A stretch of DNA of 64,000 nt from Chloroflexota bacterium. Lineage in GTDB: Bacteria > Chloroflexota > Anaerolineae > Anaerolineales > DRMV01. Below the pieces are notes generated by a model. The model did not search any database. It was not told where the DNA came from and saw only the letters and a list, made by a program, of their open reading frames with translations. The stretch lies in assembly GCA_011322445.1 (NCBI GenBank), contig DRMV01000011.1, positions 1 to 64,000 of the forward strand. Reading direction: 5' to 3'. How positions within the stretch are numbered: the first letter of the stretch is position 1; every line of letters begins with the position of its first letter. Position numbers and translations under genes: made by a program. Positions 1 to 64,000 of the stretch are shown one piece after another.

Positions 1-58
1 GAAGTTCAGCAACGATGAGGTCTTTGATTTGGGTGATGCGTTCTGTGGTAGACTTCAT
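1..58 (-). CDS. 5' fragment of an unidentified protein
   Basis: The first 19 codons of a minus-strand gene are visible, beginning MKSTTERITQIKDL; the rest lies outside the window. The ATG is preceded at normal distance by a Shine-Dalgarno AAAGGA. The fragment is too short to assign to a family. Upstream lies a large nested inverted repeat whose proximal arm contains the ribosome-binding site, so initiation may be controlled by RNA structure. Confidence 0.6.
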   Translation of the reverse strand, partial: MKSTTERITQIKDLIVAEL

Positions 59-61
59 TTG

Positions 62-128
62 GGAGTCCTTTGGTGAGAGATAGATGATGCGTTTATCTCT
101 GTTATACCAGAGGACTCCTTTTCTACAA
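62..128 (-). promoter_or_regulatory. Promoter and nested inverted repeat of the fragment gene
   Basis: On the minus strand, TTGTAG (123-128), a 16-base spacer and TATAAC (101-106) form a plausible promoter. The same stretch is a nested inverted repeat: 62-69 pairs with 111-118 (8 bp), 71-74 with 106-109, and 76-82 with 94-100 (7 bp). The outer arm covers the spacer and the Shine-Dalgarno; the inner hairpin would lie in the 5' leader. It could be an operator or a leader structure that hides the ribosome-binding site. Confidence 0.45.
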
Positions 129-253
129 CATTTGAGTGCTCCCCTGAAAGGCCAGCGCGGCGGGGGGGCACGCTTTGCTTCGCGTGGCTGCGCCTGCGCG
201 CTGTGGCGCGCAAATCCGGTGACGATTGTCACTCTTTCTAATTAAAGCACGGT

Positions 254-261
254 GATATAAT
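254..261 (+). promoter_or_regulatory. Extended -10 promoter of the icd-sdh operon
   Basis: TGATATAAT is an extended -10 element (TG at 253-254, TATAAT at 256-261). No good -35 hexamer lies at 17 bases, which is acceptable for an extended -10. Transcription would start near 268, giving icd a leader of about 58 bases. Confidence 0.5.
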
Positions 262-325
262 GGAAACCGTGTGCCGATTCACACGTCCCGACGTGATTCC
301 AAACCAACGCAAGGAGAGGCAAAAA

Positions 326-1732
<1,407 letters not shown>

Positions 1733-1811
1733 TGCGCGTCGGGCATGGTCGCGAGAGCGGCCATGCCCGATGGATTTTGCCCGCACGATCCTTTTTGTGA
1801 GGAGGTCTCGT

Positions 1812-2213
1812 ATGTCCTTCAAAACCACGCGTGAGGGCTACGTCAAGTACCAGGGGTTAGGCAATTGGGCCTTCGTGCTCCATCGTCTGACAGGCTTAGG
1901 CGTAATCCTCTTCCTCATTATCCACGTTTCCGATACAGCGTTGGTGTATTTCAAGCCCGAGTGGTATGTCCATGCGGTAGATCTCTACCGTCTGCCCATT
2001 TTTGGCCTGGGTGAGATTTTGTTGGTGCTCTCGGTCATCTATCATGGCTTGAATGGGCTGCGGGTGATCTATTTTGATATGGTGAACCCGGAGATGTGGA
2101 GCATTGAGGTCAACCGCAAATCGGTGATCTGGACGTGGATCATTACGATGGTGCTGTGGCTCCCGTCGGCCTGGATCATGGCCAGCCATATTCTGGAACA
2201 CATGGGCGGCTGA
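1812..2213 (+). CDS. sdhC: Succinate dehydrogenase cytochrome b subunit
   Basis: Membrane anchor of respiratory complex II (succinate:quinone reductase). The 133-residue protein has three hydrophobic helices and the SdhC signature LHRLTG near residue 22, followed by FLIIHVSD, whose His can ligate heme b, and IYHGLNGLR in the second helix. The start has GAGGAGGT 6 bases upstream. It lies 79 bases after icd and is followed by sdhD, sdhA and sdhB in the same direction with short gaps, each with its own strong Shine-Dalgarno. Confidence 0.93.
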   Translation: MSFKTTREGYVKYQGLGNWAFVLHRLTGLGVILFLIIHVSDTALVYFKPEWYVHAVDLYRLPIFGLGEILLVLSVIYHGLNGLRVIYFDMVNPEMWSIEVNRKSVIWTWIITMVLWLPSAWIMASHILEHMGG

Positions 2214-2244
2214 GGGCCGTTGGTGTTTTGTGAGGAGGTTTGAT

Positions 2245-2625
2245 ATGACCACCCAATCGAAATCGTTAGACATTCCCCAGACCTGGGAATCCTTTTCCTG
2301 GAAATGGATGCGCTACTCTGGCATACTGATTTTCATCCTGGTGTGGATCCACGTGCTCATTCAGGATATTTTGGTGGGTGTTTACAAGATCAATATACCT
2401 TATGTGGCCGGGCGGTGGAACGGTGGCTTTTGGCGAGTGTACGATTTCCTGATGTTGTTTTTCGCGTTTGCCCACGGCATGAACGGGGTGCGGCAAGTGC
2501 TGTACGACTTTATTCATAGTGCCGGCGGCCGTCGAGCGTTGAATTGGATCCTCTTTATCACTTGGGCGGCAGTGACGATTTGGGGCACTATCGCGATTTT
2601 CGCATTCACCCCACCTGCCGGCTAA
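2245..2625 (+). CDS. sdhD: Succinate dehydrogenase membrane anchor subunit
   Basis: Second hydrophobic subunit of complex II, 126 residues with three membrane helices. The HVLIQDIL segment and FAHGMNGVRQVL resemble the heme- and quinone-binding helices of SdhD; the latter is similar to the corresponding segment of the neighbouring sdhC, as expected for these related anchors. The start chosen has a GAGGAGGT box at the right distance. Its place between sdhC and sdhA supports the call more than its own divergent sequence. Confidence 0.88.
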   Translation: MTTQSKSLDIPQTWESFSWKWMRYSGILIFILVWIHVLIQDILVGVYKINIPYVAGRWNGGFWRVYDFLMLFFAFAHGMNGVRQVLYDFIHSAGGRRALNWILFITWAAVTIWGTIAIFAFTPPAG

Positions 2626-2658
2626 ACCGTAGGCCAGCATCCCTTTGAAGGAGTTGGA

Positions 2659-4458
2659 ATGATGAGCGTCAAAACCCATCAGTACGAAGTCGTGATTGTT
2701 GGTGCTGGTGGCGCAGGCTTGATGGCAGCCCTTTACGCTTCCCAAAAGGCCTCCACCGCCGTCATCAGCAAGCTCTATCCCACCCGCTCCCACACGGGCG
2801 CGGCCCAGGGCGGCATCAGCGCAGCCCTGGGGAACATTGAAGAGGACCGCCCCGAGTGGCACACTTACGATACCGTCAAGGGCAGTGACTACCTGGGCGA
2901 CCAGGACGCAATCGAATTCATGTGCTTCAAGGCCCCGGAACTGGTCTATGAACTGGAACACATGGGCTTGCCTTTTGACCGCACGCCCGAGGGCCGCATT
3001 TTGCAGCGCCCCTTCGGCGGTCACACGAACAACGAAACCGGGAAACCGGTGCGCCGCGCCTGCCACGCCGCCGACCGCACCGGGCACATGATTCTGCAAA
3101 CCCTTTACCAGCAGTGCATCAAAAACGATGTGACCTTCTTCGATGAGTTCCAGGTGCTGGATCTCATCATGGTCAACGGCAAAGCAGCCGGTGTGGTGGC
3201 AATTGAGTTGGCGACCGGCGACTTGCATGTCTTCCACGCCAAGGCCGTGATTATGGCAACTGGTGGTTGGGGCCGTGTGTGGGAAATCACCTCGAATGCT
3301 TACGCCTATACCGGCGACGGCGCGGCAATTGTGCTGCGCAAGGGCCTGCCGCTGGAAGACATGGAATTCTTCCAGTTCCACCCCACGGGCATCTACAAAC
3401 TGGGCATTTTGATTACCGAAGGTGTGCGCGGTGAAGGCGGTGTGCTCATCAACGACAAGGGTGAGCGCTTTATGGAGAAGTACGCGCCCCACGTCAAGGA
3501 CCTGGCTTCCCGCGATGTCGTCAGCCGCGCCATGTACATCGAAATGAAGGAAGGCCGCGGCATCAACGGCCAGCGCTACCTTTACCTGGATGTCCGCCCC
3601 GAGACTGTGAACAAATATGCCAAGATCGATGGGCGCACCAACCCCGATGGTACGCCTTACCAGGTGACGGCCGAGGAAATCCTCCACAAACTGCCCGACA
3701 TCATCGACTTCTGCAAGACCTACCTGGGTGTAGACCCGGTGAAGGAGCCGATGCCGGTGCAGCCTACGGCGCACTACGCGATGGGCGGCATCCCCACCAA
3801 CCTCAAGACCGAGGTGCTCGCGGACGAAAAAGGCGCTGTGGTGCCGGGCCTGTATGCGGCGGGCGAAAACGCGTGCGTTTCGGTGCACGGCGCCAACCGC
3901 CTGGGCACCAACTCGTTGCTCGACCTGGTGGTGTTTGGTAAGGAAGCCGGCGTCCACGCCGCCGAGTATGCGACCGGCGCCGAATTCGAGCCGTTGCCCG
4001 GCGACGCCGCCGACTTCGCTCGCTCTCAACTGGATGCCATCCTCAACAGCAAAGGCAACGAACGCGTCGCCGACATCGCCGCCGAAATGAAGCATGAGAT
4101 GATGGACAAGGTCGGCGTCTTCCGTACCGAGGAAGGGATGCAGGAGGCGTTGAATAAAATCCGCGAACTCAAAGAGCGTTTTCAGCACATTCACATCGAC
4201 GATCGCGGCAAGACTTTCAACACCGACCTGCTGACCGCCTGGGAAGTCGGCAACTTGTTGGATATCGCCGAAGTGACTGCGGCCTCGGCGTTGGCCCGCA
4301 AGGAAAGCCGCGGCGCACATTCTCGCGATGACTTCCCCAAGCGGGACGACCAAAACTGGCTGAAGCATACGATGGCCTGGCGGCGCGACGGCGAAATCGA
4401 ACTGCGCTACAAGCCTGTTGTGCTCACCAAGTATGAGCCCAAGGAACGCGTGTACTAA
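2659..4458 (+). CDS. sdhA: Succinate dehydrogenase flavoprotein subunit
   Basis: Catalytic subunit of complex II; oxidises succinate to fumarate with covalently bound FAD. 599 residues, the normal length. The Rossmann motif GAGGAG is at residues 15-20, and [10 protein letters not shown] holds His45, the expected covalent FAD attachment site. HPTGIY, the region RGEGG and [14 protein letters not shown] (catalytic-site Arg near 414) are intact, and the C-terminal [17 protein letters not shown] region is present. Two consecutive Met codons make the exact start uncertain by one residue; AAGGAG lies 6-9 bases upstream. Confidence 0.96.
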
Positions 4459-4470
4459 GGAGGCGGCGCG

Positions 4471-5184
4471 ATGCAAGTCACCTTGAAAATCTTACGCTAT
4501 AACCCCGAAAAAGACGCCCAGCCGCATTACGAGCGCTATACTCTCGATGCGGAGCCGACCGACCGCATTCTGGACGTGCTGGAAAAGATCAAAGCGCACG
4601 AAGACGGCACGCTGACCTTCCGCCGCTCCTGCGCCCACGGTATCTGCGGTTCCTGCGCCATGCGCATCAACGGCCGTAACCGGCTGGCCTGCAAGACCTT
4701 GCTCCAGACCCTCGACACCAGCAAGGAAATCACCGTTGAGCCGATCCTGGGCCTGCCGCGGGTGAAAGACCTGGTGGTGGACATGACCACCTTCTTCGAC
4801 AACTACCGCAAGGTCATGCCCTACTTCGTCAACGATGAACCGTTGCCGGAAGACGGTCGTGAGCGGTTGCAGTCGCCTGAGGAGCGGGAACGCTTCGACG
4901 ACACCACCAAGTGCATCCTCTGCGGTGCCTGCACCACGGCCTGCCCCACTTTCTGGGCCGACAACAGTTACGTTGGGCCTTCGGCGATTGTCAATGCCCA
5001 CCGCTTCATTTTCGACAGCCGCGACCGCGCGGCCGCCGAGCGGCTCAAGATTTTGGCGGGCGAGAGCGGCGTTTTCCGCTGCCGTACGGCCTTCAACTGC
5101 ACCGAGGCCTGCCCGCGCGAAATTCAAATCACTAAGGCCATTGCCGAGGTCAAGCGCGCCATCATCACGGGGCGCCTGGACTAA
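4471..5184 (+). CDS. sdhB: Succinate dehydrogenase iron-sulfur subunit
   Basis: Carries electrons from the SdhA flavin to quinone. 237 residues with the full ligand set: [2Fe-2S] Cys54, Cys59, Cys62 and Cys74; then CILCGAC (Cys148, 151, 154) with Cys158, and CRTAFNCTEACP (Cys204, 210, 214) for the [4Fe-4S] and [3Fe-4S] centres. It starts 12 bases after sdhA behind an AAGGAGG box and is the last gene before a strong terminator. Confidence 0.96.
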   Translation: MQVTLKILRYNPEKDAQPHYERYTLDAEPTDRILDVLEKIKAHEDGTLTFRRSCAHGICGSCAMRINGRNRLACKTLLQTLDTSKEITVEPILGLPRVKDLVVDMTTFFDNYRKVMPYFVNDEPLPEDGRERLQSPEERERFDDTTKCILCGACTTACPTFWADNSYVGPSAIVNAHRFIFDSRDRAAAERLKILAGESGVFRCRTAFNCTEACPREIQITKAIAEVKRAIITGRLD

Positions 5185-5204
5185 AGGCGTTTCTCGCTAA
5201 TCAA

Positions 5205-5240
5205 AACGCCCGCTGGCTTTGCAACCAGCGGGCGTTTTTT
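5205..5240 (+). terminator. Bidirectional terminator, sdhB / ftsK
   Basis: A perfect 12-bp stem (AACGCCCGCTGG with its complement) and 8-base loop are followed by T's on the plus strand; the four A's before the stem give T's on the minus strand, so it can also end the convergent ftsK transcript. Confidence 0.9.
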
Positions 5241-5284
5241 GTCGTGTTTTTCGCCGTAAGACCTGGAGGGTTTCTCAAAACCTG

Positions 5285-7576
5285 TCAGGTCTGATTGTCC
5301 GAAGCCTCGTCCTTCGGCGGCAAGATAGGCCGCACGCCGCTGCCGGGGTGGGGTGGCCCCACGATGCCCTCGTCTTCCATCGCATCGACCAGGCGGGCGG
5401 CGCGCGTGTAGCCAATGCGCAAGCGCCGTTGGAGCAGCGAGGCCGAGGCTTTGCCTTCCTTCCGCACCAGCGCCACGGCTTGTTCCCACAGGGGGTCTTT
5501 GGGCTTTTGAGGTTGTGGCTCCGCTTCCATTTCTTCCCAAATGGGCTTTTGCTTCAGGGGAATGCCCGCGGGCGGCGCGTCCACAATGCCGCCAATGCCC
5601 GGCACCCCGGCCGTGCCGAAGTTGCGCCAGTAGTTCACCACCCGCCGAATTTCGTGGTCGGCGACGAACACCCCCTGCAACCGTACTGGCTCGGGGGCGT
5701 CGGGGGCCATGAAGAGCATATCGCCCCGCCCTAACAGCCGCTCGGCGCCAGGTTGGTCAAGGATCACGCGGCTATCGACCGTGGAAGCCACGGCGAAGGC
5801 AATGCGCGCCGGGAAATTGGCTTTGATCAGCCCGGTGACCACATCCACCGATGGGCGCTGGGTGGCAATGATGACATGGATGCCGGTGGCGCGCGCCAGT
5901 TGCGCCAGGCGGGTGAGGGTGCGCTCGGTGGTGTCTGGGGCCAGCATCATCAAATCGGCCAGTTCGTCGATGATGATGACCAGGTAAGGCAGTTTCTCGC
6001 CGCCGCTGCGCTCGACTTCCTGATTGTAATCGGCAATATGGCGCTTGCCCGCTTTGGCAAAGAGTTTGTAGCGCCGTTCCATCTCATGCGTCACCCATTG
6101 CAGCGCACCCACGACCCGCTCTAAATCGACCACCACAGGGGCCAGCAGGTGCGGAATGCCGTTGTAGCCGCTCAGTTCCACCCGCTTGGGGTCCACCAGC
6201 AGCAGGCGCAGGTCGTCGGGCGTGTTGTGTAGCAGCAGACAGGTGATGATGCCGTTCACGCACACCGATTTGCCCGAGCCCGTCGCCCCGGCGATGAGCA
6301 GATGGGGCATGGCCGCCAGGTCGGCGGCGACGGCGTGGCCGGCAACATCCTTGCCCAGCGCAAAGCGGAGCGGCGATTTAACCTTGCGGAAGGCGGGGCT
6401 TTCGATGACCTGGCGCAGCGTGACGGGCGCGGCTTCCTCATTAGGGACCTCGATGCCCACATAGCCTTTGCCCGGTACGGGGGCTTGAATGCGCACCCGC
6501 TTGGCGGAAAGCGCCAGGGCTAAATCGTCGGCCAGCGAGGCGATTTTGGAAACCCGCACTTTCATTGGCCCTTTGCGGCTTTCGACATAGCCGGGTTCGA
6601 CGCCGTAAAGGGTGACGGTGGGCCCCCGTAGCACTTCCACCACTTTGGCCGGTGCGTTGAACTGGGCCAAAGTTTCTTCAATCAGCCGGGCGCGGGCTTC
6701 GGTTTCTTCCTGCTGGTAGGCTTCGGTGGGCGATTCGTCGAGCATTTCAGCAATGTCGGGCAAGACCCACACTGGCTTTTCGACGGCCTGCGCGTTGGCT
6801 TCGGCTTCCGGCAAAGGGGCGGCCTCGCCGGCAGGCGCGGGCGGGGAAGAGGGTGACATGGCGGGCGCAGCGAAAGAGGGCGTGGCTGGGGAAGGCCACA
6901 GGCGGGCGCGCAGCCGTGCCAGCAGCAGCGCGCTGTGGTGGCGGAGGCGGCGGAAGACCGGCGGCAGCCAGCGGAACAAATCGGCCACAGGGCGATTGAG
7001 GGTGAAGGCCAGCCCCAGCACGACGCCGGCCAGCAGCATCACGGCTGCCCCCGCCCGGCCGAGGGTGGTGGTGAGCACCCACAACAACAGCGCACCGACG
7101 TAGCCCCCACCTTGCCCCTGCGCGGCCGCGGCGAAAGTGGCGCTGCGGGTGCTTTCCAGCAGCGGCAGGTGCAACACGGCCAGCACAGTGGCATAGAGCA
7201 GCATCAAACCGCTGACGCGCTCGGCGTTGAGCGTGGGGAAGCGCGTGCTCCGCCGGAAGATGATGCCCAGCCCCAGGACCAGCAACCACAGCGGGAAGAG
7301 CCACAGGCCCCACCCTAAGGCGCGTTGCCAGAAGGCCGCCCAGGGGTGCAATGCCGTCCCCTGGGGCCATACCAGGCTGGCAAGGGTAAGCAGCCCCGCG
7401 ATTGTCAGCGCGGCGCCGCCCAGGTCGTGTTTGCGTTCCGGGGAAAGGCGGGGCTTGGGCGGCGTGGCGGCAGGCGTCTGCTTTTTTGCGCGTCGTGAGG
7501 CTGGCCGCGCGGCTTTGCTGCTTTTTTTGCGCTTGCTGGTTTTAGAAGCAGAACGGGTTTGAGGTTTTCTGGGCAT
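5285..7576 (-). CDS. ftsK: DNA translocase FtsK/SpoIIIE
   Basis: Septal ATP-driven DNA pump that clears chromosome ends through the division site. 763 residues: a very basic N-terminus, four hydrophobic membrane helices (about 52-196), a Pro/Ala-rich linker, then alpha/beta motor domains with Walker A GATGSGKS (430-437) and Walker B LVIIIDELAD. The C-terminal gamma winged helix (LWEQAVALV...ASASLLQRRL, about 690-745) that reads KOPS/SRS-type polar sequences is present. The promoter is an extended -10 on the minus strand about 38 bases upstream. Confidence 0.95.
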   Translation of the reverse strand: MPRKPQTRSASKTSKRKKSSKAARPASRRAKKQTPAATPPKPRLSPERKHDLGGAALTIAGLLTLASLVWPQGTALHPWAAFWQRALGWGLWLFPLWLLVLGLGIIFRRSTRFPTLNAERVSGLMLLYATVLAVLHLPLLESTRSATFAAAAQGQGGGYVGALLLWVLTTTLGRAGAAVMLLAGVVLGLAFTLNRPVADLFRWLPPVFRRLRHHSALLLARLRARLWPSPATPSFAAPAMSPSSPPAPAGEAAPLPEAEANAQAVEKPVWVLPDIAEMLDESPTEAYQQEETEARARLIEETLAQFNAPAKVVEVLRGPTVTLYGVEPGYVESRKGPMKVRVSKIASLADDLALALSAKRVRIQAPVPGKGYVGIEVPNEEAAPVTLRQVIESPAFRKVKSPLRFALGKDVAGHAVAADLAAMPHLLIAGATGSGKSVCVNGIITCLLLHNTPDDLRLLLVDPKRVELSGYNGIPHLLAPVVVDLERVVGALQWVTHEMERRYKLFAKAGKRHIADYNQEVERSGGEKLPYLVIIIDELADLMMLAPDTTERTLTRLAQLARATGIHVIIATQRPSVDVVTGLIKANFPARIAFAVASTVDSRVILDQPGAERLLGRGDMLFMAPDAPEPVRLQGVFVADHEIRRVVNYWRNFGTAGVPGIGGIVDAPPAGIPLKQKPIWEEMEAEPQPQKPKDPLWEQAVALVRKEGKASASLLQRRLRIGYTRAARLVDAMEDEGIVGPPHPGSGVRPILPPKDEASDNQT

Positions 7577-7613
7577 AAGGCGCGAAAGTGGAGCACAAGG
7601 TCAGGATAACACG

Positions 7614-7622
7614 ATTATAGCA
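7614..7622 (-). promoter_or_regulatory. Extended -10 promoter of ftsK
   Basis: Minus-strand TGCTATAAT precedes ftsK by about 38 bases. A short inverted repeat (GGTTG, 6 bases, CAACC) lies just upstream of the -10. The -35 region is poor, as often with TGn-type promoters. Confidence 0.5.
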
Positions 7623-7647
7623 CGGTTGTTCGTGCAACCCGGGGAGG

Positions 7648-8631
7648 TCAGTGCCATACCCGGAAGGCAGTTTCGGCTTCCCCCGTGATGCCGTCGAAGG
7701 TAGCGCGTATGCGCACGGCAATGTGACCGCGATAGGTTGGGACGGGCAGCCACACATTGAGGCAGCCGTCGTTGTCGGTGGTAAAGGCTTGTGGTGTGAA
7801 AGGGGCGGTGAGGGGCTCGCCCAACGTGTTGGTGAACTGCAGTTGTACTGTGGCTCCTTCCAGTGGCTGGCCTAACTGGTCGGTGACCCAGACGATGAGG
7901 TGAACCTGGTCTCCCGGGTGGGCCAGCACCGGCGTGATGGTTGCCATCACGCGCAGCGTCAGCACGGCGCGACGCAGCGGGGCTTCCCCACCCGCGGGCA
8001 AGGGGCGCAGCAGTTGGGGGTCGTGTTCGTTCTGCTGGAAGTACCATTCCCCTAAATTGCTGAGCACCACGCGGCCTTCCCGGGCGTGGTATTCCAGCCG
8101 GGCCTCTTCGAAATACTGCACTGGCACGCCGTTTTCCAGCAGCGGGTCACTGACCACCTGCCCCAGCACGGTGCGGTGTTGCTGGTAGAAGCGCAGGAAT
8201 TCATAGCACACGGGGTGCAGCGCCCCCTCCACGTCGGGGAAGGCTTTGCACCCGGCCCCGTTGAGGAAACTTTGCGACAGCGGTTCGCGATGCAGGCCCT
8301 TGCCGGGGTGTTCGTAGAAATACCGCCCCAGGTTGGCAAGGGTGGGCGAGGCGTGGTTGGGGCCTTGTTGGAAGAGCGCCCGTTGGAAATATTGCATGGT
8401 TTGGCCTTGCCGTTGGAAGGCCTCGGTGATGGGGTAGCCGAACAGCAGCGCCGCCTCGGGCCAGGCACGGTAGAAGTCGAGGAAATCGCCTTGCACCGTG
8501 TGGCCGGTTTGGGGGAAGTAGCGGACGTCTTCCGCGGCAAACAACCGGCTTGCCGAGAGCGACAGGGCAAGCGCGGTGCCGAGGATGAGCAAGAGGAGCA
8601 GGCTCCACGTGCGCCGCTGTTTGAGTCGCAT
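7648..8631 (-). CDS. Secreted protein with W/Y-rich envelope repeats and Ig-like domain
   Basis: 327 residues: an N-terminal signal/anchor helix (LLLLLILGTALALSLSAS), then two copies of a repeat built on FPxTGHTVxGDFLxFY, FGYPITEAF, VQYFExAR(L/F)EYHA and LSNLGxWYF-like segments, a type frequent in secreted Chloroflexota proteins, and a C-terminal Ig-like beta domain (about 225-327; HPGDQVHLIVWVTDQLGQPL, GCLNVWLPV). No catalytic residues were recognised; probably an extracytoplasmic binding or structural protein. Upstream in-frame starts are rejected because TATAAT sits exactly 6 bases before this ATG with no Shine-Dalgarno, implying a leaderless mRNA. Confidence 0.7.
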   Translation of the reverse strand: MRLKQRRTWSLLLLLILGTALALSLSASRLFAAEDVRYFPQTGHTVQGDFLDFYRAWPEAALLFGYPITEAFQRQGQTMQYFQRALFQQGPNHASPTLANLGRYFYEHPGKGLHREPLSQSFLNGAGCKAFPDVEGALHPVCYEFLRFYQQHRTVLGQVVSDPLLENGVPVQYFEEARLEYHAREGRVVLSNLGEWYFQQNEHDPQLLRPLPAGGEAPLRRAVLTLRVMATITPVLAHPGDQVHLIVWVTDQLGQPLEGATVQLQFTNTLGEPLTAPFTPQAFTTDNDGCLNVWLPVPTYRGHIAVRIRATFDGITGEAETAFRVWH

Positions 8632-8637
8632 GAGGTG

Positions 8638-8646
8638 ATTATAGCA
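8638..8646 (-). promoter_or_regulatory. Leaderless extended -10 promoter
   Basis: Minus-strand TGCTATAAT ends 6 bases before the ATG of the secreted repeat protein, so transcription should begin at or next to the A of the start codon. The nine bases are the same as in the ftsK promoter. Confidence 0.6.
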
Positions 8647-8737
8647 TGTTTTCGTGCCAGAAAGTGCGTCGGCGCGCTTCGTATAGCCGTGCTTCTGGGG
8701 CGGTGGGAGCGGGGGCGGCGCGAAAAACGGGTAAATG

Positions 8738-8756
8738 CCTGTATAATGAAAACAGG
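8738..8756 (+). promoter_or_regulatory. Putative promoter of the SH3 lipoprotein pair
   Basis: TATAAT at 8742-8747 lies inside an inverted repeat CCTGT (8738-8742) / ACAGG (8752-8756), which could be an operator. It leaves a leader of about 130 bases containing a 7-8 bp hairpin (8793-8800 with 8804-8811) and a possible small ORF. Confidence 0.4.
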
Positions 8757-8791
8757 TGTGTTTGTGTTTCGCCCGCAGGAGGAAGGCTGTC

Positions 8792-8875
8792 GTGCTGCCC
8801 ACGGGGCAGCATGAGACGTTGGTGCCAGGGGGCAACGTAACCTGTACAGCCACTGGGGCGCGTTCAAAGCCATGA
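8792..8875 (+). CDS. Possible 27-codon upstream ORF
   Basis: A GTG codon 6 bases after a strong AGGAGGAAGG box opens a 27-codon frame whose TGA overlaps an in-frame ATG of the following lipoprotein gene (ATGA). The start region also contains a hairpin. It could be a leader peptide or only a by-product of a purine-rich stretch; no homology is recognised. Confidence 0.3.
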   Translation: MLPTGQHETLVPGGNVTCTATGARSKP

Positions 8876-8886
8876 GGAGGAAGGAA

Positions 8887-9786
8887 ATGCGGTGGTTTCG
8901 GGCACAGAAAGGTTGGTTGTTGACCGTAGTGCTCGTTGCAGTTTTAGCATGCAACCTGCCGCAAGGGAATTCGCCGACGGGTGGGCCTGTGGCCTCTCCC
9001 CCATCCGGGGGTGGCGCTGGCCTTCAGGAGACGGCAGTTCCCCCCGCGGCACTGACGATGGCCGCGGGCACGGCTATTGCCGCGATGACTCAAACAGCAG
9101 CGGCTTTTCTCGCCGCCGCGCCAACGGGAACGCCGACGCCTTCGCCCACGCTCAGCCCCACGCCGACCCTCACCCTCACGCCCACGCCTTCCACTCCGAT
9201 GATCAGCGTTTCGGTGAACACCAACTGCCGCACCGGCCCCGGCGATACCTATGACCGCGTGGGCGCGTTGCTGGTGGGGGAAACCGCCGAGGTGCTGGCG
9301 CGCGACCCGTATGGCCAGTTCTGGTACATTCCCAACCCCGACAGGCCGGGCAGCAAGTGCTGGGTGTGGGGGCAGTACGCCACCGTGACCGGCGATACTT
9401 CATCGCTGCCGGTTTTCACCCCGCCGCCGACGCCTACACCCGCGGCGAACTTTGCCATCACTGGCCTGGGACACGTCGTGTGTGGAGGCGCGCATTGGTA
9501 TGCCCTGCAGGTGAAGAACACCGGCGGCCTCACCTGGGAGAGTTGGAAAGAAGAGGTGGTGGACCTGACCACCAGCGCGGCCGCGACTTACACCGGCGAT
9601 GGTTTTGCTGCCGCGTTTCGCTGTGTCTCGCTCGTTGTCCCTACACTTCCGGCTGGTCAGACGGCGTATGTGGGCAACTTTGCCAGCACCCCCGGCCACC
9701 ACGTGCGGATTACCCTTACCCTGTATACCGATACACATCAACGCGGGCAGGCCGTGACCTCTACGGCCGAATACAACCTTCCGTAG
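8887..9786 (+). CDS. SH3-domain lipoprotein, first copy
   Basis: Surface lipoprotein of 299 residues. A signal peptide ends in the lipobox LVAVLAC; the lipidated Cys is near residue 21. Then follow an Ala-rich segment, a Thr/Pro linker, a bacterial SH3-type domain (VNTNCRTGPG, YDRVGALLVGE, QFWYI) and a C-terminal beta domain of about 110 residues (FAITGLGHVVCGG). SH3b domains usually bind cell-wall or polysaccharide ligands. The start is preceded by GAGGAGGAAGG; an ATG 15 bases upstream overlaps a small ORF stop and is an alternative. A second, very similar gene follows 35 bases later. Confidence 0.8.
   Translation: MRWFRAQKGWLLTVVLVAVLACNLPQGNSPTGGPVASPPSGGGAGLQETAVPPAALTMAAGTAIAAMTQTAAAFLAAAPTGTPTPSPTLSPTPTLTLTPTPSTPMISVSVNTNCRTGPGDTYDRVGALLVGETAEVLARDPYGQFWYIPNPDRPGSKCWVWGQYATVTGDTSSLPVFTPPPTPTPAANFAITGLGHVVCGGAHWYALQVKNTGGLTWESWKEEVVDLTTSAAATYTGDGFAAAFRCVSLVVPTLPAGQTAYVGNFASTPGHHVRITLTLYTDTHQRGQAVTSTAEYNLP
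9177..9392 (+). repeat. 216-bp direct repeat, copy 1 (SH3 core)
   Basis: Differs from the copy at 10151-10366 at only three positions, while sequence on both sides is clearly diverged. The repeat covers the end of the Thr/Pro linker and the whole SH3 domain. Confidence 0.9.
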
Positions 9787-9821
9787 CACGGCGGCGCACC
9801 TTTGGCGTCAAAGGAGAAACG

Positions 9822-10769
9822 ATGCTTTCAAAACGAGTAAGTGTTGCTCTGTTCGGGTTTGTGCTGGTTGTTCTGATGGCTTGTAGTTTTTCAGTAGGGG
9901 CACAACGCCCACCCCAGCAAGCGGCGTCTCAGGTTCCTCCGGTTTTGCTGACCGCGGCGGCTCAAACCGTGATCGCGGCGCAAAACCAGGGAAAGCCTAC
10001 GGCCTTCCCGCCGGCCGTGTTGACCGCGGCAGCAGGTACCGCGATGGCCGCGCTGACCCAAAACGCGCCTCCTGCGACCTCCGCGGCCTTGCCTCCCACC
10101 GAGACGCCGACGCCTTCTCCTACGGCCAGCCCGACCCCCACGGTTGTGCCCACGCCCACGCCTTCCACTCCGATGATCAGCGTTTCGGTGAACACCAACT
10201 GCCGCACCGGCCCCGGCGATGCCTATGACCGCGTGGGCGCGTTGCTGGTGGGGGAAACCGCCGAGGTGCTGGCGCGCGACCCCTACGGCCAGTTCTGGTA
10301 CATTCCCAACCCCGACAGGCCGGGCAGCAAGTGCTGGGTGTGGGGGCAGTACGCCACCGTGACCGGGGAAACGGCTTCCCTGCCGGTCTTCACCCCCCCG
10401 CCGACGCCTACGCCTGTGGCGGATTTTGTGATCAAAGGTATCACGGTTAAAGATTGCAGTGGCGCTGACGCTTTCTTCATTGAGATATCCAATACTGGTG
10501 ACGTGCCATGGCAGAGTTTTTCCATGCAACTCAAAAACCTGACCACCTCAGCCAACGGTGGCGCTTCGGGCGATGTCTTCAGCAGCACGCGGGGCACGTG
10601 CAGCCTGGTGTACGACCTGAGTTCCATCCCGCCGGGCGGCGGCGCTTATATCGCTTATAATGGCGGCATCGGCGACCACACCCAGCGGATCCGCTTTACG
10701 GTCACCCTTTACGCCGAGGATGGGCAGCAGGGTGCGTCCCTTACGCGGGTCATCGAATACCGTCCCTGA
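9822..10769 (+). CDS. SH3-domain lipoprotein, second copy
   Basis: 315 residues, paralogue of the preceding gene: lipobox VVLMAC, Ala-rich region with two TAAAxT repeats, Thr/Pro linker, an SH3 domain almost identical to the first copy, and a C-terminal beta domain that is only distantly alike (FVIKGITVKDCSG...). The start has AAGGAGAAAC just upstream. The nearly invariant SH3 core beside diverged ends suggests either gene conversion or strong conservation of ligand binding with different C-terminal partners. Confidence 0.8.
   Translation: MLSKRVSVALFGFVLVVLMACSFSVGAQRPPQQAASQVPPVLLTAAAQTVIAAQNQGKPTAFPPAVLTAAAGTAMAALTQNAPPATSAALPPTETPTPSPTASPTPTVVPTPTPSTPMISVSVNTNCRTGPGDAYDRVGALLVGETAEVLARDPYGQFWYIPNPDRPGSKCWVWGQYATVTGETASLPVFTPPPTPTPVADFVIKGITVKDCSGADAFFIEISNTGDVPWQSFSMQLKNLTTSANGGASGDVFSSTRGTCSLVYDLSSIPPGGGAYIAYNGGIGDHTQRIRFTVTLYAEDGQQGASLTRVIEYRP
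10151..10366 (+). repeat. 216-bp direct repeat, copy 2 (SH3 core)
   Basis: Second copy of the SH3-coding repeat, 974 bases downstream of the first, with three mismatches. Confidence 0.9.
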
Positions 10770-10906
10770 AGAAGCGCGACCCTTCCGCAGGGGCTGCGGA
10801 TGAACGCGAGCATTAACGCCGAGGCGCCAGTTTCCTCAATCCCCCAATCCCCCAATCCCCTAATCCCCTTAACTCCTCACCCTCCCTATTTTTGAGAGTT
10901 TTTGAA

Positions 10907-10946
10907 AGCCCCTTGGCCGTATCATCGCCCCGCCAAGGGGCTTTTT
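10907..10946 (+). terminator. Terminator or attenuator just upstream of HMG-CoA reductase
   Basis: A 10-bp stem (AGCCCCTTGG, 10907-10916, with 10933-10942), a 16-base loop and five T's. It ends only 21 bases before the reductase ATG, leaving little room for a separate promoter, so it either ends the lipoprotein transcript with a promoter overlapping it, or acts as an attenuator in the reductase leader. Confidence 0.75.
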
Positions 10947-10967
10947 GCGCCCCTGCGAGGTGAAACC

Positions 10968-12251
10968 ATGAACCCGACTTCCCGCATCCCTGGCTTTTAC
11001 AACCTGCCTCTGGAAGCCCGCCGCGAGCGCATTGCCGCGATGGGGCTGCTTTCCCCGGAAGAATTTGCCGCCTTAGTGGGCGAACCCGGCCTCACCGCCG
11101 CCCAGGCCGACCCGATGATCGAGAACGTCGTCGGCACGTTTGCCCTGCCCCTGGGCGTCGCGCTCAACTTCGTGGTCAACGGCCGCGAGGTGCTGGTGCC
11201 TATGGCCATCGAAGAGCCTTCGGTGGTGGCTGCGGCTTCCTACATGGCTAAACTGGCGCGGAAAGGCGGCGGCTTTACCGCCCACACCAGCGCGCCGGAA
11301 ATGATCGGGCAAATCCAGATTCTGGACGTGGCCGACCCCCACGAAGCGCGGCTGAAAATTCTGGAAGCCCGCGGCGAAATTCTGGAAACCGCTACCGCTA
11401 TCGACCCGGTGCTTCAGCGCCTGGGCGGCGGCGCGCGCGACCTGGAAGTCCGCATCCTCAACCACCCTGCCTTGGGCGACTTCCTGGTGGTGCATCTGAT
11501 TTACGACGTGCGCGACGCGATGGGCGCCAACGCGGTCAACACCGCCTGCGAGCGCCTTGCCCCCCGCCTGGAAGCCCTCACCGGTGGGCGGGTGCACCTG
11601 CGCATCCTTTCCAACCTGGCCGACCGTCGCATTGCCCGCGCCCGCTGCACCGTGCCGGTGGAAGCCCTGGCCTTCGACGGTTTCCGCGGCGAGGAGGTGC
11701 GCGACGGCATCATCGCGGCCTGGGCTTTTGCCGCCGCCGACCCCTACCGTGCCGCAACCCACAACAAGGGCATCATGAACGGCATTGACCCGGTGGTGAT
11801 TGCCACGGGCAACGATTGGCGCGCGGTGGAAGCCGGCGCGCACGCCTATGCCGCCCGCAGTGGGCGCTACACTTCCCTGAGCACGTGGGGGAAGGACGCC
11901 GACGGCAACCTGGTGGGCACGCTGGAACTGCCCTTAGCCGTGGGCATTGTGGGCGGCGCGACCCGGGTGCATCCCGCCGCGCAGGCCGCGCTCAAACTGA
12001 TGGGCGTGCAGACCGCGGCGCAGTTGGCTGAAATCATCGCCGCGGTGGGGTTGGCGCAGAACCTCGGCGCGCTGCGGGCGTTGGCGACCGAAGGCATCCA
12101 GCGCGGGCATATGACCCTGCATGCCCGGCAGGTCGCCATTGCCGCGGGCGCGGAGGGTGAGGAAATCGCCGAAGTCGCCCGCCGCCTGGCCGAGAGCGGC
12201 GAAGTGCGCATTGACCGAGCGCAGGAGATTCTGGCGCAAATGCGGAAGTAA
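10968..12251 (+). CDS. mvaA: Class II hydroxymethylglutaryl-CoA reductase
   Basis: Converts HMG-CoA to mevalonate (or the reverse). 427 residues of the class II type first known from Pseudomonas mevalonii. All four catalytic residues fall at the same numbers as in that enzyme: Glu83 (EEPSVV), Lys267 (HNKGIMNG), Asp283 (ATGNDW) and His381 (RGHMTLHA). Asp146, associated with NADH preference in the Pseudomonas enzyme, is also present, so NADH is the probable cofactor. GAGG lies 9 bases upstream; an earlier in-frame ATG lies before the terminator hairpin and is rejected. It heads a cluster with HMG-CoA synthase, a thiolase-like protein and a DUF35 protein, which points to mevalonate synthesis for isoprenoids. 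Confidence 0.93.
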   Translation: MNPTSRIPGFYNLPLEARRERIAAMGLLSPEEFAALVGEPGLTAAQADPMIENVVGTFALPLGVALNFVVNGREVLVPMAIEEPSVVAAASYMAKLARKGGGFTAHTSAPEMIGQIQILDVADPHEARLKILEARGEILETATAIDPVLQRLGGGARDLEVRILNHPALGDFLVVHLIYDVRDAMGANAVNTACERLAPRLEALTGGRVHLRILSNLADRRIARARCTVPVEALAFDGFRGEEVRDGIIAAWAFAAADPYRAATHNKGIMNGIDPVVIATGNDWRAVEAGAHAYAARSGRYTSLSTWGKDADGNLVGTLELPLAVGIVGGATRVHPAAQAALKLMGVQTAAQLAEIIAAVGLAQNLGALRALATEGIQRGHMTLHARQVAIAAGAEGEEIAEVARRLAESGEVRIDRAQEILAQMRK

Positions 12252-12332
12252 CCACAGAGGCCACAGAGAAATACAAGAAAACACAGAAAAAAATTCTGTG
12301 TTTTCTGTGAAAAATCTGTGCCTTCTGTGGTT
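12250..12332. repeat. Intergenic palindromic repeat (CACAGA family)
   Basis: AACCACAGA at one end mirrors TCTGTGGTTT at the other, with internal CACAGAA/TTCTGTG pairs. Related elements lie at 13413, 14651, 31581, 34656 and 43147. Confidence 0.7.
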
Positions 12333-12353
12333 TCCTAAGTGATGGAGGAAACG

Positions 12354-13412
12354 ATGACCGAATTGCTACGCCCGGAACGCCCCGTGGGCATCGTGGGCTA
12401 CGGGGCTTACATCCCCCGCTACCGGCTGCCCGCCCACGAAATTGCCCGCATCTGGACGGAAGGCAAGGGCGGCCTGCCCATCCGCGAGAAGGCCGTGCCC
12501 GGCCCCGATGAAGACACCGTAACCATCGCCACTGAAGCGGCGCGCAACGCCCTCGCACGGGCGCAAATCGACCCCGCCGACCTGCGCGCGGTGTGGGTGG
12601 GTTCCGAATCCCACCCCTACGCGGTCAAGCCCACCGGCACCATCGTGGCCGAGGCCCTGGGCGCGACGCCCTACACCCAGGCGGGCGACTGGGAATTCGC
12701 CTGCAAGGCGGGTACCGAGGCCATGGTGGCTGCCTTCGGGCTGGTGGGTTCCCGCATGGCCGACTACGCCCTGGCCATCGGCGCGGATACCGCCCAGGGG
12801 CGCCCCGGCGACGCCTTAGAATACACCGCCGCGGCGGGCGGCGCGGCTTTCGTCGTCGGCCCCGCGGAAAACAGCCTCGCGGTGCTGGAAGCCACCCTTT
12901 CCTTCGTCACCGACACCCCTGACTTCTGGCGCCGCGCCCACCAGCACTACCCCGAACACGGCGTGCGCTTCACCGGCGAACCGGCCTACTTCCACCACAT
13001 CGGCAACGCGGCCCGCGCCTTCATGGAAGCCACCGGCACCACCGCCGCGGACTATGCCTACGCGGTCTTCCACCAGCCCAACGCCAAATTCCCCCAGCGC
13101 ATCGCCAAATCGCTGGGGTTCACGCCCGAACAAACCGAAGTCGGCCTGCTCTCGCCGGTCATCGGCAACACCTACTCCGGCGCGGCCATCGTGGGGCTGA
13201 CCGCGATTCTGGATGTGGCCCAGCCCGGCGACCGCATCCTGATGGTGTCCTTCGGCTCGGGGGCGGGTTCCGACGCAATGGCCTTTACCGTCACTGATGC
13301 CATTCTGGAACGCCGCCATCTGGCTTCGGCCACCCAGGATTACATCCGCCGCCGCACCGAAATCGACTACGCCACCTACACCCGCTGGCGCGGCAAACTG
13401 ATTCTCAAATAA
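12354..13412 (+). CDS. Hydroxymethylglutaryl-CoA synthase, archaeal type
   Basis: Condenses acetyl-CoA with acetoacetyl-CoA to HMG-CoA. 352 residues, the compact form found in archaea and some bacteria. Cys117 in EFACKAG is the acyl-accepting nucleophile, Glu85 (GSESHPY) the probable general base, and His240 (FHQPNAKFP) the acetoacetyl-CoA-binding His; [10 protein letters not shown] is also intact. GGAGGA 5 bases upstream fixes the start; an ATG 12 bases earlier overlaps that box. In archaea this enzyme forms a channelling complex with thiolase and a DUF35 protein, and both partners are encoded next. Confidence 0.93.
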
Positions 13413-13474
13413 AAACCGCAGATTTCACAGATTACGCAGAAAAATCTGTGCAATCTGCGTTATCTGCGGTTTGG
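13413..13474. repeat. Intergenic palindromic repeat (CACAGA family)
   Basis: Perfect 11-bp ends AAACCGCAGAT / ATCTGCGGTTT enclose a further imperfect hairpin. Almost the same sequence recurs at 43147-43206. Confidence 0.8.
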
Positions 13475-13490
13475 TGAACCTGGAGGCAAT

Positions 13491-14648
13491 ATGAGCGAAA
13501 TTGTGATTGCCGGTATCGGCATGACCCCGGTAGGAGAACATTGGGCGACTTCCCTGCGCGAACTGGCGCTGGAAGCCATCGAAAAAGCCCTGCACGAGGC
13601 CGAGGGCCTGCGCCCGCAAGCCGTGTTCGTTGCCAACATGCACGCGCCGGTGCTTTCCCGACAGGCCAACATCGGCCCGTTGGTGGCCGATTTTGCCGGT
13701 TTCCGCGGGGTGGAAGCCGCCACGATTGAGGCCGGCGGTGCTTCGGGTGGCATGGCGCTGCGCGCCGCGTACCTTGCCGTGGCTTCCGGCGAGGTGGATG
13801 TAGCCCTCGCGGTGGGCGTGGAAAAGGCCACCGATCGGGTGGGTGCCAGCGTGGAAAGCGCGGCCGCCACGGTGCTCGACGCGGACTACGAAGCCGAGCA
13901 GGGCGTGACGCCTGCGGTGCAGGCTGCGCTCATCATGCAGCACTACATGCAGGAAACCGGCGCACCCCGTGAAGCCTTTGCCGCCTTCCCGCTGCTGGCG
14001 CACCAGAACGCGGTGGGCAATCCCTACGCCATGTATCGCAAGGCGGTGAAGGAATCGGTGTACCATCGGGTGACGATGGTCAGCGACCCCCTCAACCTGT
14101 TCGACGCCGCACCTCTCGCCGACGGCGCGGCTGCGGTGCTGGTGGCCCGGCGGGATGTGCTGCCCCCCAAGACCGCTCGGCCTTTGGTGAAAATTGCCGG
14201 TTTCGGCATTGCCAACGATACCCTGGCCTGGCACGACCGGGACGACCTGCTCGACTTCGCCGCGGTGCGCCGCTCGGTGGAAACCGCCTGTCAGCGCGCC
14301 GGCTGCGCCCCCGCTGATGTGGACTTTTTCGAACTCTACGACGCCTTTTCGGTGTACGTGCCCCTGATTCTGGAAGCCGCCGGCTTCGCCCCCCGCGGCG
14401 AAGGCTGGAAACTGGGCCAGGGCGATGCCCTCACTTTAGATGGCAGCCTGCCGATTTTGACCATGGGCGGCCTGAAAGCCCGCGGCAACCCTGGTGGTGC
14501 GACTGGCCTTTATCAAATCGCCGAAGCCGTGCTGCAACTCCGCGGCCAAGCCGGTGACAACCAGATCCCTCGCGCCCGCCGCGCGTTGGTGCAATCCCTC
14601 AGCGGCCCGGCTTCCCTGGCCGTGACCGCTGTGCTGGAAGCGGTTTAG
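13491..14648 (+). CDS. Thiolase-like protein lacking the catalytic Cys
   Basis: 385 residues, thiolase superfamily, archaeal acetyl-CoA acetyltransferase/SCP2-like branch by overall pattern (ASGGMALRAAYL, VGVEKATD, APLADGAAA, GGLKARG). Position and context suggest the acetoacetyl-CoA-forming partner of HMG-CoA synthase. However, the nucleophile position reads IEAGGASGG, with Gly83 where EAACASG is expected; the catalytic His of GHP is Asn333 (RGNPGG); and the usual HDxF His is Tyr283 (ELYDAFS). It should therefore not make a thioester-bound intermediate. Alternatives are a scaffold in the HMG-CoA synthase/DUF35 complex, or a repurposed enzyme such as the DUF35-associated, Cys-less aldolase Ltp2. 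Start supported by GGAGG 7 bases ahead. Confidence 0.85.
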   Translation: MSEIVIAGIGMTPVGEHWATSLRELALEAIEKALHEAEGLRPQAVFVANMHAPVLSRQANIGPLVADFAGFRGVEAATIEAGGASGGMALRAAYLAVASGEVDVALAVGVEKATDRVGASVESAAATVLDADYEAEQGVTPAVQAALIMQHYMQETGAPREAFAAFPLLAHQNAVGNPYAMYRKAVKESVYHRVTMVSDPLNLFDAAPLADGAAAVLVARRDVLPPKTARPLVKIAGFGIANDTLAWHDRDDLLDFAAVRRSVETACQRAGCAPADVDFFELYDAFSVYVPLILEAAGFAPRGEGWKLGQGDALTLDGSLPILTMGGLKARGNPGGATGLYQIAEAVLQLRGQAGDNQIPRARRALVQSLSGPASLAVTAVLEAV

Positions 14649-14650
14649 TG

Positions 14651-14922
14651 GAACCGCGGAGCACGCAGATTACGCATTTTTCGTAATTACCTACCCAGAA
14701 GCGTCGCGGTTAGCCTTGGGCCTGTAAATGCTCACCCGGAGAACAGCAAGGACACGGAGAGCACCTCCCTTTGCAAGCGCTTTTTGGAGTGCGGTGCCTT
14801 GGCGCCGCTTTGGAAAGCGGCGACTCGTCGCCGCACTCCAAAGAAACACTGCCCACAGAGGCGTTTTGCTACCACGTAGGTAATTACCATTTTTCTGCGC
14901 AATCTGTGAAATCTGCGGTTTT
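14651..14922. repeat. Palindromic repeat split by a MITE
   Basis: The left half (14651-14682) and right half (14888-14922) together match the palindromic family seen at 13413 and 43147: ACGCAGATTACGCA on the left, CTGCGCAATCTGTG and AATCTGCGGTTT on the right. A 205-bp insertion separates them. Confidence 0.7.
14683..14887. mobile_element. 205-bp MITE with 12-bp inverted ends
   Basis: Perfect 12-bp terminal inverted repeats GTAATTACCTAC (14683-14694 and complement 14876-14887) are flanked by the 8-bp direct repeat CATTTTTC (14675-14682 and 14888-14895), a clear target duplication. The element has no transposase. Inside is a long imperfect hairpin around GGAGTGCGG...CCGCACTCC. GTAA ends and an 8-bp duplication are features known for the IS66 family, so such a transposase may have moved it (inference). 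Confidence 0.8.
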
Positions 14923-14991
14923 GAGAGGTTATGAGAGTTTGGCAGGCACACAATAAGGCTGCCCGAACCCCCGAAAGCAGGAGAGTGTGCG

Positions 14992-15402
14992 ATGGAAATC
15001 TCACGCCATTGGCGATTACGCAAGCAGCGCTACGCTCTGGAGGGCGAGGTTTGCCCCCACTGCGGCGCAAAACTGTTCCCCCCGCGGGATGTGTGCCCCC
15101 ACTGCGGCCTGGAAGCCAAGCAGACTTACACCTTCGTCGGCACCGGCACCGTGGTTTCGTGGACGACCGTGCGCCAACCCCCTGAAGCCTTTGCCGAGCA
15201 GGCGCCGTATGTGGTTGCCCTCATCCAACTCGACGAAGGCCCCAAACTCACCGCCCAACTCACCGACCTGGGCGACGTGGAGCCTTACCCGGGAATGCCG
15301 GTGGAAATGGTAACCCGCAAATTGCGTAACGACCGGGAAGAACGGGGGTTAATCATCTACGGATACAAGTTCCGCCCTGTGTTGGCGCGCGCCGTGGCGT
15401 AA
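14992..15402 (+). CDS. DUF35 Zn-ribbon/OB-fold protein
   Basis: 136 residues. An N-terminal rubredoxin-like zinc ribbon has Cys21, Cys24, Cys35 and Cys38 (two CPHCG motifs), followed by an OB-fold (GTGTVVSWTTV, PYVVALIQLD, GMPVEM). In archaea DUF35 proteins bridge thiolase and HMG-CoA synthase and shape a shared CoA-binding site; other DUF35 proteins pair with Cys-less thiolase-like aldolases. Either fits this cluster. AGGAGAG lies upstream of the ATG. Last gene before a strong terminator. Confidence 0.9.
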   Translation: MEISRHWRLRKQRYALEGEVCPHCGAKLFPPRDVCPHCGLEAKQTYTFVGTGTVVSWTTVRQPPEAFAEQAPYVVALIQLDEGPKLTAQLTDLGDVEPYPGMPVEMVTRKLRNDREERGLIIYGYKFRPVLARAVA

Positions 15403-15462
15403 AAAACCTCCATCCATCCAGCGGTTGCCTCCTCGGAAACCCGTTTACACGGCGCTTTCGCC

Positions 15463-15492
15463 CCCCGCCCCGAAAAGGGGCGGGGCTTTTTT
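15463..15492 (+). terminator. Terminator of the mevalonate-type cluster
   Basis: CCCCGCCCC (15463-15471) pairs with GGGGCGGGG (15477-15485) and is followed by C and six T's: a very stable intrinsic terminator after the DUF35 gene. Confidence 0.92.
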
Positions 15493-15576
15493 AACCGCCG
15501 AGGCGCGAAGAGTAACGCCAAGCGCTAAGGTTTGCAGAGCCCCGGTGCAAAGAGGGGGCGTCAAGGCGTCAAGATG

Positions 15577-18237
15577 TTATTCAGAGGTTGTCTTCCTGGC
15601 AAGTAAAGACGCAAGCAGGCGGGCTTCTTCTTCGGGCGTGTGGACTTCGCCGTCCAGCCAGGCGGCGCGCAGGGCGCGCAGGATGCGCTTGTAGCGCGGG
15701 CCGGGAGGCACGCCGCGAGCGCGCAGGGCGTGGCCGTCGGTGTGCGGGCGGATGTGCCGCCACTGCCCGGCGTAGGCGCGTAACACCTTTTGCAGGTCGG
15801 CGCTTTCTGCCGCCAGGTAGAGGGCGTACACGGCGGCCAGGGGATGCTCTTCCAGCAGGAAGGTGGCCTGGCTGGGGCGGCCGCGCAGGAGGCCGTCGGC
15901 GCGGGCAGCGAGCGCGGCTGCACTTTGCACCACTTCGCGCAGCGCCCGCGGGAAGCCCAGCCGCGCCGCGAGATCGGCCAGGTGTGTGGGAGCAATGGCG
16001 TCTGTGCCCATCAGCCAGAGGGCATAGGCCAAGGCTCGCTTCAGTGGAATGCCGCGCAGCCGCGACGGCAGGTCGTCCCACGGCGGCGGGGGTGGCCAGG
16101 GGGCTTCCTGGAGGTGAGCGAGGCGCTTTTCGGCAGCGGGCGTCCACCGCAGGCCAGGGTAGATGGCTTCCAGCAGGCCGAGTTGGTCGGCGCGCGCCAG
16201 CATGGCCGCCGCGCGTGGCTCGTCCAGCATCGCGTCCAGTTCGTGGCGATTGCGGTCGCCGGAGATTTTGGCGAGCAGGTCGCGGGCATCGTGGAGCAGT
16301 TGCAGCGTGCGCGGCTCGATGTGGAAGCCGAAACGCTGCTCGAAGCGCACAGCACGCAGCATACGCGTGGGGTCGTCGACGAAAGAGAGGGAGTGCAGCA
16401 CGCGGATGATGCCCCGCTGCAGGTCGTCTAAGCCGCCCCAGTAATCGTGCAGTTCGCCGTAGTGCCGCCCGTCCAGCCGGAGGGCAAGGGTGTTGATGGT
16501 GAAATCCCGCCGGTGGAGGTCGAGTTTGATGCTGCCGTGGGCCACGGTGGGGAGGGCGGTAGGGCGGGCGTAGAATTCGGTGCGGGCGCTCACCAGGTCG
16601 ATGCTCGCGGGCAGGTCGGCGGGGTCAAGTTGGGCGTGCGGGCTCAGGGAAGCCAGGGCTGCGGTCAGGGTTTCCCGAATGGGGGCGAGGTGCCATTTGG
16701 CGGTGCCGAATTTGCGGTGGGCGGTCACGCGGCCGCCGTACCTGCGGCGCAGGGCGTGGGCGAGGGCAATGGCGTTGCCTTCCACCACGAGGTCGAAATC
16801 CAGGCTGGGGCGTTCCAGCAGTAAATCGCGCACGAAGCCGCCGACGATGTAGAGCGCCTGGTGCTGCGCTTCGGCTTCGGCGGCGATGGCTTTGATGAGG
16901 GCCAGGCGGGCGGGCGGCAGGGCGCTTTCCAGGCGGGCGGCCAGGTTGTGCAGGCCGGGACGGCGGGGGCGCGGCGCGAGGGTCTTGATGAGGTCGGTAC
17001 GGGTGACGATGCCGATGATTTCGCCGTCTTCGTCCACCACGGGAATCTGCCCCCAGCCGGTGTCGGTCATGCGTTGTTGCAGGTGGACGACCGAATCTTG
17101 CGGGCGGACGGTAACCTCCCCGGCTTCCATGACCCGCCCGACGGGCAGGTGCAGGCCGTGGCCGAGGGCGCGGTCGACGGCGCGGCGGGTAAGCAGGCCG
17201 ACGACGCGGCCGTTTTCCACCACCGGGTAGCCTTCGTAACCAAAGGTGCGCATCAGGCGGTCGGCTTCTTCAATGGGTGTGTCGGGGGAAAGTACCTGCG
17301 GGCGGCGGGACATGATGTCGCCCACGGTGAGGGGCGGGCGCACATGGCGGGGGATGATTTCCCACAGCTGGGCGCGGACGTCTTCCACAGTGGCGCCTTT
17401 GACCAGGGCCGCCGCGGCGCGGCGATGCCCCCCGCCGCCAAAGTGCGCCACGATGGCGGGCAGGTCGATGCGGTCGCCGCTGGCGCGGGCCACCATCTGT
17501 ACCCCTGCTGCCACGCTGACGAGCACGAAAAGCGCATCGGGTTCCAGGGTTTCGTAGAGTTTGTGGGCTAAGGGCGAGATGGCGTCGGTCAGGCCTTCGA
17601 CTTCGGCGTGGGCCACCGCGATGGCCGCCTCGTGGATGTTGCGGATTTCGGCATTGGCGAGCAGGATGTCGTAGACCACCTGCTGCTGGGGGGTGAGGGG
17701 CGGGTTGAGAAATTCGTGCGCCAGGCGCAGCGAAGCGCCCTGTTCCAGCAGGTAGGCCGCGGCGCGCACATCGCGCGGGGTGGTTTCCTCGTAACTCAGG
17801 CTGCCGGTGTCTTCGTAGATGCCGAGCAGCAGCAGGGTGGCCTGGATGGGTGTGAGGTGGGGGTGGCGCTCCTGGAGGGCTTCCAGCAGCAGAGTGGTAG
17901 TGGCGCCGATCGGCTCGGTGTGGACGCGCCAGTGGTCGGGGAGGTCGGGGCGGCGGGGATGATGGTCGATGACCTGCACTGGCGTTTTTGGGGAAAGCCC
18001 GCGCACGGAAGGCAGGGTTTGCGTGTCGACCAGGGTGATGTGCTCGATGGGGTCGCGAGGCAGGTCGTGCCAGGGGGTGAGGGGAAGGTCGGCGCCGTAG
18101 AGGGTGAGGAAGCCGCGCACGTTGCGGTTGACGCGCACGGGCAGCGCTGCGATGGCGCGCTCATCCAGCAGGCGGGCGGCCAGCAGGGAGGCGATGGCGT
18201 CGAAATCGGCTTGTTCGTGGGTCAGAATCAGGCGCAT
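15577..18237 (-). CDS. CCA-adding-like nucleotidyltransferase fused to DHH and CBS domains
   Basis: 886 residues in the order DHH phosphoesterase (HEQADFDAIAS near the N-terminus, VIDHHP near 88), DHHA1 (FGGGGHRRAAAA), two CBS domains (VGDIMSRRP..., VMEAGEVTV...; about 310-430), and a class II poly(A) polymerase/CCA nucleotidyltransferase head (YIVGGFVRDLLL, DFDLVVEGNA, RRDFTINTLAL, RAVRFEQRFGF) with a helical tRNA-binding body. Enzymes of this architecture add A (or CCA) to tRNA 3' ends; the CBS pair probably senses adenine nucleotides and the DHH part may degrade RNA or dinucleotides. No Shine-Dalgarno is evident; GACAAT lies 7 bases before the ATG. Confidence 0.9.
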   Translation of the reverse strand: MRLILTHEQADFDAIASLLAARLLDERAIAALPVRVNRNVRGFLTLYGADLPLTPWHDLPRDPIEHITLVDTQTLPSVRGLSPKTPVQVIDHHPRRPDLPDHWRVHTEPIGATTTLLLEALQERHPHLTPIQATLLLLGIYEDTGSLSYEETTPRDVRAAAYLLEQGASLRLAHEFLNPPLTPQQQVVYDILLANAEIRNIHEAAIAVAHAEVEGLTDAISPLAHKLYETLEPDALFVLVSVAAGVQMVARASGDRIDLPAIVAHFGGGGHRRAAAALVKGATVEDVRAQLWEIIPRHVRPPLTVGDIMSRRPQVLSPDTPIEEADRLMRTFGYEGYPVVENGRVVGLLTRRAVDRALGHGLHLPVGRVMEAGEVTVRPQDSVVHLQQRMTDTGWGQIPVVDEDGEIIGIVTRTDLIKTLAPRPRRPGLHNLAARLESALPPARLALIKAIAAEAEAQHQALYIVGGFVRDLLLERPSLDFDLVVEGNAIALAHALRRRYGGRVTAHRKFGTAKWHLAPIRETLTAALASLSPHAQLDPADLPASIDLVSARTEFYARPTALPTVAHGSIKLDLHRRDFTINTLALRLDGRHYGELHDYWGGLDDLQRGIIRVLHSLSFVDDPTRMLRAVRFEQRFGFHIEPRTLQLLHDARDLLAKISGDRNRHELDAMLDEPRAAAMLARADQLGLLEAIYPGLRWTPAAEKRLAHLQEAPWPPPPPWDDLPSRLRGIPLKRALAYALWLMGTDAIAPTHLADLAARLGFPRALREVVQSAAALAARADGLLRGRPSQATFLLEEHPLAAVYALYLAAESADLQKVLRAYAGQWRHIRPHTDGHALRARGVPPGPRYKRILRALRAAWLDGEVHTPEEEARLLASLLARKTTSE

Positions 18238-18355
18238 AGGTCGGATTGTCAGGGGAGGTGTCCTGCCTGAAACGGCGAGGATAGATTGATGGAAGTGCGC
18301 CTGGGCAACTTTGGCGCGCTGTTGCTTTCATTATACGGCATGGGAGGAAGGCTTA

Positions 18356-18364
18356 TGCTATACT
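18356..18364 (+). promoter_or_regulatory. Extended -10 promoter of the toxin-antitoxin pair
   Basis: TGCTATACT precedes the antitoxin gene by about 50 bases. The intergenic stretch from the CCA-type gene holds nothing else recognisable apart from this. Confidence 0.45.
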
Positions 18365-18413
18365 CTAAATGTCGGGACCGCAAAAAGCGAAATGGTTTGA
18401 GGAGGAGCGTGAG

Positions 18414-18677
18414 ATGGGCACGCGCAGAGTGCTTTTAGATATTCCTGAAAAGGTGCTGTTGGCGGAAAAGATGGATGCCGAGGCTTTCGCGCGCGAATTG
18501 CGCATGTTGGCGGCGGTCAAGTTATATGAGATGGGGCGCTTGTCTTCGGGGCGTGCTGCCGAATTGGCCGGGGTGCCGCGAGTGGAATTTCTGTTGAGCC
18601 TCAATCGGTATCAAGTGTTCCCTTTGCAGGCGGAATTGGAAGCATTGGAGGCCGCGGGTGAGGAAAGCTATCAGTAA
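18414..18677 (+). CDS. UPF0175-family antitoxin
   Basis: 87 residues. The LLDIPEKVLLAEKM start, the helical LRMLAAVKLYEMGRLSSGRAAELAGVPRVEFL segment and the C-terminal acidic tail match the UPF0175 family, ribbon/helix-turn-helix antitoxins paired with PIN-like toxins. It overlaps the next gene by 20 bases, typical of such modules. GGAGGAG lies 7 bases before the ATG; an earlier in-frame ATG sits only 4 bases after the -10 box and is rejected. Likely represses its own promoter alone or with the toxin. Confidence 0.85.
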   Translation: MGTRRVLLDIPEKVLLAEKMDAEAFARELRMLAAVKLYEMGRLSSGRAAELAGVPRVEFLLSLNRYQVFPLQAELEALEAAGEESYQ

Positions 18678-19146
18678 TACCTCGCCGTTGCTTTACCTTT
18701 ACCGCATTGGGGTGATAGAGTGGCTGGGGGCATTGTTCGAGGAAGTCTGGGTTCCCGATGCTGTCATCGCGGAATTGGAAGAAGGGCGGCGGCGGGGGTA
18801 TGACGTCCCGCGGCTGGGTGGTTATTCATGGGTGAAGCGGGTCAACCCTGAGCATCTGCCTGCCGAATGGTTTGCCCTGGATTTAGGGAAAGGGGAGTTG
18901 GCTGCTATGGCGTTGGGGTTGGCAAATCCAGAACGGGTGATTCTTTTGGACGATCTGTTAGCTCGTCGGGTGGCCGAGGCGGCGGGGTTGCAGGTGTGGG
19001 GGACTTTGCGGGTCTTGTTGGAGGGGAAAAAGGCTGGCCTGGCACCGCTGTTGGCGCCTTACGTGGATCGGTTGGCCGAGGCGGGGATGTGGTTGTCGGC
19101 GGATATTCGGCAACGAATTTTGAGGCTGGCGGGGGAAGATGCCTGA
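18658..19146 (+). CDS. PIN-like DUF3368 toxin
   Basis: 162 residues beginning at GTG inside the antitoxin gene. The order is that of DUF3368 PIN-like nucleases: ISNTSPLLYLYRIG (first acidic/Ser site replaced by NTSP as usual for the family), VPDAVIAELE, LGKGELAAMALG and VILLDDLLARRVAEA (Asp-Asp). Predicted to cleave RNA and to be neutralised by the UPF0175 partner. It ends 6 bases before the convergent rimO stop with no terminator between them. Confidence 0.85.
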   Translation: MRKAISNTSPLLYLYRIGVIEWLGALFEEVWVPDAVIAELEEGRRRGYDVPRLGGYSWVKRVNPEHLPAEWFALDLGKGELAAMALGLANPERVILLDDLLARRVAEAAGLQVWGTLRVLLEGKKAGLAPLLAPYVDRLAEAGMWLSADIRQRILRLAGEDA

Positions 19147-19151
19147 AGAGC

Positions 19152-20489
19152 TTACCGCCCGCGTGCTGGAACGCCGACCAAATCGTAAGCCATTGCCCCC
19201 GTGACGCGGACGGGCACCAGTTGCCCTACGGGTAGATCGCTTTCCACCAGCACCAGCCCGTCGATTTCGGGGGCGTCGCGGTAGGTGCGCCCGATGGCAA
19301 GGCCGGTTTCTGTATCGTGACCTTCCACCAGCACGTCCAGCACTTTGCCCACCAGGGCCTGGTTGCGTTCCAGCGAAATGGCTTGCTGGGTTGCCATCAG
19401 CCGCTCCCAGCGTTCCTGCTTGACTTCCGGCGGGATGGGGTCGCCCAACGGTTCGCTGGGGGTGCCGGGTTCGAAAGAAAACTGGAACGCACCTACATGG
19501 TCGAAGCGGATTTCTTCCACGAAATCCAGCAAAGCCTGGAATTCGGCTTCGGTTTCGCCGGGGTAGCCCACGATGAAAGTGGTGCGGAGGGCCACTTCGG
19601 GCATGGCGCGGCGCACTTTTTCCAGCGTGCGGTGTACCCAATCCAGGTTGGCGGGGCGCTGCATTCGCCGCAGGGTCGCCGGGTGGGCGTGCTGCAGGGG
19701 CATATCCAGGTAAGGGACGATCTGCGGGCGCGTGGCCATGACCTCGATCAGGTGGTCGGTGACATAGCCGGGGAAAGCGTACATCACGCGGATCCACGGA
19801 ATGTCGGGCACGGCCGCGGTGAGGGCTTCCAGCAGGGAAGCCAGGCCGTCGCGTTCGCCGCGGTCGTGGCCGTAGTCGGTGGTGTCTTGGGCGATGAGGA
19901 TGATTTCCTGCACACCGGCTTCCTGCAGGGCGCGCGCCTCGGCGAGGATGGCTTCCTGGGGGCGGGAGACTAAGGTGCCTTTGATGAGTGGGATGGCGCA
20001 GAAGGCGCACTTGCGGCGGCAGCCGTCGGCAATTTTGAGGTAGGCGCTGCCGCCCTGGCGGGTGACGCGCAGCACGCCACGCTCGTCGCGCCCCACAGTG
20101 GGGGCTTCCGGCAGGTGGTAAAGGGGCGTCGGGTGCGGGCCTTCCCGCAGGCGGCGGACGACGTCCACGATGTCCATCCAGCGGCGGGTGCCGAGGATGG
20201 CGTCCACGCCGGGCACTTCGCGAGCGACTTCTTCGCCGTAACGCTGCGTCAGGCAGCCCGCGGCAATCAGGAACTGCCCGGGGCGCTTTTGTGTGGCGAA
20301 TTCGTGTAGCACTTCCAGCGATTCGGCGCGAGAAGCCGCGATGAAGCCGCACGTGTTGACGATGAGGACATCGGCTTCGGCGGGGTTGTCGGTGGGGGTG
20401 TAGCCGTCGCGGCGCAGCAGTTGCGCCATGGAATCGGAATCGACGGTGTTTTTGGAACAGCCGAGGGAAGCAATGAGGAAAGTGGGCAT
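19152..20489 (-). CDS. rimO: Ribosomal protein uS12 methylthiotransferase
   Basis: Adds a methylthio group to an Asp of ribosomal protein S12. 445 residues: N-terminal MTTase domain (SLGCSKNTVDS, VNTCGFI, AAGCLTQRY), radical-SAM core with CRRKCAFC, and a C-terminal TRAM domain (VLDVLVEG...). RimO rather than MiaB is favoured by GCSKNTVDSD, the AILGTRRW segment and CAFCAIP. It begins a few bases downstream of the RodZ-like gene in the same direction. Confidence 0.93.
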   Translation of the reverse strand: MPTFLIASLGCSKNTVDSDSMAQLLRRDGYTPTDNPAEADVLIVNTCGFIAASRAESLEVLHEFATQKRPGQFLIAAGCLTQRYGEEVAREVPGVDAILGTRRWMDIVDVVRRLREGPHPTPLYHLPEAPTVGRDERGVLRVTRQGGSAYLKIADGCRRKCAFCAIPLIKGTLVSRPQEAILAEARALQEAGVQEIILIAQDTTDYGHDRGERDGLASLLEALTAAVPDIPWIRVMYAFPGYVTDHLIEVMATRPQIVPYLDMPLQHAHPATLRRMQRPANLDWVHRTLEKVRRAMPEVALRTTFIVGYPGETEAEFQALLDFVEEIRFDHVGAFQFSFEPGTPSEPLGDPIPPEVKQERWERLMATQQAISLERNQALVGKVLDVLVEGHDTETGLAIGRTYRDAPEIDGLVLVESDLPVGQLVPVRVTGAMAYDLVGVPARGR

Positions 20490-20506
20490 GGGGGAGGATA
20501 GGAGGG

Positions 20507-21769
20507 TTAGGGGAGTGGCTGGGCTGTGGCGGTCGGCGAGGGGGTGATGGTCGGTGTGGGTGTGATGGTGGGCGTGGGTGTGATGGTCGGCGTGGGCGAG
20601 ACGGTTGGGGTGGGTGTCTGCACGCCGGTGATGGTGAAGATGCGGTCCACCACCTGGCCGAAGCGCCCCAACAGCCCCAGGTTTTGCTGGTTGTAAAAAG
20701 CCTGCAAAGCCGCACCGTCGCCTGTGAGCACTTCAAGGCGGTTTTGAGCGCGGTAGTTGTACGATGCCCCTGGCACCACAATGCCCTGGAAAACGGTTTC
20801 GCCATCGGCGACCACTTTCACCCAGGCACGATGCTGGGCTACAAGATAGACTTGGATGGGGGCGTTGCTTTGGGGTGCAGCAGTGGCAGGGGTGGGGGTT
20901 GCCTCGGCAACGGTGCCCAGGCCGCCCGCGGGCGCGGTAGGCGTGGGGGTGGGGCGCGGCAGGGTGGGCGTCAGCGTGGGCGTGGGGAAGAGGATGTCGG
21001 CCACTTGCGGCGGGGTGGGGCGAGGCTTTTGGGCGCGTTGCAGCGTCATCACCTGCCAGGCTCCAAAGCCAATGAGGGCGATGGAAAACAGCGCCGCGGC
21101 CCATACCAAAAATCGGTCGGCCAGGAAGCCGCGCACGGTGCGCAGCCAAGGCCAATCGGCGCGTACGGTGCGGCGCTGAGGCTGTTGGCGCTGGCGGTGG
21201 CGGGCTTGCAAAGCTTCGGCAAAGCGCAGCAAGAGCGGGTCGGGGTCCAGTTGCAGGAAACGGGCATAGTGCAGCAACATGCCGCGGCCCTGCACGGGCG
21301 AAGGCAGGTCGTCGAGGCGGCCGTCTTCAATGGCGGCCAGGTAGTGCTGTTTGACGTGGGTGTAGCGCTCGGCCTCTTCGAGCCGCAGCCCCAACCGCTC
21401 GCGCTGCTTGCGGAAGGTTGCCCCAATTTCGGCGAAGATGGGCTGCGCCGGGTCGGTATCGGTGGGGGAAGGTGGTGGGCTCGCTGGCGGGGGTGTGGTT
21501 TGGCTGGAAGTTGGCGTCGCCGTGGATTGTGGCGGGGCTGTTCCCCCGTTGTCGGCGGCTTCCAGCAAGGCCGCGGTGTCCAGCCCCAGGTAATCGGCAT
21601 ACAAGCGCAGGAAGCCGCGCCCCTGCGCGCGCGAAGGCAACGCATCCCAGCGTTCCTCTTCCAGGGCTTGCAGGTAGTGCGGCTTGATGTGTAGCGCCGC
21701 GGCGGCCTGGTCGAGCGTCAGGCCACGCGCCAGGCGCGCTTTGCGCAAGGTCGTACCAACAGGGGACAT
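20507..21769 (-). CDS. RodZ-like membrane protein with two HTH domains
   Basis: 420 residues. Two complete HTH_25-type domains stand in tandem (about 1-70: TLRKARLARGLTLDQAA...; about 98-170: TFRKQRERLGLRLEEAE...), where RodZ proteins usually have one. A single membrane helix follows (about 216-238), then a Thr/Pro linker, a DUF4115-like beta domain (VYLVAQHRAWVKVV, GIVVPGASYNY), and a C-terminal run of TPTIT repeats encoded by short tandem DNA repeats. RodZ ties the MreB cytoskeleton to the envelope; a role in cell shape is inferred. No Shine-Dalgarno is visible, and the rplI terminator lies just upstream. Confidence 0.82.
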   Translation of the reverse strand: MSPVGTTLRKARLARGLTLDQAAAALHIKPHYLQALEEERWDALPSRAQGRGFLRLYADYLGLDTAALLEAADNGGTAPPQSTATPTSSQTTPPPASPPPSPTDTDPAQPIFAEIGATFRKQRERLGLRLEEAERYTHVKQHYLAAIEDGRLDDLPSPVQGRGMLLHYARFLQLDPDPLLLRFAEALQARHRQRQQPQRRTVRADWPWLRTVRGFLADRFLVWAAALFSIALIGFGAWQVMTLQRAQKPRPTPPQVADILFPTPTLTPTLPRPTPTPTAPAGGLGTVAEATPTPATAAPQSNAPIQVYLVAQHRAWVKVVADGETVFQGIVVPGASYNYRAQNRLEVLTGDGAALQAFYNQQNLGLLGRFGQVVDRIFTITGVQTPTPTVSPTPTITPTPTITPTPTITPSPTATAQPLP

Positions 21770-21778
21770 GGGGGTGGC

Positions 21779-21805
21779 AAAAACCGGCCTGGGAGCAGGC
21801 CGGTT
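21779..21805 (-). terminator. Terminator of rplI
   Basis: A 10-bp stem (AACCGGCCTG and complement) with a 4-base loop, followed on the minus strand by five T's. Confidence 0.88.
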
Positions 21806-21820
21806 GAAGGGGGCGGGGAG

Positions 21821-22432
21821 TTACTCGGCGGGGGCAGCCTCGGCAGGCTGTTCGGCTTCGGGGGCTTCGGCAGCCCCTTCGGTCTCGGCAGCCTCGGCGG
21901 CTTCGGCAGCGGCTTCTGCCTCGGCTTCGGCAGCCGCCTGGGCTGCAGCCATTTCGCCCACGGCCGGCGGCGTTTCGCCTTCCCGATAGACGATGACCGT
22001 CACCTCGGGTACCAGGTCAATCGTCAGCCGGATGGGCACCGTGTATTCGCCCAGGAAGCGAATGGGCTGAATATCGACCTGGCGCTTGAGGATTTGCTGT
22101 TCTTTGGGAAGGTCGAGTTTTTCGTTCAGCGCGTCGGCGATGCGTTGGGCATTGACCGAACCATAGAGTTTGCCCTGCTGGCTGGCCTTGACCGCGAAGT
22201 AGAGCACGGTTTCGCCGAGTTGTTCAGCCAGGCCGCTGTATTCCTTGTTGAGCGCCTTGCGGTGCTTTTCGGCTTCGGCGCGGATGCGGTCGGCCATCTT
22301 CAGCGCGGCGGGCGTGGCAGGGATCGCCAGCCCCTGGGGGATAAGGTAGTTGCGGCCGTAGCCGTTGGCGACTTTCTTCACCTCGCCGGCCCGGCCTAAC
22401 TTGTAAACATCTTTGAGCAGTAACACCTTCAT
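21821..22432 (-). CDS. rplI: Ribosomal protein bL9 with Ala/Glu-rich tail
   Basis: Large-subunit protein bL9. The N-terminal rRNA-binding domain ([21 protein letters not shown]... [13 protein letters not shown]) and the C-terminal domain ([25 protein letters not shown]) are complete to about residue 150. About 50 further residues, almost all Ala, Glu and Pro, form an acidic disordered tail not found in standard bL9. It has its own promoter and terminator and is not next to rpsF/ssb/rpsR, its usual neighbours. Confidence 0.95.
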
Positions 22433-22470
22433 GGCTTCAAGCCCTTTCTAAGTGGGATCCGCCGTAGCGG

Positions 22471-22498
22471 GCTTTGGCGAAGGGTACCACGCCAAAGC
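22471..22498 (-). promoter_or_regulatory. Hairpin at the 5' end of the rplI leader
   Basis: A perfect 9-bp stem (GCTTTGGCG with CGCCAAAGC) and 10-base loop begins almost exactly where transcription should start, about 40 bases before the rplI ATG. It may stabilise the mRNA or serve in autoregulation. Confidence 0.5.
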
Positions 22499-22505
22499 GG
22501 GTGCG

Positions 22506-22534
22506 ATTGTATCAAAAAGGAAGGAAGGCGTCAA
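22506..22534 (-). promoter_or_regulatory. Promoter of rplI
   Basis: Minus-strand TTGACG, a spacer of exactly 17 bases and TACAAT with an upstream TG (extended -10). The predicted start is near 22499, giving a 67-base leader. Confidence 0.8.
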
Positions 22535-22594
22535 CGGCGGGTCGAAAGTGAAACGCGCTCAAGCGCCGTGGGGTGCAGGGCTTTGCTGAGGCCA

Positions 22595-23722
22595 TTACGC
22601 CGGTGGCGTGAGCCGGGTGCTGCGCAGGGTGTGGGCCGCAAGGGCGGCGCGATCGACGGTAATGCCCAGGCCGGGGCTGTTGGGCACGGCGATGGTGCCA
22701 TCGGTGTTGAGGGTGAAGCGTTCGCGGGTGATGTCGCGGGCGTAGTAGCGGTCGGTGGCCGAAATGTCGCCCGGCAGGGTAAAGTTGGGCAGGGAAGCCA
22801 GAGCGAGGTTGGCCGCGCGGCCAATGCCGGTTTCCAACATGCCACCGCACCACACTGGCACGCCCTGCGCCTGCGCCAGGTTGTGGATGGCGACCGCATT
22901 CACCAGGCCGCCGACCCGCCCCTGTTTGATGTTGATCACCCGCGCGGCGTCCATTTCCAGCGCCTGGTGGGCGTGGCGGGGAGTGACGATGGATTCATCC
23001 AGGCAAATCGGCGTGCGAAATGCGGCCTGCAGTTTGTGGTGGTCCCACAGGTCGTCTTCGGCAAGCGGCTGCTCGATGAGCAGCAGGTTGAAGTCGTCCA
23101 GCGGTTTCAGGGCGCGGGCGGTTTCGAGGGTATAGGCGCTGTTGGCGTCAACCTGGAGGGGCACGTCGGGGAAAGCACGGCGCACGGCGGCCACCTCGCC
23201 GACATCGCGGCCGGGCTTGATTTTGATTTTGATGCGGCGGTAGCCCAGGGCGAGGAAGTCGCCGACGCGCTGCACCAGGGCCTCGGTGGAAGGTTGCAGG
23301 CCGATGGAAACGCCCACGGGCACGCGTTCCCGCACGCCGCCCAGCAGCGCCTGCAGCGAGCGGCCGGTGCGCTGGCCGTGCAGGTCCCAGAGCGCCATTT
23401 CCAAACCGGCTTTTGCCATCGGGTGGCCGCGCACGGCGCGCACCCGCCGCTGGAAGGCTGCGGCCGGGGCTTCGTCGTCGAGCGGGCCTTGAAGCGCCGC
23501 GGGGCCGAGGAATTCCTGCAAGATGTGCCACGCGGTGCCGGTGGTTTCGTAGGCGTAGCCCGGATCGCGGTCGGCGGGGCATTCTCCCCAGCCGATGTGC
23601 CCGGCTTCGTCTTCGGCTTCGACGATGATGCATTCCCGGTGGGTGATGCGGCCAAAGGAGGTTTCAAAGGGGTGTTGCAGGGGCATCCGGACGCGGTAAA
23701 GGGTCAGGCGGGTAAGTTGCAT
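22595..23722 (-). CDS. menC: o-Succinylbenzoate synthase-type enolase-superfamily enzyme
   Basis: 375 residues, MLE-subgroup enolase superfamily. KIKIKP (Lys165/167/169), metal ligands Asp192 (VDANSAY), Glu217 (IEQPL) and Asp242 (LDESI), and Lys266 (NIKQGR) are all present. The pattern best fits the MenC/N-succinylamino-acid racemase group, which dehydrates SHCHC to o-succinylbenzoate in menaquinone synthesis. A menA homologue is encoded about 5 kb upstream in the same direction, supporting MenC; racemase activity cannot be excluded from sequence. GGAGAG precedes the ATG. Confidence 0.85.
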   Translation of the reverse strand: MQLTRLTLYRVRMPLQHPFETSFGRITHRECIIVEAEDEAGHIGWGECPADRDPGYAYETTGTAWHILQEFLGPAALQGPLDDEAPAAAFQRRVRAVRGHPMAKAGLEMALWDLHGQRTGRSLQALLGGVRERVPVGVSIGLQPSTEALVQRVGDFLALGYRRIKIKIKPGRDVGEVAAVRRAFPDVPLQVDANSAYTLETARALKPLDDFNLLLIEQPLAEDDLWDHHKLQAAFRTPICLDESIVTPRHAHQALEMDAARVINIKQGRVGGLVNAVAIHNLAQAQGVPVWCGGMLETGIGRAANLALASLPNFTLPGDISATDRYYARDITRERFTLNTDGTIAVPNSPGLGITVDRAALAAHTLRSTRLTPPA

Positions 23723-23782
23723 GGCAATCTCTCCAAAGGGTTGAGTTGTGGTTGGTGTTCCCCCAGGGTGTGCGGCCAGAAT

Positions 23783-26341
23783 TTAGGAAAAGCCGTATTG
23801 GCTCGGGGGCGGCAGTTGTACGCCCGCGATGGCAAGTTGCCAGATGGCGTGGAAGGCGGCGTCGCGCAACGGGCCGGGGCGGTCGTAGAGGATGTCGTAG
23901 ATTTCCCGCCCCCACTCTTCGCCGGGGAAGTAGGGGACGCGTGCCAGGGCGGCTTCCTGCTGTTCGGGGGTGCCTTCTTCCACCACGCGGTGCAGCAGGC
24001 TGAGGGCCGGTTGGCCAGGCCCCACGCCCATGCCACGCTCGGCGGCAAAGGCCAGCAACCACGGCTCTTCGTGCAGCGGGCGCAGTGGCCGCGGCATGAA
24101 GGGGGAGGGGGCTTTGGCCTGCTCCAGCACGGCAGCAGCCGTGTCGCGCACCACCCATTGGCTGTCTTTGACCTGCATTTCTTCCAGGGTTTCGCGCGCC
24201 CAGGCTTCAGGCACCCGGGCGAGGCCATACACCGCGGCGCGGCGGAGGCGGAGGTCGTCTTTGTGCCCTGCGGCATCCCGCAGGGTGGGGTAGCCTTCCT
24301 CGGGATGGTTGGCGAGGGCTTCGGCGGCGATGCGGCGCTGGGTGTCGTCGCCATCCAGCAGCAGGGCGGCCACGGTTTCCAGGGCTTCAGGGGTGTTGAC
24401 GGCCACCAGCGCCAGCGCGGCTGCTCGTTGCACCGCGCGGCTGGGGTCGTGCAGCAATCCGGCCAGGGCATTCACGCTTTTGGCGTCCCGCACAGCGCCC
24501 GCCCCCAGCGCCCCCAACCAGCGGACGGTGAGGTCGTGGTGCCCCATCAATTTGCGGAAGAGCACCCCCAGCCCTTTTTCGCCTGAGCGGGCAAGGGCGT
24601 TGACGGCGCGAGCGCGCAGCACGAGAGCCAGGGATGTGTCGGTGAGCAGCGCGGCCAGGTAACGCAGCACTTCGGCGCGCCAGGCGCTGGTACCGCCATA
24701 GGCTAAGGCGCGTCCGGCGGCCAGGGCGTGGGCGTGGGTCACAACGTCGGCTTTTTCCAGCAGGCCGGTCGCGACGGCGCTTCCCCCGCCGGTCGCGGCC
24801 AGGAACCCGAGGGCGTCGGTGCGGCCTTCCCACCAATCGCTTTGCAGCAGGTGAATGGCCCCGCCTTCGGCAGCCAGCGCCCGCCCGGCCAGGTAGCCGC
24901 GCAGCGTGGGGTGCAGGAAGCCCACCCGGTCGCCGCGGTAGGCCACCAGCACGCCGCTTTCCAGCAGTTGGGGCAGCAGGCGGCGCACTTTGGGCTTTCG
25001 CCTGTGGGCAGGGGCCTGCGCGGCCACGGTTTCGGCTGCTTCGTCTTCGGCCTCGTCTTCCGCTTCGGCAGTTTCGGGCTCTTCCGGCAGTTCGGCCAGG
25101 GCGCGGGTGCGTTTTCCGGCCGCTTTGGCAGGCACGCTGTCGCCTTCGCTGAGGGTGAGCTGGAGCGCTAACGCTTCCAGCGCCGGCAGGCTGCGCTCGT
25201 CTTCCGGCAGGGTGCGCCGCAGGAAGGCTAAGATGGCGTCGCCAAGGCTCGCGCCCAGCGCATCGCCTGCATAGGCTGCCCAGGCTTTCAGGGTGAGTTC
25301 CAAGGGATGGTAGGCGGGTGCAAAAGGCAGCAACCACCGGTTGAGCAGCCGCGGGTCGGGCGTGTCAGGGGGCGGGGTGTCTTCGGGGGCGGCGGCTTCC
25401 AGTTGCGGGGCAATGAGCGCCTGCCAGGCTTCCCCCCAGCGCTTCAGAAAGGCCGCGGCTTCCTGCGCCGACCACGGGGCTAAAGTCACGGGCTGCAACC
25501 CCACCGCCTGCAGGCCATCGTCGTATTCCGGTGAAGCGGCGGCCACCACGCGGATGCGCTTCTGGGCGTGCAGCAGGCGCTTCAGGAAGGCGGCTACGGC
25601 GGGCTGGCGGGTGGGTGCCATTTCGTCAGCGCCATCCAGAAGCAAGAGCACCATCCCGCGCGTGAGGGCCCGGTTGAGTTGGGTGCGGAAGCCCTTGTCC
25701 ATTTTGGGGGGCAGGCCACGGGATGCGGCTTCGGTGAGGACTTCGGTGGGGTCGGCGTCGTCGGGCAGGGGCAGGGGCAAGTCGGCGACGTGCACCAGCA
25801 CGGGGAAGGCGTTTTGCAGCGCGCCGAGGCGTTGGTCGCGCCGGGCGGCCAGCAGCGCGAGGTAGGCTAAAGCTGTGGATTTGCCTGTGCCGTAACGTCC
25901 CAGCAAAAGCAGATACGCCCCGCCCTGCAGGGCGTCTTCCAGCGGCAGGGCGGGGTAGCGGTAGAGGGCAGCCAGTTCAGGGAAGTCGGGGGTGTAGGGC
26001 ACGGCCACCGCGGCAATGTCGTCGGGGCGGTATTCCCCTTCGGGCACGTAGGCCGGCAGGGGGGCGATGACTTTTGGGGGAATGAGGATGCGTTCCAGGG
26101 GGAAGAGGGACGCGGCGAGATGCTGCCCTTGCAGGTGTTGCTCAAGCCAGCGCAGCCAGCGGGAGGCCAGCCGTTCCAGACGAGCACTTTCGCGCTCGGC
26201 GCGACGGGCAGCGCGGCGTTGTTGCCAGCCCTGAAGCAAGGGGTGCAGGCGGGTCAGCGCGTACCAGAAAAGGCTGCCCGCCAGCACGCCGGTCCAGAAC
26301 CAGAAGGGCGAGAAGTCGGGAAGGCGAAAGAAGCGGCTCAT
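23783..26341 (-). CDS. Membrane-anchored NACHT-type STAND ATPase with HEAT repeats
   Basis: 852 residues. One membrane helix near residues 12-30, a basic coiled segment (about 40-72), then a NACHT-like NTPase: Walker A GRYGTGKST (148-156) and Walker B VLLLLDGADEM (about 231-241, the NACHT-style acidic pair), a sensor-like RVVAAASPEYDD, a winged-helix region, an acidic Glu/Ala stretch (about 425-450), and 8-10 HEAT-like alpha repeats (about 500-830, e.g. ALGAGAVRDAKSVNALAGLL). No nuclease, TIR or protease effector is recognised. It starts inside the stop codon of the Zn-ribbon gene (ATGA), so the two are translationally coupled. Possibly a signal-transducing or defence STAND protein; function unknown. 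Confidence 0.8.
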   Translation of the reverse strand: MSRFFRLPDFSPFWFWTGVLAGSLFWYALTRLHPLLQGWQQRRAARRAERESARLERLASRWLRWLEQHLQGQHLAASLFPLERILIPPKVIAPLPAYVPEGEYRPDDIAAVAVPYTPDFPELAALYRYPALPLEDALQGGAYLLLLGRYGTGKSTALAYLALLAARRDQRLGALQNAFPVLVHVADLPLPLPDDADPTEVLTEAASRGLPPKMDKGFRTQLNRALTRGMVLLLLDGADEMAPTRQPAVAAFLKRLLHAQKRIRVVAAASPEYDDGLQAVGLQPVTLAPWSAQEAAAFLKRWGEAWQALIAPQLEAAAPEDTPPPDTPDPRLLNRWLLPFAPAYHPLELTLKAWAAYAGDALGASLGDAILAFLRRTLPEDERSLPALEALALQLTLSEGDSVPAKAAGKRTRALAELPEEPETAEAEDEAEDEAAETVAAQAPAHRRKPKVRRLLPQLLESGVLVAYRGDRVGFLHPTLRGYLAGRALAAEGGAIHLLQSDWWEGRTDALGFLAATGGGSAVATGLLEKADVVTHAHALAAGRALAYGGTSAWRAEVLRYLAALLTDTSLALVLRARAVNALARSGEKGLGVLFRKLMGHHDLTVRWLGALGAGAVRDAKSVNALAGLLHDPSRAVQRAAALALVAVNTPEALETVAALLLDGDDTQRRIAAEALANHPEEGYPTLRDAAGHKDDLRLRRAAVYGLARVPEAWARETLEEMQVKDSQWVVRDTAAAVLEQAKAPSPFMPRPLRPLHEEPWLLAFAAERGMGVGPGQPALSLLHRVVEEGTPEQQEAALARVPYFPGEEWGREIYDILYDRPGPLRDAAFHAIWQLAIAGVQLPPPSQYGFS

Positions 26342-27036
26342 GGGATGTAAAGGATGCGCTTGCAGGTGCGGCAGAAGGCCAGTGTGTCAGGGCTGCGGGC
26401 GGCGCGCAACAGGTCGGGGGTGAGGGGCGCGCCGCAGGCATCGCAGGCGCCCTCGGTGACCGTGGCAACGGCTAACCCACCGCGGCTTTGGCGCAGGCGT
26501 TCGTAAGTGTTCAGCGCGTCACCGGGGAGGGTGGTGGTGAGGTGTTGGCGGCGCTGGTCCAGCGTGGCCAGGCGTTGGCGGTGGGTGGCGAGGTCGCCGT
26601 TCCAGCGGGCTTCTTGTTGCAGACGTTCCTCTTGCAGGGCGTTGAGGCGCGTTTCAGCAGCGCGAAAGGCGTTTTCGGCTTCCTCCGCTGCCAGCATGGC
26701 TTCCAGTTGTGCGTCTTCTTTCACGGCCAGCAGGCGCTTGAGGGCTTCGGCCTCTCGCTGGAGGTCTTGCAATTCCTTCGGGTTGCGGACCTGCCCACCG
26801 TAGAGGGTTTGCTCGGTGCGGCGAATTTTCTGGCGCACGCTTTCGGCTTCCGCCTCTGCGGCGCGAAGGGCCTGGCGGGCGCGCTCTAAAGTGACTTTGG
26901 CCGCCGCAACGGCCTGCCCGGCGGCTTCGATGGCGCTGCGGTCGGCCAGACGGGCCTCGAGGGCGCGGATTTCGGCCTGCAACCGATCGCGGCCGGTGTC
27001 GATTTCCTGCAGTTGGTGGAGTTGGAAGGCCAGCAT
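26338..27036 (-). CDS. Coiled-coil protein with C4 zinc ribbon
   Basis: 232 residues: a long coiled coil (about 10-175, e.g. LQEIDTGRDRLQAEIRALEARL) and a C-terminal zinc ribbon, CDACG...CRTCKRIL, of the C4-type family often annotated as a putative nucleic-acid-binding regulator (COG1579). Function unproven. An upstream start would add 34 residues; the start here is preferred because TATAAT lies exactly 6 bases before it on the minus strand, suggesting a leaderless mRNA. Its stop overlaps the start of the NACHT gene. Confidence 0.8.
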   Translation of the reverse strand: MLAFQLHQLQEIDTGRDRLQAEIRALEARLADRSAIEAAGQAVAAAKVTLERARQALRAAEAEAESVRQKIRRTEQTLYGGQVRNPKELQDLQREAEALKRLLAVKEDAQLEAMLAAEEAENAFRAAETRLNALQEERLQQEARWNGDLATHRQRLATLDQRRQHLTTTLPGDALNTYERLRQSRGGLAVATVTEGACDACGAPLTPDLLRAARSPDTLAFCRTCKRILYIP

Positions 27037-27042
27037 ATGGGG

Positions 27043-27048
27043 ATTATA
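27043..27048 (-). promoter_or_regulatory. Leaderless -10 promoter of the Zn-ribbon gene
   Basis: Minus-strand TATAAT, 6 bases (CCCCAT), then ATG; no Shine-Dalgarno. Confidence 0.6.
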
Positions 27049-27182
27049 GAAGCGATTGGCCGGAAACGCAAGCGCGAGTGCGCTGAAGTCGGCACGGGGG
27101 CTGAAATATTGGGCGCGCGGGGGCCTGTTGCGTTCCATCGGGGTTTTGTAGTGCCAGGGTGCGCCTGAGGGGCGCGCAGGGG

Positions 27183-28124
27183 TTACGCATAGCGCGCCTG
27201 CGCCAGACTCCAGAAACGGGTGCCGTAGCGCTCCAGTACCTGCACCTGCCCGCTGGCCTGGAGCGCCTGCAAGGTTTCCTGCACGGCGTCATCGCCCCAG
27301 CGGGCCAGGGCGGCTTTGAGTTCGCTTTCCCGCATGGGGTGGCGCGCCAGCACGGCCAGCACCGCGGCCTGGGGGTCGTCGTAGCCGGAAAAATCAAAGG
27401 CGCCCCGCGCAGGGTGAACAATTTCGGCGACCTGCCTCAAAATGGCCTCGGCGCGCATCAGCCCTTCGGCGTCGGGCGGCTGCACCCACGGCTCGGCGGG
27501 CGGGCGCTCGGGCAGGGTGAGGTGCACCTTGTCGGGGCGAATGCGGGCAATCTGGGCGGCCAGCGCACGCAGGGCCTCCTCGGTGTCGTTCAGGCCGCGG
27601 ATGAGCATCACCTCCAGCCAATAGCGGCCGCGATACATGGCGCGGAAATCCACCAGGCCCTGCACATAGGTTTCGAAATCGGGTTCCGGCCAGGGGCGGT
27701 TGAGGCGGCGGTAGAGGTCAGGGGTGCCCGCGTCGAGGGTGGGCAGCACGGCGTCCGCGGTGGCCAGTTCGGCGCGCACTTCAGGGAGGTAGAGCAGCGA
27801 ACCGTTGGTGATGACCGCCACCGGGATCTCGGTCATGGCCTTGACCCGCCGGATCATCCAGCCTAAGCGGCTGTGCAGGGTGGTTTCCCCGCTGCCCACA
27901 AAGGTCACCCAGTCAATGCGGCCCTGGTAGTGCGCCAGCCGCTCGGCCAGTTCGGCGATGACGGCCTCCGCGGGCACGTATTCCCGCCGCTCGGCCATCA
28001 GAGGCACACTGCGCCCCAACTGGCAATACACGCAGTTCCAGTTGCACGTTTTGGGCACCACCGGGTCGATGCCCAGCGATTGCCCCAAACGGCGGGAAGG
28101 CACGGGACCGAAGACGTGTTGCAT
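27183..28124 (-). CDS. Radical SAM protein (COG0731-like)
   Basis: 313 residues. The radical-SAM cluster motif CNWNCVYC lies near residue 27, with GSGETTLH (GGEP-like) and ITNGSLL following. FGPVPSRRLGQSLG at the N-terminus marks the family related to the Fe-S oxidoreductases of COG0731, whose substrates are mostly unknown. A C-terminal winged-helix-like region (about 255-313, MRESELKAALARWG) is appended. AAGGAG precedes the ATG. Confidence 0.82.
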   Translation of the reverse strand: MQHVFGPVPSRRLGQSLGIDPVVPKTCNWNCVYCQLGRSVPLMAERREYVPAEAVIAELAERLAHYQGRIDWVTFVGSGETTLHSRLGWMIRRVKAMTEIPVAVITNGSLLYLPEVRAELATADAVLPTLDAGTPDLYRRLNRPWPEPDFETYVQGLVDFRAMYRGRYWLEVMLIRGLNDTEEALRALAAQIARIRPDKVHLTLPERPPAEPWVQPPDAEGLMRAEAILRQVAEIVHPARGAFDFSGYDDPQAAVLAVLARHPMRESELKAALARWGDDAVQETLQALQASGQVQVLERYGTRFWSLAQARYA

Positions 28125-28326
28125 GGGGAAATCTCCTTGGGCCGTCGAATAGTCGGGCAGTCAGGTAGTCGAGTCGTCAGGTCGTGGGGAATGCGGGATT
28201 CGGGATGCGTTACCCTGGAAAAAACACAGAAAACTGCTTTGTGTTCTTTGCTTTCTCTGCATCTCTGCGTTAACCAAGCATAGGCGCGGAGTGCGGCGCG
28301 CGCCAGTAACAACCCTCACCTGCGAA

Positions 28327-28353
28327 GAAAAAAGCCCCGGCAATACCGAGGCT
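28327..28353 (-). terminator. Terminator of menA
   Basis: Minus-strand AGCCTCGG, loop, CCGGGGCT (one wobble) followed by six or seven T's, just after the menA stop. Confidence 0.75.
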
Positions 28354-28377
28354 TGGGGCAACAAACGGGAAAGCGGC

Positions 28378-29262
28378 TCACGCCAGCCAGAGGCCGACGG
28401 CCATGAGCACCGGCGTGAGCAGGTTGATGAGCACATTGTTGCCCAGGGCAGGCATCAGGTTGGGCAGGTCGTCCGCGTGGCGGAGCGCCTTTTGCGCCGT
28501 GGGCACGGCCAAAACCAGCGTCAGCAGGCCCAGCAGGCTCCACGCGGGCAGGTAGCCCAGCGCCACGGCCACCACCGGGCTGAGGTAAGCCAGCGCGAGG
28601 AAGGCCACATAGATCTTGGCCGCCGCAGGCCGCCCCAACACGATGGGGTAGTTCCTGCGCCCTACGCTGCGGTCGGCCTCCACATCGGGGAACTGGTTGA
28701 GCAGCAGCAGGTCGTTGACCAAAAAGAAAGGCGTCAGGGAAGCCCAAAACGCGGCCCAGTGATAGCCGCCGGTGAGGACGTAATCGGTGCCCATCACCAT
28801 GAACGTGCCGAAGCCCAGGCCGGGGGCAATCAGGCTGGCGAGGGGGCTTTTGGTCACCCACACGGTGTAGAGGTACACCAGCGCGACGCCGGCCACGCCC
28901 AGGGGCAGCAGTCCCCAGCCGCGCACGGCGAGGAAGTAGATACCGATGGCCGCGGTGACGGCTAAGGTGAACAGGCCCCAAAGCAGCGCCTTGCGGGCTT
29001 CGGCGGGGTTGGCGGGCAGGGTGCCGCTGCCGCCGCTGAAGGGCGTGCGCTGGGTGCGGGTGTCTAAACCACTGCGGAAGTCGTAGTATTCGTTGAGGGC
29101 GTTCACGCTGATATGGGCGGCCAATGCGCCAATCAGCGCGAGCACGAAGTAGAGCCAGTTCACATGGCCGGTTTCCCAATAGGCCGTGCCCAAACCGAGC
29201 ACGACGCAGGCGGGGGTAAGCAGCAGGAAAGGCAGGCGGGAAACGCCGAGGTAGGTTTTCAT
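28378..29262 (-). CDS. menA: UbiA-family prenyltransferase (MenA type)
   Basis: 294 residues with eight or nine membrane helices. The two Asp-rich Mg-prenyl diphosphate motifs are NEYYDFRSGLD (about 58-68) and NQFPDVEADR (about 176-185). Predicted to attach a polyprenyl chain to 1,4-dihydroxy-2-naphthoate, giving demethylmenaquinone; the co-directional menC supports that over other UbiA reactions. GGAGG precedes the chosen ATG, and the upstream in-frame extension crosses low-complexity DNA and is rejected. Confidence 0.85.
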   Translation of the reverse strand: MKTYLGVSRLPFLLLTPACVVLGLGTAYWETGHVNWLYFVLALIGALAAHISVNALNEYYDFRSGLDTRTQRTPFSGGSGTLPANPAEARKALLWGLFTLAVTAAIGIYFLAVRGWGLLPLGVAGVALVYLYTVWVTKSPLASLIAPGLGFGTFMVMGTDYVLTGGYHWAAFWASLTPFFLVNDLLLLNQFPDVEADRSVGRRNYPIVLGRPAAAKIYVAFLALAYLSPVVAVALGYLPAWSLLGLLTLVLAVPTAQKALRHADDLPNLMPALGNNVLINLLTPVLMAVGLWLA

Positions 29263-29438
29263 GGGGGCCTCCGGGGATAGGGGATGGGGGGATGTAGGGG
29301 GTGCGGGATGAGGCAATGGGGCAATTGAGGCAACTGAGGGATTGAGGCAGCTGGGACCGCCCCTCACCCCCCCTCTGACCCGTCCTGAATATAGTTTACA
29401 CTGACAACAGGTAAACTCACCAAAAAAGGACGGCATAT

Positions 29439-29792
29439 ATGGGTACGACCAAAATCAAACGTTACAGTGAAAGTTTCAAGCGCCAGGTTGTACGCGAGTA
29501 CGAAGAAGGCGCAAACGCCCATTACCTGAAGCAGAAGTATGGGATTGGCGGCTCGACCACCATCAAGCACTGGGTGCAAAAGTACGGCAAAGAGGGCTTC
29601 CGCACCGAGCAAGTGCTCATCTGCTCACCAGAAGACCAGCCCACCTTTCAGCAAATGGAGCAACGCATCAAGGAACTCGAAGGGGCGCTCGTCGAGGCGG
29701 TGCTGGATGTCAGGATGTTTGAAGCCATCGTGGACGCGGCGAGTAAGCACTTCAACACGCATCTAAAAAAAGCCTTCGGCAACAGGTCATAG
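29439..29792 (+). CDS. IS3-family transposase OrfA
   Basis: 117 residues. The N-terminal helix-turn-helix (YSESFKRQVVREYEEG, YGIGGSTTIKHWVQKYG) binds the element's ends, and a C-terminal leucine-zipper-like helix (QQMEQRIKELEGALVEA) mediates multimerisation. Intact. Near its end a run of seven A's allows the -1 frameshift that normally yields the OrfAB transposase. Confidence 0.9.
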   Translation: MGTTKIKRYSESFKRQVVREYEEGANAHYLKQKYGIGGSTTIKHWVQKYGKEGFRTEQVLICSPEDQPTFQQMEQRIKELEGALVEAVLDVRMFEAIVDAASKHFNTHLKKAFGNRS

Positions 29793-30163
29793 CCTGGGTC
29801 ACAGGGCAATATGGCGTGCCGATTTACCAGGCCTGCCAATGGTTTGGGGTCACGCCTCAGGCCTATTACCAGGCCCAGAAGCGAGGTCTGCGGAAGGAAG
29901 CCGAAGCCCAACTGATTCTCGCCTTGGTGCGAGAGATACGGAAACGCCACCCTCGCATGGGCGCTGTAGGCAACGCCTACGACAATGCTCTGGCGGAACG
30001 GGTGAACGGCATCCTCAAGACCGAGTATCTTCTGGGCAGTTTGTTTCCAAGCAGAAGCCAGGCCATTGAAACCGTGGCGCAAGCCGTGCATCTTTACAAC
30101 TTTGAACGACCTCACCTCTCCTTGGGGTACGCTACCCCAGCCCATATATTCGGGTCACTTTGA
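29768..30163 (+). pseudogene. IS3-family OrfB with catalytic core deleted
   Basis: After a -1 shift at the A7 run, the frame reads KSLRQQVIAWVTGQYG, continues through REIRKRHPRMG, then jumps to AVGNAYDNALAERVNG and the normal C-terminus (LYNFERPHLSLGY). About 130-150 residues between these, holding the first two Asp residues of the DDE triad, are missing; only the Glu (AERVNG) remains. It cannot be an active transposase, although the ends might still be moved in trans. Confidence 0.88.
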
Positions 30164-30246
30164 TAGGGAGAGGGGAAGGTTTTGTGTAAACGTATTTCAG
30201 GACTTGACCCACAAATCCTAAATCGCAAATCGCAATTCGCAATTTA

Positions 30247-31017
30247 TCACTCCGTGCTCAGCCTCGCCGTCGCGCCGCCGTCTACCACCAGCGGCTGGCC
30301 GGTCATGAACGAAGACTGGCTGCCATCGGCGAGGAAGTATACCGCGGCTGCGATTTCCGCGGGCTGGCCGATGCGGCCGTTGACCGTGCGGCGGGCGAGT
30401 TCGGCAAGTTGGGCTTCCACTGCGCCGCCGTGCAGGTGCCCGCGCGCCAGCCCCGCCCGCAGCATGGGCGTATCCACCGCGCCGGGGAGCAGGGCGTTGA
30501 CACGAATGCCGTAGGGCGCCCATTCAATGGCCATCGCGCGGGTAAGCGCGAGCAGGCCGCCCTTGCTGGCCGCGTAGGCGGCAATGTTCGCCGAGGTCGC
30601 CACGGCGTGCACCGAGGAAACGTTCACCACTGCGGCACCCTCGCCCGCTTCGGCTGCCGCCCGCAGCAGCGGGAAAAATGCCTTGCTCACCAAAAAAGCC
30701 GCCCGCAGGTTGACCGCGTGCACCGCATCCCACTCAGCGAGGGTGGTTTCCAGCAGAGGCTTGGCAACCTGCAGCGCGGCGTTGTTGACCAGCGCATGCA
30801 GTTTCGGGAAAGCGGCGCGCACTTCGCCAGCGGCGGCTTCCACCGCGCCGGGGTCGGCAAGGTCTACCCGGGCAAAAATGCCGCCCGCGGGGAAGTCTGC
30901 AGGCGCGGGGGCTTTATCCCAGCCAATCACCCGCCAGCCTTCGGCGGCAAAGCGCGCTGCAATAGCGCGGCCAATCCCACCCGCTGCGCCGGTAATCAGC
31001 ACCACCCGCTCAGCCAT
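30247..31017 (-). CDS. Short-chain dehydrogenase/reductase
   Basis: 256 residues, classical SDR: cofactor motif TGAAGGIG (9-16), NNAA (78-81), catalytic Ser around 134, Tyr148 and Lys152 (YAASK), and a C-terminal MTGQPLVVDGG. The Asp at the end of the second strand (GWDK) favours NAD(H). Substrate unknown. It overlaps the end of the upstream methyltransferase-like gene by 8 bases, so the two are probably co-transcribed. Confidence 0.88.
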   Translation of the reverse strand: MAERVVLITGAAGGIGRAIAARFAAEGWRVIGWDKAPAPADFPAGGIFARVDLADPGAVEAAAGEVRAAFPKLHALVNNAALQVAKPLLETTLAEWDAVHAVNLRAAFLVSKAFFPLLRAAAEAGEGAAVVNVSSVHAVATSANIAAYAASKGGLLALTRAMAIEWAPYGIRVNALLPGAVDTPMLRAGLARGHLHGGAVEAQLAELARRTVNGRIGQPAEIAAAVYFLADGSQSSFMTGQPLVVDGGATARLSTE

Positions 31018-31552
31018 GCCTCCCCCTCAGCGGCAGCCAGCGCGGCACGCGGCGCTTGTATTCCCGATACTCGTCGCCAAAGCGGGCTTCCAGTTCGCGC
31101 TCTTCCACCAGCACCACATAGGCATGCACCAGCAGCGCGCCCAAAGCCACCAGCAAAAGCATCGCCACCGACCCAACCACCAGCGCCAGACCGGTGTAAA
31201 TGGTCAGGGTGCCCATGTACATGGCGTTGCGCGTGTAGGCAAAGGGGCCTTCCTGCACCAGGTGCTGCGTGGGCACCAGCGGCGAAGGCGAGCCTTCCCC
31301 TTGCGTGTGCTGGTAGTAGATAACCCACAAATCCAGCAGGAAGCCCACCAGCATCAGCACAGCGCCCAACCACAAGGGCCAGCCGAAGGGCGGCAGGGTG
31401 GGCAGGTGGCCCCAAATGGTGAGCCAGCCGCTGAACCAAAGGAGGAAAGCAGGCACAATCATCCAGAACAGAATGCCGCTTCCGAGTAAAGCCAGCCAGC
31501 GCTGGGCGCGGCCGTGCGGTTTTTGGGCGCGACGAAGCAGGAAATCTTTCAT
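31010..31552 (-). CDS. Isoprenylcysteine carboxyl methyltransferase-like membrane protein
   Basis: 180 residues with four or five membrane helices. The C-terminal half has the ICMT/PEMT signature: GPFAYTRNAMYMGTL and EERELEARFGDEYREYKRRVPRW. Members methylate lipids or small molecules with S-adenosylmethionine; the substrate here is unknown. AAGGAG precedes the ATG. Confidence 0.83.
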   Translation of the reverse strand: MKDFLLRRAQKPHGRAQRWLALLGSGILFWMIVPAFLLWFSGWLTIWGHLPTLPPFGWPLWLGAVLMLVGFLLDLWVIYYQHTQGEGSPSPLVPTQHLVQEGPFAYTRNAMYMGTLTIYTGLALVVGSVAMLLLVALGALLVHAYVVLVEERELEARFGDEYREYKRRVPRWLPLRGRHG

Positions 31553-31580
31553 CGTCTATCTCCTTGAATGAGGGAGAGGG

Positions 31581-31674
31581 AACCACAGATTACACAGATT
31601 AGGACAGAAAACACAGAAAAAGTTTCCCTCTGTGTTTTTCTCCAATCGGTGAAAATCTGTGTCAATCGGTGGAT
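31581..31674. repeat. Intergenic palindromic repeat (CACAGA family)
   Basis: A degenerate member: ACCACAGATTACACAGATT at one end, AATCTGTGTCAATCGGTGG at the other. It fills the gap between the methyltransferase-like and dehydrogenase genes. Confidence 0.65.
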
Positions 31675-32645
31675 TACACCTGGGCGCGCCACTCACCTAA
31701 ATCATCATGGGGAATGCCCAGCCCCTTCAGCAAATTGCGGATGCTGTTCCAGTGCACGCGTTCCCAGGCGGTGGGGCTGGAATTGGCATTGTGGGGTGCG
31801 AGGAGGACGTTGTCCATGCGCTTGAGGGGGCTGTCGGCGGGCAGCGGCTCCACCTCGAACACATCCAGCGCCGCACCGCGAATTTGGCCGCTTTGCAGGG
31901 CTTCGATGAGCGCGGCTTCGTCCACCACCGGGCCGCGGGCGGTGTTGATGAGCACCGCGGTGGGCTTTATCAGGGCTAAGGTCTCGCGGTTGATGAGGTG
32001 GTAACTGGTGGGGTTGAGGTCGCAGTTCAGGCTGACGAAATCGGCTTCCCGCAGCAGGCGCTCTAAGGGCACCATTTCCACGCCGTATTCGGTGAGGAAG
32101 ACGTGGTCAACTTCCACGATGTCATTGCCCAGCAGGCGCATCCCGAAAGCGCGGGCGCGGCGCAGCACGGCCTTGCCCACATCGCCCACGCCGATGACGC
32201 CCAGGGTGGCTTCGCTGAGGGCAAAGCCGTTGATTTTCTCCCAGCGGCCAGCCTTCATGTGCGCGTCCATCCACGGGATGTTGCGGGCAAAGGCCAACAT
32301 ATAGCCGAGCACGCTATCGGCCACGGGGGTGGTGAAGGCGTTGGGGGTACGCCCCACCATGATGCCGAGTTTGTCGGCGGTGGCCTTATCGATGGAATCG
32401 ATGCCGGTGCCCCATTTGGAAATCACCTTGAGGCGGGGGGCGCAGGCTTCCAGCACGCGGGCGGTGTAGCGGTCATCGCCGCAAATCGTGCCATCGAACT
32501 GCCCGGCATAGCGCAACAGGTCTTCTTCTTCCATGCGCTCGTGGACTTCGGGCACAATCACTTCCAGCCCATAGTGCTCGAACACTAGGCGGAAGCGGTC
32601 AACAAAGGGAATCATGTAGGGGGCGGTGAGAAGGATGGTGGGCAT
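31674..32645 (-). CDS. D-2-hydroxyacid dehydrogenase (SerA-like)
   Basis: 323 residues, D-isomer-specific 2-hydroxyacid dehydrogenase family. NAD motif GVGDVG (152-157), catalytic Arg237 (NTARGP), Glu266 (DVFEVEP) and His285 (APHNANSS) are intact. Oxidises or reduces a D-2-hydroxyacid with NAD(H); a 3-phosphoglycerate or sugar-acid substrate is possible but not shown. The start has GGAG upstream; a longer in-frame form would run into repeat-like DNA and is rejected. Confidence 0.87.
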   Translation of the reverse strand: MPTILLTAPYMIPFVDRFRLVFEHYGLEVIVPEVHERMEEEDLLRYAGQFDGTICGDDRYTARVLEACAPRLKVISKWGTGIDSIDKATADKLGIMVGRTPNAFTTPVADSVLGYMLAFARNIPWMDAHMKAGRWEKINGFALSEATLGVIGVGDVGKAVLRRARAFGMRLLGNDIVEVDHVFLTEYGVEMVPLERLLREADFVSLNCDLNPTSYHLINRETLALIKPTAVLINTARGPVVDEAALIEALQSGQIRGAALDVFEVEPLPADSPLKRMDNVLLAPHNANSSPTAWERVHWNSIRNLLKGLGIPHDDLGEWRAQV

Positions 32646-32917
32646 GGGAGGCTCCAGAGAATAATGAATCACGAATTGCAAATGATGGAAATCCACCGAT
32701 GGCGCCGATGGACACCGATACAGGGATGCCCTGATGTTGTGATGCCCTGATGCCCAGTCTGGCATACGGCATCAGGGTGCCGCTTTCCAAAGCGGCAATT
32801 CGGCCTGAGCGGAAGCGCCCTCAGGCGCTAAAGTCGAAGGCCAGGCCGCCGCGCGCCCAAAAACGTTTTTTCTTAGCGCATCTGGCGAAACGGCCCGCCG
32901 ACCAAACGACCACCCGA

Positions 32918-33592
32918 CTACCCGACCCGCCTCCGCATCAGGAACTCGGCGATCTCGAAATCCAGTTCTTCGTCAATATCCCACGCTTCATCGGCGGGAA
33001 TTTCGAAGAGGTAAGGCCGCTCGCCGATGCGGTTGCGGCGGGCTTCCAGCAGGCGGCGGGTGAAAATATAGATGCAGGAATTTTCCTCGTAGATGGGCGG
33101 CAAATCCTGCGTGCGGAGCAAAATGGCGGGGTTGTGGTTGACCGGGCGGGCTAAGGCATCCCAAAGGCGGGTTTGCAGGCGGGTGACGCCGAAGAGGGAA
33201 TCGTAAGCCGGGGTGTTGGCGAGAAAAGTTTGCACTGCCTGCCGCACGGTTTCCGCCCGCAGCAAGGGGTTGGTGCTGTGGGTTTGCAGGTAAAAGTCGG
33301 CTTCCACCTGCGCAGTATCGTGCAGCAGCACCTCGTTCATCGGAATGCGGCCATCGCACAGGTGTTCGGGGCGTTCCAGCACCTGCACCTGAGGGTAGGC
33401 TTTCTGCAAGCCTTCCATGATGGTGGGGCTGTCGGTATCCACCACCACCTGAGCGATTTCGGGCACCGCCAGCAGGGTTTCCACAATCCAGGCATAGAGG
33501 GGCTTCCCGGCAAACTGGCGGTAATTTTTACCGGGCACCCGCTCGGAATGGTGCCGCATGGGTACAAGCGCAACGATACGAGGGCGAGACAT
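32918..33592 (-). CDS. Acylneuraminate cytidylyltransferase-like protein
   Basis: 224 residues. VALVPMRHHSERVPGKN is the nucleotide-binding motif of CMP-sialate synthetases, followed by LYAWIVETLL, VVDTDSPTI, STNPLLRAETV and a C-terminal WDIDEELDFEIAE. Activates a nonulosonic or related sugar acid as its CMP derivative. No NeuB- or NeuC-type gene lies nearby, so the sugar is unknown. The GTG/ATG start upstream is rejected in favour of this ATG with GGAG ahead. Confidence 0.85.
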   Translation of the reverse strand: MSRPRIVALVPMRHHSERVPGKNYRQFAGKPLYAWIVETLLAVPEIAQVVVDTDSPTIMEGLQKAYPQVQVLERPEHLCDGRIPMNEVLLHDTAQVEADFYLQTHSTNPLLRAETVRQAVQTFLANTPAYDSLFGVTRLQTRLWDALARPVNHNPAILLRTQDLPPIYEENSCIYIFTRRLLEARRNRIGERPYLFEIPADEAWDIDEELDFEIAEFLMRRRVG

Positions 33593-33645
33593 GCCACACT
33601 CCAGAAACGAAATCGTGCCCGGCCCGCACCGGGATGCACGGTGTG

Positions 33646-33654
33646 ATAATATCA
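33646..33654 (-). promoter_or_regulatory. Extended -10 promoter of the cytidylyltransferase
   Basis: Minus-strand TGATATTAT, giving a leader of about 45 bases. Confidence 0.4.
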
Positions 33655-33691
33655 TAAAGTCGCTCGCGGCTCAAAGTGTGTCAAGTATCAC

Positions 33692-33720
33692 TTTCCACCC
33701 CGCGGCTTCCTGCCTACAAT
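33692..33720 (+). promoter_or_regulatory. Promoter of the fumarase genes
   Basis: TTTCCA, a 17-base spacer and TACAAT, about 58 bases before the fumarase alpha ATG. Confidence 0.5.
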
Positions 33721-33778
33721 AGAAGGTGTCAAACTCTCGGACATCCCTGGCTACTCCGTAGCCCTGAAGGAGGCTCAC

Positions 33779-34654
33779 ATGCAACCAGATCTGACACAAG
33801 AAATTCTGGAACTCGTCCGCCTGACGGCCACCAGCCTGCCCGAAGATGTGGAACGCGCCATCGCCGCAGCCCATGAAAAAGAGGAACCCGGCTCGGTTGC
33901 CAAAAGCGTGCTGGACACCATCTTGAAAAACGTCCAGATCGCACGTGAACATTCTACCCCCATCTGCCAGGATACCGGCACCCCGATTTTCTACGTGGAC
34001 ATGCCCGCGGGATGGAGCACCCGGGAAATGCGCCGTCAAATCGAAGCCGCGGTGGCAGAAGCCACCAAACGGGTATATTTGCGCCCCAACGCGGTGAATT
34101 CCCTGACCGGCAAGAACACCGGCAACAACATCGGCGATGAATATTTCCCCACCATCCATTTTCACGAGGTGGACGGTGACACCGTGACCATCCGCCTGAT
34201 GCTGAAGGGCGGCGGCTCCGAGAACGTCTCCACGCAATACAAACTGCCCGATACGCGCCTGCACGCGGGCCGCGACCTGGAAGGCGTTTACAAAGTGGTC
34301 ATGGATGCTGTTTACAAAGCCCAGGGCAAAGGCTGCGCGCCCGGCTTCCTGGGCGTGGGCATCGGCGGCGATCGCGGCTCTTCGTTCTACGCCGCCAAAG
34401 AAGCCCTCTGGCGCACCCTCGATGAGCCCAACCCTGACCCCGACCTGGACGCCCTGGAAAAGCGCATCACCGAAGACGCCAACAAACTTGGCATCGGCCC
34501 GATGGGCCTGGGCGGCAAAACCACGGTCATGGCCACCCGCATCAAAGCCATCCACCGTCTGCCGGCGTGCTACTTCGTCTCCATCGCCTACATGTGCTGG
34601 GCCTATCGCCGCCACACGCTGATTTACAAGAACGGCAAAGCGGAATACAAATGA
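33779..34654 (+). CDS. Class I fumarate hydratase, alpha subunit
   Basis: 291 residues, two-subunit type of [4Fe-4S] hydratase that interconverts fumarate and malate (or, in relatives, tartrate and oxaloacetate). Cluster cysteines are Cys63 (ICQDTG), Cys186 (KGCAPGF) and one of Cys264/Cys273; GIGGDRG and GLGGKTTV are intact. The beta subunit follows 134 bases later with a palindromic repeat between them. Together with icd and sdhCDAB it makes a nearly complete oxidative branch in this window. AAGGAGG precedes the start. Confidence 0.92.
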   Translation: MQPDLTQEILELVRLTATSLPEDVERAIAAAHEKEEPGSVAKSVLDTILKNVQIAREHSTPICQDTGTPIFYVDMPAGWSTREMRRQIEAAVAEATKRVYLRPNAVNSLTGKNTGNNIGDEYFPTIHFHEVDGDTVTIRLMLKGGGSENVSTQYKLPDTRLHAGRDLEGVYKVVMDAVYKAQGKGCAPGFLGVGIGGDRGSSFYAAKEALWRTLDEPNPDPDLDALEKRITEDANKLGIGPMGLGGKTTVMATRIKAIHRLPACYFVSIAYMCWAYRRHTLIYKNGKAEYK

Positions 34655-34655
34655 A

Positions 34656-34741
34656 GTCCACAGATTACCCAGATTAGCACAGAAAGAAGCCCTGAGAGAA
34701 TGCTTCCAACCAATCTGTGTAAATCGCTGAAATCTGTGGAT
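34656..34741. repeat. Intergenic palindromic repeat (CACAGA family)
   Basis: TCCACAGATTACCCAGATT at one end pairs imperfectly with AAATCGCTGAAATCTGTGGA at the other. It lies between the two fumarase subunit genes. Confidence 0.65.
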
Positions 34742-34788
34742 TCCTCCCGAAAATCGCATTCCCTTTTACAGTACAGAGGAAGGTTGCC

Positions 34789-35409
34789 ATGCGCAAAATC
34801 ACAATTCCGATTGACGATGAAACCATCCGCAGCCTGAAGGCTGGTGATGCCGTACTGCTTTCTGGTGTGATGATGACCGGTCGCGATGCCGTGCACAAGT
34901 GGATGATCGACACCTTCATCCGCAAGACGCGCGAGCCTCAGGGCGACGACCTGGAAGTGTACGAAGCCATCAAGAAAATCCTCAACGGCGGCGTTCTCTA
35001 CCACTGCGGGCCCGTGGTGGCTGGTATCGACACCGGCGACTACAAATTCGTCGCCGCAGGCCCCACCACCAGCATTCGCGAAGAGCCTTACGAAGCCGAA
35101 GTTATCAAGCATTTCAACATCAAAGGCGTGATGGGCAAAGGCGGCATGGGGCCCAAAACCCTGCAAGCCTGCCAGGAAGCCCCCGCGGTTTATTTCCACG
35201 CGGTGGGCGGTGCGGCTTCCCTCATCGCCCAGAGCGTGCAAAAAGTGCTCGGCGTGTACAAACTGGAATTCGGCGTACCCGAAGCCATGTGGGTCATCGA
35301 GGTCAAAGACTTCCCCGCCATTGTCACAATGGACAGCCACGGCAACAGCCTGCACGAAACCGTTGAGGCTGCCGCGGCTGAAAAGTTCAAAGCCTTGCTC
35401 GGCGTTTAG
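34789..35409 (+). CDS. Class I fumarate hydratase, beta subunit
   Basis: 206 residues, the C-terminal Fe-S hydratase domain: LLSGVMMTGRDAVHKW, YHCGPVVAG, AAGPTTSIREEPYE, GVMGKGGMG and the C-terminal TMDSHGNSL. It contributes substrate-binding residues to the cluster held by the alpha subunit. GAGGAAGG lies upstream of the ATG. Confidence 0.92.
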   Translation: MRKITIPIDDETIRSLKAGDAVLLSGVMMTGRDAVHKWMIDTFIRKTREPQGDDLEVYEAIKKILNGGVLYHCGPVVAGIDTGDYKFVAAGPTTSIREEPYEAEVIKHFNIKGVMGKGGMGPKTLQACQEAPAVYFHAVGGAASLIAQSVQKVLGVYKLEFGVPEAMWVIEVKDFPAIVTMDSHGNSLHETVEAAAAEKFKALLGV

Positions 35410-35429
35410 CTGTCCCCTCTTCCCTCCCC

Positions 35430-35463
35430 AAACCGCGGGTTCCCAGCCCGCGGTTTGTTTTTG
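35430..35463 (+). terminator. Terminator of the fumarase operon
   Basis: AAACCGCGGG pairs with CCCGCGGTTT across a 7-base loop, followed by GTTTTTTG. Confidence 0.88.
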
Positions 35464-35467
35464 CCAG

Positions 35468-35476
35468 TGCTATAAT
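35468..35476 (+). promoter_or_regulatory. Extended -10 promoter of tdh
   Basis: TGCTATAAT directly after the fumarase terminator; leader about 37 bases. The same nine bases occur upstream of ftsK and the secreted repeat protein. Confidence 0.55.
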
Positions 35477-35519
35477 GGCCTCAGCACGATTCTCTACTTC
35501 TTCCTGTCAGGAGAGCCGT

Positions 35520-36560
35520 ATGCCCGAAATGATGAAAGCGGTGATCAAAGCCGAGGCCGCCCCCGGCCTGACGCTCACCGAGCGCCCCATTCCCACCATT
35601 GGGCCCCACGATGTCCTCGTCAAGGTCAAGGCTGCTTCCATTTGCGGCACCGACCTGCACATCTACCACTGGGACCCGTGGGCCGCTGACCGCATTCACC
35701 CCCCGGTGATTACCGGCCACGAAGTTTGCGGCGAAATCGTGGAAACCGGCAGCGAGGTCAGCCATGTCAAGGTTGGCGATTTCGTTTCGCTGGAATCCCA
35801 CGTCGTTTGCGGCCACTGCCGCTTCTGCCTGACCGGCAACGGCCATCTGTGCGAAAACACCCAACTCATCGGTGTAGACCGCGACGGCGGCTTTGCCGAA
35901 TACATCGCCATTCCCGCGCAGAATGCCTGGCCCAACCCACCCGACCTGCCGCTGGAAATCGCCGTCCTGATGGAAAACTTCGGCAACGCGGTGCATACCG
36001 CCTTTGCCGCCGACGTGCGCGCCAAGAAAGTGCTTGTCACCGGCTGCGGCCCCGTGGGGCTGATGACCATCGCGGTGGCCAAAGCCATCGGGGCGCGCTC
36101 GGTGTTCGCCACCGACATCAGCGATTACCGCCTCGACTTCGCCCGCCGCATGGGCGCCGACTACACCTTCAACGTCAAGAACGAAGACATGGTGGCCGAA
36201 ATTATGGAAATCACCCACGGCGAAGGCGTCGATGTGTGGCTGGAAATGTCGGGTGCGGAAAGCGCCATTGACCAGGGCTTCAGAGTGCTCAAACCCGGCG
36301 GCGAAGTGGCCGCCCTCGGGGTGGCCGGGCGCCCCATCCACCTCGATTGGGACCACCACATCGTCTTCAAAGGCGTGACCCTGCACGGCATCACGGGCCG
36401 CCGCCTGTGGGAAACCTGGTACCAGGCGCGCGGGCTGGTGTTTTCCGGCGCGGTGGACCTCAGCCAGATGGTCACCCACCGCTTCCGCCTGGAAGACTAC
36501 GAGCAGGCCTTTGCCACAATGGAATCCGGCCAATCGGGGAAGGTGATGCTGCTGCCATGA
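35520..36560 (+). CDS. tdh: L-threonine 3-dehydrogenase (zinc type)
   Basis: 346 residues, medium-chain zinc dehydrogenase. Catalytic zinc ligands Cys42, His67 and Glu68; structural zinc site Cys97, Cys100, Cys103 and Cys111; NAD-binding GCGPVGLM. ICGTDLHIYHWD and the LRYR-like C-terminus (TGRRLWETWYQ) are the typical Tdh pattern. Converts threonine to 2-amino-3-ketobutyrate. AGGAGAG lies ahead of the ATG. The stop overlaps the next gene's start. Confidence 0.92.
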   Translation: MPEMMKAVIKAEAAPGLTLTERPIPTIGPHDVLVKVKAASICGTDLHIYHWDPWAADRIHPPVITGHEVCGEIVETGSEVSHVKVGDFVSLESHVVCGHCRFCLTGNGHLCENTQLIGVDRDGGFAEYIAIPAQNAWPNPPDLPLEIAVLMENFGNAVHTAFAADVRAKKVLVTGCGPVGLMTIAVAKAIGARSVFATDISDYRLDFARRMGADYTFNVKNEDMVAEIMEITHGEGVDVWLEMSGAESAIDQGFRVLKPGGEVAALGVAGRPIHLDWDHHIVFKGVTLHGITGRRLWETWYQARGLVFSGAVDLSQMVTHRFRLEDYEQAFATMESGQSGKVMLLP

Positions 36561-37342
36561 AATGGCTCAAGCGCCTGGCGGTATTGGGGACGGTAGCCGG
36601 AGTGCTGATAGGCTGTGGGCCCCTTCCGGCCACGGCGCTCCCCCCAGCCACCGCTACCCCCACGGCGACGCCCACCCCCACGGCCACGCCGGTGTGGTTT
36701 CCCCCCACGGCTACACCCACACCCTTGCCGCCCACCTCCATTCCCACCCCAACGCCCGCGTTAGCCGCGGGAGCCGGCGCGCCCTTGCTGTCAGCGCCCT
36801 TTAGCAGCGGGGCGGGCTGGTTCTCGCCCACTGGCTACGCGGGCCGCTTTGGCGTGGCCGACGGGGTGCTTTCCCTCAGCACCACCCACCCTCGCGCCAC
36901 CATGCTCGTCCTGGCGCGCAACCTTCAGGCGTTCAACCTCTACCTCTCCGTCACCGCCGAACCCCAGGTATGCCGCGGCAACGACGCTTACGGCGTGGTC
37001 GTGCGGGCTTCGGCCAACGGCGGGCGCTATTACCGCCTCGGGCTGACCTGCACCGGCCAGGCCTTCGTCGAAACCGTCGAAGGCGGGCTGCCGGTGCCGC
37101 GCGTTACCCCAGAACCCGGCGGCGTGCCGGCAGGCGCACCGTTACAGACCACGCTCAGCGTGCGGGCCGCGGGCCAAACGCTCAATTTTGCCGTCAACGG
37201 GCAGGTGCTTTTCACCGTGCGCGACGACCTCCCCCCTTATGGCCGTGAACTCATCGGCTTCTTCGCCCGCGCTGCCAGCACGGAAGGCATGATCGTGACC
37301 TTCCGCGACCTGACCGTGCGCCCTGTGTTGCCGCCGCCATAG
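36557..37342 (+). CDS. Lipoprotein with Thr/Pro linker and LamG-like domain
   Basis: 261 residues: signal peptide with lipobox GVLIGC (Cys near 21), a Thr/Pro linker (about 30-72), then a beta-rich domain (about 80-255; GYAGRFGVADGVLSL, NDAYGVVVRAS, YYRLGLTC, LNFAVNGQVLF) of the concanavalin/LamG-like kind often involved in carbohydrate binding. The ATG overlaps the tdh stop (ATGA), so translation is coupled though the functions look unrelated. Confidence 0.78.
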   Translation: MKWLKRLAVLGTVAGVLIGCGPLPATALPPATATPTATPTPTATPVWFPPTATPTPLPPTSIPTPTPALAAGAGAPLLSAPFSSGAGWFSPTGYAGRFGVADGVLSLSTTHPRATMLVLARNLQAFNLYLSVTAEPQVCRGNDAYGVVVRASANGGRYYRLGLTCTGQAFVETVEGGLPVPRVTPEPGGVPAGAPLQTTLSVRAAGQTLNFAVNGQVLFTVRDDLPPYGRELIGFFARAASTEGMIVTFRDLTVRPVLPPP

Positions 37343-37349
37343 GCTGTGG

Positions 37350-37355
37350 TATCAT
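37350..37355 (+). promoter_or_regulatory. Leaderless -10 promoter of acpS
   Basis: TATCAT with an upstream TGG (extended -10), then exactly 6 bases to the acpS ATG; no Shine-Dalgarno. Confidence 0.5.
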
Positions 37356-37361
37356 CACCGC

Positions 37362-37721
37362 ATGTTATGCACCGGCATCGATGTCGTTGAAATTCCCCGC
37401 TTCAAGCAGGCCCTCGCCCGCCACGGCGAGCGGCTGATGGCGCGGCTTTTCACCCCGCGCGAGCAGGCCGAGTGCCGCGGGCGGGTGCCTTCCCTGGCCG
37501 CGCGCTTTGCTGCTAAAGAAGCCGCCGCCAAAGCCCTTGGCACTGGCATCGGCGCCGTCCGCTGGACCGATCTCGAAGTGCTTACCGATGCCCGCGGGGC
37601 TCCTTACTTGCACCTGCACGGGGAAGCCCAACGCCAGGCCGAGAGGTTAGGCATCACATCGTGGGCAGTAAGCCTCAGCCACTCTCGCGGCTGCGCGGTG
37701 GCCGTGGTGGTAGGCATGTGA
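37362..37721 (+). CDS. acpS: Holo-[acyl-carrier-protein] synthase
   Basis: Transfers 4'-phosphopantetheine from CoA to ACP. 119 residues, the normal length. Asp7 (GIDVVEI) and Glu53 (RFAAKEAAAKALG) bind the Mg ion, and the C-terminal SLSHSRGCAVAVVV matches the family. It appears leaderless, with a -10 box 6 bases before the ATG. Confidence 0.92.
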   Translation: MLCTGIDVVEIPRFKQALARHGERLMARLFTPREQAECRGRVPSLAARFAAKEAAAKALGTGIGAVRWTDLEVLTDARGAPYLHLHGEAQRQAERLGITSWAVSLSHSRGCAVAVVVGM

Positions 37722-37747
37722 CCGTTGAAGGCAAAGCGCGTTAGGGT

Positions 37748-37753
37748 TACAAT
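37748..37753 (+). promoter_or_regulatory. Leaderless -10 promoter of the leader ORF
   Basis: TACAAT, 6 bases (AGAGCC), ATG. Marks the start of the 10-codon ORF as the first translated codon of the transcript. Confidence 0.5.
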
Positions 37754-37759
37754 AGAGCC

Positions 37760-37792
37760 ATGCAAACATCCTGCTGGATAGGAACGCTGTAA
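37760..37792 (+). CDS. 10-codon leader ORF
   Basis: Encodes MQTSCWIGTL and ends in TAATG, where the stop shares its last A with the ATG of the next gene. The start is placed 6 bases after a -10 box like other leaderless genes in this window, and the next gene has only a weak ribosome site (AGGAA), so it probably serves to bring ribosomes to that gene. No homologue is recognised. Confidence 0.5.
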   Translation: MQTSCWIGTL

Positions 37793-38253
37793 TGGCACAA
37801 AAACGCTGGCCGTGGGAAGCCCAAGGCGTGGTGGTTGCCCGCAAAGAAGCCCAGGCACGCCGCGGCCATCAGGCAAATCGGTGGCTGACCATCTTCCTGC
37901 CGCTACTGGTGGCCGGGGTGCTGCTCGCGGCGGTGGCCGTATGGGCCATTGCAGGGGCAGGCCCAGCCACAGTAAGCCGGGCTGCTGATGCGGTCATCAT
38001 CGGAATGACGCTCATTTGCATGGCTGCTGCGCTTCCGCTTTTGGTGTTGCTGGTAGGGCTGGTGGTGCTCACCGCGCGCGCCCGAGGGCGCCTTCCCGAA
38101 GTGACCGTGTGGACCCTACACACACTGCGGACGGTGCGGCAAACGCTCGTCCAGGTGAGCGACCGAACAGCCTCGCCCTTCATTCGCTGGCAGGCCGCGC
38201 GCGCAGCCTGGCAGGCAGGATGGCACGCCCTACGCAAAGGAGGCCGTGGATGA
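37792..38253 (+). CDS. Two-helix membrane protein of unknown function
   Basis: 153 residues: a basic cytoplasmic N-terminus, two hydrophobic helices (about 32-56 and 66-91), and an amphipathic Ala/Arg/Gln-rich C-terminus (about 100-150). It follows the 10-codon leader ORF through a TAATG overlap and overlaps the next gene by ATGA. No family recognised. Confidence 0.75.
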   Translation: MAQKRWPWEAQGVVVARKEAQARRGHQANRWLTIFLPLLVAGVLLAAVAVWAIAGAGPATVSRAADAVIIGMTLICMAAALPLLVLLVGLVVLTARARGRLPEVTVWTLHTLRTVRQTLVQVSDRTASPFIRWQAARAAWQAGWHALRKGGRG

Positions 38254-38507
38254 ACTCGCCGACACCAATGGCAACCCCCGAAACAACCCTACCCGTCGTG
38301 CAGGAACCGCAACAAGGCAAGATGATTCTGCTTGGCGCGTTGGTAGGGGCAATGGCCGGGGCCGCGCTGGCCTATGCTTACAGCCGCCGGGGTGGGGCGC
38401 GGAAAGTTCGCCTCTCGGCATCCAGCGCCTTCAAAGCGGGCATGCTGCTGCTGGGCACAGCGCGCCAACTGGTCGCGCTGTTAGAAGAGGCGGAAGAAGA
38501 AGAGTAG
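38250..38507 (+). CDS. Small single-helix membrane protein
   Basis: 85 residues: a polar N-terminus, one hydrophobic segment rich in Gly/Ala (GALVGAMAGAALAYAY), a basic stretch and a strongly acidic C-terminus (LLEEAEEEE). The layout recalls YtxH-type small envelope proteins but the match is loose. AAAGGAGG lies ahead, and the ATG overlaps the upstream stop. Confidence 0.7.
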   Translation: MNSPTPMATPETTLPVVQEPQQGKMILLGALVGAMAGAALAYAYSRRGGARKVRLSASSAFKAGMLLLGTARQLVALLEEAEEEE

Positions 38508-38547
38508 CCCTCCGCAGCCAGACCGCAGCAGAGGGACGCGCCCACGT

Positions 38548-39453
38548 TTAGCCTTCGCTCCGCAGCACACCGCGCACGATAATGCGTTTGTTGTCAACCA
38601 TGTAGGGGTAGCAGGAAACCAGCGTCACCGTGGGACGTTGGGTTGGGGCCAGCCATTGGACGTCCGTGGGTTCCACAATGTGTTTTTCGGTGACGATGTA
38701 AGTGTAGGCCTTATCACGGGCATAAACAATAATCTCATCCCCCGGTTTGAGACGATTGAGGTCGCGAAACACCTCGCCGTAAATATCATTGTGCCCGGAA
38801 AGCACCATATTGCCGCGCTGGCCGGGGTTCGCGCTGCCAATGTGATGCCCCACGCCTTTCTTGAGTTGTTCCCAACCATCGCCTTCCACCACCGGCGCGT
38901 CAACGCCCAGCGCCGGAATGCGGATGCGCACGGGTTGGGCAGGGCCAGGGGTGGGCAGCGGCACTGCAGCCAGCGATTGCACCAGCGGGCGCAGGTGTTC
39001 GGGAATCTCAGCCTCGTTGAACTGTGCGCCGCCGGGTGCGGTGGGCGGTGTGTGACCGGCAGGAAGCACCACCGCCATCACCAACGGCGTGGGCGTGAGC
39101 GTGGGTTGCTGTAAAGCCCCCGCCACCTCACGATTGAGTTGTTGCACCACGCTAACGCCGTTGAGCAGCACGAGGACCAGGCCGATGACCGCCAGCACTT
39201 CCACGCCCAGCAAAATTCGGTCAAGCCAGCGCCGGCGCGGGGGCACAGCAGCCGCGCTCTCACTTTCTTCCGCGGAGACGGCAGCCGAGCGCAGGTTTTC
39301 CAGCGCGGCATTGTCATCAGGCGCGAGCACAACCGCACGCCCGCTGCGCCGAAAGCGCTCCAGCCGGCTTTGGCGTTCGGCGCGGCGCTTTTCGATCAAC
39401 AGGCGCTGAAGTTCTTCAACCGAGAGGTCTTCAGGACAACGGCGGCAACCCAT
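38548..39453 (-). CDS. Sortase-family transpeptidase
   Basis: 301 residues: a cytoplasmic N-terminus with a CRRC pair (Cys3, Cys6) and basic helices, one membrane helix (about 79-102), a Thr/Pro-containing stalk, and a sortase barrel with His221 (LSGHND), Cys281 (LVSCYP) and Arg290 (KRIIVRG). Attaches surface proteins to the wall or to each other. No LPxTG substrate was noticed among neighbours. The start is set by TATAAT 6 bases upstream (leaderless); a 26-residue longer version is rejected. Confidence 0.9.
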   Translation of the reverse strand: MGCRRCPEDLSVEELQRLLIEKRRAERQSRLERFRRSGRAVVLAPDDNAALENLRSAAVSAEESESAAAVPPRRRWLDRILLGVEVLAVIGLVLVLLNGVSVVQQLNREVAGALQQPTLTPTPLVMAVVLPAGHTPPTAPGGAQFNEAEIPEHLRPLVQSLAAVPLPTPGPAQPVRIRIPALGVDAPVVEGDGWEQLKKGVGHHIGSANPGQRGNMVLSGHNDIYGEVFRDLNRLKPGDEIIVYARDKAYTYIVTEKHIVEPTDVQWLAPTQRPTVTLVSCYPYMVDNKRIIVRGVLRSEG

Positions 39454-39459
39454 AGGGAG

Positions 39460-39465
39460 ATTATA
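39460..39465 (-). promoter_or_regulatory. Leaderless -10 promoter of the sortase gene
   Basis: Minus-strand TATAAT, 6 bases (CTCCCT), ATG. Confidence 0.6.
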
Positions 39466-39735
39466 CCGCAGCCCGGTTAAAGCAGAATCGGGGCACCGCC
39501 TCGTTCCCCCTGGTGCCGCCGATTCCGCCATCGCAGGTCCCCTGCTTCCTGCAGCTGGTACGCTGGGTTGTGATTGTTACGCCCATAGTGTAACGAAAGA
39601 CCCTTGCCAAAAGTTTGCCATTTGGGCAATTTCGGCGGGGAGAACGTAAAAAGTTCGTTAATATTCCCTTAACGGCAAGTTGAGAAAACCTTGCACGCGG
39701 CGCACATCCGTCAACAAAACGCGCCGGGCATTTCG

Positions 39736-39764
39736 TTGACGTCTGATTTTGGGCGTGATAAAAT
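39736..39764 (+). promoter_or_regulatory. Promoter of tRNA-Lys
   Basis: TTGACG, a 17-base spacer and TAAAAT; transcription should start about 5 bases before the tRNA. Confidence 0.85.
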
Positions 39765-39775
39765 TGCACCTGCAT

Positions 39776-39850
39776 GGGCGCGTAGCGCAACGGTAGAGCA
39801 GTGGCCTTTTAAGCCATTGGTTGCAGGTTCGAATCCTGTCGCGCCCACCA
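39776..39850 (+). tRNA. tRNA-Lys (TTT anticodon)
   Basis: Cloverleaf with a 7-bp acceptor stem (GGGCGCG with CGCGCCC), anticodon loop CTTTTAA giving anticodon TTT, T-arm GGTTCGAATCC, and an encoded CCA end. The D-stem contains one G-A mismatch. Its own promoter lies upstream and a terminator directly downstream. Confidence 0.96.
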
Positions 39851-39883
39851 AAACAGCCCCCGTTTGGGGGCTGTTTGCTTTTT
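39851..39883 (+). terminator. Terminator of tRNA-Lys
   Basis: AAACAGCCCCC and its complement form an 11-bp stem with a GTTT loop, followed by GCTTTTT. Confidence 0.92.
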
Positions 39884-39893
39884 GAGCACGAGT

Positions 39894-40616
39894 TCATCGT
39901 TTCCGGGAGCGAGGAACAGGTCTAACTTCCCGACATTTGGGAAAATTGGGACAGCCGTAAAATTGTTTCCCCTTGTGAGGGCCCTGACGGACGGTTCGCA
40001 AAACCATCGGCACGTGGCATTTTGGGCATAAAGGCACGCCATCAGCCGTAAATTCTTCGTCGGGAACCGGTTGTCGGGCTGCAGGCGAAGGCAAGGGTTG
40101 TTCTCGCAGAGGCAAGTGCGGGGAAAGGCGAGCAATGATACTTTGTGAACTGTAGCCTTTTCGCACAGGGAAACGTACCAATGGCAGCCCGGCGGCCTGG
40201 AAGGCTTCATCGACAAACACGTCGCGCGCTTGCCTGTCAGGGCGCTGGTGACTGGCGTCATCCAGTTCGATACCAACCAATGGGCGCATCGTGCGGCTGT
40301 GAAGGATGAGGAAATCCACATGCCTTTGAGCGATTTTGTTAAAGTATGAGAAATACATTTTGTTTGAGCGTCCACCGGGCACGAAGGAAATATCGGCCAG
40401 ACGTACTTTAGCCATCACCGTAAAGCGCTCATCGAGAACCTGTGTGAGTACTTTGTAGAAGGAATGCTCCGCGGGAGATACAAAATCATCTCGTAGTTTG
40501 TAAGGTAGCGTATCTTCTTCAAAGATTTCTTCCTTTAGAGCAACGGGATGACTCGCCGGCGCAGATTTTAGAAAAGGCAGCAACACACTCAGGCAGCCAG
40601 AAGATTTTTCACTCAT
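39894..40616 (-). CDS. DUF2726 protein with topoisomerase-type zinc ribbon
   Basis: 240 residues. The middle (about 55-165; LRDDFVSPAEHSFYKVLTQVL, HVDFLILHSRTMRPLVGIELDDASH) matches DUF2726, thought to be related to PD-(D/E)XK nucleases; Asp and Glu of the presumed site are in VDFLI and IELDD. The C-terminus has a topoisomerase C4 zinc finger (CPKCHVPM...YGCPNFPKCR). Probably nucleic-acid binding and possibly a nuclease. Hand counts of four 60-base blocks gave 43-57% G+C, lower than most neighbours, and it lies beside tRNA-Lys, so horizontal acquisition is possible. It starts 19 bases after the HerA-type ATPase gene. Confidence 0.8.
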   Translation of the reverse strand: MSEKSSGCLSVLLPFLKSAPASHPVALKEEIFEEDTLPYKLRDDFVSPAEHSFYKVLTQVLDERFTVMAKVRLADISFVPGGRSNKMYFSYFNKIAQRHVDFLILHSRTMRPLVGIELDDASHQRPDRQARDVFVDEAFQAAGLPLVRFPVRKGYSSQSIIARLSPHLPLREQPLPSPAARQPVPDEEFTADGVPLCPKCHVPMVLRTVRQGPHKGKQFYGCPNFPKCREVRPVPRSRKR

Positions 40617-40635
40617 TGTAGCCTCTCTGATGGAT

Positions 40636-43131
40636 TTACCCCGCAAACGCGGGAATTTCTTCTTCTCCCTGCGGCGTTTCCACCACATAGTGCGGCACCC
40701 ACGCCACGCCAAAGAGTTCCACCAGCACATCTTTCTTGTACGGCCGCACGGGGATTTCTTCTACCTCCTCCACCACATCGGCCCACTTGCGGCGGACGTC
40801 TTCCAGTGCGGCTTCCTTTTCCTTCTCCAACTCAGCAATCTGTTGCTTGTAATCGGCGATCGCGGCTTCCGATTCCTCAATGTCGGCTTTGGCTTTTTCG
40901 GTGAGGCGATGTTTGGTGAGCGAGGTGCTCATCCGCCGCCGCCGCCCCATGAACAGGCTCAGGACGTTTTCGGCATGGGTGCCGAGTTCTTCCATCTTGC
41001 GCTGCTGATATTCTTCCTCGTCCTCGGCCAGTTCCCGCTCTTCACGCGCCAGCCGCTCTTTCAGGCGCTCGATCTTGCGGTCGTATTTGGCCGCGATTTT
41101 GTCCAGTTCGGCCTGCATTTTTTCGCGGGCGGCTTCGGTGCACATCCGCCGGAAGTCGGCCTGGGAAACCTCCGGCCCGGCGTACACTTTCAGGGCTTCG
41201 TTGGCACGGATGGTCACTTCGGTTTCCCGATAGACGAAGTCGGCAAAGTCGCGGCGCAGGGCTTTCAGGGCCTTGGCGTCGGTCAGGGGGGCTTCCAGGG
41301 GCAGGAACGCGGCGTTGGGCAGCGGGGCGCGGTCGAAGCGGCGGTCGTCGACGGGGTGCTCCAGCAGGAAATCTTCCCAGCGCACCACGCCAGAACGCGC
41401 AATCTCGTGCACGAGGGCGGTGCGGGCAATTTCGGAATTCAAGCGATACTTGCGCTGGGTGAGCCGCACCCGCGCCTGCGCCAGCAGCACCGGGCGGTAA
41501 CGCACGCCGCGGGCCTGGGCGTCGGGGGGAAGGTGGGCGCCCGCGGCCTGGATGGCTTCCGAAAGGGTGAGGTTCTGGGGCAGGAAGTATTCCGCCACGC
41601 CGCGGGGCACCGCGGGGCGGGTCGTCGTGCCCGTTTTAGGGGAAGCCGCCGTGGGCGGGGCAGCGGGCTTTTGGGCCGCGGCAGGTGTTTGGGGCGCGGC
41701 GGGGGCGGCTTCCTGCACCGGGGCGGCCTCGGCGCCCGCCAAGCGGTTGAGCGCCGGAATCTGGGCGCGAGTGAGGGGGCCGGGCAGGTAGTTCATCGCC
41801 CAGCGGGTGTGGAAGACCACCGGCTCGCTTTCGTGCACATTGTGCAGCAGGAAAACCCGCTTCCGCAGGCTGGAAATCAGGCGGTCGTAGGTTTGCCGGT
41901 CCACGCCGGGGGAAGCCCCCTGCAGCCCGTCGAGCAGGCGCTGCTTGTCGCGGTCGGTTTGCAGTTTGCCAATCGCCCACGTGCCCATGTTGGAAAGCGC
42001 CTTGTAGTCCACATCCACCGGATTTTGGGTAACCAGCACCAGCCCAAGGCCGAAGGCGCGCGCCTGCTTGAGCATCCGCAGCATGGGCTGTTTGGAAGGC
42101 GGGTTGGCGGTGGGCGGCAGGTAGCCGTAGATTTCGTCGAAGTAGAGGATGGCGCGCAGCGCGTCGGAGCCGGGCTGGGTGCGCATCCAGGTTTCCACCG
42201 CCGCGAAGAGCAGGGTGACGAAGAACATGCGCTCCTGGTCGCTGAGGTGGGCGAGGTAGAACACGCTGTGCCGCGGCTTGCCGTCGGGGGCGAAGAGCAG
42301 GCTGGGGATGTCTAAGGGCTGGCCGGTGAGCCAGGTCTGGAAAGTGGGCGCGGCCAGGATGTTGTTGAGCAGCATGGCCAGTTCGGCGCGTTCCTGCGCG
42401 GGGAAGAAGGTTTCCAGGTCGAACACGCCGAGTTTCTCGAAGGGCGGGTTCTGGGTTTGCAAAATCAGTTCGGCTAAGGTCAGGTCTTTGCCCTGCTGCC
42501 AGGCGCGCTGGAAGATGTTGCTCAGCAAGATGTGTTCGCGCGAGCGCACCGGGTCGACGTCGTCCATCCCCACCAGGCCGAGCAGCGCGGTGACGGTGCC
42601 CTGGATTTTTTCCAGCAGCAGTTCGCGGTTGCCTTCCCAGGGGATGTCGGGGGCTTTGAGGGAGGCCAGGATGGAAATGGGGATGCCCGCGTCGGAGCCG
42701 GGGGTGTAGACGGCGAAGTGGGCGGCCTCGGTGAGGGCGCGGATGCGGTCGGGGCCGATGCCCCACTTGGCGAGGCCGTTGCGCCACAGGTCGGCGGTGG
42801 CCTGGGCAACCTCGGCCACGGATTTGCCCGCGCGGCGGGCTTCGTCGGGGTTGATCCACGGCGCGAAGTCTTCGGGCCGCAGTTCGGGGAAGTGCAGCAG
42901 CGCGTTGGTGATGTCGCCTTTGGGGTCGATCAGCAGCGCGGGGATGCCCTGCAGGGCGGCCTCTTCCAGCAGGTCAATGCACAGGCCAGTTTTGCCGCTG
43001 CCGGTCATACCGACGACAAACGCGTGGGTGGTCAGGTCGTCGGGGTCGTAGAGCACCGGCTGGTCGGTGACTTTGCCTGCTTTCAGGTCGTAGAGGTTGC
43101 CTAAGTAAAACTTGCCGTGGGTATCGAGCAT
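40636..43131 (-). CDS. HerA-type ATPase with long coiled coil
   Basis: 831 residues. The N-terminal HerA/VirD4-like (DUF87) motor has Walker A GMTGSGKTG (about 43-51), PKGDITN, Walker B ILYFDEIYGYLPP and a TQNP sensor motif. After a Pro/Ala linker (about 470-510) come a second alpha/beta region and a coiled coil (about 660-790, LDKIAAKYDRKIERLKERL). Such ATPases form hexameric rings that move DNA or strip proteins and often act with a nuclease; the DUF2726 gene directly downstream is a candidate. GGAGG precedes the chosen ATG (a start 4 codons earlier overlaps that box). Confidence 0.88.
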   Translation of the reverse strand: MLDTHGKFYLGNLYDLKAGKVTDQPVLYDPDDLTTHAFVVGMTGSGKTGLCIDLLEEAALQGIPALLIDPKGDITNALLHFPELRPEDFAPWINPDEARRAGKSVAEVAQATADLWRNGLAKWGIGPDRIRALTEAAHFAVYTPGSDAGIPISILASLKAPDIPWEGNRELLLEKIQGTVTALLGLVGMDDVDPVRSREHILLSNIFQRAWQQGKDLTLAELILQTQNPPFEKLGVFDLETFFPAQERAELAMLLNNILAAPTFQTWLTGQPLDIPSLLFAPDGKPRHSVFYLAHLSDQERMFFVTLLFAAVETWMRTQPGSDALRAILYFDEIYGYLPPTANPPSKQPMLRMLKQARAFGLGLVLVTQNPVDVDYKALSNMGTWAIGKLQTDRDKQRLLDGLQGASPGVDRQTYDRLISSLRKRVFLLHNVHESEPVVFHTRWAMNYLPGPLTRAQIPALNRLAGAEAAPVQEAAPAAPQTPAAAQKPAAPPTAASPKTGTTTRPAVPRGVAEYFLPQNLTLSEAIQAAGAHLPPDAQARGVRYRPVLLAQARVRLTQRKYRLNSEIARTALVHEIARSGVVRWEDFLLEHPVDDRRFDRAPLPNAAFLPLEAPLTDAKALKALRRDFADFVYRETEVTIRANEALKVYAGPEVSQADFRRMCTEAAREKMQAELDKIAAKYDRKIERLKERLAREERELAEDEEEYQQRKMEELGTHAENVLSLFMGRRRRMSTSLTKHRLTEKAKADIEESEAAIADYKQQIAELEKEKEAALEDVRRKWADVVEEVEEIPVRPYKKDVLVELFGVAWVPHYVVETPQGEEEIPAFAG

Positions 43132-43146
43132 AATTTCCTCCAAATG

Positions 43147-43206
43147 AAACCGCAGATTTCACAGATTACGCAGAAAAAATCTGTGTCATCTGCGTAATCT
43201 GCGGTT
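43147..43206. repeat. Intergenic palindromic repeat (CACAGA family)
   Basis: Perfect 11-bp ends AACCGCAGATT / AATCTGCGGTT, nearly the same as the element at 13413-13474, 30 kb away. Confidence 0.8.
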
Positions 43207-43209
43207 CTT

Positions 43210-44454
43210 TTACGGCCGCGCGCCCAAGAATTTTAGCGCGTATTTGGCGTCTTCGTAGTGCGGGTTGGCTTCCAGCGCGGCGCGAAATTCATCGATGGCT
43301 TCCCGTTTTTTGCCTAAGCGGTAGAGTGCCCAGCCGCGCCAGAGATGGGCTTCCTCGGAATTGGGCGTGATTTGGAGCGCGTAGTCGGTCAGCGAGAGCA
43401 GGTCGTCGAAGCGGGCGGTGTGGAAATAGGCAATGAAGGGGCCAAACTGATAGCGCAGGAAACGCTGGGGCAGGCCGATTTTGAGGGCTTTGTCGTAAGC
43501 CATCGCAGCCTCGCCGTAGCGTTCAAAGTAAAGCAGGTTGGTGCCCAGGTTGAACCACGCGTAGGCATCGTTGGGGTTTTCTTGTGTGGCCTGCTGCATG
43601 GCTTTGAGTGCCTTGCGGCGGTTGACGTCGGTGTTCCAGTCCTCGCCGAGCAGCGCCTTGACCGCATCGGTACGGGTGTTGGGGAAGACAAGGATATAGA
43701 CGAAGTTGAAGGCTTCCCAATTACTGCGCAGGGTGGCGTAAGGCACGCGGCGGTTGGGGCCGCGGAACGAATCCTGGGTGATGAATTCCTGTGCGCTATC
43801 GTCGTAACCGGTGATGAGCAGGTAATGCGCTGCCCAGCGGTCGTCGTTGGGCCAGTATTGCTCTTCGAACATCATGCTTTCTTCAATCATCACCGGCATC
43901 CCGGAAGCCAGGAAGCGCTTCAGGGTTTCCAGATTGCCGCCCACGCGGTAAATTGCGCTGAAGCCCTTGATGCGGTTGTTCACAAACCCCGCCAGTTCTT
44001 CCACATTCACATTGCGGTCGCCGCGCTTGGGCTTGACCACCCGCGAAATGTCATACTGGTCGCCATCCCACCCCCACCAGCGCAGGTAGAGGGCCAGGGT
44101 GGTGGGGCCGCAGTTGTTCCAGTCCTGCGATTCCCACTTGGGGGGCTTGAGGAGCACCTGCGGCGGCAGCGGCGTGGGGGAAGGCGTGGGCGTGGCCGTG
44201 GGGCCGGGGGTGGGCGTTGGCGCAGGGGAAGGCACCAGGGTGGGCGTGGCCGTCGCCGGATTCCCGGCAGGCGTCACCGGCCTGGGTGTGGGCGGCTGCG
44301 CCGCCACCGGATGCAGCCGCATGCGCAGCGTGGTTTCCAGGGCATCCACCCGCCAGGCAAGGCGGCGGTTGATTGGAGGCAGAAAGTACAGACCAACCAG
44401 CACAAGCAGGGCGCTGAGCACCCCCAGCAGGTAGGCTCGAATGGGGGTTTTCAT
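43210..44454 (-). CDS. C39-like cysteine peptidase with TPR tail
   Basis: 414 residues: one N-terminal membrane helix, a Thr/Pro stalk (about 55-98), a peptidase C39-like domain with Cys115 (NNCGPTTL), His210 (AAHYLLITGYD) and a following Asp, then three or four TPR-like repeats (about 270-410). Probably an extracytoplasmic peptidase or peptidase-like binding protein. A weak -10 (TACCAT) lies 6 bases ahead of the ATG without a Shine-Dalgarno, so it may also be leaderless. Confidence 0.83.
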   Translation of the reverse strand: MKTPIRAYLLGVLSALLVLVGLYFLPPINRRLAWRVDALETTLRMRLHPVAAQPPTPRPVTPAGNPATATPTLVPSPAPTPTPGPTATPTPSPTPLPPQVLLKPPKWESQDWNNCGPTTLALYLRWWGWDGDQYDISRVVKPKRGDRNVNVEELAGFVNNRIKGFSAIYRVGGNLETLKRFLASGMPVMIEESMMFEEQYWPNDDRWAAHYLLITGYDDSAQEFITQDSFRGPNRRVPYATLRSNWEAFNFVYILVFPNTRTDAVKALLGEDWNTDVNRRKALKAMQQATQENPNDAYAWFNLGTNLLYFERYGEAAMAYDKALKIGLPQRFLRYQFGPFIAYFHTARFDDLLSLTDYALQITPNSEEAHLWRGWALYRLGKKREAIDEFRAALEANPHYEDAKYALKFLGARP

Positions 44455-44505
44455 GGCTTTATGGTATCCTTAATGGACAGATTTTACCACCTTTGGAAAA
44501 GGAAC

Positions 44506-45861
44506 ATGCGCTATTACATTTGGACCATTGGCTGTCAGATGAACGTTGCCGACTCCCACCGCGTGGCCTCGGCGCTGGAAAAACTGGGCTATCGGGAAGC
44601 CGCCAGTGCGGAGGAAGCCGACGTGGTGGTGCTCAACACCTGTGCGGTGCGCCAAAGTGCAGAAGACAAGGCTTACGGGCGGCTGATGTCGCTCAAATCG
44701 CTGAAACGCAAACGCCCCCACATGGTCATCAACATGATGGGCTGCGTGGTCGGTCTCAAGGGGCACGACCGACTGAAACAGCGCTTCCCCTTCGTGGATG
44801 TGTTCTCGCCGCCTTCCGACCCCGGCCCGCTGCTTTCGCTGCTTGCGCAACGCGAGCACAAGCAAATGGAAGAAGCCGAAACCGCCCGCCGCTTCGCGCT
44901 GCAGGATGGTGACCTGGTGCTGCCGCGTTCCCTGCGGGGACGGCTGGTGAGCGAACACGTGCCCGTGGTGCTGGGTTGCTCCCACGCCTGCACCTACTGC
45001 GTGATTCCCTACCGCCGCGGCGTGGAACGCAGCCGCCCGCCCGAAGTCATTTTGGCCGAGGTGCGCTCGCTGGCTGCCCAGGGCGTGAAGGAGGTCACCC
45101 TGTTGGGGCAAATCGTCGACCGCTACGGCAAAGACCTGGAAGGCGTGAACCTGGCGTGGCTGCTGCGCCGCGTGCACGAAGTGGAAGGCATCGAGCGCAT
45201 CCGCTTTTTGACCTCGCATCCGCTGTGGATGACCGACGAATTGCTGGAAGCCGTGGCCGAACTGCCGAAGGTGATGCCGCACATTGAGGTGCCGGTGCAG
45301 GCAGGCGACGACGAAGTGCTTGCCAACATGCGCCGCGGCTACACCGCCGAAGACTACCGCCGCCTGGTGGAAAAAATCCGCGCCACCATCCCCGGCGTGG
45401 CGATTGCCACCGACGTGATCGTGGGCTTCCCGGGCGAAACCGCCGGGCAATTCCAGCGCACCTACGACCTGCTGGCTGAGTTGAAACTGGATGTAGTGCA
45501 CCTGGCACGCTATTCCGAGCGGCCGGGCACGGTGGCGGCGCGCAAAATGCGCGACGACGTGCCCGAAGAAGAGAAAATGCGCCGCTTCCGCCTCATCGAA
45601 GAACTGCAGGAAGGCATCAGCGCGGAAATCAACCGCCGCTATTTGGGCGAAAAGGTGCCGGTGCTGTTCGAAGAAAAAGTCAAAGGCCGCTGGCGCGGCC
45701 GCACGCCCACCAACAAACTGGTCTTCGTGGATAGCGAAGACGACCTGCGGGGACGCGTCGAAGACGTGCTGATTACCTGGACAGGGCCGTGGTCGCTGCT
45801 GGGGCGGCTGGCCGAAGAAGTCGCGCGGCCCGCGGCGGCGTCTGCGGCTTTGAGAAAATAG
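44506..45861 (+). CDS. miaB: tRNA-2-methylthio-N6-isopentenyladenosine synthase (MiaB type)
   Basis: 451 residues. MTTase N-terminus with Cys10 (TIGCQMNVADS), VLNTCAVR and MMGCV; radical-SAM motif CSHACTYC; C-terminal TRAM domain (PVLFEEKVKGRWRGRTPTNKLV). TIGCQMN and GRTPTNKLV favour MiaB over RimO, which is encoded separately in this window. Modifies A37 of tRNAs reading UNN codons. AAAGGAAC precedes the chosen ATG; an in-frame ATG 11 codons earlier is possible. Confidence 0.9.
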   Translation: MRYYIWTIGCQMNVADSHRVASALEKLGYREAASAEEADVVVLNTCAVRQSAEDKAYGRLMSLKSLKRKRPHMVINMMGCVVGLKGHDRLKQRFPFVDVFSPPSDPGPLLSLLAQREHKQMEEAETARRFALQDGDLVLPRSLRGRLVSEHVPVVLGCSHACTYCVIPYRRGVERSRPPEVILAEVRSLAAQGVKEVTLLGQIVDRYGKDLEGVNLAWLLRRVHEVEGIERIRFLTSHPLWMTDELLEAVAELPKVMPHIEVPVQAGDDEVLANMRRGYTAEDYRRLVEKIRATIPGVAIATDVIVGFPGETAGQFQRTYDLLAELKLDVVHLARYSERPGTVAARKMRDDVPEEEKMRRFRLIEELQEGISAEINRRYLGEKVPVLFEEKVKGRWRGRTPTNKLVFVDSEDDLRGRVEDVLITWTGPWSLLGRLAEEVARPAAASAALRK

Positions 45862-46128
45862 GCCGCGGATAGCGCGGATTGTGGGGGGGTGCACACGGAT
45901 TTTTAGGGCGCCAAGGCCGCCAAGATAACGCCAAGAGCGCCAAGGATGTTAAACGCAAAGGCGCGGAGGAAGCAAAGAACGCAAAGGGAACATCCCCAAA
46001 TACTCCAACACCCCAATCCCCCCGTGCCTCTGTGGGTGTTTTTCTGCTAAACCTGTGAGGTGCGTTGTGGGGCGGGACGCCATCCCGCCCTACGGGGCAG
46101 CAAAGAAATTTAGAGGAGGGAGGGGCCA
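45862..46128. other. Intergenic region with repeats
   Basis: No gene is seen. It contains GCCAAGA/CGCCAAGG-type direct repeats (45907-45970) and a perfect 8-bp hairpin GGGCGGGA / TCCCGCCC (46070-46077 with 46083-46090), whose arms resemble the stem of the terminator at 59910. Confidence 0.5.
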
Positions 46129-47265
46129 ATGAAAACCTGGCAAAGGGTGTTCGCACTGCTGGCACTCGCGGTTGCGGGGGCTGCATGTGGCGGCGCTCCC
46201 GCTTCGCCCACGCCGACGGCTGCTCGCTTCCCCACGGCGACGCTTGTCCCGCCCACAGCAACCGTGGCCCCCACCCGCACACCGCAGCCATCGCCGATGC
46301 CTTCGTCCACGCCGGTGGCTTTGGGCGAGCCTTACACCCACCCCGCCGGCCTTTTCACCACACGCCCGCCCCTTGGCTGGGAAGTGGCCGACGAAGAGGA
46401 CGCGTGGACTTCTTTCACGCCCTCCGAGGGCGGCGAATGGACTTTTTTCACGATCACCGCCCTCAACACGGCTGTGCCACTGCCCGAGGAAAGCCTGCAG
46501 CGCTTGGTGGCAGGCTACCTGCAAACGTACGCTGTGGAAGTCGAACCTGTGGAAACGAAGACGGGGGAACATACCGTTTATGTGCATCAACACTGGAAAA
46601 CGGACGAAGGAGTCATGGATTACCGTTTGCTTGCACGGCAAGACGGCGCGGCGGCGCTGCTCATTGAGTTGAGCGTGCCCATCGAGGAGGCTTCCCAGGC
46701 CAGGGCCTGGTGGGGAGCGCTGGTGCCGCAGGTATCCGGTAACCGCAGCCTCATTGAAGATAAGCCGCCCTACAATGCCTTGCGGGCTTTCTCGTGTTAC
46801 GACGATTTCTGTTCGCTCGATGCACCGGTAGGCTGGTATCGCACGGTGACAAAGCACGACATGGCAGTAGCCTACCGCCTGGAATCCCCCGACGGGCGGG
46901 CTTTCATCGAGACCGTGGTGGATGAGACCGGCGCCGACCTTTCATCACAGGCGGCTCGCAAAGCCGCGTGGCGGCTGGTGCGCCAGTTCGATGCCGACGA
47001 TGCGCAGGAACTCCCCGGCAGGGCTGCCGGAAGCCAGTTTTTCGGTGAGGCTGAGGCCGATGAGGAAGCTAACGGTGATGGCGGGGACTTTGCGTGGGCT
47101 TCCCAACGCTTAGGGATGGAAGGGAAAACCCACTACGATGTTTGTCAGGGGCAAACGTTGGTGCTGCTGAATTTTGTCGCCACGGATGACGCCCGGACGG
47201 CCTACGAGAACATCTGGGATACCGCCCTGGGTTCCTACGAAATCCCCTGGTGGGAGCAGCCGTAA
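46129..47265 (+). CDS. Lipoprotein of unknown function
   Basis: 378 residues. Signal peptide with lipobox VAGAAC (Cys near 20), Thr/Pro linker (about 25-64), then two similar alpha/beta halves (about 70-205 and 220-375), each beginning with an aromatic-rich APVGW/PPLGW segment that recalls PsbP-like folds. Likely exposed on the outer face of the membrane. GAGGAGGGAGGGG precedes the ATG. Confidence 0.75.
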   Translation: MKTWQRVFALLALAVAGAACGGAPASPTPTAARFPTATLVPPTATVAPTRTPQPSPMPSSTPVALGEPYTHPAGLFTTRPPLGWEVADEEDAWTSFTPSEGGEWTFFTITALNTAVPLPEESLQRLVAGYLQTYAVEVEPVETKTGEHTVYVHQHWKTDEGVMDYRLLARQDGAAALLIELSVPIEEASQARAWWGALVPQVSGNRSLIEDKPPYNALRAFSCYDDFCSLDAPVGWYRTVTKHDMAVAYRLESPDGRAFIETVVDETGADLSSQAARKAAWRLVRQFDADDAQELPGRAAGSQFFGEAEADEEANGDGGDFAWASQRLGMEGKTHYDVCQGQTLVLLNFVATDDARTAYENIWDTALGSYEIPWWEQP

Positions 47266-47471
47266 AGCATACGCTGGCGCGCCGGGAAAGCCCACCACAG
47301 ACACCATGCTATCTATGCAAACGCCCTTTCCTTCAAACCGCCCGCCGATGGCCGAATGGCAAACGAGCAGGCCAAAGTGGCGGGAAGGGCGAAGCCACAC
47401 CTCTGCAATTGCAGGCACCTGCTGCCTTTTGTCAGCCAACGAGGTGAAGGGGTAAGGGGAAAGCGTAAGGG

Positions 47472-47477
47472 TATAAT
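47472..47477 (+). promoter_or_regulatory. -10 element upstream of the creatininase gene
   Basis: TATAAT about 32 bases before the GTG start; no clear -35. The rest of the 240-base gap holds nothing recognisable. Confidence 0.4.
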
Positions 47478-47509
47478 TGAGACAACATTATGGCTGTAAG
47501 GAGGCCACC

Positions 47510-48196
47510 GTGCGTTTTGACGACCTGAACTGGATGGACATAGAACACTACCTCGAGCACGATGACCGCTTGATGGTGGTGTTGGGCGCTTGTGAACAAC
47601 ACGCCTATTTGAGCCTGACCACCGATGTCAAAGTGCCCCTGGCGCTGGCCGACGCCGCCAGCCGTCGCACGGGGGTGCTGGTTGCCCCGCCCCTCAACTT
47701 CGGCGCGTCGCCCTATTTTCTCGCCTACCCCGGCACCATCAGCCTGCGCCTCAGCACCCTGCTGGATGTGGTAGAAGACATGGTGCGCTCGGTGCACGGC
47801 TACGGCTTTCGCCGCCTGCTCTTCCTCAACGGCCACGGGGGGAACATTCCAGTACGGGGGCGCCTTTACGAACTGGCTTCCCAACTGCCCGACCTGCGCA
47901 TCGCATGGTACGACTGGTGGCTTTCCGACACCGTCAAGCGAGTGGCCGAAAAGCATGGCCTGCAACCCGCCCATGCCAACTGGCTGGAAGCCTTCCCCTT
48001 CACCATCGTAGGCGAGATGCCGGAAGAATACAAAGCGCCGCCCAAAGTGCCGGGTTTGCTCGGCGCGCAGGAAGCCCGCAAAGTGTATGGCGACGGCTCG
48101 TTTGGCGGGCCGTATCGCGCTCCTGAAGCCGTGATGGATGAGTTGTTTCGCGAGGCGTTAGAAGACGTGCTCAACCTGTTGCAATTTGATGCGTAA
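47510..48196 (+). CDS. Creatininase-family hydrolase
   Basis: 228 residues. Metal-binding Glu29, His31 and Asp39 (GACEQHAYLSLTTD) and the NGHGGN motif (about 115-120) define the creatininase fold, which includes creatinine amidohydrolase, riboflavin-pathway formamide hydrolase and MftE-type peptidases. The substrate cannot be named from sequence. Start is GTG, with AGGAGG 5 bases upstream; a longer in-frame form begins at the -10 box and is rejected. Confidence 0.88.
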   Translation: MRFDDLNWMDIEHYLEHDDRLMVVLGACEQHAYLSLTTDVKVPLALADAASRRTGVLVAPPLNFGASPYFLAYPGTISLRLSTLLDVVEDMVRSVHGYGFRRLLFLNGHGGNIPVRGRLYELASQLPDLRIAWYDWWLSDTVKRVAEKHGLQPAHANWLEAFPFTIVGEMPEEYKAPPKVPGLLGAQEARKVYGDGSFGGPYRAPEAVMDELFREALEDVLNLLQFDA

Positions 48197-48198
48197 GG

Positions 48199-48217
48199 TG
48201 AGCGGCGTAAGCCGCTC
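48199..48217 (+). other. Hairpin between creatininase and GGDEF-STAND genes
   Basis: GAGCGGC, a GTAA loop and GCCGCTC. It has no T-run, so it is not a standard terminator; it lies 10 bases before the next ATG, where a ribosome-binding site would be expected. Confidence 0.4.
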
Positions 48218-48226
48218 GGGTGCCCC

Positions 48227-51200
48227 ATGGCGTCGGTGCTTCCGCTCGACGAATTGACGCGTGTCTTGACCCGAAGCGCGGGGGAGGAAATCTTACAACG
48301 GGTGCTGCAACGCGGCGCGCCCGTGGCGGTCCTTTTCGTTGACATTGACCATTTCAAAAGCATCAACGACGCCTTTGGGCACGAAGTGGGCGACCACGCC
48401 TTGCAATTCGTGGCCGAGCGCCTGCGAGCAGTGGTCGGCCAACAGGGGCACGTCGCCCGCTATGGCGGCGACGAGTTCTTCATCGTCCTGCCCCAAGCCG
48501 ATGAGATCATGGGGCGCACCATCGGCGAGCAACTGCTGGAAGACCTGGGCGGGCGGGTCGTTTCGCCGGCCTACCCTTTGCATTTGCGGCTGAGCATCGG
48601 CATGGCATTGGGGCCGCGCGACGGCACCACCCCTGCCGTCCTGCTGCGCACCGCCGACCGGCGGCACTACTTCGCTAAACATGCCGGGGGGCACTGCCTG
48701 GTAGCCACCGACCGGCGGGCTACGGGAGAACTAGTAGCCGTGCCGCGCCGCCCCATTGGGCAACGTCAGCAATTGGCCTTGCTCTACACCCGCCTGGAAG
48801 AACTATTGCACCATAGCAGTGGCGTCATTCGAGTGCAAGCGCCGCCCTATGGCGGGGCAGACAACTTCCTTCGCATTGCCCAAGACATCAGCCGCCTGCA
48901 AGGCTACCTCGTTGTCCCCGTCGAGGCCACACCCCCTCGCCATTTACGCTACCTCGGCGCGCTCAGCCACGCCGTGGCCCACGCCCTCAGCCAGCAAGGG
49001 GAAAGCATCCCACCGCTGGAAACCCCCGCCCAGCTCTTGCGCGCCCTGAAGCACCTGCTGCAGGTCGCCCAACCAGCCAAAGGGCTGCTGTTGACCATCA
49101 CCAACGCCGCCTGGCTGGATGAAGCCAGTGTGCAGGTAGTCCAGCACCTCTTGCGTCTGCCAGAAGGCTTTGAACACGTCGGTCTGGTCTATGCTGCGGT
49201 AGGAAACGCCCAAACGCGCTTCCGGGCGCCCATGTATGCCAACATCACCCTGCCGCCGCTCGACCGACACGAAGTCAAAGCCTGGATCCGGCACGCTCTG
49301 CGGTGGGAACCTCCTGAAGTGCTGGCGCGCTGGGTTTGGGAGCAAACAGAAGGGCTACCCGAAAAAATCCACCAAACACTGGCTGCGCTGGTGCACCGCG
49401 GCTACCTGCAGCCACAGCCGGAAGGCTGGCGCTGGCAACTGCCCACCGACTGGGATCCCCCCACACCCAACCACGCCGATCCTGCCCAAATCGGGGTGCC
49501 TTCTGACCTGCCTCTGCTGTTCGGGCGCAATCGCGAACTCTGGACCCTGCAAGAAGCCGTCAAAAAATTCCCCCTGGTGACGGTAAGCGGCGCGGGGGGC
49601 GTCGGCAAAAGCCGCTTGCTGCAACAACTGGCGCTGGAAAGCCACAAGCACTTTCCGGATGGCGTGCGCTACATCGCGCTGGAAGGCGTAAGCGGCGACC
49701 GCCTGGCCGCTGCCCTGGCGCGCGGCTTACGGATTCCCCTGCAAATGCGCGGCGAGATCTTCCCGCAAATTACCCAGCACCTCCAAAGCCGCCGCATGTT
49801 GCTGGTGCTGGACGGGGTAGCCGCTGCACCAGAAGCCACCATGCTGCTGAGCCGTTTAGCCAATGCCGTGCCCCAAAACCGGATGGTGGTGGGTACCCTG
49901 TGGCAATTGCACCTGCCCACCGAGCACGTCATCCGCCTGGCAGGGCTGGAAACGAGCGAAGAAGAGGGAACTTCGCCAGCCGCGCATCTCTTCTTCCACA
50001 TCGCGCGCCGCAGCGGCGGGGGGCAGCATTGCGGCGAAGGGCGCGGGCGTGAAGAAGTCGAAGAAATTTGCCGCTGGGCTGAAGGCTCGCCCATGGCCGT
50101 GCGCATTCTGGCCTCATGGTGCAACACCCTCACGCCCGCGCAAATTCTGGAATCGCTAAGCCATGTCAAAACCCGCACCAACCCCCTGGAAGCCGCGCTG
50201 GATGCCTTTTGGGGGGCGCTCTCGCCCGATGAGCGCCGTCGTTTGGCGCTGTTAGCCTTGTTTGAAGGGGCCTTCCCCCTGGCCGCCGCGCGCGAAGTGG
50301 CCGACGCCTCGCTTTTCTTCCTTGACGCGTTGGCCGCCAAAACCTATCTTTCCCGGCGCGGAGGGGGGCGGTTTTACCTGCACCCCCTTTTGCAGCAATA
50401 TGCCCGTGTGCGCCTGCAGGCTTTCCCCGACGACGTGACTCGCGCCCAGCGGCAACACGCCTTCTGGTATCTGCAACGCCTGCCCGAAACCGCCGGAGCC
50501 CACACCGAAGCCGAGCGCTGGGGCTTCCTGGCTTCCGAAGACGACATCCCCGACATCACCAAAGCCTGGCGTTGGGCACTTCACCACCGGGAAGCCGCGC
50601 TGCTGGCAGAGGCTGCCCCGTGGGTGTTCCCCTCCCTGGGGGAACTGAACCAGTTTGCCGAAACCTTCGCGCTGGTGGATGAAAGCGTGGCCCACCTGCG
50701 GCGGTGGGAAACGCGACAACGCGACCGGGATTACTTCCGGCTTCGGGCCTACCTCGAGGTGGTGCGGGCCGAGTTCTATTACCACTTCGGCGACTACCAA
50801 GAAGCGTTGCACATCCTCCGGCGAGTCTACCGGCGGCAATTCCCCTCCCTCCCGCCGCTGCACCAGGCCCACGTGACCTCCGTTCTGGGGCGCGTCCACA
50901 GCGCCCTGGGCGACTACGCCGCGGCGGTATCCTTCATGGAACACGCCTATCAGGTTTACCAGCAAGAAGACATCGCCCCGCTGCTGCTTTCGCTGCTCAA
51001 CGCCATTGGCGTCGCGGCCTACGGTCAGGGCGACCTGACCGCAGCCGAGCATTTCTTTGGGAAGGCGCTGGCGCTCAGCCGAGAGCAAAAGAAGCCTCGC
51101 GCGGTGGCGGCGCTGCTCAACAATTTGGGCAACATCGCCTGGCAACGCGGCCGCCACGAGCAGGCCGAACAAATGCTCCACGAAGCACTGCGCCTGCTAA

Positions 51201-51622
51201 AAGGGGAAGACCCACCCAGCCTGAAAGCCTCGGTGCTGGACAGCGTCGCGCGGGTGGAAAGCGCACAAGGGGCTTACCAGCGGGCCCTCAACCACCTCAA
51301 CGAAGCCATCTCGCTTTCCCGACGCATCAGCGCCTGGCCGAACGCGCTGGTTGCCATGAGCACCGTCGCCCAGGTGTGGGCAGAAATCGGGCACGCCAAA
51401 GAGGCGGCCGATTTGCTCGCCACCATTACCCGCTGCCAGGAACTGCCCCATTACGACTATGCCCAGGTGCAAGCAATCATGCAGCGCCTGCCGGAAGGCA
51501 ACCCCTTGGCGCTTTCCGACGTCGACGCATTGACCCAGTATGTGCTCCACCAAAACCGCTTGTGGGGCATGGAATTGAGCCATGCCCCACAAGCAGATCC
51601 TTCTCCAGGAGGTTCACCATGA
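48227..51622 (+). CDS. GGDEF-STAND ATPase-TPR fusion protein
   Basis: 1131 residues. (1) Diguanylate cyclase-type domain (about 5-165) with FVDIDHFK and an intact GGDEF at 80-84; no RxxD inhibitory site is seen. (2) About 175-420: an AAA-like region whose P-loop position reads APPYGGAD, so probably unable to bind ATP normally. (3) NB-ARC-like STAND ATPase (about 435-700) with Walker A GAGGVGKS (455-462) and Walker B MLLVLDGV. (4) About ten TPR repeats (about 740-1090). It could make c-di-GMP in response to a ligand sensed by the TPR/STAND part. No Shine-Dalgarno is visible. Its stop overlaps ridA, followed closely by a two-component pair. Confidence 0.85.
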   Translation: MASVLPLDELTRVLTRSAGEEILQRVLQRGAPVAVLFVDIDHFKSINDAFGHEVGDHALQFVAERLRAVVGQQGHVARYGGDEFFIVLPQADEIMGRTIGEQLLEDLGGRVVSPAYPLHLRLSIGMALGPRDGTTPAVLLRTADRRHYFAKHAGGHCLVATDRRATGELVAVPRRPIGQRQQLALLYTRLEELLHHSSGVIRVQAPPYGGADNFLRIAQDISRLQGYLVVPVEATPPRHLRYLGALSHAVAHALSQQGESIPPLETPAQLLRALKHLLQVAQPAKGLLLTITNAAWLDEASVQVVQHLLRLPEGFEHVGLVYAAVGNAQTRFRAPMYANITLPPLDRHEVKAWIRHALRWEPPEVLARWVWEQTEGLPEKIHQTLAALVHRGYLQPQPEGWRWQLPTDWDPPTPNHADPAQIGVPSDLPLLFGRNRELWTLQEAVKKFPLVTVSGAGGVGKSRLLQQLALESHKHFPDGVRYIALEGVSGDRLAAALARGLRIPLQMRGEIFPQITQHLQSRRMLLVLDGVAAAPEATMLLSRLANAVPQNRMVVGTLWQLHLPTEHVIRLAGLETSEEEGTSPAAHLFFHIARRSGGGQHCGEGRGREEVEEICRWAEGSPMAVRILASWCNTLTPAQILESLSHVKTRTNPLEAALDAFWGALSPDERRRLALLALFEGAFPLAAAREVADASLFFLDALAAKTYLSRRGGGRFYLHPLLQQYARVRLQAFPDDVTRAQRQHAFWYLQRLPETAGAHTEAERWGFLASEDDIPDITKAWRWALHHREAALLAEAAPWVFPSLGELNQFAETFALVDESVAHLRRWETRQRDRDYFRLRAYLEVVRAEFYYHFGDYQEALHILRRVYRRQFPSLPPLHQAHVTSVLGRVHSALGDYAAAVSFMEHAYQVYQQEDIAPLLLSLLNAIGVAAYGQGDLTAAEHFFGKALALSREQKKPRAVAALLNNLGNIAWQRGRHEQAEQMLHEALRLLKGEDPPSLKASVLDSVARVESAQGAYQRALNHLNEAISLSRRISAWPNALVAMSTVAQVWAEIGHAKEAADLLATITRCQELPHYDYAQVQAIMQRLPEGNPLALSDVDALTQYVLHQNRLWGMELSHAPQADPSPGGSP

Positions 51623-52005
51623 AAAAGCAAATCATCACCACCGACAAAGCGCCCAAGGCCATTGGGCCATATTCCGCCGCGGTGCGCGTTGGCGACTTCG
51701 TGTACACCGCCGGGCAAATTGGCATCGACCCGGCGACAGGCGAAGTGGTCTCCGGCGGCATCGAAGCCGAAACGCGCCAGGCGTTGACCAACCTCAAGCA
51801 CATTCTGGAAGCCGCAGGGGCCTCGCTGGATAGCGTGGTCAAAACCACGGTCTTCCTGCGCGATATCAACGACTTCGCCCGCATGAACGCCGTTTACGCC
51901 GAATTCTTCACCGCCAACCCGCCGGCGCGCTCGGCGGTGCAGGCTGCCGCGCTGCCCAAAGGCGTCGCGGTGGAAATCGAAGCCGTGGCCTTCGTGGAGG
52001 GCTGA
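51619..52005 (+). CDS. ridA: RidA-family enamine/imine deaminase
   Basis: 128 residues. Hydrolyses reactive 2-aminoacrylate-type intermediates. IGPYSAAV, TAGQIGIDPATGE, the Arg in NPPARSAV (about 105) and VEIEAVA are the standard RidA residues. The ATG overlaps the preceding stop and AGGAGG lies 7 bases ahead, so it is in one operon with the GGDEF-STAND gene and the two-component genes. Confidence 0.93.
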   Translation: MKKQIITTDKAPKAIGPYSAAVRVGDFVYTAGQIGIDPATGEVVSGGIEAETRQALTNLKHILEAAGASLDSVVKTTVFLRDINDFARMNAVYAEFFTANPPARSAVQAAALPKGVAVEIEAVAFVEG

Positions 52006-52006
52006 A

Positions 52007-52702
52007 TTGTCCACCGACCGCCCGCTCGTGCTTGTGGTGGATGACGAACCGCACATCGTCCAGCTCACCCGCATGTATCTGGAGCGGGAAGGCTATCGTG
52101 TGCACAGCGTGGGCGATGGCGAGGCTGCCCTGGCCGCGGTGGCTTCCCTGCACCCCGAGGCCATTGTGCTCGACATCATGCTGCCCAAACTGGACGGGCT
52201 GGAAGTCGTCCGCCGGCTGCGCGCCGACGAGGACCCAGTGCCCATCATCATGCTTACCGCCCGCGACGACGATTACGACAAAATCCTTGGACTGGAACTC
52301 GGCGCGGACGACTACCTGACCAAACCCTTCAACCCACGGGAACTGGTCGCGCGGGTCAAGGCGCTGCTGCGCCGGCAGGAACGCTTTGCCGCGCAGGCGG
52401 CGGCGCAGCCCAGGCCCGTGCGCCTTGGCAACACCGAAATTGACCCTGCGGCGCGAGAAGTGCGGGTTGCCGGTCGCGAAGTGCCCTTGCGCGCCCAGGA
52501 ATTTGAACTGCTGTGGGTCTTCGTGCAGCACCGCGGCATGGTGCTCAGCCGCGAGCAGTTGCTGCGGCTGGCCTGGGGCTACGACTACGTCGGCCAAACG
52601 CGCACGGTGGATGTGCACATCGCCCAGTTGCGCAAGAAACTGGGCGAAAGTGACCTCAAGATCGAAACCGTAACCGGCGTGGGCTACAAACTGGCGGTGT
52701 AA
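52007..52702 (+). CDS. OmpR/PhoB-family response regulator
   Basis: 231 residues. Receiver domain with the acidic pair VDDE, phospho-acceptor Asp56 (VLDIMLP), Thr85 (MLTAR) and Lys106 (TKPFNP); winged-helix output domain (about 135-230, LRAQEFELLW, RTVDVHIAQLRKKLG). Starts at TTG 1 base after the ridA stop, with GGAGG 6 bases upstream. Pairs with the histidine kinase directly downstream. Confidence 0.93.
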   Translation: MSTDRPLVLVVDDEPHIVQLTRMYLEREGYRVHSVGDGEAALAAVASLHPEAIVLDIMLPKLDGLEVVRRLRADEDPVPIIMLTARDDDYDKILGLELGADDYLTKPFNPRELVARVKALLRRQERFAAQAAAQPRPVRLGNTEIDPAAREVRVAGREVPLRAQEFELLWVFVQHRGMVLSREQLLRLAWGYDYVGQTRTVDVHIAQLRKKLGESDLKIETVTGVGYKLAV

Positions 52703-54070
52703 ATGCTTCATTCCCTACGGGCACGTTTGCTGTTGACCTACCTTGCCATCATTGCCGTGGTGCTGGGGGTCGTTGCGGCAGCCCTGGCAGTGCTGATTAT
52801 CCGCAACCCGGCCATCTACCGGCGGGTGTACACCCGCCAGGCGCTGGCCCTGCAAATTGCGCGGCGGCGGCTGGAATCTGGCCCCGTGGAAGAGCCTGCG
52901 CTGGCCTGGCGCGAAGCCGTCCGCATCGCCGAAGTGTTGCAGGCACGCGCGTTGGTGCTTTCCCCCGACGGGCAGGTGTGGCGCGACACTGCCCCCACCG
53001 CGCCGGCGTTGCACTTCCCACCGCTCACAGGCAAAGACGTTCAGCACGGGCGGGTGCGCGCTGCCGATGGCAGCCCGTGGGCTTATTCCGCCCTGCGGGT
53101 GCGCAACGGCTGGTGGCTGGTTATCGCCGAGCCTCTGCCCCGCCCCCTCGAAATGCTCTGGCGCAACCGCCAGGACTGGCTGGTGCCGCTCGCCGAAGCC
53201 GCCGTGCTCGCCCTTTTGCTGGCATTAGTGCTGGCCTGGTGGCTCAGCCGCTGGGTGGCGCGCCCCCTCCGCCGCACTGCCAAAGCCGCGCGCGCCCTGG
53301 CCGAAGGGCATTATCAGCCAGTACCTGAAGAAGGCCCCCAGGAAGCCCGCCTGCTGGCACGCACTTTCAACGAAATGGCGCGCCGCGTGGAGGCTTCCCA
53401 ACGCTCACAGCGCGAATTTGTCGCCAATGTTTCGCACGAACTGAAAACCCCCATCACTTCCATCCAGGGTTTTGCCCAGGCCATCGTTGATGGCACCGCC
53501 GATGACCCCGAAAGCGTGCGCACCGCCGCCCAGGTCATTACCGAGGAAGCCGGGCGAATGCACCGCCTGGTGCTGGCCTTGCTCGACCTCGCGCGCCTGG
53601 ATGCCGGAACAGCCGACCTGCGCCGCGAAGCCGTGGCGTTGCGGCCTTTGCTGGAAAACCTGTGCCTCCACTTCCGGCCGCAGGCCGAAACAGCGGGCGT
53701 GCGCCTCACCCTGGAAGCCCCTGACGGCCTGAGCGTGACCGGCGACAGCGACCGTCTGGCGCAGGTCTTCACCAATTTGCTGGACAACGCCCTCAAGCAC
53801 ACCCCGCGCGGCGGCGAAGTGCGCGTCCAGGCACGCCGCACGGCCGATGGCGTGGAAGTCAGCGTCAGCGACACCGGCGAGGGCATTTCCCCCGAGGTGC
53901 AAGAGCGCATTTTCGAGCGTTTCTACCGCGGCGACAAAGCCCGCAGCGGCGGCAGCGCCGGTTTGGGGCTGGCCATTGCCCGCGAAATCGTGCGTGCCCA
54001 CGGCGGCGACATCACCGTACAGAGCACCCCTGGCAAAGGCAGCACCTTTGTGGTAAAACTGCGGCTATAG
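52703..54070 (+). CDS. Sensor histidine kinase
   Basis: 455 residues: membrane helices at about 11-33 and 163-182 flank a periplasmic/extracellular sensor of about 130 residues; then HAMP (about 183-235), HisKA with His245 (SHELKTPITS), and HATPase with NLLDNALKH, DTGEGI and GSAGLGLAIA. The stop of the regulator gene touches its ATG. The extracellular domain gives no clue to the ligand. Confidence 0.94.
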   Translation: MLHSLRARLLLTYLAIIAVVLGVVAAALAVLIIRNPAIYRRVYTRQALALQIARRRLESGPVEEPALAWREAVRIAEVLQARALVLSPDGQVWRDTAPTAPALHFPPLTGKDVQHGRVRAADGSPWAYSALRVRNGWWLVIAEPLPRPLEMLWRNRQDWLVPLAEAAVLALLLALVLAWWLSRWVARPLRRTAKAARALAEGHYQPVPEEGPQEARLLARTFNEMARRVEASQRSQREFVANVSHELKTPITSIQGFAQAIVDGTADDPESVRTAAQVITEEAGRMHRLVLALLDLARLDAGTADLRREAVALRPLLENLCLHFRPQAETAGVRLTLEAPDGLSVTGDSDRLAQVFTNLLDNALKHTPRGGEVRVQARRTADGVEVSVSDTGEGISPEVQERIFERFYRGDKARSGGSAGLGLAIAREIVRAHGGDITVQSTPGKGSTFVVKLRL

Positions 54071-54087
54071 TCGCCATAGTCGCATGG

Positions 54088-54133
54088 TCTGATAGTCGGT
54101 TAGTCGCGCCTGCCTGACTATCCGACTATCAGA
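54088..54133. repeat. Inverted repeat after the kinase gene
   Basis: TCTGATAGTCGG (54088-54099) pairs perfectly with CCGACTATCAGA (54122-54133). Similar TAGTCGGG/GTCAGG words occur near 28143-28190. There is no T-run; it may be a small dispersed repeat. Confidence 0.6.
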
Positions 54134-54170
54134 CGATCAGACCACCCGACGCTCTGACACCCTCTCCCCC

Positions 54171-55184
54171 ATGCCTACCGTTTCCGTCATCGTCCCGTGT
54201 TACAATGAGCAGCCCACCATCGGCCTGCTGCTGGACGCCCTCTACGCCCAGACCTACCCGCGCGAAGCGCTGGAAGTCATCATCGCCGACGGGCTTTCCA
54301 CCGACGGCACTCGCGCGGCCATCGCCGCGTGGCAGGCTGCGCACCCCGACCTGGCCGTGCGGGTGGTTGACAACCCCGACCGCATCATCCCCGCGGCGCT
54401 CAACCGGGCGCTGGCCGTCGCGCGAGGCAAAATCATCGTGCGCCTCGACGCCCATTCGGTGCCCGCACCCGATTACATCGCCCGCAGCGTGGCCGCGCTG
54501 GAAGCCGGCAAAGGCGACAACGTGGGCGGCGTGTGGGAAATCTGCCCCGGTGGAGAAGGCTGGCTGGCCGAGTGCATCGCGGCCGCGGCCGCGCACCCGC
54601 TGGGCGTCGGCGACGCCCGCTACCGCTACGCCTCCACCGCCGCCGCGGTCGATACCGTGCCCTTTGGCGCTTTCTACCGCCGCCTGATCGAGCGCATCGG
54701 CGGGTTCGACGAGAGCCTGCTGACCAACGAAGATTACGAGTTCAACACGCGCGTGCGCGAATCGGGCGGCACGGTATGGCTCGACCCCAGCATCCGCTCA
54801 GCCTACTTTGCCCGCCCCACCTTGCGGGCGCTGGCGCGACAATACTGGCGCTACGGCTACTGGAAGGTGCAAATGCTGCGGCGCTACCCCCACACCCTCC
54901 GATGGCGGCAGGCATTGCCGCCGCTCTTCGTGTTGGTGCTGGGGGTGTTGGCCATCGCGGCCACGGTCTGGTGGCCGGCGCGGGTGCTGTTGGGCTTCCA
55001 ACTCGGCGGATACGCGCTGGCGCTGCTGGGCGCGGGGTTGCACTTGGCCGTGCGGCGACGCAAACCGGCCTGCGTAGTGGGCGCGCCGCTGGCTATGGCA
55101 ACCATGCACCTGGCCTGGGGCGCGGGCTTCCTGTCGGGCATCGTGTCTCCGCCGCGGGCCGCGAACACACTTTCCCAGCGATAA
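54171..55184 (+). CDS. Family 2 glycosyltransferase (ExoA-like)
   Basis: 337 residues. Inverting GT-A fold with VIVPCYNEQPTIG at the N-terminus, a DxD-like RLDAHS near 92, NEDYEFNTRVRESGG as acceptor-site motif, and two or three C-terminal membrane helices. The pattern resembles succinoglycan ExoA-type transferases. First of three exopolysaccharide genes. No Shine-Dalgarno is evident before the ATG. Confidence 0.88.
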   Translation: MPTVSVIVPCYNEQPTIGLLLDALYAQTYPREALEVIIADGLSTDGTRAAIAAWQAAHPDLAVRVVDNPDRIIPAALNRALAVARGKIIVRLDAHSVPAPDYIARSVAALEAGKGDNVGGVWEICPGGEGWLAECIAAAAAHPLGVGDARYRYASTAAAVDTVPFGAFYRRLIERIGGFDESLLTNEDYEFNTRVRESGGTVWLDPSIRSAYFARPTLRALARQYWRYGYWKVQMLRRYPHTLRWRQALPPLFVLVLGVLAIAATVWWPARVLLGFQLGGYALALLGAGLHLAVRRRKPACVVGAPLAMATMHLAWGAGFLSGIVSPPRAANTLSQR

Positions 55185-55250
55185 CACCGCCGCATTCCCA
55201 ATCGCCGCGTTTTCGGGCCTTCCCCCCGCCGAAGACGCACCGAGAGAACC

Positions 55251-56681
55251 ATGCCGCCTGTGCAATCGACGCCCAAAACTTCCCCCTTTCGCTTGCGCCC
55301 GGCTGAACGGCGCACCCTGCTGCTCGCCGGTGATGTGGCCGCCGTGCTGCTCGCCTGGGCGACAGCAGTTTACTTCTGGTGGGTAGGCGACCGGCTGGTG
55401 TTCGGCTTCCCCGGCCGGGCCTACATTGCCGATTTGCCCCTTTGGTTCCACCTGCTGCCGCTGTTCTGGTTGCTGCTGCTGGTGGAACTTTACACCCCCC
55501 ACAAAGCCAGCCGCTGGCGGGAAACCGTGCGCGGTGTGGTCATGGCCGCGCTGGCCGGGGGGGTGATTTATCTGGTGGTGTATTTCACCTCGCCGCCGCT
55601 GTCGCTGCCGCGTAAAGGGGTGGCCGTCTTCTTCATCGCCGCCACGGTCTACACGCTCATCTGGCGCTATTTCTACATCCGCGTTTTCAACGCGCCGCGC
55701 TTCATGCGCCGGGTGCTGGTGGTGGGCGCAGGGAAAGCCGGGCGGGCGATCTTGCAGGCCATCCACAGCATCGAGCCGCCGCCTTTCAAGGTGGTGGGCG
55801 TGCTCGATGACGACCCCCAAAAATGGGGCAACACCTTCGAAAGCGAGCCCGTGCTGGGCGGCAGCGAGCAGTTGCTGGAAATCGTGCAACGCGAAGCGGT
55901 TTCCGACATCATTGTCGCCATCAGCGGCGAGATGCACGGGCGCATGTTCCAGGCCATTTTGGACGCGCAAGAGCGTGGGGTTGAAATTGCCACCATGGCT
56001 GCCGTCTACGAGGAATTGCTGGAACGGGTGCCCATCAAGCACCTCGACGCCGACTGGCTCATCCGCTCTTTCGTGGACGAGGCGCGCGTGAGCGCTTTCT
56101 ACCTGATGGGCAAACGAGCCATCGACATCCTCGGCGGGCTGGTGGGTGTGACGCTGCTGGCGGTGCTCTTCCCGTGGATTGCGTTGGCCATCGTACTGGA
56201 AAGCGGCTTCCCGATTTTCTTCAAGCAAGTGCGTTCCGGGCGAGGGGGGCGGCCTTTCACCATGCTCAAGTTTCGGAGTATGCGCCCCGTACCTCCGGGG
56301 GAAGACGAGGGCAAATGGGCTGACGACGACGCCCACCGCATCACGGCGCTGGGGCGCTTCTTGCGAAAGACCCACCTGGATGAATTTCCCCAGTTCATCA
56401 ATGTGCTCACTGGCGATATGAGTGTGGTCGGCCCTCGCCCCGAACAACCAGCCCTCATCGCCGACCTGGAGAAGAAAATCCCCTTTTATCGCGCCCGCCT
56501 GCTTGTCAAGCCCGGTGTGACCGGTTGGGCGCAGGTCAATTATGGCTATGTGGCCTCGGTGCAAGATACCGAAATCAAACTGGAATACGACCTCTACTAC
56601 ATCAAGCACCGTAGCCTGCTCTTCGATGTGATTATCATCTTGCGGACGTTAGGCACGATTTTCGGAGGGAAGGGGCGATGA
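55251..56681 (+). CDS. Polyprenyl glycosylphosphotransferase (WcaJ-like)
   Basis: 476 residues: four N-terminal membrane helices, a Rossmann-like domain (VLVVGAGKAGRAIL, about 157-170), a further membrane helix (about 285-320, KRAIDILGGLVGV) and the C-terminal transferase domain with LKFRSM, LRKTHLDEFPQ and MSVVGPRPE. Transfers a sugar-1-phosphate from a nucleotide sugar to undecaprenyl phosphate, the first step of repeat-unit synthesis. The stop overlaps the next start (ATGA). Confidence 0.93.
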   Translation: MPPVQSTPKTSPFRLRPAERRTLLLAGDVAAVLLAWATAVYFWWVGDRLVFGFPGRAYIADLPLWFHLLPLFWLLLLVELYTPHKASRWRETVRGVVMAALAGGVIYLVVYFTSPPLSLPRKGVAVFFIAATVYTLIWRYFYIRVFNAPRFMRRVLVVGAGKAGRAILQAIHSIEPPPFKVVGVLDDDPQKWGNTFESEPVLGGSEQLLEIVQREAVSDIIVAISGEMHGRMFQAILDAQERGVEIATMAAVYEELLERVPIKHLDADWLIRSFVDEARVSAFYLMGKRAIDILGGLVGVTLLAVLFPWIALAIVLESGFPIFFKQVRSGRGGRPFTMLKFRSMRPVPPGEDEGKWADDDAHRITALGRFLRKTHLDEFPQFINVLTGDMSVVGPRPEQPALIADLEKKIPFYRARLLVKPGVTGWAQVNYGYVASVQDTEIKLEYDLYYIKHRSLLFDVIIILRTLGTIFGGKGR

Positions 56682-57616
56682 GCCTCGCCCTGGTCACAGG
56701 CGGTGCGGGGTTCATCGGCTCGCACATTGTGCGGGCCTTGCTGGCCGAGGGCTGGCAGGTGCGCGTGCTCGACGATTTTTCCAGCGGCAAGCGCGAAAAC
56801 CTGGCCGGGCTGACGCCCGCGCGGCTGGAAGTGCAGGAAGGCGACCTGCGCGACCCGTTAGCCCTGCGCGCCGCGCTACGCGGGGTGGTGGTGGTGTTCC
56901 ACGAAGCCGCTTTCGTCTCGGTGCCCGCCTCGATGGAAGACCCGCTCACCTGCCACGAAATCAACGATGTCGGCACGGCGCGCTTGCTGGAAGCCGCGCG
57001 GCAGGCCGGCGTCGCGCGGGTCGTGCTGGCTTCCAGCGCCGCGGTGTACGGCGACAGCACGGCCTTCCCCCTGCGCGAAGACCAGCCCCCGCGTCCCCTC
57101 TCCCCCTACGCTGCCACCAAAGCCGCCAACGAACTTTACGCCCGCCTCTACACGGCGGCTTTCGACTTGCCGGTGACTGCCTTGCGTTACTTCAACGTCT
57201 ATGGCCCGCGCCAACGCCCCGATAGCCCCTACGCGGCGGCCATTCCCATTTTTGCACGGCGGATGCTGGCAGGGCAACCGCCCACCATCTTCGGCGATGG
57301 CGGGCAGCGGCGCGATTTCGTCTTCGTGGGCGACGTGGCCCAGGCCAACCTGCGCGCCGCCGAAAGCGAAGCCGCCGCGGGGGAAACCATCAACATCTGC
57401 ACAGGCCATGAAGTGACCCTGCTGGAACTCCTTGCCACGCTGCAGGAACTCATCCCCGACGCACCAGCGCCGGTGTTCGCGTCCCCTCGCCCCGGCGACA
57501 TCTACCGCTCGGTGGGCGACCCCACCAAAGCCGCCCGGCTGCTCGGTTTTCGCCCCCAAACTTCACTGCGGGAAGGGCTGGCCGAGGTGGTAGCCTGGAT
57601 GCGAACCACCGCCTGA
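56678..57616 (+). CDS. NAD-dependent sugar epimerase (GalE-like)
   Basis: 312 residues, extended SDR: GGAGFIG near residue 8, SSAAVYGDS, catalytic Tyr and Lys in YAATKAANE (about 146-150), RYFNVYGPRQRPDS and GGQRRDFVFVGD. The sequence fits UDP-glucose/UDP-GlcNAc 4-epimerases, supplying sugar for the transferases encoded just upstream. Exact sugar specificity is not decided. Confidence 0.88.
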   Translation: MSLALVTGGAGFIGSHIVRALLAEGWQVRVLDDFSSGKRENLAGLTPARLEVQEGDLRDPLALRAALRGVVVVFHEAAFVSVPASMEDPLTCHEINDVGTARLLEAARQAGVARVVLASSAAVYGDSTAFPLREDQPPRPLSPYAATKAANELYARLYTAAFDLPVTALRYFNVYGPRQRPDSPYAAAIPIFARRMLAGQPPTIFGDGGQRRDFVFVGDVAQANLRAAESEAAAGETINICTGHEVTLLELLATLQELIPDAPAPVFASPRPGDIYRSVGDPTKAARLLGFRPQTSLREGLAEVVAWMRTTA

Positions 57617-57726
57617 AAAGTCCCCAGGCGAGAAAGGCTCGGGGGCGGCAAAGCCACTTCAACCCAAACGCGCGAAAGGCCATTCGACCTGAAGGCCAAA
57701 TGAGCGCGTTTCGGCCAAAAAACGCC

Positions 57727-57752
57727 AAAACCCGCCGTTTCGGCGGGTTTTT
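57727..57752 (+). terminator. Bidirectional terminator after the epimerase gene
   Basis: AAACCCGCCG / CGGCGGGTTT, a 10-bp stem with a 3-base loop, followed by T's; the A's on the left allow use by the convergent small-membrane-protein gene as well. Confidence 0.85.
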
Positions 57753-57779
57753 CGCGCACACGGGGGAACAACAAACCAA

Positions 57780-57992
57780 TCAAAAGAGCGGTAGCGCAAT
57801 TTTATCGGTGATGAGCAGGCAAAACGACCCCAACATGCACATGGAAAGGAAAAACAACACCGCCAGCACAAACCGCTGGACAGGCGTCATACCAAAAAGC
57901 AATTCATCTTCCGCTGTGCCGATCGCTTTAGCGGAAGTTTCGGGGTCTTCATCCTCCAAAAAATCGCCGCTCTCGCGGAAATCGTCCAACAT
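57780..57992 (-). CDS. Small acidic membrane protein
   Basis: 70 residues: an acidic N-terminal half (about 1-30) and one or two hydrophobic helices (about 37-70, VLAVLFFLSMCMLGSF). GAGGAGG precedes the ATG at the right distance. No family recognised. Confidence 0.7.
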   Translation of the reverse strand: MLDDFRESGDFLEDEDPETSAKAIGTAEDELLFGMTPVQRFVLAVLFFLSMCMLGSFCLLITDKIALPLF

Positions 57993-58031
57993 GGTGACCT
58001 CCTCGGTAGTGCGTCGGGCGCTGGTCTAAGT

Positions 58032-58832
58032 TTATGGCAATTTAGGCTGGCTGTCAACCGGCCGCAGGTGGCCTTGCAGGGCATACAGGGTGTGCACATC
58101 GCCAGAAGGCAAGCGCAAGCGAAGCCCGCCGCGCGCATCGAGCCCCAGCAACACCCCTCTGACCTCGCCCGCGCGCACGCCCTGCCCGCGGTAAGCCAGG
58201 CGGCTTTCCCACGCCCGCAGAAATGCAGGGGTAGCGAGGCGATATCGCCACCACACCATGCGGCGCAGCAGCGCGGCCAGGAAACCCCACCGCGGCGGCG
58301 GGGAGCCCAGGGCATCGGCCACACACCCGGCGGGGAAATCGGCCGCCCCGGCCGGGGGTAAGGCTTCCGGTGCAAGGTTCACGCCAAGGCCCACGACCAC
58401 CGCAGCGGCGCCCTCGCCTTCCCACGCGGTTTCAGCAAGCACGCCCGCGATTTTGCGGCCTTCCAGCAGCACATCGTTAGGCCATTTGAGGGAAGGCGAA
58501 AAGCCCAGGGCTTCCAGTGCCTCGGCCAGCGCCACCGCCGCCCAGGCGGTAAACCGGGCAAGGTAGGGCTGCTCGCCGGGCAAAGGCCGGGCAATGAAAG
58601 TGAAGGTCAGCGCCGCAGCCGGATGCGACCACCAGCGGTTGCCCTGTCGCCCACGGCCGCGGGTTTGCCGCTCGGCCAGCACCAGACACCCTTCCGGCGC
58701 ACCTGCACCAGCCCAGGCCAACGCCTCATCATTGGTCGAGCCGGTCACGGGGTAAAAGCGCCACGTGGCCAGGGGCAATGCGCGCAATGCTTGTTGCAGC
58801 GCCGGGGGGCCAAGATGCCAACCGCCGGTCAT
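58032..58832 (-). CDS. birA: Biotin-[acetyl-CoA-carboxylase] ligase
   Basis: 266 residues, catalytic and C-terminal domains only (no N-terminal repressor HTH, so group I). GRGRQGNRWWSHP binds the biotinyl-AMP phosphate, KWPNDVLLEGRKIAGVL holds the catalytic Lys, and GLGVNLAPEALP follows. Biotinylates carboxylase carrier proteins. The ATG overlaps the stop of the upstream membrane-protein gene (ATGA). Confidence 0.93.
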   Translation of the reverse strand: MTGGWHLGPPALQQALRALPLATWRFYPVTGSTNDEALAWAGAGAPEGCLVLAERQTRGRGRQGNRWWSHPAAALTFTFIARPLPGEQPYLARFTAWAAVALAEALEALGFSPSLKWPNDVLLEGRKIAGVLAETAWEGEGAAAVVVGLGVNLAPEALPPAGAADFPAGCVADALGSPPPRWGFLAALLRRMVWWRYRLATPAFLRAWESRLAYRGQGVRAGEVRGVLLGLDARGGLRLRLPSGDVHTLYALQGHLRPVDSQPKLP

Positions 58833-59869
58833 GGCGTTCCCCCCGTGGGCGGCGGCGGAATCTGCGGCGGGGTCAGCGGCAGGCGCCCCAGCGCGCGGAA
58901 AGCCAGCGGCCCCAGCAAAAACGGCAGCCAGAAGGTAATGCCACGGTAGGCCAACGTGATGACGGCAGCCGCGCCCAACGATACATTGAGCGAATTGAGC
59001 GCCACCGTCATCACCCCTTCCACAATGCCGATGCCCGAGGGAGTGGGCGAAATGATCATGAACAACATCGCGACCGCGTACCCCCCCACCACTGTGCCCA
59101 ACGAATGCGGAACATGGAAGGCCAGGAACACCAACCAGAGCACCAGCACCTGCAACATTTTGCTCACCACGCCCAGCGTGGCTGGCAGCAACACCGCATG
59201 GGGCTGGCGGCGGAGGGCTTGCAGCCCTTCCCCCGCGTCGAGAGCAAAAGTGCGCGCCCGGCTTTCGGAAAGGTAAGGGCGATGCAGCAAAGGCCACAGC
59301 AGGCGGTTGGTGCCGTGGGCCAGCGCCCCCAGCACACGCGCCAGCAAGGGGCCAGAGTAAGCCCCCAGGTAAAGCAAAGCCCCAAGCCCCAAGGCCAGGC
59401 CGGCCATCAGGATAGAGGCAATAATATCAGCCGTGGTCAAATTGTTGCGGCGGATGAGCACGACCAGCCCCAACGCCAACACTGCCAGGAACCCGGCGTA
59501 TTCGAAGAAAAGGTACACCACGCCCGCGACGGTGGCACGGCTGGCTGAATAGCCCTGCTGACGGGCTTCGGCAATGTAAACGGCCAGCCCGCTCATGCCG
59601 CCGCTGGGCACCACCACGCCAAAGAAGTTTGCCCCTAAAGCCATCAACGCCAGACGAATGGGGCTTTCCTCAAGCCCCAGGGCCCGGTAAAGGATCCTCA
59701 GGTTATAGCCCGCGTTGAGGTACCACAAAACCTGCACCCCCAGGGCCAGGCCGATAAATCGCAGGTCGCCCTGCCGCAGGGTTGCCACGATGGTGTGAAT
59801 TTCTGCCAGACGCCCAATGAGGAAAACAACGCCCAGCAGCAGCGCCAGGGCAAAGAGAAGTTTGCGCAT
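58829..59869 (-). CDS. YbhN/LPG-synthase-type membrane protein
   Basis: 346 residues with about eight membrane helices; the FFGVVVPSGGMSGLAVYI and SPTPSGIGIVEG segments are typical of the UPF0104 / lysylphosphatidylglycerol synthase transmembrane family. No cytosolic transferase domain is attached, so a lipid flippase-like or transport role is more likely than aminoacyl transfer. TATAAT lies exactly 6 bases before the ATG on the minus strand (leaderless); a longer start is rejected. Confidence 0.85.
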   Translation of the reverse strand: MRKLLFALALLLGVVFLIGRLAEIHTIVATLRQGDLRFIGLALGVQVLWYLNAGYNLRILYRALGLEESPIRLALMALGANFFGVVVPSGGMSGLAVYIAEARQQGYSASRATVAGVVYLFFEYAGFLAVLALGLVVLIRRNNLTTADIIASILMAGLALGLGALLYLGAYSGPLLARVLGALAHGTNRLLWPLLHRPYLSESRARTFALDAGEGLQALRRQPHAVLLPATLGVVSKMLQVLVLWLVFLAFHVPHSLGTVVGGYAVAMLFMIISPTPSGIGIVEGVMTVALNSLNVSLGAAAVITLAYRGITFWLPFLLGPLAFRALGRLPLTPPQIPPPPTGGTP

Positions 59870-59875
59870 GGGGGC

Positions 59876-59881
59876 ATTATA
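59876..59881 (-). promoter_or_regulatory. Leaderless -10 promoter of the YbhN-like gene
   Basis: Minus-strand TATAAT, 6 bases (GCCCCC), ATG; no Shine-Dalgarno. Confidence 0.6.
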
Positions 59882-59909
59882 CCAAGCCAGCCAGGCCGTA
59901 GGATGCCAC

Positions 59910-59942
59910 AAAAAAGCAGGGCGGGAAAGCATCCCGCCCTGC
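59910..59942 (-). terminator. Terminator of the HtrA gene
   Basis: An 11-bp stem (GCAGGGCGGGA and complement), 5-base loop and six T's on the minus strand. Confidence 0.9.
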
Positions 59943-59973
59943 AGCACGGGTTCGCCTACGCGGCGTGGCGCGG

Positions 59974-61134
59974 CTACGGCCGCGGCCGCTCGCCCAAGGT
60001 CACCTTCAGGGTGATGACTTTGTTCCCGCGGACGACCTTAAGGGCCACGGCCTCACCGGGTTTATGGTCAAAGAGGGTATTGATGAAGGGGTGTTGATCA
60101 TCAATAGGCGTGCCGCCGATCTGGGTAATGATGTCGCCGTGCTGCAAGCCCGCTTTTTCAGCCGGACTGCCAGCCGCCACCTGAACGACATACACACCCC
60201 ACTTCACCGGCAGGCCATACCGGGCAGCAATGGCGGGGTTGATGCCCTGCCAATCGATGCCCAGGTAGGGGCGCGACACATAGCCCTGCTTGATGATTTG
60301 CTCGGCCACGGCGCGCACCGTGTTAGAAGGAATGGCAAAGCCCAGCCCTTCGGCAACATCGCCGCCGCCGTTGCGGACGATCAGCGTATTGATGCCAACC
60401 ACTTCACCTGCCAGGTTGACCAACGGGCCACCTGAGTTACCGTGATTGATAGCCGCGTCGGTCTGGATGAGGCCTTCCATCACATAGCCGCGACCGGTGT
60501 CGAGGTTACGGCCGGTGGCGCTGACCACGCCCACCGTCACCGTGTTGCGGAAGGCGCCCAACGGCGAGCCGATGGCAATCACGGTTTCGCCAGGCTTGAG
60601 AGCATCGGAGTTGCCCAACACGGCCACACCGGGCACTTTCCCTTTCACCTGCAACACGGCCAGGTCGGCAAAGCGGTCGGTGCCCACGATGCGGGCTTCC
60701 CGCCGGGTGCCGTCGGCAAAAATGACTTCCAGTTTCCGCGTGCCGGCCACGACGTGGTTGTTGGTGATGATGTAACCTTTCTCAGACACAATCACCCCAG
60801 AGCCACTCACCTGCTCATCGGGTGTACGGCCAAAGAATGTCACCTGGCCAGGAATGACGCCAACCACGGTAACCACGGCAGGGGAAACCTTCTCAACCGC
60901 CTTGGTGATTGCGGTTTCAATCTGGGTGGTTTCCACTTTCAAGACATCGCCATTCGGCGTTTTGCCCGTGGCAGGGGCGTTGCCTTGCCCTGCGGGGGAA
61001 ACCGCCGCTGCGGGCGCAGCAGCCGGCACAGCGTGCGAGGCAACCCACCAGCCTCCTGCCAGCCCACCGCAAAGCGCCGTCAGGGCGGCAGTCAGCACCC
61101 AGAGGAAGATCAGTGCAATGCGCTTGGCCTCCAT
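59974..61134 (-). CDS. htrA: HtrA/DegP-type serine protease
   Basis: 386 residues: N-terminal membrane anchor (about 6-30), trypsin-like domain with His127 (TNNHVV), Asp157 (DRFADLAVL) and Ser234 (GNSGGPL), and one PDZ domain (about 290-380). An envelope protease that removes misfolded proteins. GGGAGGTGA precedes the ATG. The next two upstream genes in the same direction also encode membrane-bound proteases, making a small quality-control group. Confidence 0.94.
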   Translation of the reverse strand: MEAKRIALIFLWVLTAALTALCGGLAGGWWVASHAVPAAAPAAAVSPAGQGNAPATGKTPNGDVLKVETTQIETAITKAVEKVSPAVVTVVGVIPGQVTFFGRTPDEQVSGSGVIVSEKGYIITNNHVVAGTRKLEVIFADGTRREARIVGTDRFADLAVLQVKGKVPGVAVLGNSDALKPGETVIAIGSPLGAFRNTVTVGVVSATGRNLDTGRGYVMEGLIQTDAAINHGNSGGPLVNLAGEVVGINTLIVRNGGGDVAEGLGFAIPSNTVRAVAEQIIKQGYVSRPYLGIDWQGINPAIAARYGLPVKWGVYVVQVAAGSPAEKAGLQHGDIITQIGGTPIDDQHPFINTLFDHKPGEAVALKVVRGNKVITLKVTLGERPRP

Positions 61135-61204
61135 GTTTCACCTCCCGAAGCCCCGGCGCGGGCGTCGGTGGGCTTCCGGCGCGGGCGTCGGGGAGATGAA
61201 AGAT

Positions 61205-61900
61205 TTAGCGGCGGCGACGACCGCCGAAAATCAGCATGGCATAGTACATCACCTGCAAAAGCGCGGTTACCAACGCCGCCACATAAGTGAGCGCCGCCGC
61301 GTTCAGCACACGGTTCACGCCCACGGCCTCTTCCTCGGTCTGGACAATGCCGGTTTCGCGCAGCAGGCGTTTGGCACGTGCCGAAGCGTTGAGTTCCACC
61401 GGCAGCGTCACCAGGGCGAACAGCGCGCCCAACGAGAAAACCACCAGCCCAACCACTGCCAGTTGTAGGTAGTTAAGAATCAGGCCGATGAAGATCAAAA
61501 TCCAGCCAAGGTAAGAGCCAATGTTGACGGCCGGCACCATCATGCTGCGAAGTTTGAGCGGGGCGTAGCCTTCCTGGTCTTGCAAGGCATGGCCAAGTTC
61601 GTGGGCGGCCACAGCCACTGAGGCCACGGAACGCCCCTGGTACACCTGCGGGGAAAGCCGCAGCACTTTGCTTCGCGGGTCGTAGTGATCGGTCAGCGTG
61701 CCGCGCACGGCTTCCACCCGCACGCCATACAGCCCGCCGTAGCGGATGAGCCGCTCGGCAGCCTCGGCGCCGGAGAGGTTGGCCTGCAACGGCACACGCG
61801 ACCATTTCTTGAACGCCGAACTCACATACCATTGGGCTGCCAGCATCAACAGAAATGCCGGCGCCATGAAGATCAGGTAGTAAGGATCAAACCAGAACAT
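61205..61900 (-). CDS. YugP-like membrane zinc metallopeptidase
   Basis: 231 residues: N-terminal helix, HELGH zinc motif (His100, Glu101, His104), then three or four C-terminal helices. The GLYGVRVE, DHYDPRSKVLRLSPQVY and ELNASARAKRLL segments match the YugP/neutral zinc metallopeptidase family. Probably cleaves membrane or envelope proteins. GGAGG precedes the ATG. Confidence 0.88.
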   Translation of the reverse strand: MFWFDPYYLIFMAPAFLLMLAAQWYVSSAFKKWSRVPLQANLSGAEAAERLIRYGGLYGVRVEAVRGTLTDHYDPRSKVLRLSPQVYQGRSVASVAVAAHELGHALQDQEGYAPLKLRSMMVPAVNIGSYLGWILIFIGLILNYLQLAVVGLVVFSLGALFALVTLPVELNASARAKRLLRETGIVQTEEEAVGVNRVLNAAALTYVAALVTALLQVMYYAMLIFGGRRRR

Positions 61901-61924
61901 AGACCTGCCCTCCGTGAGGGGTTG

Positions 61925-63190
61925 TTATTTGATGCCGCCAGGCGCTTTACCCGAAAGAATGAGTTCTTTGGCCTTATCCAGTTGCGGGTCGCGCTTGGCT
62001 TTGGCATCGTCTTGGGTGAATTCCACTTTGAAATCGGGCGTCAGACCCTTGCCGCTGATCTGGCGCTTCTTGGGGGTGAGCCACAACGCCACGGTAATCC
62101 GCACCGCGCCCTGGTTGTTATCCAGCGGAATCCAGTTTTGCACCGAGCCCTTGCCGTAGGTGGTCACGCCTACCAGCACAGCCCGGCCGTAATCTTGCAG
62201 CGCGCCCGAGACAATCTCAGCCGCCGACGCCGTGCCATCGTTGACCAGCACCACCATCGGCACATCGGTCGCCAGGCCGCCGCTGTGGGTCTTGTAACTC
62301 TTCAGGCTGCCGTCTTTATATTGCTCGTAGAGCACCACTTTGCCTTCCGGCAGGAACTCGGAAGCCACGTCCACAGCGGTCACGAGATACCCGCCGCCGT
62401 TGTTGCGCAGGTCCAAAATCAACCCTTTAGGATGCTGCGCCATCAAGGTTTTGAGCGTGTCGCGAAGTTCCTGGGTGGTTTTATCGCCAAAGGTGTGCAG
62501 TTGGACGTAAGCGATATCGCCATCCAGCATCTTGCCTTCCACGCTGGGGATGGTGATTTTGGCGCGGGTGATGACCACATCGAAGGGCTTTTGATCATCG
62601 CGCTTAATGGTCAGGCGCACCTTCGTGCCCGCAGGACCAAGCACCTTCCGCACCACCAGTTCGGGGTTGATGCCCGTGACGTCTTGACCATCGACGGCGA
62701 TGATTTCATCGCCCGGTCGCAACCCCGCCTTCTCGGCGGGCGAGCCTTTCATCGGGGTCACGATGGTGACATATTTGCCCGAAGTGTCAACCCAGGCGCC
62801 GATGCCTTCATATTCGCCCGACAGCGAGATGTTAGCCTCGCGATATTCATCGGGGTCCATGTAAGAAGTGTGCTTGTCGCCCGTCGCGGCATACATGCCG
62901 CGAATCGCGCCCTGCACCAGTTTGACGTCGTCCAGCGGACGGACATAGTACTCATGCAACAACTTCCAGGCCTGCCAGAAGGGGGCCCAAATGTCCGTCG
63001 GGCTGGCCGTAGGCGTGGGGGTGCCAGGGCCCACAGTGGGCGGAGGCGGGGTGGAAACAGCCGCGGTGCTTCCGGCCGGGCTCTCAATGCCTTTAGCCAG
63101 GTAGCCAAGAGCAAAGCCGCCTGCAAAAGTGCCGGCGACGAGAGCCAGCACCAGCACAGCAGCCAGAAGGTAACGCCAGTAATTTTTCAT
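61925..63190 (-). CDS. ctpA: C-terminal processing peptidase (S41)
   Basis: 421 residues: signal/anchor helix, Thr/Pro linker (about 40-65), N-terminal helical region, PDZ (about 115-200; LRPGDEIIAVDG), and the S41 core with LRNNGGG, Ser322 (DGTASAAE) and Lys347 (TYGKGSVQ), the Ser/Lys pair. Trims or degrades envelope proteins from the C-terminus. AAGGAG sits 7 bases before the chosen ATG; a start 7 codons upstream overlaps that box and is rejected. Confidence 0.93.
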   Translation of the reverse strand: MKNYWRYLLAAVLVLALVAGTFAGGFALGYLAKGIESPAGSTAAVSTPPPPTVGPGTPTPTASPTDIWAPFWQAWKLLHEYYVRPLDDVKLVQGAIRGMYAATGDKHTSYMDPDEYREANISLSGEYEGIGAWVDTSGKYVTIVTPMKGSPAEKAGLRPGDEIIAVDGQDVTGINPELVVRKVLGPAGTKVRLTIKRDDQKPFDVVITRAKITIPSVEGKMLDGDIAYVQLHTFGDKTTQELRDTLKTLMAQHPKGLILDLRNNGGGYLVTAVDVASEFLPEGKVVLYEQYKDGSLKSYKTHSGGLATDVPMVVLVNDGTASAAEIVSGALQDYGRAVLVGVTTYGKGSVQNWIPLDNNQGAVRITVALWLTPKKRQISGKGLTPDFKVEFTQDDAKAKRDPQLDKAKELILSGKAPGGIK

Positions 63191-63327
63191 CTTGAGCTCC
63201 TTATACTTCATGGTCTATAGGTAAGCGTACCACGGAGAGATTAGAAAAGTGTAAAAAGTGCCCTATTGTTTTGGAATTTGGCGGCTCCCCCGTGGGCAGG
63301 TCTCCCCCAGCGCGCCGGTGCAGCGCC

Positions 63328-63558
63328 TCAGGCGTCTTTCGAGGGCGGGCGCAGGTCATCGGGAATGCCCTTGACCGCCTCGCCGAGGGCTTTCCATCCC
63401 TGGTCTTCTTTGACCCACGGTGAGCGGCTGCGGCGCACCACCTTTCGCAAAATCTCCACCTGGGCATGCAGGTTTTGACGGCGCAGGCTGTAAGCCAGCA
63501 GCAACGAAAAGATGATGGCAACGACAATGCCGCCGAGCACCAAAAGCACAGTATGCAT
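63328..63558 (-). CDS. Small single-helix membrane protein
   Basis: 76 residues: one N-terminal membrane helix (about 3-25) and a basic, partly helical cytosolic tail containing VKEDQGWKALGEAVKGIP. GGAGGAAAA precedes the ATG. It lies just downstream of the phosphatase gene in the same direction. No family recognised. Confidence 0.7.
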   Translation of the reverse strand: MHTVLLVLGGIVVAIIFSLLLAYSLRRQNLHAQVEILRKVVRRSRSPWVKEDQGWKALGEAVKGIPDDLRPPSKDA

Positions 63559-63586
63559 GGCTTTTCCTCCATCGCGCGCCGCGCGT

Positions 63587-64000
63587 TCAGTGCCCTCGCG
63601 CAGCGGAAGGCATGGGCGCGCCGGCAATCCTCGGGAACGCCCGCGGGAGGGCGTAAATTTCCGGAATCACCGCATCCACCTGGCGGGCTTCTGCGGCCGC
63701 GGCTTCCCGCGCCACCCACACCGTGCGGAAGCCCAAGGGGCGGGCAGCGGTCAGGTTGCAAAGACGATCGTCGACCAGCACCGCGTCGCCGGGCGGCGGG
63801 TTTCCTGCCAGGGTAAGGGCCTGCCGGTAAGCGCTTTCCCACGGCTTGGGGTGCAGGTCGGTGGCAAAGATGTCAATGATGCCCTCGAAAACCTCGGCCA
63901 CACCCAAAATTTCCAGCACGCGGCGGGCGTGGGCCGCATCGGCATTGGTGAACACCCACTTGGGGCCGGGCAACGCCTCCAACGTGCGGCGCAACCTCGG
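63587..64000 (-). CDS. HAD-superfamily phosphatase, partial (N-terminus outside window)
   Basis: The last 138 codons of a gene that continues past the window edge. HAD motif II (FTNADAAHAR), motif III Lys (HPKPWESAY) and motif IV (VLVDDRLCNL) are present; motif I lies outside. The pattern resembles pyrimidine 5'-nucleotidases of the SDT1 type and beta-phosphoglucomutase-like phosphatases. A TTG near the edge is probably internal, since the frame stays open to the last base. Confidence 0.82.
   Translation of the reverse strand, partial: PRLRRTLEALPGPKWVFTNADAAHARRVLEILGVAEVFEGIIDIFATDLHPKPWESAYRQALTLAGNPPPGDAVLVDDRLCNLTAARPLGFRTVWVAREAAAAEARQVDAVIPEIYALPRAFPRIAGAPMPSAARGH

Follow-up and report, generated by a model that had tools for sequence, protein, structure and literature searches.

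The window, by which we mean the entire 64,000-nucleotide stretch of DNA analyzed here, carries a mevalonate-type gene cluster on its forward strand (Table 1). The neighbors implied in the original prediction were upheld by profile matches to HMG-CoA reductase (HMGR), an archaeal-type HMG-CoA synthase (HMGCS), and a DUF35 protein with a zinc ribbon and an OB fold, which is presumed to be the bridge joining the thiolase to HMGCS. The TTG start listed for the reductase is doubtful, and an in-frame ATG lies near 10968. The catalytic residues of HMGCS (Glu88, Cys120, and His243, numbered on the aligned 355-aa protein) are conserved in no fewer than 99% of the 125 copies aligned, including that of the window. 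The genes for HMGCS, the thiolase-fold protein, and the DUF35 protein are adjacent, as the archaeal-type complex requires. Of the elements of that complex, the window encodes an intact HMGCS and a thiolase subunit with the fold of 6ESQ chain A, which does not have the Cys-His-His set of a competent thiolase.

Table 1. Features of the window at and around the thiolase-fold gene
Feature	Position	Strand	Basis
Two neighboring ORFs with a shared stretch	8872-10769		Long near-identical stretch in common
HMG-CoA reductase, TIGR00532 type	10902..12251	+	TIGR00532, 429 bits (cutoff 260); PF00368
Archaeal-type HMG-CoA synthase (HMGCS)	12345..13412	+	TIGR00748, 538 bits (cutoff 353)
Thiolase-fold protein without catalytic residues (putative pseudo-thiolase subunit)	13491..14648	+	ATG start, 385 aa; alignment and fold model matched to 6esq/6et9
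Gly83 (GGT), position of the nucleophilic Cys	13737..13739	+	Alignment, codon reading
Tyr283 (TAC), position of the HDxF His	14337..14339	+	Alignment, codon reading
Asn333 (AAC), position of the GHP His	14487..14489	+	Alignment, codon reading
DUF35 protein, zinc ribbon and OB fold	14992..15402	+	PF01796, PF12172; zinc-ribbon Cys conserved in relatives
CAGATTACGCAGA-type repeat sites	13428-13466, 14894-14906, 31586, 34661, 43162-43201		7 copies

The CAGATTACGCAGA-type repeat listed in Table 1 compares with 0.02 copies expected in the window. Some copies form inverted pairs, and two of the sites flank the thiolase gene. The stretch shared by the two neighboring ORFs (ISVSVNTNCRTGPGD...CWVWGQYATVTG) looks like a duplication.

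Loss of the catalytic residues

Catalytic positions were assigned by alignment to the thiolases 7yvy and 6esq, in which Gly83 of the window protein falls on the nucleophilic Cys of IEAACASGG. The replacement of the Cys and both His residues by Gly83, Tyr283, and Asn333, as originally predicted, is borne out by this alignment and by the codons. Both the CASG-motif nucleophilic Cys and the GHP His of acetyl-CoA C-acetyltransferase are missing, and the protein scores 265.6 bits against NCBIfam NF053570, below the curated cutoff of 600 bits. An AlphaFold2 model gives a confident thiolase fold (mean pLDDT of 94.4), whose best structural match is the 6esq thiolase, also represented by 6et9 (Z score of 61.5 and root mean square deviation of 1.4 over 383 residues). 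The loss of the Cys, the HDxF His, and the GHP His is real and confirmed. A relocated catalytic Cys was looked for and rejected, as no conserved Cys occurs elsewhere in the Cys-less set.

A sequencing or assembly artifact, or a gene in the process of being lost, is an extremely improbable explanation. The Gly83 codon GGT is a single base from the Cys codon TGT, as an error would have it, but Gly, Tyr, and Asn are identical in three congeneric metagenome-assembled genomes (MAGs) at 94-95% identity, and a base-call error in the window gene can therefore be dismissed. Independent MAGs of the genus and the family agree, the three catalytic positions are lost together in an intact frame with a dN/dS of about 0.1, and the orthologs in other assemblies refute both error and decay.

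The dN/dS of the Cys-less gene lies between 0.08 and 0.13 in five close pairs including or surrounding the window's genus, with similar values for HMGCS and DUF35; a sixth pair is nearly identical and has too few changes to judge. The median ratio of thiolase to HMGCS distance across loci is 1.69 for Cys-less and 1.11 for Cys-bearing copies. Low dN/dS together with a raised distance ratio means that the Cys-less protein is maintained by purifying selection under looser constraint, evolving faster relative to HMGCS than the active versions do. The claim that the gene is not decayed thus agrees with both its dN/dS and its confidently modeled fold.

Distribution of the Cys-less thiolase in Chloroflexota

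Searches of relatives, the class, and the phylum, together with one named scan and fetched stretches, yielded 179 thiolase-family rows after the removal of identical ones. The named-scan sources are mostly MAGs of Anaerolineales and other Anaerolineae, Ardenticatenia, and Thermoflexus. A Cys-less thiolase in an HMGCS/DUF35 setting accounts for 111 rows, while 38 Cys-bearing rows share this setting and 24 others are off-operon or of unknown setting. Five off-operon rows have Thr at the Cys position, and one additional row, a fragment lacking a residue at position 83, was scored as Cys-less. The five Thr-bearing paralogs (L146, L147, L148, L149, and L205) retain both His residues and form one clade. 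Cys-less operon loci span several families and no fewer than two classes; in the other class of the phylum, families f71, f81, f104, and f106 show Gly-Ser-Asp and similar forms. The gene order that the original prediction proposed to look for is conserved, as all 111 Cys-less loci follow HMGR-HMGCS-thiolase-DUF35, with some ending early at contig ends; the Gly83, Tyr283, and Asn333 residues are not. In open-licence papers on pseudoenzyme thiolases, the mevalonate thiolase of Anaerolineae, and the HMG-CoA synthase of Roseiflexus, we found no report of such a Cys loss.

In many genomes with a Cys-less operon copy, a Cys-His-His copy is encoded elsewhere; in family f12, every one of the 12 genomes sampled has such a copy off the operon. 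One cluster (L144:2763-6549, contig C177 of G021) has both kinds in tandem around DUF35, in the order HMGCS, Cys-less thiolase (GHE), DUF35, and Cys-His-His thiolase. These genomes suit a model in which the dead subunit forms mixed dimers or tetramers with the active paralog and tunes or anchors it. We nevertheless consider this model quite improbable, since no such paralog was seen in the window's genome, no second full-length match of that kind was found in the searched members of its family, and the paralogs form a distinct clade that is mostly off operon.

Several loci deviate individually. The operon copy at L172:3047-4285 has an intact Cys and HDxF motif and a GHP motif changed to GNP, a possible intermediate. 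In L077, two ORFs that by eye resemble TnpB-type transposon proteins lie between HMGCS and the thiolase gene and after DUF35 (4759-5901 and 7831-8952). An ORF at L153:2581-3042 (G028), also between HMGCS and the thiolase gene, duplicates the initial codons of the thiolase before continuing with lipoprotein-like sequence. A contig titled Pleurocapsa minor (L122), possibly misbinned, contains the entire cluster; its thiolase is of the EHN type and groups with the Chloroflexota rows.

Evolutionary history and active-site variation

We constructed a careful tree of 52 rows with the active-site columns excluded, in which one branch (support of 97/94) sets off all Cys-less rows; adding the other class gives one to three origins of the loss. 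Because the Cys-less rows lie on one side of a single branch, the loss appears to be an old, clade-wide event rather than a local accident. Orthologs with an intact Cys/His set, which the original prediction took to imply local loss or sequence error, do occur: Cys-His-His is retained in the operon slot by all Thermococcus rows and by further families of the class, and some off-operon paralogs are intact as well. The implication itself is contradicted by the tree. A convergent origin of Asp-His-Asn in L058 and L159 was suggested by a quick tree but not by the careful one, with its single Cys-less clade.

The site triplets of the Cys-less copies are diverse and include DHN, GHD, GYN, GHF, GSD, and EHN, among others. 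What is conserved among the Cys-less orthologs is the loss alone (Cys absent and the GHP His nearly always absent) and not the replacements. Within the window's clade of 49 rows, many residues occur at positions 83, 283, and 333, with Phe333 in 17 rows and Tyr283 in 6; columns 283 and 333 belong to the more variable ones and column 83 is about average, while the flanking residues are near-invariant. Two further positions, Asn145 and Ser207 in 61 and 58 of 62 Cys-bearing copies, respectively, are altered in most Cys-less copies. As Gly, Tyr, and Asn are not conserved among the orthologs, Tyr283 is unlikely to be catalytic.

One subclade of 32 rows behaves differently from the rest of this pattern, with Asp/Glu83 in 31, His283 in all 32, and Asn333 in 31. 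This near-fixed triplet hints at a retained site function and counts against reading the protein as a pseudoenzyme. It would suit a site rebuilt for another reaction, with an acidic residue in place of the nucleophile and acid/base chemistry rather than covalent handling of the CoA thioester, from which Gly-Tyr-Asn would be derived. Cys-less thiolase-fold aldolases with DUF35 partners do exist (PMC12329534), and the steroid aldolases Ltp2 and Sal (6OK1 and 9MYR) resemble the window protein in having a thiolase fold that lacks classical thiolase chemistry, a DUF35 partner, and a Tyr at the HDxF His position. Ltp2 uses YDHF and a second Tyr, whereas Sal uses YDCY (PMC12329534). The comparison with Ltp2 put forward in the original prediction fails at the residues tested: the window protein reads YDAF, with Ala285 where Ltp2 has His and Sal has Cys two residues after the Tyr. 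By a spacing of 50 residues, the equivalent of Tyr344, the second Tyr of Ltp2, may fall at Asn333. Unlike in Ltp2 and Sal, the setting is a mevalonate operon throughout, and Tyr283 is not conserved in the window's clade. The steroid-aldolase mechanism, judged by the YDAF motif, does not fit the window protein. With columns 283 and 333 as variable as they are in the window's own clade, we regard a rebuilt site as unlikely. Its more specific form, in which [Asp/Glu]-His-Asn is a new noncovalent active site on CoA thioesters within the HMG-CoA synthase complex and ancestral to the window's form, would be a touch less probable still.

Acetoacetyl-CoA supply

The original prediction held that acetoacetyl-CoA must come from elsewhere, a claim supported by the window's genome (G000), in which three classical thiolases retain both the Cys and the GHP motif. 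Classical thiolases serve many other roles. The operon state was known for 81 genomes, G000 included, one of which was set aside (Cys present and GHP His absent). A classical thiolase is present in 55 of 55 Cys-less genomes versus 18 of the 25 whose operon copy is Cys-His-His (Fisher P = 1.5e-4 when counted by genome, a test that ignores part of the shared ancestry). Counted by family, a genome lacking a classical thiolase occurs in 0 of 24 Cys-less families versus 4 of 13 others (P = 0.011, with shared ancestry partly uncorrected). The MEP-pathway enzyme DXR was found in none of 21 genomes checked, in agreement with the reported lack of the DXP pathway in the class Chloroflexi (PMC3857490), and the mevalonate decarboxylase family was detected in 16 of the 21.

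Comparison with known complexes and proposed role

The window encodes the same three gene products as the thiolase/HMGCS complex of M. thermolithotrophicus (6esq), and HMGCS is of the archaeal type in both. In the archaeal complex, DUF35 joins the thiolase and HMGCS, and CoA is bound where all three meet (PMC6392133, PMC12329534). The archaeal thiolase makes acetoacetyl-CoA with Cys85 and both His residues, whereas all three are missing from the window protein. PhlABC of Pseudomonas protegens (5M3K) shares the HMGCS-like/DUF35/thiolase architecture and also holds one dead subunit, in mirror image: the thiolase PhlC is active, while the HMGCS-like PhlA has lost its Cys (to Gly115) and Glu (to Cys83), yet activity requires the complete complex (PMC6392133). 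Another archaeal thiolase-fold relative, ST0096 of Sulfolobus tokodaii (4YZO), likewise lacks the catalytic Cys, with Ser in its place, but keeps both His residues, neither of which is present in the window protein.

We favor, with a probability of roughly 70%, the interpretation that the window protein is a pseudoenzyme subunit retained for assembly of the HMGCS-DUF35 complex, with acetoacetyl-CoA made by another thiolase. The structural partnership suggested in the original prediction is supported as the leading reading. The missing catalytic residues, the conserved operon, the purifying selection, the intact HMGCS, the other thiolases of the genome, and the lack of DXR are observed. We infer a physical complex, a scaffold role for the Cys-less protein, its contribution to the CoA site, and the identity of the feeding thiolase. 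The thiolase subunit of the thiolase/HMGCS/DUF35 complex would no longer form acetoacetyl-CoA and would be retained because assembly of the complex depends on it, with DUF35 bridging it to HMGCS. The Cys-less thiolase may also form one wall of the CoA site that the three proteins would share. Acetoacetyl-CoA from another thiolase, in the window's genome a classical one, would enter the shared cavity, where the intact HMGCS would carry out the condensation. The loss may have been favored because an inactive site is unable to split acetoacetyl-CoA into acetyl-CoA again.

The archaeal complex is currently read as a channel that couples the unfavorable thiolase step to HMG-CoA synthesis. An entire lineage that keeps the complex with a dead thiolase site would show that the thiolase protein also serves a structural purpose, one that could be tested apart from catalysis. 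Family-based annotation can label such proteins acetyl-CoA acetyltransferases despite their missing catalytic residues. The window's genome encodes a second Cys-less thiolase-fold protein (L217:4141-6340, contig C32), which reads VEGGGATGG with intact HDAY and GHP motifs; downstream of it lie a DUF35-type OB-fold protein and an ORF resembling an AMP-dependent acyl-CoA synthetase.
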